From an uncultured Halomicronema sp. (GTDB taxonomy: Bacteria > Cyanobacteriota > Cyanobacteriia > Phormidesmidales > Phormidesmidaceae): DNA of 10,911 nucleotides. Shown here one piece after another: positions 1-10,911 of the stretch (position 1 is the stretch's first letter; every line of letters begins with the position of its first letter). Location of the stretch: positions 1-10,911 of the forward strand of contig CALCPB010000310.1 in assembly GCA_937897665.1 (NCBI GenBank), written 5' to 3'. The position numbers were made by a program, and so were the translations under genes. A model generated the notes under the pieces. It made no database searches. It was given only the letters and a program-made list of their open reading frames with translations, and was not told the origin of the DNA.

Positions 1-17
1 GTTTTTCCATCTGGTTA

Positions 18-179
18 ATGAAGTCGAGCACGACCAAAGATTTTCGCAAGCGGCTTAATCGTTTGCCAACTGGAGAACGGTGATATGCCGCTCAACAGTG
101 CTTAGGGGCGAACGGTTTTCCAACACAGGCATCATCTAAAATAATGACCGTCGCTCAATTCCATCATTATGGCAGTTAA
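18..179 (+). pseudogene. Possible RelE/ParE-type toxin remnant with an in-frame stop
   Basis: From the ATG at 18 the frame reads MKSSTTKDFRKRLNRLPTGER, meets TGA at 81-83, then continues open in the same frame to TAA at 177-179. The opening (MKS-TT-x-F, then a basic helix, then LP) and the stretch after the stop (AAQQ, then AN-x-F, ending SSK) recall small RelE/ParE-fold toxins found in cyanobacteria, whose middle reads roughly A-x-x-Y-x-L-x-x-NP-x-HPSL-x-FK. No matching antitoxin gene is visible, though the upstream side is cut by the window edge. The resemblance is from memory and the frame is short, so chance similarity is possible. If real, the toxin is dead because of the stop and a decayed C-terminal half. 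Confidence 0.3.
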
Positions 180-188
180 GAAAGCGAT

Positions 189-629
189 ATGAATTTTATG
201 AGGCAGCCTACGGATATTGAGATATCAAAGTTCTTACCGCAATGGTCATGGATTGTTCCAGAAACCTCAACACCACTTTATCTTTCAGCATTTGGCGATT
301 GGGTGTTTGGCAACTCGGATGGTTCTTTGTCGGTATTATCCTTGCTAGAAGGCACGTATGAAAGAGTCGCCAACAATTGTAACGAGTTTAATGAATATAA
401 TAAATCGCCAGAATGGTGTGATGAAATATTCATTGCTAGCTGGTATCCAATAGCAATAGAGAATGGAATTATTCCTAACCAAGACGAGTGCATTGGCTGG
501 AAGATGCATCCGGTTATTGGCGGCAAATTTGAAGTCGAAAATTTGCGAGTTTTTTCTATGGAAGTTTATCAATCTCTTATGTCTCAACTATACTTTAAAG
601 TAGCTGGAACTGGAAATGCACTCCCATAA
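189..629 (+). CDS. Orphan Tdi1/DUF1851-like immunity-type protein
   Basis: This 146-residue soluble protein has no signal peptide or membrane segment. Residues 36-60 (GDWVFGNSDG followed by a LEG turn) and 103-135 (GWK-x-HPVIGGKF, then FSMEVYQSLMSQLY) follow the layout of the DUF1851/T6SS Tdi1 C-terminal domain. In that family a GD-x-x-F/Y strand and a P-x-x-x-GG strand are followed by a helix containing a GQ- or SQ-like turn. The family includes immunity proteins that neutralise secreted DNase effectors, and many orphan members. No effector gene lies beside it here, so its partner is unknown. A weak ribosome site (AAGAAAG, 178-184) precedes the ATG, and M4 is an alternative start. The gene is visibly AT-rich compared with the operon further right and lacks HIP1 sites, which suggests acquisition. 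The gene is likely real; the family call is moderate. Confidence 0.6.
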   Translation: MNFMRQPTDIEISKFLPQWSWIVPETSTPLYLSAFGDWVFGNSDGSLSVLSLLEGTYERVANNCNEFNEYNKSPEWCDEIFIASWYPIAIENGIIPNQDECIGWKMHPVIGGKFEVENLRVFSMEVYQSLMSQLYFKVAGTGNALP

Positions 630-661
630 TAGGTGCGGCCAGCTGAACCTCACTAAGGTCT

Positions 662-690
662 AGGTCGCTGATGCGGAGCGTTAGCGACCT
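662..690. repeat. Hairpin with GTTAGCG core between convergent ORF and AraC tail
   Basis: AGGTCGCT (662-669) pairs perfectly with AGCGACCT (683-690) around a 13-nt loop. The right side contains GTTAGCG at 680-686. The hairpin sits 32 bp after the stop of the 189-629 gene and 6 bp after the stop of the minus-strand AraC fossil. It could act as a two-way terminator between convergent genes, although no T-tract follows on either strand. The GTTAG core at the same relative place in the stronger palindrome at 1322-1371 makes a recombination-site origin worth testing. Confidence 0.4.
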
Positions 691-696
691 GTATAT

Positions 697-840
697 CTAA
701 ATAGTTCGAAAAGCCTCGGGAGTCATGCCCGTAACCTGCCGAAACTATTTGTTTGAATAACTGTGATGCTGAAATCACAGTCCAAAGCAATCTCTACAAT
801 GGGTTCTTGCTTTGCTTCAACAATGGCTTAGCTCTCCCTA
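697..840 (-). pseudogene. AraC-family regulator C-terminal fossil, copy 1
   Basis: Read on the minus strand, this stretch matches the second helix-turn-helix of an AraC/XylS regulator: RAK-x-LLKQS, then NPIVEIALDC, then FRQVTGMTPEAFRTI and a TAG stop (complement of 697-699). The pieces lie in different frames. One base is missing near the KQS/NP junction and another after the DCDF segment, so no protein can be made. It is a diverged duplicate of the longer fossil at 1376-1619, aligning from TCGAAA at 706 (TCGAAA at 1385 in the other copy) to about 840, where similarity stops. The first helix-turn-helix and the sensor domain are absent. The TTG at 812, which would extend the next plus-strand gene upstream, lies inside this fossil and is therefore unlikely to be a true start. 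Confidence 0.7.
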
Positions 841-895
841 CAGAATTAGAAAATGCTATCCAGCGGATCTGACGTTGAATATACAGTTAGGCGAC

Positions 896-1330
896 ATGCA
901 CGAATTCAGTGAGAAATTGAAGGGATTATCTGTACAAGATGTTCTACTTGAGTTTAGAAAAGCGCTGATATCTCTTTACCCCTCGTTAGTAGTCCTAGAT
1001 ATTCTTGAGGACGATACTCAACCTTATGATGACTTCGATAAGATAGCGGAGATTCTTTGGGATGTTATGGTTATAGGCTCGTTGGCATGGCAGGACGGGC
1101 TGAAAGAGAAGCCAAAATTGCCGACGTACGGGTTTGCCGAAATTGGCGATGCTGAACAGTATATTTTCGTTGATTCAGCCCTGGCTACAGGTAGATTTAT
1201 TCAATTTGTCGGTGACCGATATCTGGGAGAAGAGCTGTTCAACGCGGTGGAAATAGCTGTCGGTGGAGATAATTTCCACAGAGTGAAGCTCGATGAAACC
1301 ATACAGTTTTGTATTCGTAATGTCGTCTAA
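896..1330 (+). CDS. Unrecognised small acidic protein, cassette-like gene
   Basis: This is a 144-residue soluble protein starting at ATG 896 (MHEFSEKLKG). I do not recognise a family. Visible features are an acidic middle (ILEDDTQPYDDFDKIAEILWD), a hydrophobic segment VMVIGSLAWQDGLKEKPKLP that is too short and polar for a membrane anchor, and alternating strand-like stretches near the C-terminus. An in-frame TTG at 812 would add 28 residues but lies inside the AraC fossil, so 896 is preferred. The start lies three bases after GTTAGGC (886-892), and the stop TAA (1328-1330) falls inside the GTCTAAC of an 18-bp palindrome. That start-and-stop arrangement is what promoterless integron cassettes look like. 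The size, acidic character and neighbourhood would also suit an immunity-type protein, but that is inference. Confidence 0.65.
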   Translation: MHEFSEKLKGLSVQDVLLEFRKALISLYPSLVVLDILEDDTQPYDDFDKIAEILWDVMVIGSLAWQDGLKEKPKLPTYGFAEIGDAEQYIFVDSALATGRFIQFVGDRYLGEELFNAVEIAVGGDNFHRVKLDETIQFCIRNVV

Positions 1331-1371
1331 CAAGGCAATGAAGTGGACGCTTGATTGCCTTGTTAGACGAC
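1322..1371. repeat. 18-bp perfect palindrome, attC-like, holding a stop codon
   Basis: GTCGTCTAACAAGGCAAT (1322-1339) is repeated as its exact reverse complement at 1354-1371, separated by 14 nt (1340-1353). The inner AAG/CTT pairs after one G-G mismatch. The arms contain GTCTAAC (1326-1332) and GTTAGAC (1362-1368), which fit the R'' and R' consensus of integron attC sites (RYYYAAC and GTTRRRY). The AAGTGGACGC in the loop also resembles attC inner boxes. Against attC: the span from R'' to R' is only 43 bp, shorter than usual, and the outer stem lacks the normal unpaired spacer. A two-way terminator between the converging gene and AraC fossil is the alternative, but neither side has a T-tract. 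The palindrome is certain; its role is open. Confidence 0.5.
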
Positions 1372-1375
1372 TATG

Positions 1376-1619
1376 CTAACCGGCTCGAAAGGCCTTGGGA
1401 GTCATGCCTGTCACCTGCCGAAACTGCTTACTTAAATGACTGTGACTGCTGAAACCACAGTCCCAAAGAAATTTCCAAAATGGGTTTTTCGCTTTGCTTC
1501 AATAATTGCTTGGCTCGCTCTACCCGTTGTTGCAATAGATATTGGTAGGGCGAAATGCCCATAGACTGCTTGAATAAATGGCTGAAACGAAATTGACTCA
1601 CATCGAGTAATTGTGTCAC
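1376..1619 (-). pseudogene. AraC-family regulator C-terminal fossil, copy 2
   Basis: The minus strand encodes most of the DNA-binding domain of an AraC/XylS regulator: VSQFRFSHLFKQSMGISPYQ, QQRVERAKQLLKQSEKPILEISL, then after a frame change CGFSSHSHLSKQFRQVTGMTP and KAFRAG followed by TAG (complement of 1376-1378). One extra base in the CCC run near 1464 breaks the frame in the EISLDCGF segment, so the apparent frame instead runs LWFQQSQSFK and stops. The whole N-terminal ligand-binding half and the first turn of helix-turn-helix 1 are missing. Sequence beyond 1620 is unrelated, so the gene was cut there. It is the better preserved of the two copies. Confidence 0.85.
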
Positions 1620-1634
1620 CAGAAGCTAACGCCT

Positions 1635-1814
1635 CGGTACCGAGCCTATGTGAATTAGGTCAAAGCCACGAAGCCGGTCTACCATCGCCAGTCCCTCAAG
1701 GATGTGGCCGAATTTTATCAATTCATCAGCGATCAGCCACCCACTTAGCTTTGGCCTGATTTCTACCTTGGTCAAGCCAGAGCCCACGAGGAGGGGTTTG
1801 TAACTTTGCCGTGA
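1635..1814 (+). pseudogene. Degraded reading frame upstream of the zinc-ribbon gene
   Basis: The plus-strand frame shared with the downstream gene reads RYRAYVN, stop, then KPVYHRQSLKDVAEFYQF, ISDQPPT, stop (TAG 1746-1748), then LWPDFYLGQARAHEEGFVTL, P, and TGA at 1812-1814. The amphipathic, aromatic-rich pieces read like genuine protein interrupted by stops, and I do not recognise the family. It may be the tail of a dead gene, or an ancestral upstream partner of the 1854-2300 gene. The competing minus-strand open frame across the same stretch shows no recognisable domain. This is a judgement from residue pattern only. Confidence 0.3.
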
Positions 1815-1853
1815 CCGCCTTACCCTGAAGACAATTGAGCGGTCACCTTCAAG

Positions 1854-2300
1854 ATGGGCAAAAAACAACGCAAAAAAGCTGGGCAGTTCGGGCATTTGCC
1901 GCCTCAGCACAAATTTTTCTTAAACCCTCACGCAGATGCCCGTTTCACTTGTTGCCCCAAGTGTGATGCCAAAACCAAGCTGCGCAAGAAGCCCCTATTG
2001 ATTTTGATTCACCCGGCCCAGCCGGTGAGTTTGAACAAAACCTGCCGCTATTGCCCCAGTTGTGACCTGCTGATTCTCCATCAAAACGAACTGGAACCGC
2101 TGCTAGAGCGCATGTGCCAGCAATACTATCCCCAGCTAATCGGCAATGATTACTTGGTAGTCGGCACAGTGGAACGCAAAGATTGGAAGGAAGGCTGCCA
2201 AAACATCACGTCTTTGGATGACTTATTCAAAACGGTTCACGATTTTAAGCAGCATCTAGAGTTTGAACCGGCTCGCTATGTGTGGGTCCAGGAGGATTGA
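1854..2300 (+). CDS. Small zinc-ribbon hypothetical protein
   Basis: This 148-residue protein has a very basic N-terminus (MGKKQRKKAGQFG). A probable zinc ribbon follows: C34-x2-C37 in TCCPKCDAKTK, and a second knuckle C64-x2-C67-x2-C70 in CRYCPSCD. The C-terminal half is mixed and ends in an aromatic-rich tail (HLEFEPARYVWVQED). It resembles a hypothetical family I recall from cyanobacteria, of the same size and with the same basic start, two-knuckle zinc site and GNDYLV-x-GTVER segment. Its function is unknown; the basic start plus zinc ribbon would suit nucleic-acid or ribosome contact, which is inference. The ATG at 1854 is the first start after an in-frame TGA at 1836. No strong ribosome site precedes it. 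Confidence 0.85.
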   Translation: MGKKQRKKAGQFGHLPPQHKFFLNPHADARFTCCPKCDAKTKLRKKPLLILIHPAQPVSLNKTCRYCPSCDLLILHQNELEPLLERMCQQYYPQLIGNDYLVVGTVERKDWKEGCQNITSLDDLFKTVHDFKQHLEFEPARYVWVQED

Positions 2301-2360
2301 GCCTAGCCGCATGGAGAAGTCAGGACTTGCGGCATTGAGTGTTTGGGCGTTGGCATCTTT

Positions 2361-3011
2361 ATGACCCTAGAGCTGGATCATGTGTTTATCTTGGTGGAGC
2401 CAGAGGCCCCGGTGGCCGATTTGCTGCTGGCCCACGGTTTCAAGGAAGGCACCGGTAATCGACACCCGGGGCAGGGCACAGCCAACCGGCGCTTTTACTT
2501 TGCCAATGGCATGCTGGAGTTTTTGTGGGTACATGATGCGGCAGAGGCCATGAATGGCCCCGGACGAGAATTGCGCTTTGCCGATCGCACCCAATCCTCC
2601 ACCGCGTCGCCGTTTGGGGTGATTTTGCTCAGCCCAGACGCCAACAATCTAGAGATGCCCTTCCCCGGCTGGACTTACCAACCCGACTATTTTGCGCCGC
2701 CCAACGCCTTTCATGTGGGAGCCAACTCCAGTGATTTGGCCCAACCGCTCTGCTTCTGTGCGCCCTTTATCAAGCCGCGAGCCGCCAGATCTAAATCTGC
2801 AGACACGAATGCTCAAGTCATGACTCAGGTGCGTATTCATACACCCGCCCGCGATCGCTCAGGGGTTCTCAAAGTCGTCAATCAAGTGGACCGACTTGTC
2901 GTTGAGTCGGGGCACGAGCATCTGATGGAAATTACTTTAGACGGCAATGAATTGGACTGTCGTGTAGACTTTCGCCCAGACCTGCCACTGATCATTCACG
3001 GATTGTCGTAA
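2361..3011 (+). CDS. VOC/glyoxalase-like domain protein
   Basis: This 216-residue protein belongs by pattern to the vicinal-oxygen-chelate (glyoxalase/dioxygenase) superfamily. It opens with the typical LDHVFI strand (H7 is a candidate metal ligand), then HGFKEG, then NRHPGQGTANRRFYF, then the GMLEFLWV strand (E53 is a candidate second ligand). This order is that of the Glyoxalase_3-like branch. The second half is less conserved and ends in a strand-rich segment. VOC enzymes act on small molecules, often thiol adducts or catechols; the substrate here cannot be told. The ATG at 2361 is chosen because MTLELDHVF is where the family normally begins; a TTG at 2343 would add six residues. It starts 60 bp after the zinc-ribbon gene on the same strand, so co-transcription is possible. 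It converges on the minus-strand operon, with 56 bp between the two stops. Confidence 0.85.
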   Translation: MTLELDHVFILVEPEAPVADLLLAHGFKEGTGNRHPGQGTANRRFYFANGMLEFLWVHDAAEAMNGPGRELRFADRTQSSTASPFGVILLSPDANNLEMPFPGWTYQPDYFAPPNAFHVGANSSDLAQPLCFCAPFIKPRAARSKSADTNAQVMTQVRIHTPARDRSGVLKVVNQVDRLVVESGHEHLMEITLDGNELDCRVDFRPDLPLIIHGLS

Positions 3012-3067
3012 CTGCGGTGTCTGTGATTAAAACTGGCTAGATTGAACCCTGGAGGTCGGTCGCTAGC

Positions 3068-4078
3068 TCATCGCAATCGCAAGGGCTCGGGAGATTGACT
3101 CTGGAGTCGGGTTTCACAGAGCGTCAGAAGTGCCTCAGTATAGGGGCGGCGAGCGGCAATGCGAGTGCTGATGTGGATATGGCGCACCAACGTGAGCACC
3201 GTGTAAAGCTCAATTGTCCACCGGAGCCGATCGGCTTGCTCCCCGGCTCTGGTCTCAATAAACGCGTCTCGAAGGGCGGCTTCTTGTGCAACCATCGCTG
3301 CCGGATCCGCTAACTGCCGCAGGCTCTGTTCGGTGATGTGGGCGATGAAGTTGCCAATGTCGAGGGCCGGATCGCCCTGGCAGCAGAGGTCGAGATCCAC
3401 CAGCCAGAGGCGATCGCCCTCTACCAGTACCTGATCAGCGTAAAAGTCGCGGTGGATCAGGGTAGGCGGCAGCGGCGCGGCGAGTAAACCGGCCGGTCGG
3501 CTCTGCGTCAGGAGGTCGCAGGTCTTGAGGATGTGAGTGAGACGCGCCTGCCATTGGGGATGCTGCTGGGCGACCAGCGGCAGCCGTTCGTGGAGGATGC
3601 GCAGTTCGTCGGCGAGGGTGTGGGTTTTGGCTGTGGAAATCGGGATTTGGTGCAGCTTATCGGCCAGGGCCGCGATGCGGCAGGCCAGGGGCCCGCCCGC
3701 CGGGGTCGGTAGCAGCTGAGTAGCGGGCACGCCAGGCACCTTGCGCTGGAGCCACATGTGCCAGTGGGGAATCACGCCCAGCGGTTCTGGGATGGAGTAG
3801 CCATCTGGGCTATCGGCGGCAAAGCCCTGGTGCCACAGCGCTTGCTGGAGCTGGTAACTGGTCAAGTCGAGGCCTTTAACGCGCAGTTTGCCCAGCAGGA
3901 CGAGGGGACCAGTGGCGGTGTCAAGATGGTACTCAATTAGAGCGCGGCGACCCGGCTTATAACGCACTAAGGTCGCCTTGGTGACCTGGCGCAAGGTGGG
4001 GAGCACGGTCTGAATTTGAGTGTAGGCCTGCGGCAAATCGAGCGCGGCGGCTAAAAGTTGAGACGTCATTGGGGTCAT
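3068..4078 (-). CDS. APH-fold phosphotransferase, last gene of the operon
   Basis: This is an aminoglycoside-phosphotransferase/choline-kinase-fold enzyme of 336 residues, expected to move the gamma-phosphate of ATP to a hydroxyl of a small molecule. Evidence is the N-lobe strand LLGKLRVKG (candidate ATP lysine), the catalytic loop HRDFYADQ at 209-216, the metal-binding DLDL at 228-231, and GDPALDIGNF just after it, in the order seen in the family. The usual HxDxxxxN reads HxDxxxxQ here, so glutamine replaces the metal-binding asparagine; I recall related sequences with this change. Given the glycosyltransferases and exporter upstream, a sugar, glycolipid head or other glycan precursor is a more likely target than an antibiotic. 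ATG 4078 is chosen; an in-frame GTG at 4087 adds three residues. The gene starts 14 bp after the exporter stop. Confidence 0.85.
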   Translation of the reverse strand: MTPMTSQLLAAALDLPQAYTQIQTVLPTLRQVTKATLVRYKPGRRALIEYHLDTATGPLVLLGKLRVKGLDLTSYQLQQALWHQGFAADSPDGYSIPEPLGVIPHWHMWLQRKVPGVPATQLLPTPAGGPLACRIAALADKLHQIPISTAKTHTLADELRILHERLPLVAQQHPQWQARLTHILKTCDLLTQSRPAGLLAAPLPPTLIHRDFYADQVLVEGDRLWLVDLDLCCQGDPALDIGNFIAHITEQSLRQLADPAAMVAQEAALRDAFIETRAGEQADRLRWTIELYTVLTLVRHIHISTRIAARRPYTEALLTLCETRLQSQSPEPLRLR

Positions 4079-4092
4079 AAATCTCACTGGGG

Positions 4093-5925
4093 TTAAGCGA
4101 TCGGAGCCACCTCATCCCGGAGGGCTGATTGCATCCGATAGAGGGTGGCGTAGGCGCCATGGCGGCCCATGAGTTCAGCGTGGGTGCCTTGCTCTAGCAC
4201 CTGTCCCTGCTCTAGATACAGGATCTGATCAGCAGGGGTGGCCAAATGCAGGTCATGGGTAATCAGAAAGGTGGTGCGGTTTTGGCTGAGCTGCCGCAAC
4301 GCCTCGGCGACTGCCTGTTCATTGGCGTTATCGAGGCCGGTAGTGGGCTCATCTAAGAGCAAAATCGGCGTTTGGCGAAGGGCAGCACGGGCGATCGCGA
4401 TGCGCTGCCGCTGCCCTCCCGATAGGGTCGCCCCGCGTTCGCCGACCACCGTGTCATACCCTTGCGGCAAAGCGGTGATGAACCCGTGGGCATTGGCCAA
4501 TCGGGCGGCCGCCTCAATCTCGGTATTGCTAGCTCCGGCGACGCCGTAGGCGATGTTTTCTCGCAGGGTGGCGGCAAACAGCAGGCTGTCTTGCAACACC
4601 ACGCTGATTTGGGGGCGCAGACTGTCTAGGGTGTAGTCGCGGATGTCATGACCATCGATCAGCACCCGGCCAGCGGTCGGGTCATAAAGGCGCATCATCA
4701 GGCTCATCAGGGTAGACTTGCCGCTGCCGGAGGGACCAACCACTGCGATCTGCTGTCCAGGCTGCGCCGAGAGGGTAATGCCCTGCAGCACCGCCTGGTG
4801 GGGCTCATAGGCAAAGTGCAAGTTTTCTAATTGCACAGCCCCACGGAAGATTGGGGCGGGGCGAGCCTGGGGGCGATCGCAGACCTCTGGTTGTTGCTCC
4901 AACACATTGAGGATGCGCTCTCCAGAAGCGGCGGCTTTGGCCAAGCGTCCGGTGTATTTGGCAAAGTTTTGCACGGGCTTAAAGGCATTCTTCAAGTAGG
5001 TTAAAAACACCAGCACATCGCCGGGTGAGAGGGCATCTTGAATCACCAGTCGTGCCCCGTACCACAACACCAACGCCGTGCCCAAAGCAATGATGACGTC
5101 GACGGTGCGTTCCAGGTGAACGGCTAAGCGTTTGGTCTCCACACTTTTCTCTAGGCTCTGATGATTTTGCTGGGCAAAGACGTGGGCAAAGGCCTTTTCT
5201 AAAGACAGCGCTTGCACCAGCTTGATCGCCGCCAGCGATTCTGCGGCGGTCGCCGCCACGGCACCTTCCTGTTGCCGCTGCTGTAATGAGACCCAGCGAA
5301 TCCGATTGCTGAGGCGGGTGGCGACCAGCCAAAATAGCGGAAACGTCACGAGGGAAAGGAGGGTCAGCTTCAGATCGATCCAAGCCATGACGACTACCAT
5401 CCCGGCCAAGGTCAAGAGACTGACCAGCAACGGTAAGGCCGCCGTCAGCAAAATCTCTTGCAAGCGACTGGCATCGCTGCTGACTCGCACGATCAGGTCA
5501 CCACTGCGGGCCTGACTGTGGTACCGCAGAGACAACCTTTGCAGATGCTGATACAGCCGGTTGCGCACCTGGGTCATGACCCGGCTGCCCACGATCGCCA
5601 GGCTGACCGTGCTCCAATAGGCGGTGATCGCCCGCAGGCCCGCCATGGCCACGACACTGATCGCCGCCGCTGTCAGCAGCATGACCGGATCTAGGGTGGC
5701 CAGCCCCGACAGCCCATGGGGGTCACCACTCCGGGCGGGAATCAACACTTCATCGAAGATAATCTTCAGCGGCCAGGGCTCTAGCACCCGCAAGCCCACA
5801 TCGGCCAGGAGGGCGATGCCGGAGATCATCAGCAGGGGCCACTGGGGGCAGAGGCAGGGCCAAAAAGTCCCCATAACCCGCCACCATCCCGGCACAGTCG
5901 GCGGTAGAGAGGGTAATCGGTTCAT
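4093..5925 (-). CDS. Type I ABC exporter half-transporter (MsbA/lipid-flippase-like)
   Basis: This is a 610-residue fusion of a six-helix membrane domain and an ATPase, the build of MsbA/McjD/PglK-type homodimeric exporters and flippases. Hydrophobic segments lie at about 30-48, 80-104, 159-182, 187-205, 275-295 and 302-311. The nucleotide-binding domain is complete: Walker A GPSGSGKST (397-405), Q-loop glutamine 445, signature LSGGQ (501-505), Walker B ILLLDE (521-526) and H-loop histidine 557. No peptidase or extra N-terminal domain is present. The ATG at 5925 is preferred, because a longer frame reaching 6108 would overlap the upstream glycosyltransferase by more than 150 bp with non-family sequence. 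It starts 11 bp after that gene's stop. Three glycosyltransferases upstream make a glycolipid, oligosaccharide or glycosylated metabolite the likely cargo, which is inference from context. Confidence 0.95.
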   Translation of the reverse strand: MNRLPSLPPTVPGWWRVMGTFWPCLCPQWPLLMISGIALLADVGLRVLEPWPLKIIFDEVLIPARSGDPHGLSGLATLDPVMLLTAAAISVVAMAGLRAITAYWSTVSLAIVGSRVMTQVRNRLYQHLQRLSLRYHSQARSGDLIVRVSSDASRLQEILLTAALPLLVSLLTLAGMVVVMAWIDLKLTLLSLVTFPLFWLVATRLSNRIRWVSLQQRQQEGAVAATAAESLAAIKLVQALSLEKAFAHVFAQQNHQSLEKSVETKRLAVHLERTVDVIIALGTALVLWYGARLVIQDALSPGDVLVFLTYLKNAFKPVQNFAKYTGRLAKAAASGERILNVLEQQPEVCDRPQARPAPIFRGAVQLENLHFAYEPHQAVLQGITLSAQPGQQIAVVGPSGSGKSTLMSLMMRLYDPTAGRVLIDGHDIRDYTLDSLRPQISVVLQDSLLFAATLRENIAYGVAGASNTEIEAAARLANAHGFITALPQGYDTVVGERGATLSGGQRQRIAIARAALRQTPILLLDEPTTGLDNANEQAVAEALRQLSQNRTTFLITHDLHLATPADQILYLEQGQVLEQGTHAELMGRHGAYATLYRMQSALRDEVAPIA

Positions 5926-5936
5926 CGTTAGCAGTC

Positions 5937-7142
5937 TCAGTGGAGTATGGGGAGACCCGGTGCGGTGGATGATAACGGCTGCGGCGACCGTTCGTGGCGT
6001 TGAGCGATCGCTAGCACGCGTGCCGCCACGGCATCCCAGGTATGGTGGGCTAAAACGTGTCGTCGCGCGGCTTGCCCGAGCTGCTGTTGCAGTTGAGGTG
6101 ATTCCCACAATCGCTCCAGCGCCGTCGCCAAGGCAGGCTCATCGCCCGGCGGGCAGAGCAATCCGGTGTCCCCATCAGCGATCAAATCAAGTAGTTGCCC
6201 CCGACCGCTCACGACCACCGGCAGCCCAGCCGCCATATACTCCACAACCTTGAGCGGCGAAAAATAGAAGTCAGTACTGGCGGGGTAGGGCGCCACGGCC
6301 ACATCCATCGCCGCTAGCAGATCCGGAATTTGCTCCGGCGAGACGGCTCCGGTCAGGGTGGTCACGGCTTGCAGCCCCCGCCGCTGCAGATCAGCGACCA
6401 GGTCTGCTCGCTGGGGGCCATCCCCCACGATCAGCAACCGGGCCTGGGGTACCCGGTTATAGAGTTGGGCAAAGGCGGCGACTAAATGGGCCAGCCCATG
6501 CCAGGGTTTGAGAGAGCCGACAAAGCCCACGGTGAAGGTCTGGGCAGCTTGGGCGATGGCCGGCTGCAGGGTAGCCGGAAAGCGATGATGATTGACGCCG
6601 TTAGGAATGACATGGACCTTGTCGGCGACCCCCCAGAGCGATAAGGCGAACTTGACTTCTTGGGACACAGCAATGAGACCACTGGCGGCCTGAAAGGCCC
6701 AGGTGGCCACCTGCTCAGCTTGCTCTCGGTGCACGAGTTGCCGATGCTGGGCCTGTTCTTCGATGAGGGGAGCATTCACTTCTAGTAGACCGGGAATGCC
6801 CTGGTGCTGAGCCCACTCCATCGCGCTGTAGCTCCAGAGAGAATAGCGTTCGTAGACTAGATCAAAGGGGCCGCTGAGCTTGAGGGTGGCCCGCAAGTTG
6901 GGATTGCTCGCGAGGGCTAGCTCTTCTCGCAGCGCCGGTTCGCCCTTCGTGATGGGCGGCAGCGCATGCACCGTCAGATCTGCCAGATCCGCCGGGGGAG
7001 ACCCGCCTAGACGCACGGCAAACAAGTCGACGGTGGCACCGTGATGCCGCAAGGCCCGAATGACCTCCTGCACATGGATCGAACAGCCTTTTTGCCCAAA
7101 CACGGGGATGCCCGGATCGGCACAGACATAAGCAATGCGCAT
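5937..7142 (-). CDS. GT4-type glycosyltransferase (third in operon)
   Basis: This retaining GT-B glycosyltransferase of 401 residues would transfer a sugar from an activated donor to a cytoplasmic or membrane-surface acceptor. The N-terminal Rossmann domain opens MRIAYVCADPGIPVFGQKGC with SIHVQEVIRAL (the K-G-x-x-x-H loop common in GT4). The hinge region has IPNGV (179-183), the second domain begins GFVGSLKPWHG (206-216), and the donor-binding motif FSPLKVVEYMAAG (294-306) places the conserved glutamate at 301. No membrane segment or signal peptide is present. A strong ribosome site (GGAGGTG) overlapping the upstream stop codon supports the ATG at 7142, and only 3 bp separate the two reading frames. 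Sugar and acceptor are not predictable. Confidence 0.93.
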   Translation of the reverse strand: MRIAYVCADPGIPVFGQKGCSIHVQEVIRALRHHGATVDLFAVRLGGSPPADLADLTVHALPPITKGEPALREELALASNPNLRATLKLSGPFDLVYERYSLWSYSAMEWAQHQGIPGLLEVNAPLIEEQAQHRQLVHREQAEQVATWAFQAASGLIAVSQEVKFALSLWGVADKVHVIPNGVNHHRFPATLQPAIAQAAQTFTVGFVGSLKPWHGLAHLVAAFAQLYNRVPQARLLIVGDGPQRADLVADLQRRGLQAVTTLTGAVSPEQIPDLLAAMDVAVAPYPASTDFYFSPLKVVEYMAAGLPVVVSGRGQLLDLIADGDTGLLCPPGDEPALATALERLWESPQLQQQLGQAARRHVLAHHTWDAVAARVLAIAQRHERSPQPLSSTAPGLPILH

Positions 7143-7145
7143 GGA

Positions 7146-8408
7146 TTACACCTCCTGGAGTTGGGGCACTACTGCGGGGCGCGATTGGAAACAAGACCGC
7201 AAGACCGCTGTATTGCGCACAATGTCAAACTCGGTTTCGATCAGCGATCGCGCCTGGGTAGCCAGGGTTTCTCTCAGCTCGGGCTGGCTCAGTAGTCGCT
7301 CCAGCGCTGTGGCTAAGCCCTGAACATCCTGTTGCGCCACCTGTAACCCAGTGACACCATCGCGGATGATTTCGGGAATGCCCGTGACGTCAGTGGCGAC
7401 GCAGGGGGTCCCCAGAGCCATGGCTTCTAGCAGGGTGGTGGGCAGGCCATCACGATTGCCGTCCTGGCCAATCACATAGGGGGCCGCAAAGACCGCAGCC
7501 TGCTGCATCAGGTCAAAGACTTCTCCTTGGGGGCGCGGGCCGACAATCTCCACCCAGTCATCTAAATTTAGGGCCGTGATCTGCGATCGCAAAGCCGCCT
7601 CCAGCGGCCCGGTGCCCACAATTTGACAGGTAAACTCACAGTGCCACTGCTGCAGCTGCGCACAGGCCTCAATCAACACCGATAGCCCCTTTTTCTCAAC
7701 CAAGCGACACACCGACACAATGCGCGGGCACCGCCGGATGGGTGACTGATAGTGCAGCTCCTGCAGATTCATGCCGTTATAGATGCGCTGCATTGTGCGC
7801 GTATCGGCTCCAAACTGCTGCTGTAGGTAAGCCACGTTGTAGTCGCTGACCGTGATCACCGTTGCCGCATCCCGCAGCTTGCGCCGCAAATCGGCGGGCT
7901 CCACACTCTCATGAAAAATGTCTTTAGCGTGGGCGGTAAAGCTGTAAGGCATATCCGTGAAGTGCGCCGCCAAGCGAGCGACATTGGTCGCTACAGTGCC
8001 AAAGTGAGCGTGCAGATGGGTAATGCCATGCTGCCGAATCGCTTGAGCCAGCCAGGCCGCCTGATACACTACGCTGGCCCGCTCGCCGACGGCATAGTCC
8101 AGCTTTGACCAAATGTCGGGAATGACCTTAGCGGCCTCCTGCAGCTCAGCCCAAAAATAGCTGGCAGCAGTCGGCCTGAGGCTCGTGAGTGAAGGATTAA
8201 CCCGCCCTGCAGTCGGCTTTTTCACATAAGTGACCGGTGCCCTCACCTGGGCAATTTTGTCCTGGAAGTGAGTGTCTGCCGGAGGACGCAAAGCAAAGAT
8301 ATGGACGTTCAGCCCGGCCGCTTCATGGGCCAAGATTTCATTCACGATGAAGGTTTCGGAATAGCGAGGATAGCGTTTGACGACGTAAGCAATGGTGGGA
8401 GAAGTCAT
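7146..8408 (-). CDS. GT4-type glycosyltransferase (second in operon)
   Basis: This is a 420-residue GT-B enzyme of the exopolysaccharide/colanic-acid type. The start IAYVVKRYPRYSETFIVNEI is the hallmark of the WcaL/AmsK-like branch, which has YP-x-x-SETF near the N-terminus. HAHFG follows at 133-137 with SFTAHAKDIF shortly after. The second domain has VCRLVEKKG, and the donor motif GLPTTLLEAMALG carries glutamate 328. ATG 8408 is chosen because it overlaps the upstream stop as ATGA (complement of 8405-8408), a classic translational-coupling junction, and because the family starts there; the TTG at 8432 would add only eight unconserved residues. The neighbouring glycosyltransferases suggest successive additions to one glycan. 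Confidence 0.93.
   Translation of the reverse strand: MTSPTIAYVVKRYPRYSETFIVNEILAHEAAGLNVHIFALRPPADTHFQDKIAQVRAPVTYVKKPTAGRVNPSLTSLRPTAASYFWAELQEAAKVIPDIWSKLDYAVGERASVVYQAAWLAQAIRQHGITHLHAHFGTVATNVARLAAHFTDMPYSFTAHAKDIFHESVEPADLRRKLRDAATVITVSDYNVAYLQQQFGADTRTMQRIYNGMNLQELHYQSPIRRCPRIVSVCRLVEKKGLSVLIEACAQLQQWHCEFTCQIVGTGPLEAALRSQITALNLDDWVEIVGPRPQGEVFDLMQQAAVFAAPYVIGQDGNRDGLPTTLLEAMALGTPCVATDVTGIPEIIRDGVTGLQVAQQDVQGLATALERLLSQPELRETLATQARSLIETEFDIVRNTAVLRSCFQSRPAVVPQLQEV
7149..7155 (-). promoter_or_regulatory. Strong Shine-Dalgarno for the 5937-7142 glycosyltransferase
   Basis: The minus strand reads GGAGGTG here, inside the last codons of the upstream glycosyltransferase, six bases before the ATG at 7142. 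It is the only strong ribosome site I see in the operon; the neighbouring genes seem to rely on overlap or close spacing. It suggests this enzyme is independently and efficiently translated. Confidence 0.6.
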
Positions 8409-9817
8409 GGGCAGCAAGGTAGCAGGGGACAAGAGGGCGGGATCGCTGGGCCGGGGGCAGGCAGCAACCGGCCGATGGGTTCACGCTGCAGGGCGGTCTT
8501 CAATAACTGTTTCAACTCCACCAGCAGGTTGTCTAAGCCGCTGAGATTCACTGCGAGCTGAGTCGCATCAAGCGCGACAGACTGGCGCAGCCAAGTACTC
8601 ACGGTCTCAGCGCTGAGCTGGGCGGGGTGCAAGATGTCTACCAAGCCCAGCTGCTGTAGCCGTTCGGCCCGAATCCACTGTTCTTGTCGAGGTGTGACGC
8701 GGGGCACAATCAGCGCCGGTTTCTGGAAGGAGAGAATTTCGCAGGTGGTGTTGTAACCGCCCATGGCCACGACCCGGCTAGCCTGTTTGATCAGCAGGGT
8801 CGGTTCCTCGAAGTAATCTAAAATTCGCAGTTGGGGATTGGTCGCTGCCCAACTGTGGAGTTGCTGTTGAATTTCGGGCGGCATGAACGGACCGGTCAAC
8901 AATACCCCAGTCATTTCTGTCGGAAAGGTCGCTTGGGCAAAGGCGGTCGCCAGCGCCACCCCGTCTTGCCCCCCCCACACGAGCCACAACACCAGAGTAT
9001 CATGGGGCAGGTGCAGGGACTCGAGGCAGGAGTGAGCCGTCGCTCGGGTATGGGGCAACCGAGAGCGCTGATCTAAATAGCCTAAGGGGTGCATCTTGGC
9101 GACGATGTCAGCCGGCAGGCCATATTCGGCGCGAATGTCGTAAATAGCTGGATCGCCATAGATCCAAATAGCATCGTAGTAGCGGCGAATGGCGGCTGCG
9201 CTATCGGCCCGCTGCCAGTCACGCTGCACGGCGGCTGGGGTATCCAGCACGTCCCGCAACCCTAAAACACAGTGAATATGGGGCTGCGCTTTGACGTACT
9301 CTAAGGTCGCATCAAGTTCGCGCACTGCCCCACGAGGCACGTTGTCGACAATTAGCACGTCGGGCTGAAAGCTTTTGACGGCAGTGCAGATGAGTTGCGA
9401 TCGCAACTCAATCATTTCTTGCAAAACCAAGCTCAATCGCCGAGACCGATACTGCCCATCGGCCCGTTTATAGAGGGCGGGCAGCGTTAAGTAATCGACG
9501 CCGTCCGGCATGGGGCTGTCGCTGGCATCTCGCATACCGCTGATCATCAAAATATCGGCATTAATATCGGATGATCCTAAAGCTTGGGCAATCAGCAGAT
9601 TACGTCGTTTATGACCCAGTCCCATCGTGTCGTGGGAATACAGCACAATCCGCAAACGTCGTTCTTCAGAAACCACACCGGGGAATAACCGGGGCGATTG
9701 AGATATCGGCCTCAACCCATAGGATTTAACCGCCGCTAATGGGCGGGGGGGCAGCGTCGGCAGCTGTTGGTGAGTTCGATTAAGTGAAAACAAGACCGTT
9801 GCTCCATCACAGCTCAA
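8405..9817 (-). CDS. MurG/COG4671-like glycosyltransferase, first gene of the operon
   Basis: This is a GT-B glycosyltransferase resembling the predicted COG4671 group and, in its C-terminal half, MurG/GT28. The core starts RIVLYSHDTMGLGHKRRN (56-73), with the glycine-rich GLGH loop typical of the fold. Later come GLRDVLDTP, LVWGGQDG (279-286), and the UDP-sugar-type site MGGYNTTCEILSFQKPALIV (352-371) with RQEQW after it. The first 50 or so residues are unconserved and no in-frame ATG exists before the core. Starts available are TTG 9817 (used here, longest), GTG 9676 and TTG 9655; the last would place Met right before RIVLYSHD. The true length is therefore 416-470 residues. A C7 run at 9745-9751 separates an out-of-frame ATG (9807) from this frame. 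The C-terminus ends in a proline/cysteine tail overlapping the next gene. Confidence 0.87.
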   Translation of the reverse strand: MSCDGATVLFSLNRTHQQLPTLPPRPLAAVKSYGLRPISQSPRLFPGVVSEERRLRIVLYSHDTMGLGHKRRNLLIAQALGSSDINADILMISGMRDASDSPMPDGVDYLTLPALYKRADGQYRSRRLSLVLQEMIELRSQLICTAVKSFQPDVLIVDNVPRGAVRELDATLEYVKAQPHIHCVLGLRDVLDTPAAVQRDWQRADSAAAIRRYYDAIWIYGDPAIYDIRAEYGLPADIVAKMHPLGYLDQRSRLPHTRATAHSCLESLHLPHDTLVLWLVWGGQDGVALATAFAQATFPTEMTGVLLTGPFMPPEIQQQLHSWAATNPQLRILDYFEEPTLLIKQASRVVAMGGYNTTCEILSFQKPALIVPRVTPRQEQWIRAERLQQLGLVDILHPAQLSAETVSTWLRQSVALDATQLAVNLSGLDNLLVELKQLLKTALQREPIGRLLPAPGPAIPPSCPLLPCCP

Positions 9818-9886
9818 TAAGTGGATGGATTGACAGCAACCCTGATGGCAACACTTTCCGGTTCAGGACTGTCAACCGATGCCGAC

Positions 9887-9905
9887 CTTAACTATTCGTT
9901 AATAC
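9887..9905 (+). promoter_or_regulatory. PHO-box-like repeat pair A
   Basis: CTTAACTA, 3 nt, then GTTAATAC puts two TTAA cores (9888 and 9899) exactly 11 bp apart. The cyanobacterial PHO box bound by SphR/PhoB is described as 8-bp repeats of the form YTTAAYYW separated by 3 bp. The first repeat fits fully, the second only in its core. It lies about 70 bp upstream of the longest start of the operon. It could be a regulator site or coincidence. Confidence 0.3.
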
Positions 9906-9960
9906 TGAGCAGATCTGCTTTTTCATTAAGGGGGAAAGACAGTCAGTCTCTGCATCACTA

Positions 9961-9981
9961 AGTTAAGAACGGGTTAATTAC
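9961..9981 (-). promoter_or_regulatory. PHO-box-like repeat pair B
   Basis: On the minus strand the sequence reads ATTAACCC, 3 nt, CTTAACTT, with TTAA cores at 9963 and 9974, again 11 bp apart. CTTAACTT fits YTTAAYYW fully; the other misses at both ends. The orientation faces the glycosyltransferase operon, about 150 bp from its longest start. Confidence 0.35.
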
Positions 9982-10293
9982 TAAGGTGCCAAGCCTCCTT
10001 AAAGGCTCAGTGAAAGCCGAGTGAGAAAGTTCTTATATGATGGTTTCTCTGGCTTAATCGCCCCCGGTGACAGGGTGAACTGGATTCATAACCATCACTT
10101 AATCACCGCGATCGCCCGCTGACGACTGACCGTAACTCTTTGCCTTTCATCCGACCCTCGCGAATCCCTCAAAGCTAGAAAAATCGGCGCTTTCAACCTT
10201 TATCTGCCGGGGCTAAATCTCATTGCCTGCCACCCCTGTCCCGATGATGGTGACTCAGTTACCCACCCCTAATCGGAGACAGCCTTAAAGTCA

Positions 10294-10323
10294 CATAATT
10301 CATGCTTAACTTTTTATTAACTT
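10294..10323 (+). promoter_or_regulatory. PHO-box-like triple repeat C
   Basis: CATAATTC, 3 nt, CTTAACTT, 3 nt, ATTAACTT gives three units with 11-bp period. The middle one fits YTTAAYYW fully, the third misses only the first base, and the first is weak. This is the best match to the tandem PHO-box layout in the window. It lies about 480 bp before the VOC gene at 10801, far for a direct operator, so its target is unclear. Confidence 0.4.
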
Positions 10324-10558
10324 AAGGATGGCAATCGAGTTCTCCTCTCAAGGTGGGTATGAGTGTAGGCATGCCCTTTGGAGTCAGGAAGAAAGCTTTT
10401 GCCAGCAAAGCATCGGCTCAGACACTAGTAAAGACAGTTATTACGCTTGCCGATTGAACAGTCATATCCGCTACTGAGAGCAATCCTGCCGCTGATTTTG
10501 GCGTTAGATATCGTCAGGACGTATGTAAGTAGGTAGGCACAAGCATCTTGCAGACGGG

Positions 10559-10625
10559 TTTCGACTCCGCTCAACCCTCAACGTTTGACTTGGCAAGCAA
10601 TATAGCTGATTGAGCGGAGTCGAAA
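10559..10625. repeat. 16-bp perfect inverted repeat with 35-bp spacer
   Basis: TTTCGACTCCGCTCAA (10559-10574) recurs as its exact reverse complement TTGAGCGGAGTCGAAA (10610-10625). I recall GAGCGGAGTCGAA-type inverted repeats as dispersed intergenic elements in many bacteria, including cyanobacteria. The element has no coding content. It could form a long hairpin in a transcript crossing it, and might terminate or process RNA ahead of the VOC gene. Confidence 0.7.
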
Positions 10626-10800
10626 TCAGCGACCGGTTTAACACTTAATTTGACCCAGCTACTTAATGGCATCCGATTTTGTCTCCCTCGCCATCCATTC
10701 CGAAAAAACTGGATGCAACTTCCCGCAGAATTAGGAAATAGCAGAAAACCAGGCAGAAGTCCTAAGATTTTTAGCCGTAGCTACATTTAGCGAGGGTGAT

Positions 10801-10911
10801 ATGACCTTCAGTCGAATTTTGACCAACCTCTGCTCTGACAATCTCGCCGAAAGCCGAGATTTTTATGTCTCGCTGCTGGGATTTGAGGTGAACTATGACA
10901 GCGATTGGTAT
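10801..10911 (+). CDS. VOC/glyoxalase-like protein, 5' part only
   Basis: The first 37 residues of a gene cut by the window end begin MTFSRILTNLCSDNLAESRD and continue FYVSLLGFEV. The pattern of an initial strand, then L-x-x-SRDFY, then LLGFEV is the standard opening of a glyoxalase/bleomycin-resistance (VOC) domain. A ribosome site GAGGG (10792-10796) precedes the ATG at good spacing. Substrate unknown. It is a different VOC subtype from the gene at 2361-3011, since that one lacks the SRDFY-x-x-LLGF helix. Confidence 0.8.
   Translation, partial: MTFSRILTNLCSDNLAESRDFYVSLLGFEVNYDSDWY

Follow-up and report, generated by a model that had tools for sequence, protein, structure and literature searches.

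Known glycan export routes

The survey of cyanobacterial EPS production deals with the routes that depend on Wzy, KpsMT or a synthase (PMC4594306), and a paper on a Halomicronema biofilm examined the three classical routes together with LPS export in the part available (PMC11765580). The gene set described here shares with that survey the subject of glycan export from cyanobacteria; the accessible part of the survey's main text makes no mention of MsbA, OprB, HepA or phosphotransferase. Among open-licence full texts we found neither a description of the five-gene set nor a paper on COG4671 together with glycosyltransferase. Two other published systems were considered and set aside. The twisted-stalk sfz cluster (PMC8250860), in the portion available, consists of other genes (GT2, BcsB-like) and has an MsbA-like exporter just as a neighbour, and the lipocone paper (PMC12419801), in its accessible portion, names APH-like kinases in a figure legend and contains nothing that matches the set.

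The Halomicronema locus

The window, by which we mean the whole stretch of 10,911 bp analysed here (contig CALCPB010000310.1), carries five intact head-to-tail genes on its minus strand. From their frames and Pfam matches they encode a GT28-like glycosyltransferase, two GT4 glycosyltransferases (GT4a and GT4b), an ABC half-exporter and an APH-fold kinase (K2), and none of the five frames has an internal stop. The GT28/GT4a junction is a 4-bp overlap if GT4a starts at ATG 8408, and the remaining junctions are gaps of 3, 11 and 5 bp, which confirms the tight head-to-tail packing noted in the first-pass annotation. Scans of the window gave no excess of promoters (1 found, 3.1 expected from shuffles) or terminators (7 found, 7.1 expected). 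Upstream, region 9818–10911 contains one 69-base inverted match to itself and, outside the window's own copy, has no match of more than 25 bases in relatives. A Pfam scan of the window found no outer-membrane barrel, regulator or nucleotide-sugar dehydrogenase adjoining the five genes.

The GT28/MurG-like gene (8405–9817, minus strand) encodes 470 aa if read from the first start codon, TTG 9817. This start is uncertain, as in alignment with relatives the family-conserved part runs from about position 9650. The protein matches PF04101 (Glyco_tran_28_C) at 31.4 bits against a cut-off of 22, which upholds its earlier assignment as a MurG-like transferase, and its match to solved MurG is weak (E = 0.0012). 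It has a Trp at a position that is Gly in 38 of 39 collected GT28 proteins. GT4a (7146–8408, minus strand; PF00534 and PF13692) is EpsE/WcaL-like and has 420 aa when begun at the ATG, the listed frame opening at TTG 8432; it scores 180.2 bits against the EpsE model, whose cut-off is 400. GT4b (5937–7142, minus strand; 401 aa) matches PF13692, PF00534 and PF13439. Both are GT4 enzymes, as had been proposed, but the EX7-type sites attributed to them are not canonical EX7E sites: the first Glu is replaced by Asp in all 32 scorable GT4a proteins, out of 38 collected with the window's own counted, and by Tyr in all 35 scorable GT4b proteins out of 41.

The exporter gene (4093–5925, minus strand) most plausibly starts at ATG 5925, giving 610 aa, rather than at the frame's first start, 6108. 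Its product is a single-chain type I (MsbA/P-gp-type) protein with PF00664 and PF00005, in which Walker A, LSGGQ, Walker B and the H-loop are all present, and it matches solved ABCB proteins, Sav1866 and MsbA. ABC half-transporters of the MsbA/P-gp type act as dimers. The ABC exporter named in the first-pass annotation stands, but not the word "complete", since this is one half-transporter and must dimerise. Its NCBIfam scores are 436.6 bits for MsbA_rel (under the curated cut-off), 417.2 for the lipid A exporter MsbA (cut-off 602), 375.7 for the heterocyst polysaccharide exporter family HepA_fam_ABC (725), 333.8 for the NdvA type (733), 262 for ChvA (585.4) and 170.9 for PglK (1000). All five proteins stay below the curated NCBIfam cut-offs for export of lipid A, heterocyst polysaccharide and cyclic glucan and for PglK, in agreement with the earlier view that the set is not a recognised pathway. 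A defence system was also considered and rejected: PADLOC had no match for four of the five proteins, and its eight family matches to the ABC protein (best mad3, 122.1 bits) were taken as generic ATPase matches.

The kinase K2 (3068–4087, minus strand; 339 aa from GTG) matches PF01636 (APH) at 43.0 bits (cut-off 23.2) and has the catalytic HxD and metal-binding DxD of the APH fold. These appear as HRDFYADQ and DLD, and the same motif is present in all 36 separate K2 proteins. Its best NCBIfam match is LxmK of class V lanthipeptides, at 38.9 bits against a cut-off of 315, followed by CotS at 19.2 bits (172.7). A second kinase, K1, is common outside the cyanobacteria and often fused; K1 and K2 are separate groups, both retained at many loci. 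A search for K1 in the window's own genome returned the window's own kinase as the sole match, and among the 19 kinase-bearing cyanobacterial genomes 2 gave strong K1 matches and 16 weak cross-matches, while the remaining one gave no match. Trichormus variabilis ATCC 29413 is among the cyanobacteria with this kinase family.

Conservation of the five-gene set

The kinase is present in 19 of 292 cyanobacterial genomes, counting the window's own, and the GT28 orthologue in exactly those 19; all five genes lie in one block at 17 of the 18 other cyanobacterial loci read. On these two grounds the five genes are a real, co-inherited unit. Gene order is identical at 32 of 33 complete scan loci, so the search for conserved synteny proposed in the first-pass annotation was strongly passed. 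Mirror-tree correlations are 0.83–0.96, with 0 of 999 permutations as high; they are weak evidence, since shared species history alone can produce them.

The scan covered 47 loci. One (L056) was dropped for want of a kinase frame, leaving 46 kinase loci, 13 of them counted as incomplete. At nine of these (L011, L013, L028, L037, L040, L042, L048, L053 and L055) the kinase or first listed gene is near the sequence start, and genes may be missing for that reason; the frames of L053 are split as well. In L043 the overlap filter removed a GT28 frame, in L019 the genes are shortened and GT28 is absent, and L035 is rearranged, with GT28 on the opposite strand and no GT4 or ABC gene nearby. The last, L015, is a close MAG (89% identical segment) that has kinase fragments only and no partner genes within 10 kb upstream. 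At L124 the kinase was hidden by the overlap filter, yet found by a separate search.

The set also occurs in Gammaproteobacteria, Nitrospira, Planctomycetales, Actinomycetota and on one Paracoccus plasmid. GT28 is present in 7/7 actinobacterial and 8/8 gammaproteobacterial genomes that have the kinase, where these samples, like the planctomycete one, each include a centre genome picked for carrying the set. Of 5426 complete E. coli genomes, 18 carry the set, all on plasmids; actinobacterial loci sit on contigs of 2.86, 2.96 and 4.38 Mb.

Relatives often have further genes beside the set, none of them universal among the loci (barrel, regulator and dehydrogenase alike). An AlgE-type barrel is found at 13/21 non-cyanobacterial loci and at 6/7 sampled gammaproteobacterial loci, the AlgE homologue often adjoining the kinases outside the cyanobacteria, and one such protein matches solved AlgE at 2e-18. 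An OprB-type barrel occurs at 13/28 and 10/18 cyanobacterial loci, scan and sample loci partly overlapping (e.g., L036 with L093). The modelled identity of the L036 OprB-type protein is an iron-uptake porin, and this barrel may accordingly be a general pore or take part in uptake. No outer-membrane barrel was found at 6 actinobacterial loci, two of which have sulfotransferases. In Vibrio, Sedimenticola and E. coli the gene after the set encodes a nucleotide-sugar dehydrogenase (568 bits, below the UDP-glucose 6-dehydrogenase cut-off of 757), and a two-component system is often beside it in relatives.

The window's own genome contains a paralogous "system-B" cluster, C117, with GT28, GT4 and ABC relatives beside a two-component system. 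Identities to the window proteins are 50% and 67% for the ABC pieces, 36% for GT28 and 38% for GT4a. C117 differs in that its contig has no kinase and in having a GT2 enzyme and a histidine-phosphatase-family protein. The best full-length match in this genome to the operon-linked histidine kinase (47% identical) lies beside C117, and there is an additional 49% partial match on C4.

Possible function

We suggest that the set is a co-inherited assembly-and-export module which builds an anionic oligosaccharide or glycoconjugate in the cytoplasm, phosphorylates it, exports it through the ABC protein and releases it through a barrel, and we put the probability of this reading at about one half. Working in the cytoplasm, the three GT-B transferases would add sugars to an acceptor to form a short oligosaccharide, which in some lineages probably contains uronic acid. 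The APH-fold kinase, single in the window and often one of two at other loci, would phosphorylate a chain sugar or the acceptor and so add negative charge, and the half-exporter dimer, judging from its family, would take the completed molecule through the plasma membrane. In many diderm relatives the adjoining AlgE- or OprB-type barrel may provide the outer-membrane exit, and the two-component system beside the set may belong to the same process; here, with no adjacent barrel, one encoded elsewhere would be needed. In favor of this reading are the co-inheritance of the set, the barrels, dehydrogenase and sulfotransferases beside it in relatives and the conserved kinase motif; against it count the uneven presence of barrel, regulator and dehydrogenase, the iron-uptake model of the L036 barrel, the low dehydrogenase score, the lone kinase fragments of L015 and the Trp of the window GT28. 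The first-pass annotation had proposed an exported glycan, which these results favor, and a small-molecule kinase that may serve self-protection, which they favor less: the kinase is core and co-inherited, and at many loci outside the cyanobacteria there is a pair of kinases, often fused, so from sequence a biosynthetic or decorating role appears to fit better.

It is unlikely, although worth weighing, that the product is a glycolipid or lipid-linked surface component, assembled on a carrier lipid or a lipid of the membrane, flipped by the ABC protein as by MsbA or PglK, and kept in the envelope. The exporter's best NCBIfam matches include MsbA_rel, MsbA, HepA and PglK, but all these scores are under the curated cut-offs. 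GT28 is weakly similar to MurG, an enzyme that uses a lipid-linked acceptor, but no initiating transferase or ligase is seen in the set, and an outer-membrane barrel would be unexpected if the product stayed in the membrane. Actinomycetota lack LPS and nevertheless carry the set, which speaks against a role of purely LPS type.

The APH fold, the multidrug-type exporter, the sporadic distribution and the plasmid carriage would all suit a secreted glycosylated specialised metabolite, its scaffold decorated by the transferases, held in an inactive, self-protected form by the kinase and effluxed by the ABC protein. We consider this improbable: the window kinase matches no NCBIfam aminoglycoside-resistance model, no scaffold-making gene is seen among the window frames, and the conserved AlgE-type barrel, nucleotide-sugar dehydrogenase and two-component pairing fit a glycan better. 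Still more doubtful is a kinase with a protein or peptide substrate, active in regulation or a lanthipeptide-like modification, while the other four genes make a glycan. LxmK and CotS are indeed the best NCBIfam matches of K2, and one K1 weakly matches the Ser/Thr kinase PRK11768 and Bud32 models, but all four matches are far under their cut-offs, and the retention of K1 and K2 as separate groups at many loci suits two chemical steps.

Comparison with known systems

The set has no tie to LPS, and neither the Wzx/Wzy nor the KpsMT route describes it. A Pfam scan of the nine window frames found no Wzx flippase, Wzy polymerase or PCP/OPX protein in the cluster, in support of the earlier suggestion of a glycan exported without Wzx and Wzy in the set. 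The KpsM/KpsT (Wzm/Wzt) route uses a separate ABC-2 permease and ATPase, whereas the ABC protein here is one chain with PF00664 and PF00005. More tentatively, the module of the preferred reading may be an undescribed route common to diderms and monoderms, in which three GT-B enzymes with one or two APH kinases would make a phosphorylated anionic oligosaccharide in the cytoplasm that leaves intact through the half-exporter and, in diderms, through a lineage-specific barrel of AlgE or OprB type, its charge coming interchangeably from phosphate, glucuronate or sulfate. If so, it would be a fourth route beside the three classical exports of surface or released glycans, APH-fold kinases would gain a role in glycan export, and generically named genes (phosphotransferase, glycosyltransferase, ABC transporter) would be explained in several phyla. 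Since cyanobacteria of soil and water, marine bacteria and plasmids of E. coli all carry the set, a single well-conducted analysis of mutants would throw light on many genomes.

The AlgE barrel of alginate secretion is shared with the non-cyanobacterial relatives, but the Pfam scan found no such barrel in the window operon, and in place of a synthase gene the set has three GT-B enzymes and an ABC exporter. Exporters of the MsbA, HepA, NdvA and PglK types are the same PF00664 plus PF00005 half-transporters and likewise lie among glycosyltransferases; the present set differs from them in an ABC protein that falls below every curated cut-off and in the APH kinases that form part of the unit.

Organization of the five-gene set

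Five genes run from 9817 to 3068 on the minus strand and encode, in the order of transcription, a GT28/MurG-like glycosyltransferase, two GT4 glycosyltransferases (GT4a and GT4b), a single-chain ABC exporter and, last, a kinase of the APH fold (K2). None of the five frames contains an internal stop, and because the junctions consist of a 4 bp overlap and then gaps of 3, 11 and 5 bp, they would be compatible with a single transcript. The relatives of the window are cyanobacterial, and Halomicronema sp. CCY15110 has the same gene order with proteins that are 67–80% identical. The ABC protein has the Walker A, signature, Walker B and H-loop motifs. In a glycine-rich loop of GT28, 38 of the 39 proteins collected (paralogues included) have a Gly that is replaced by Trp in the window, a substitution that could be neutral or damaging. 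Both GT4a and GT4b deviate from the EX7E motif, as they do in all scorable relatives.

On one side of the operon is a Glyoxalase_3-domain frame (2343–3011, plus strand), and on the other begins a frame, truncated by the end of the contig (10,801–10,911, plus strand), that presumably resembles a second glyoxalase-type protein. Further out lie a T6SS_Tdi1_C immunity-protein domain (189–629, plus strand; 36.4 bits, cut-off 27.4) and two similar broken remnants (695–844 and 1338–1625, both minus strand), one on either side of frame 812–1330, which we take to resemble the DNA-binding end of an AraC-type regulator.

Conservation of the set

A kinase scan of a species-genome collection gave 47 loci, with a kinase frame at 46; at 33 of these 46 the complete set lies on the same strand within 9 kb upstream, in identical gene order at 32 of the 33 (the exception is one Nitrospira, in which the set is reshuffled). 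In a separate co-occurrence test on 292 cyanobacterial genomes, the window's own genome among them, K2 was found in 19 at E ≤3e-115 (one more genome gives a weak match only, 3.6e-5), and a GT28 orthologue at E ≤1.2e-164 was found in the identical 19. The next GT28 matches, none better than 8.8e-144, make up a paralogue group that is the sole GT28 type in six further cyanobacterial genomes. When the loci were read, 17 of the 18 other K2-bearing cyanobacterial genomes had all five genes in one block (K2 comes first in L098, and L099 has an additional frame within the block); in the remaining genome, G119, four genes are together and GT28 is elsewhere on the same 4.1-Mb contig.

Outside the cyanobacteria, K2 (E ≤1e-20) is present in 7 of 198 Actinomycetota genomes, all seven of which have GT28 (E ≤1e-30; 10 genomes overall), in 8 of 321 Gammaproteobacteria, all eight with GT28 (14 overall), and in 3 of 199 genomes of the planctomycete phylum; each of these three samples includes a centre genome chosen for having the set. 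The co-occurrence and locus counts are raw and ignore relatedness. The weaker kinases of G307, G571 and G858 (1e-25 to 1e-30) are distant. Three groups of genomes have a GT28 relative (E ≤1e-30) but no K2 hit that passes the search thresholds (G070, G091, G123, G174, G278, G289; G824, G844, G983; and G353, G391, G512, G561, G563, G593), and they possibly have kinase-free or divergent-kinase versions of the set. L015, a close MAG with an 89% identical segment, has only kinase fragments and lacks the other four genes in the 10 kb upstream.

The window is one contig (C310, 1–10,911) of a draft genome (1047 contigs, 5.2 Mb, completeness 90.34%) that also carries a kinase-free paralogous cluster (L009, contig C117, 878–13758), in which a two-component pair is followed by GT28, GT4, GT28, GT4, GT2, an ABC exporter whose sequence is divided between two frames and, at the contig end, a histidine-phosphatase-family protein. 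Relatives of its GT28/GT28/ABC part stand back-to-back with the five-gene set at two other loci (L022 and L024). A planctomycete-phylum variant (L134 in G676, 3207–12782) has a pair of adjacent ABC exporters, a single distant kinase, two GT4 genes and a paralogue-type GT28.

The kinases

The HRDF...Q...DxD motif is kept in 36/36 separate K2 proteins, so K2 looks active, judging by its motifs; many APH kinases have Asn at the position of this Gln. A second kinase, K1, either stands alone or is fused to K2. Of 21 scan or plasmid loci outside the cyanobacteria, tblastn detected it at 20 and clustering at the remaining one (L041); 11 long K1-K2 fusions were collected. K1 occurs at only 3 of 7 sampled gammaproteobacterial loci and in 2 of the 19 cyanobacterial genomes with the kinase, and a search of the window's own genome did not find it. 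In a tree of 64 rows K1 separates from K2, and cyanobacterial K2 forms two supported groups of 7 and 20 rows, with the rows from Proteobacteria, Nitrospira and Actinomycetota lying closer to the latter; the deep forks are poorly supported and therefore no direction of transfer can be read.

Accompanying genes and plasmid copies

Partner genes are not universal among the set loci, and neither a barrel nor a regulator adjoins the set in the window. An AlgE-type outer-membrane barrel accompanies the set at 13 of the 21 loci outside the cyanobacteria and at 6 of the 7 gammaproteobacterial loci sampled (one such protein matches the solved AlgE at 2e-18), and none was found at the six actinobacterial loci searched for an outer-membrane barrel. 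Part of the cyanobacterial loci (13/28 scan, 10/18 sample loci) have an OprB-type barrel; that of L036 is modelled as a porin for iron uptake, so it may serve either export or uptake. In the stretches analysed, a two-component pair (an OmpR-type regulator with a histidine kinase) accompanies the set at 14 of the 28 scan loci and 10 of the 18 sample loci from cyanobacteria, and another is next to a Paracoccus plasmid copy.

A nucleotide-sugar dehydrogenase gene adjoins the set on E. coli plasmids and in Vibrio and Sedimenticola. For the Vibrio and E. coli proteins the nearest model is UDP-glucose 6-dehydrogenase (534 and 568 bits, under its cut-off of 757), and both exceed the general nucleotide-sugar dehydrogenase cut-off. 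Among Actinomycetota, such a gene is 7 kb from the kinase at L124, and L123 and L124 have sulfotransferase genes immediately after the kinase part of the set (4 bp behind K1 in the latter), a hint of sulfated products there.

Of 5426 complete E. coli genomes, 18 carry the whole set on plasmids (99.3–100% identity), with two kinases plus the barrel and dehydrogenase genes, and none has a chromosomal copy. L058 and L059 are conjugative E. coli plasmids with the full set, both kinases, the AlgE-type barrel and the nucleotide-sugar dehydrogenase. Of the two E. coli plasmids whose surroundings were read, one has K88-type fimbrial genes near the set and the other a heat-stable enterotoxin gene (both as annotated), neighbors that say nothing about the set's own role.

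Proposed product and relation to known systems

A domain search of the window set found no initiating phosphoglycosyltransferase or polymerase, and the three transferases are all of GT-B types, so a short product seems likelier than a long polymer. The three transferases would build this short glycan, K2 would phosphorylate it and the ABC protein would export it. AlgE passes a polyanion, and UDP-glucose dehydrogenase makes UDP-glucuronate; sulfotransferases and kinases add charge. Because these accessory genes agree, we infer from gene content that the exported glycan is anionic. Points against this reading are the patchy occurrence of the partner genes, the absence of an adjacent barrel or regulator in the window, the fragmentary kinase of L015, the Trp of the window GT28 and the divergent EX7E sites of both GT4 enzymes. 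A role tied to LPS alone cannot be right, since sets are found in Actinomycetota, a phylum without LPS, and contamination is an unlikely source of those sets because the contigs that carry them in three genomes are 2.86, 2.96 and 4.38 Mb long.

Window proteins reached no curated cut-off for MsbA, HepA, NdvA, ChvA, PglK, EpsE, WcaL or LxmK. Among the 120 of 1380 matches listed, kinase relatives have only generic source names such as phosphotransferase, thiamine kinase-like enzyme or hypothetical protein. A survey of EPS export across the cyanobacterial phylum treats the routes that depend on Wzy, KpsMT or a synthase, and MsbA, HepA and OprB do not occur in its main text (PMC4594306). We found no earlier description of the five-gene set in the literature open without subscription, and we file it under glycan assembly and export, a known kind of system.
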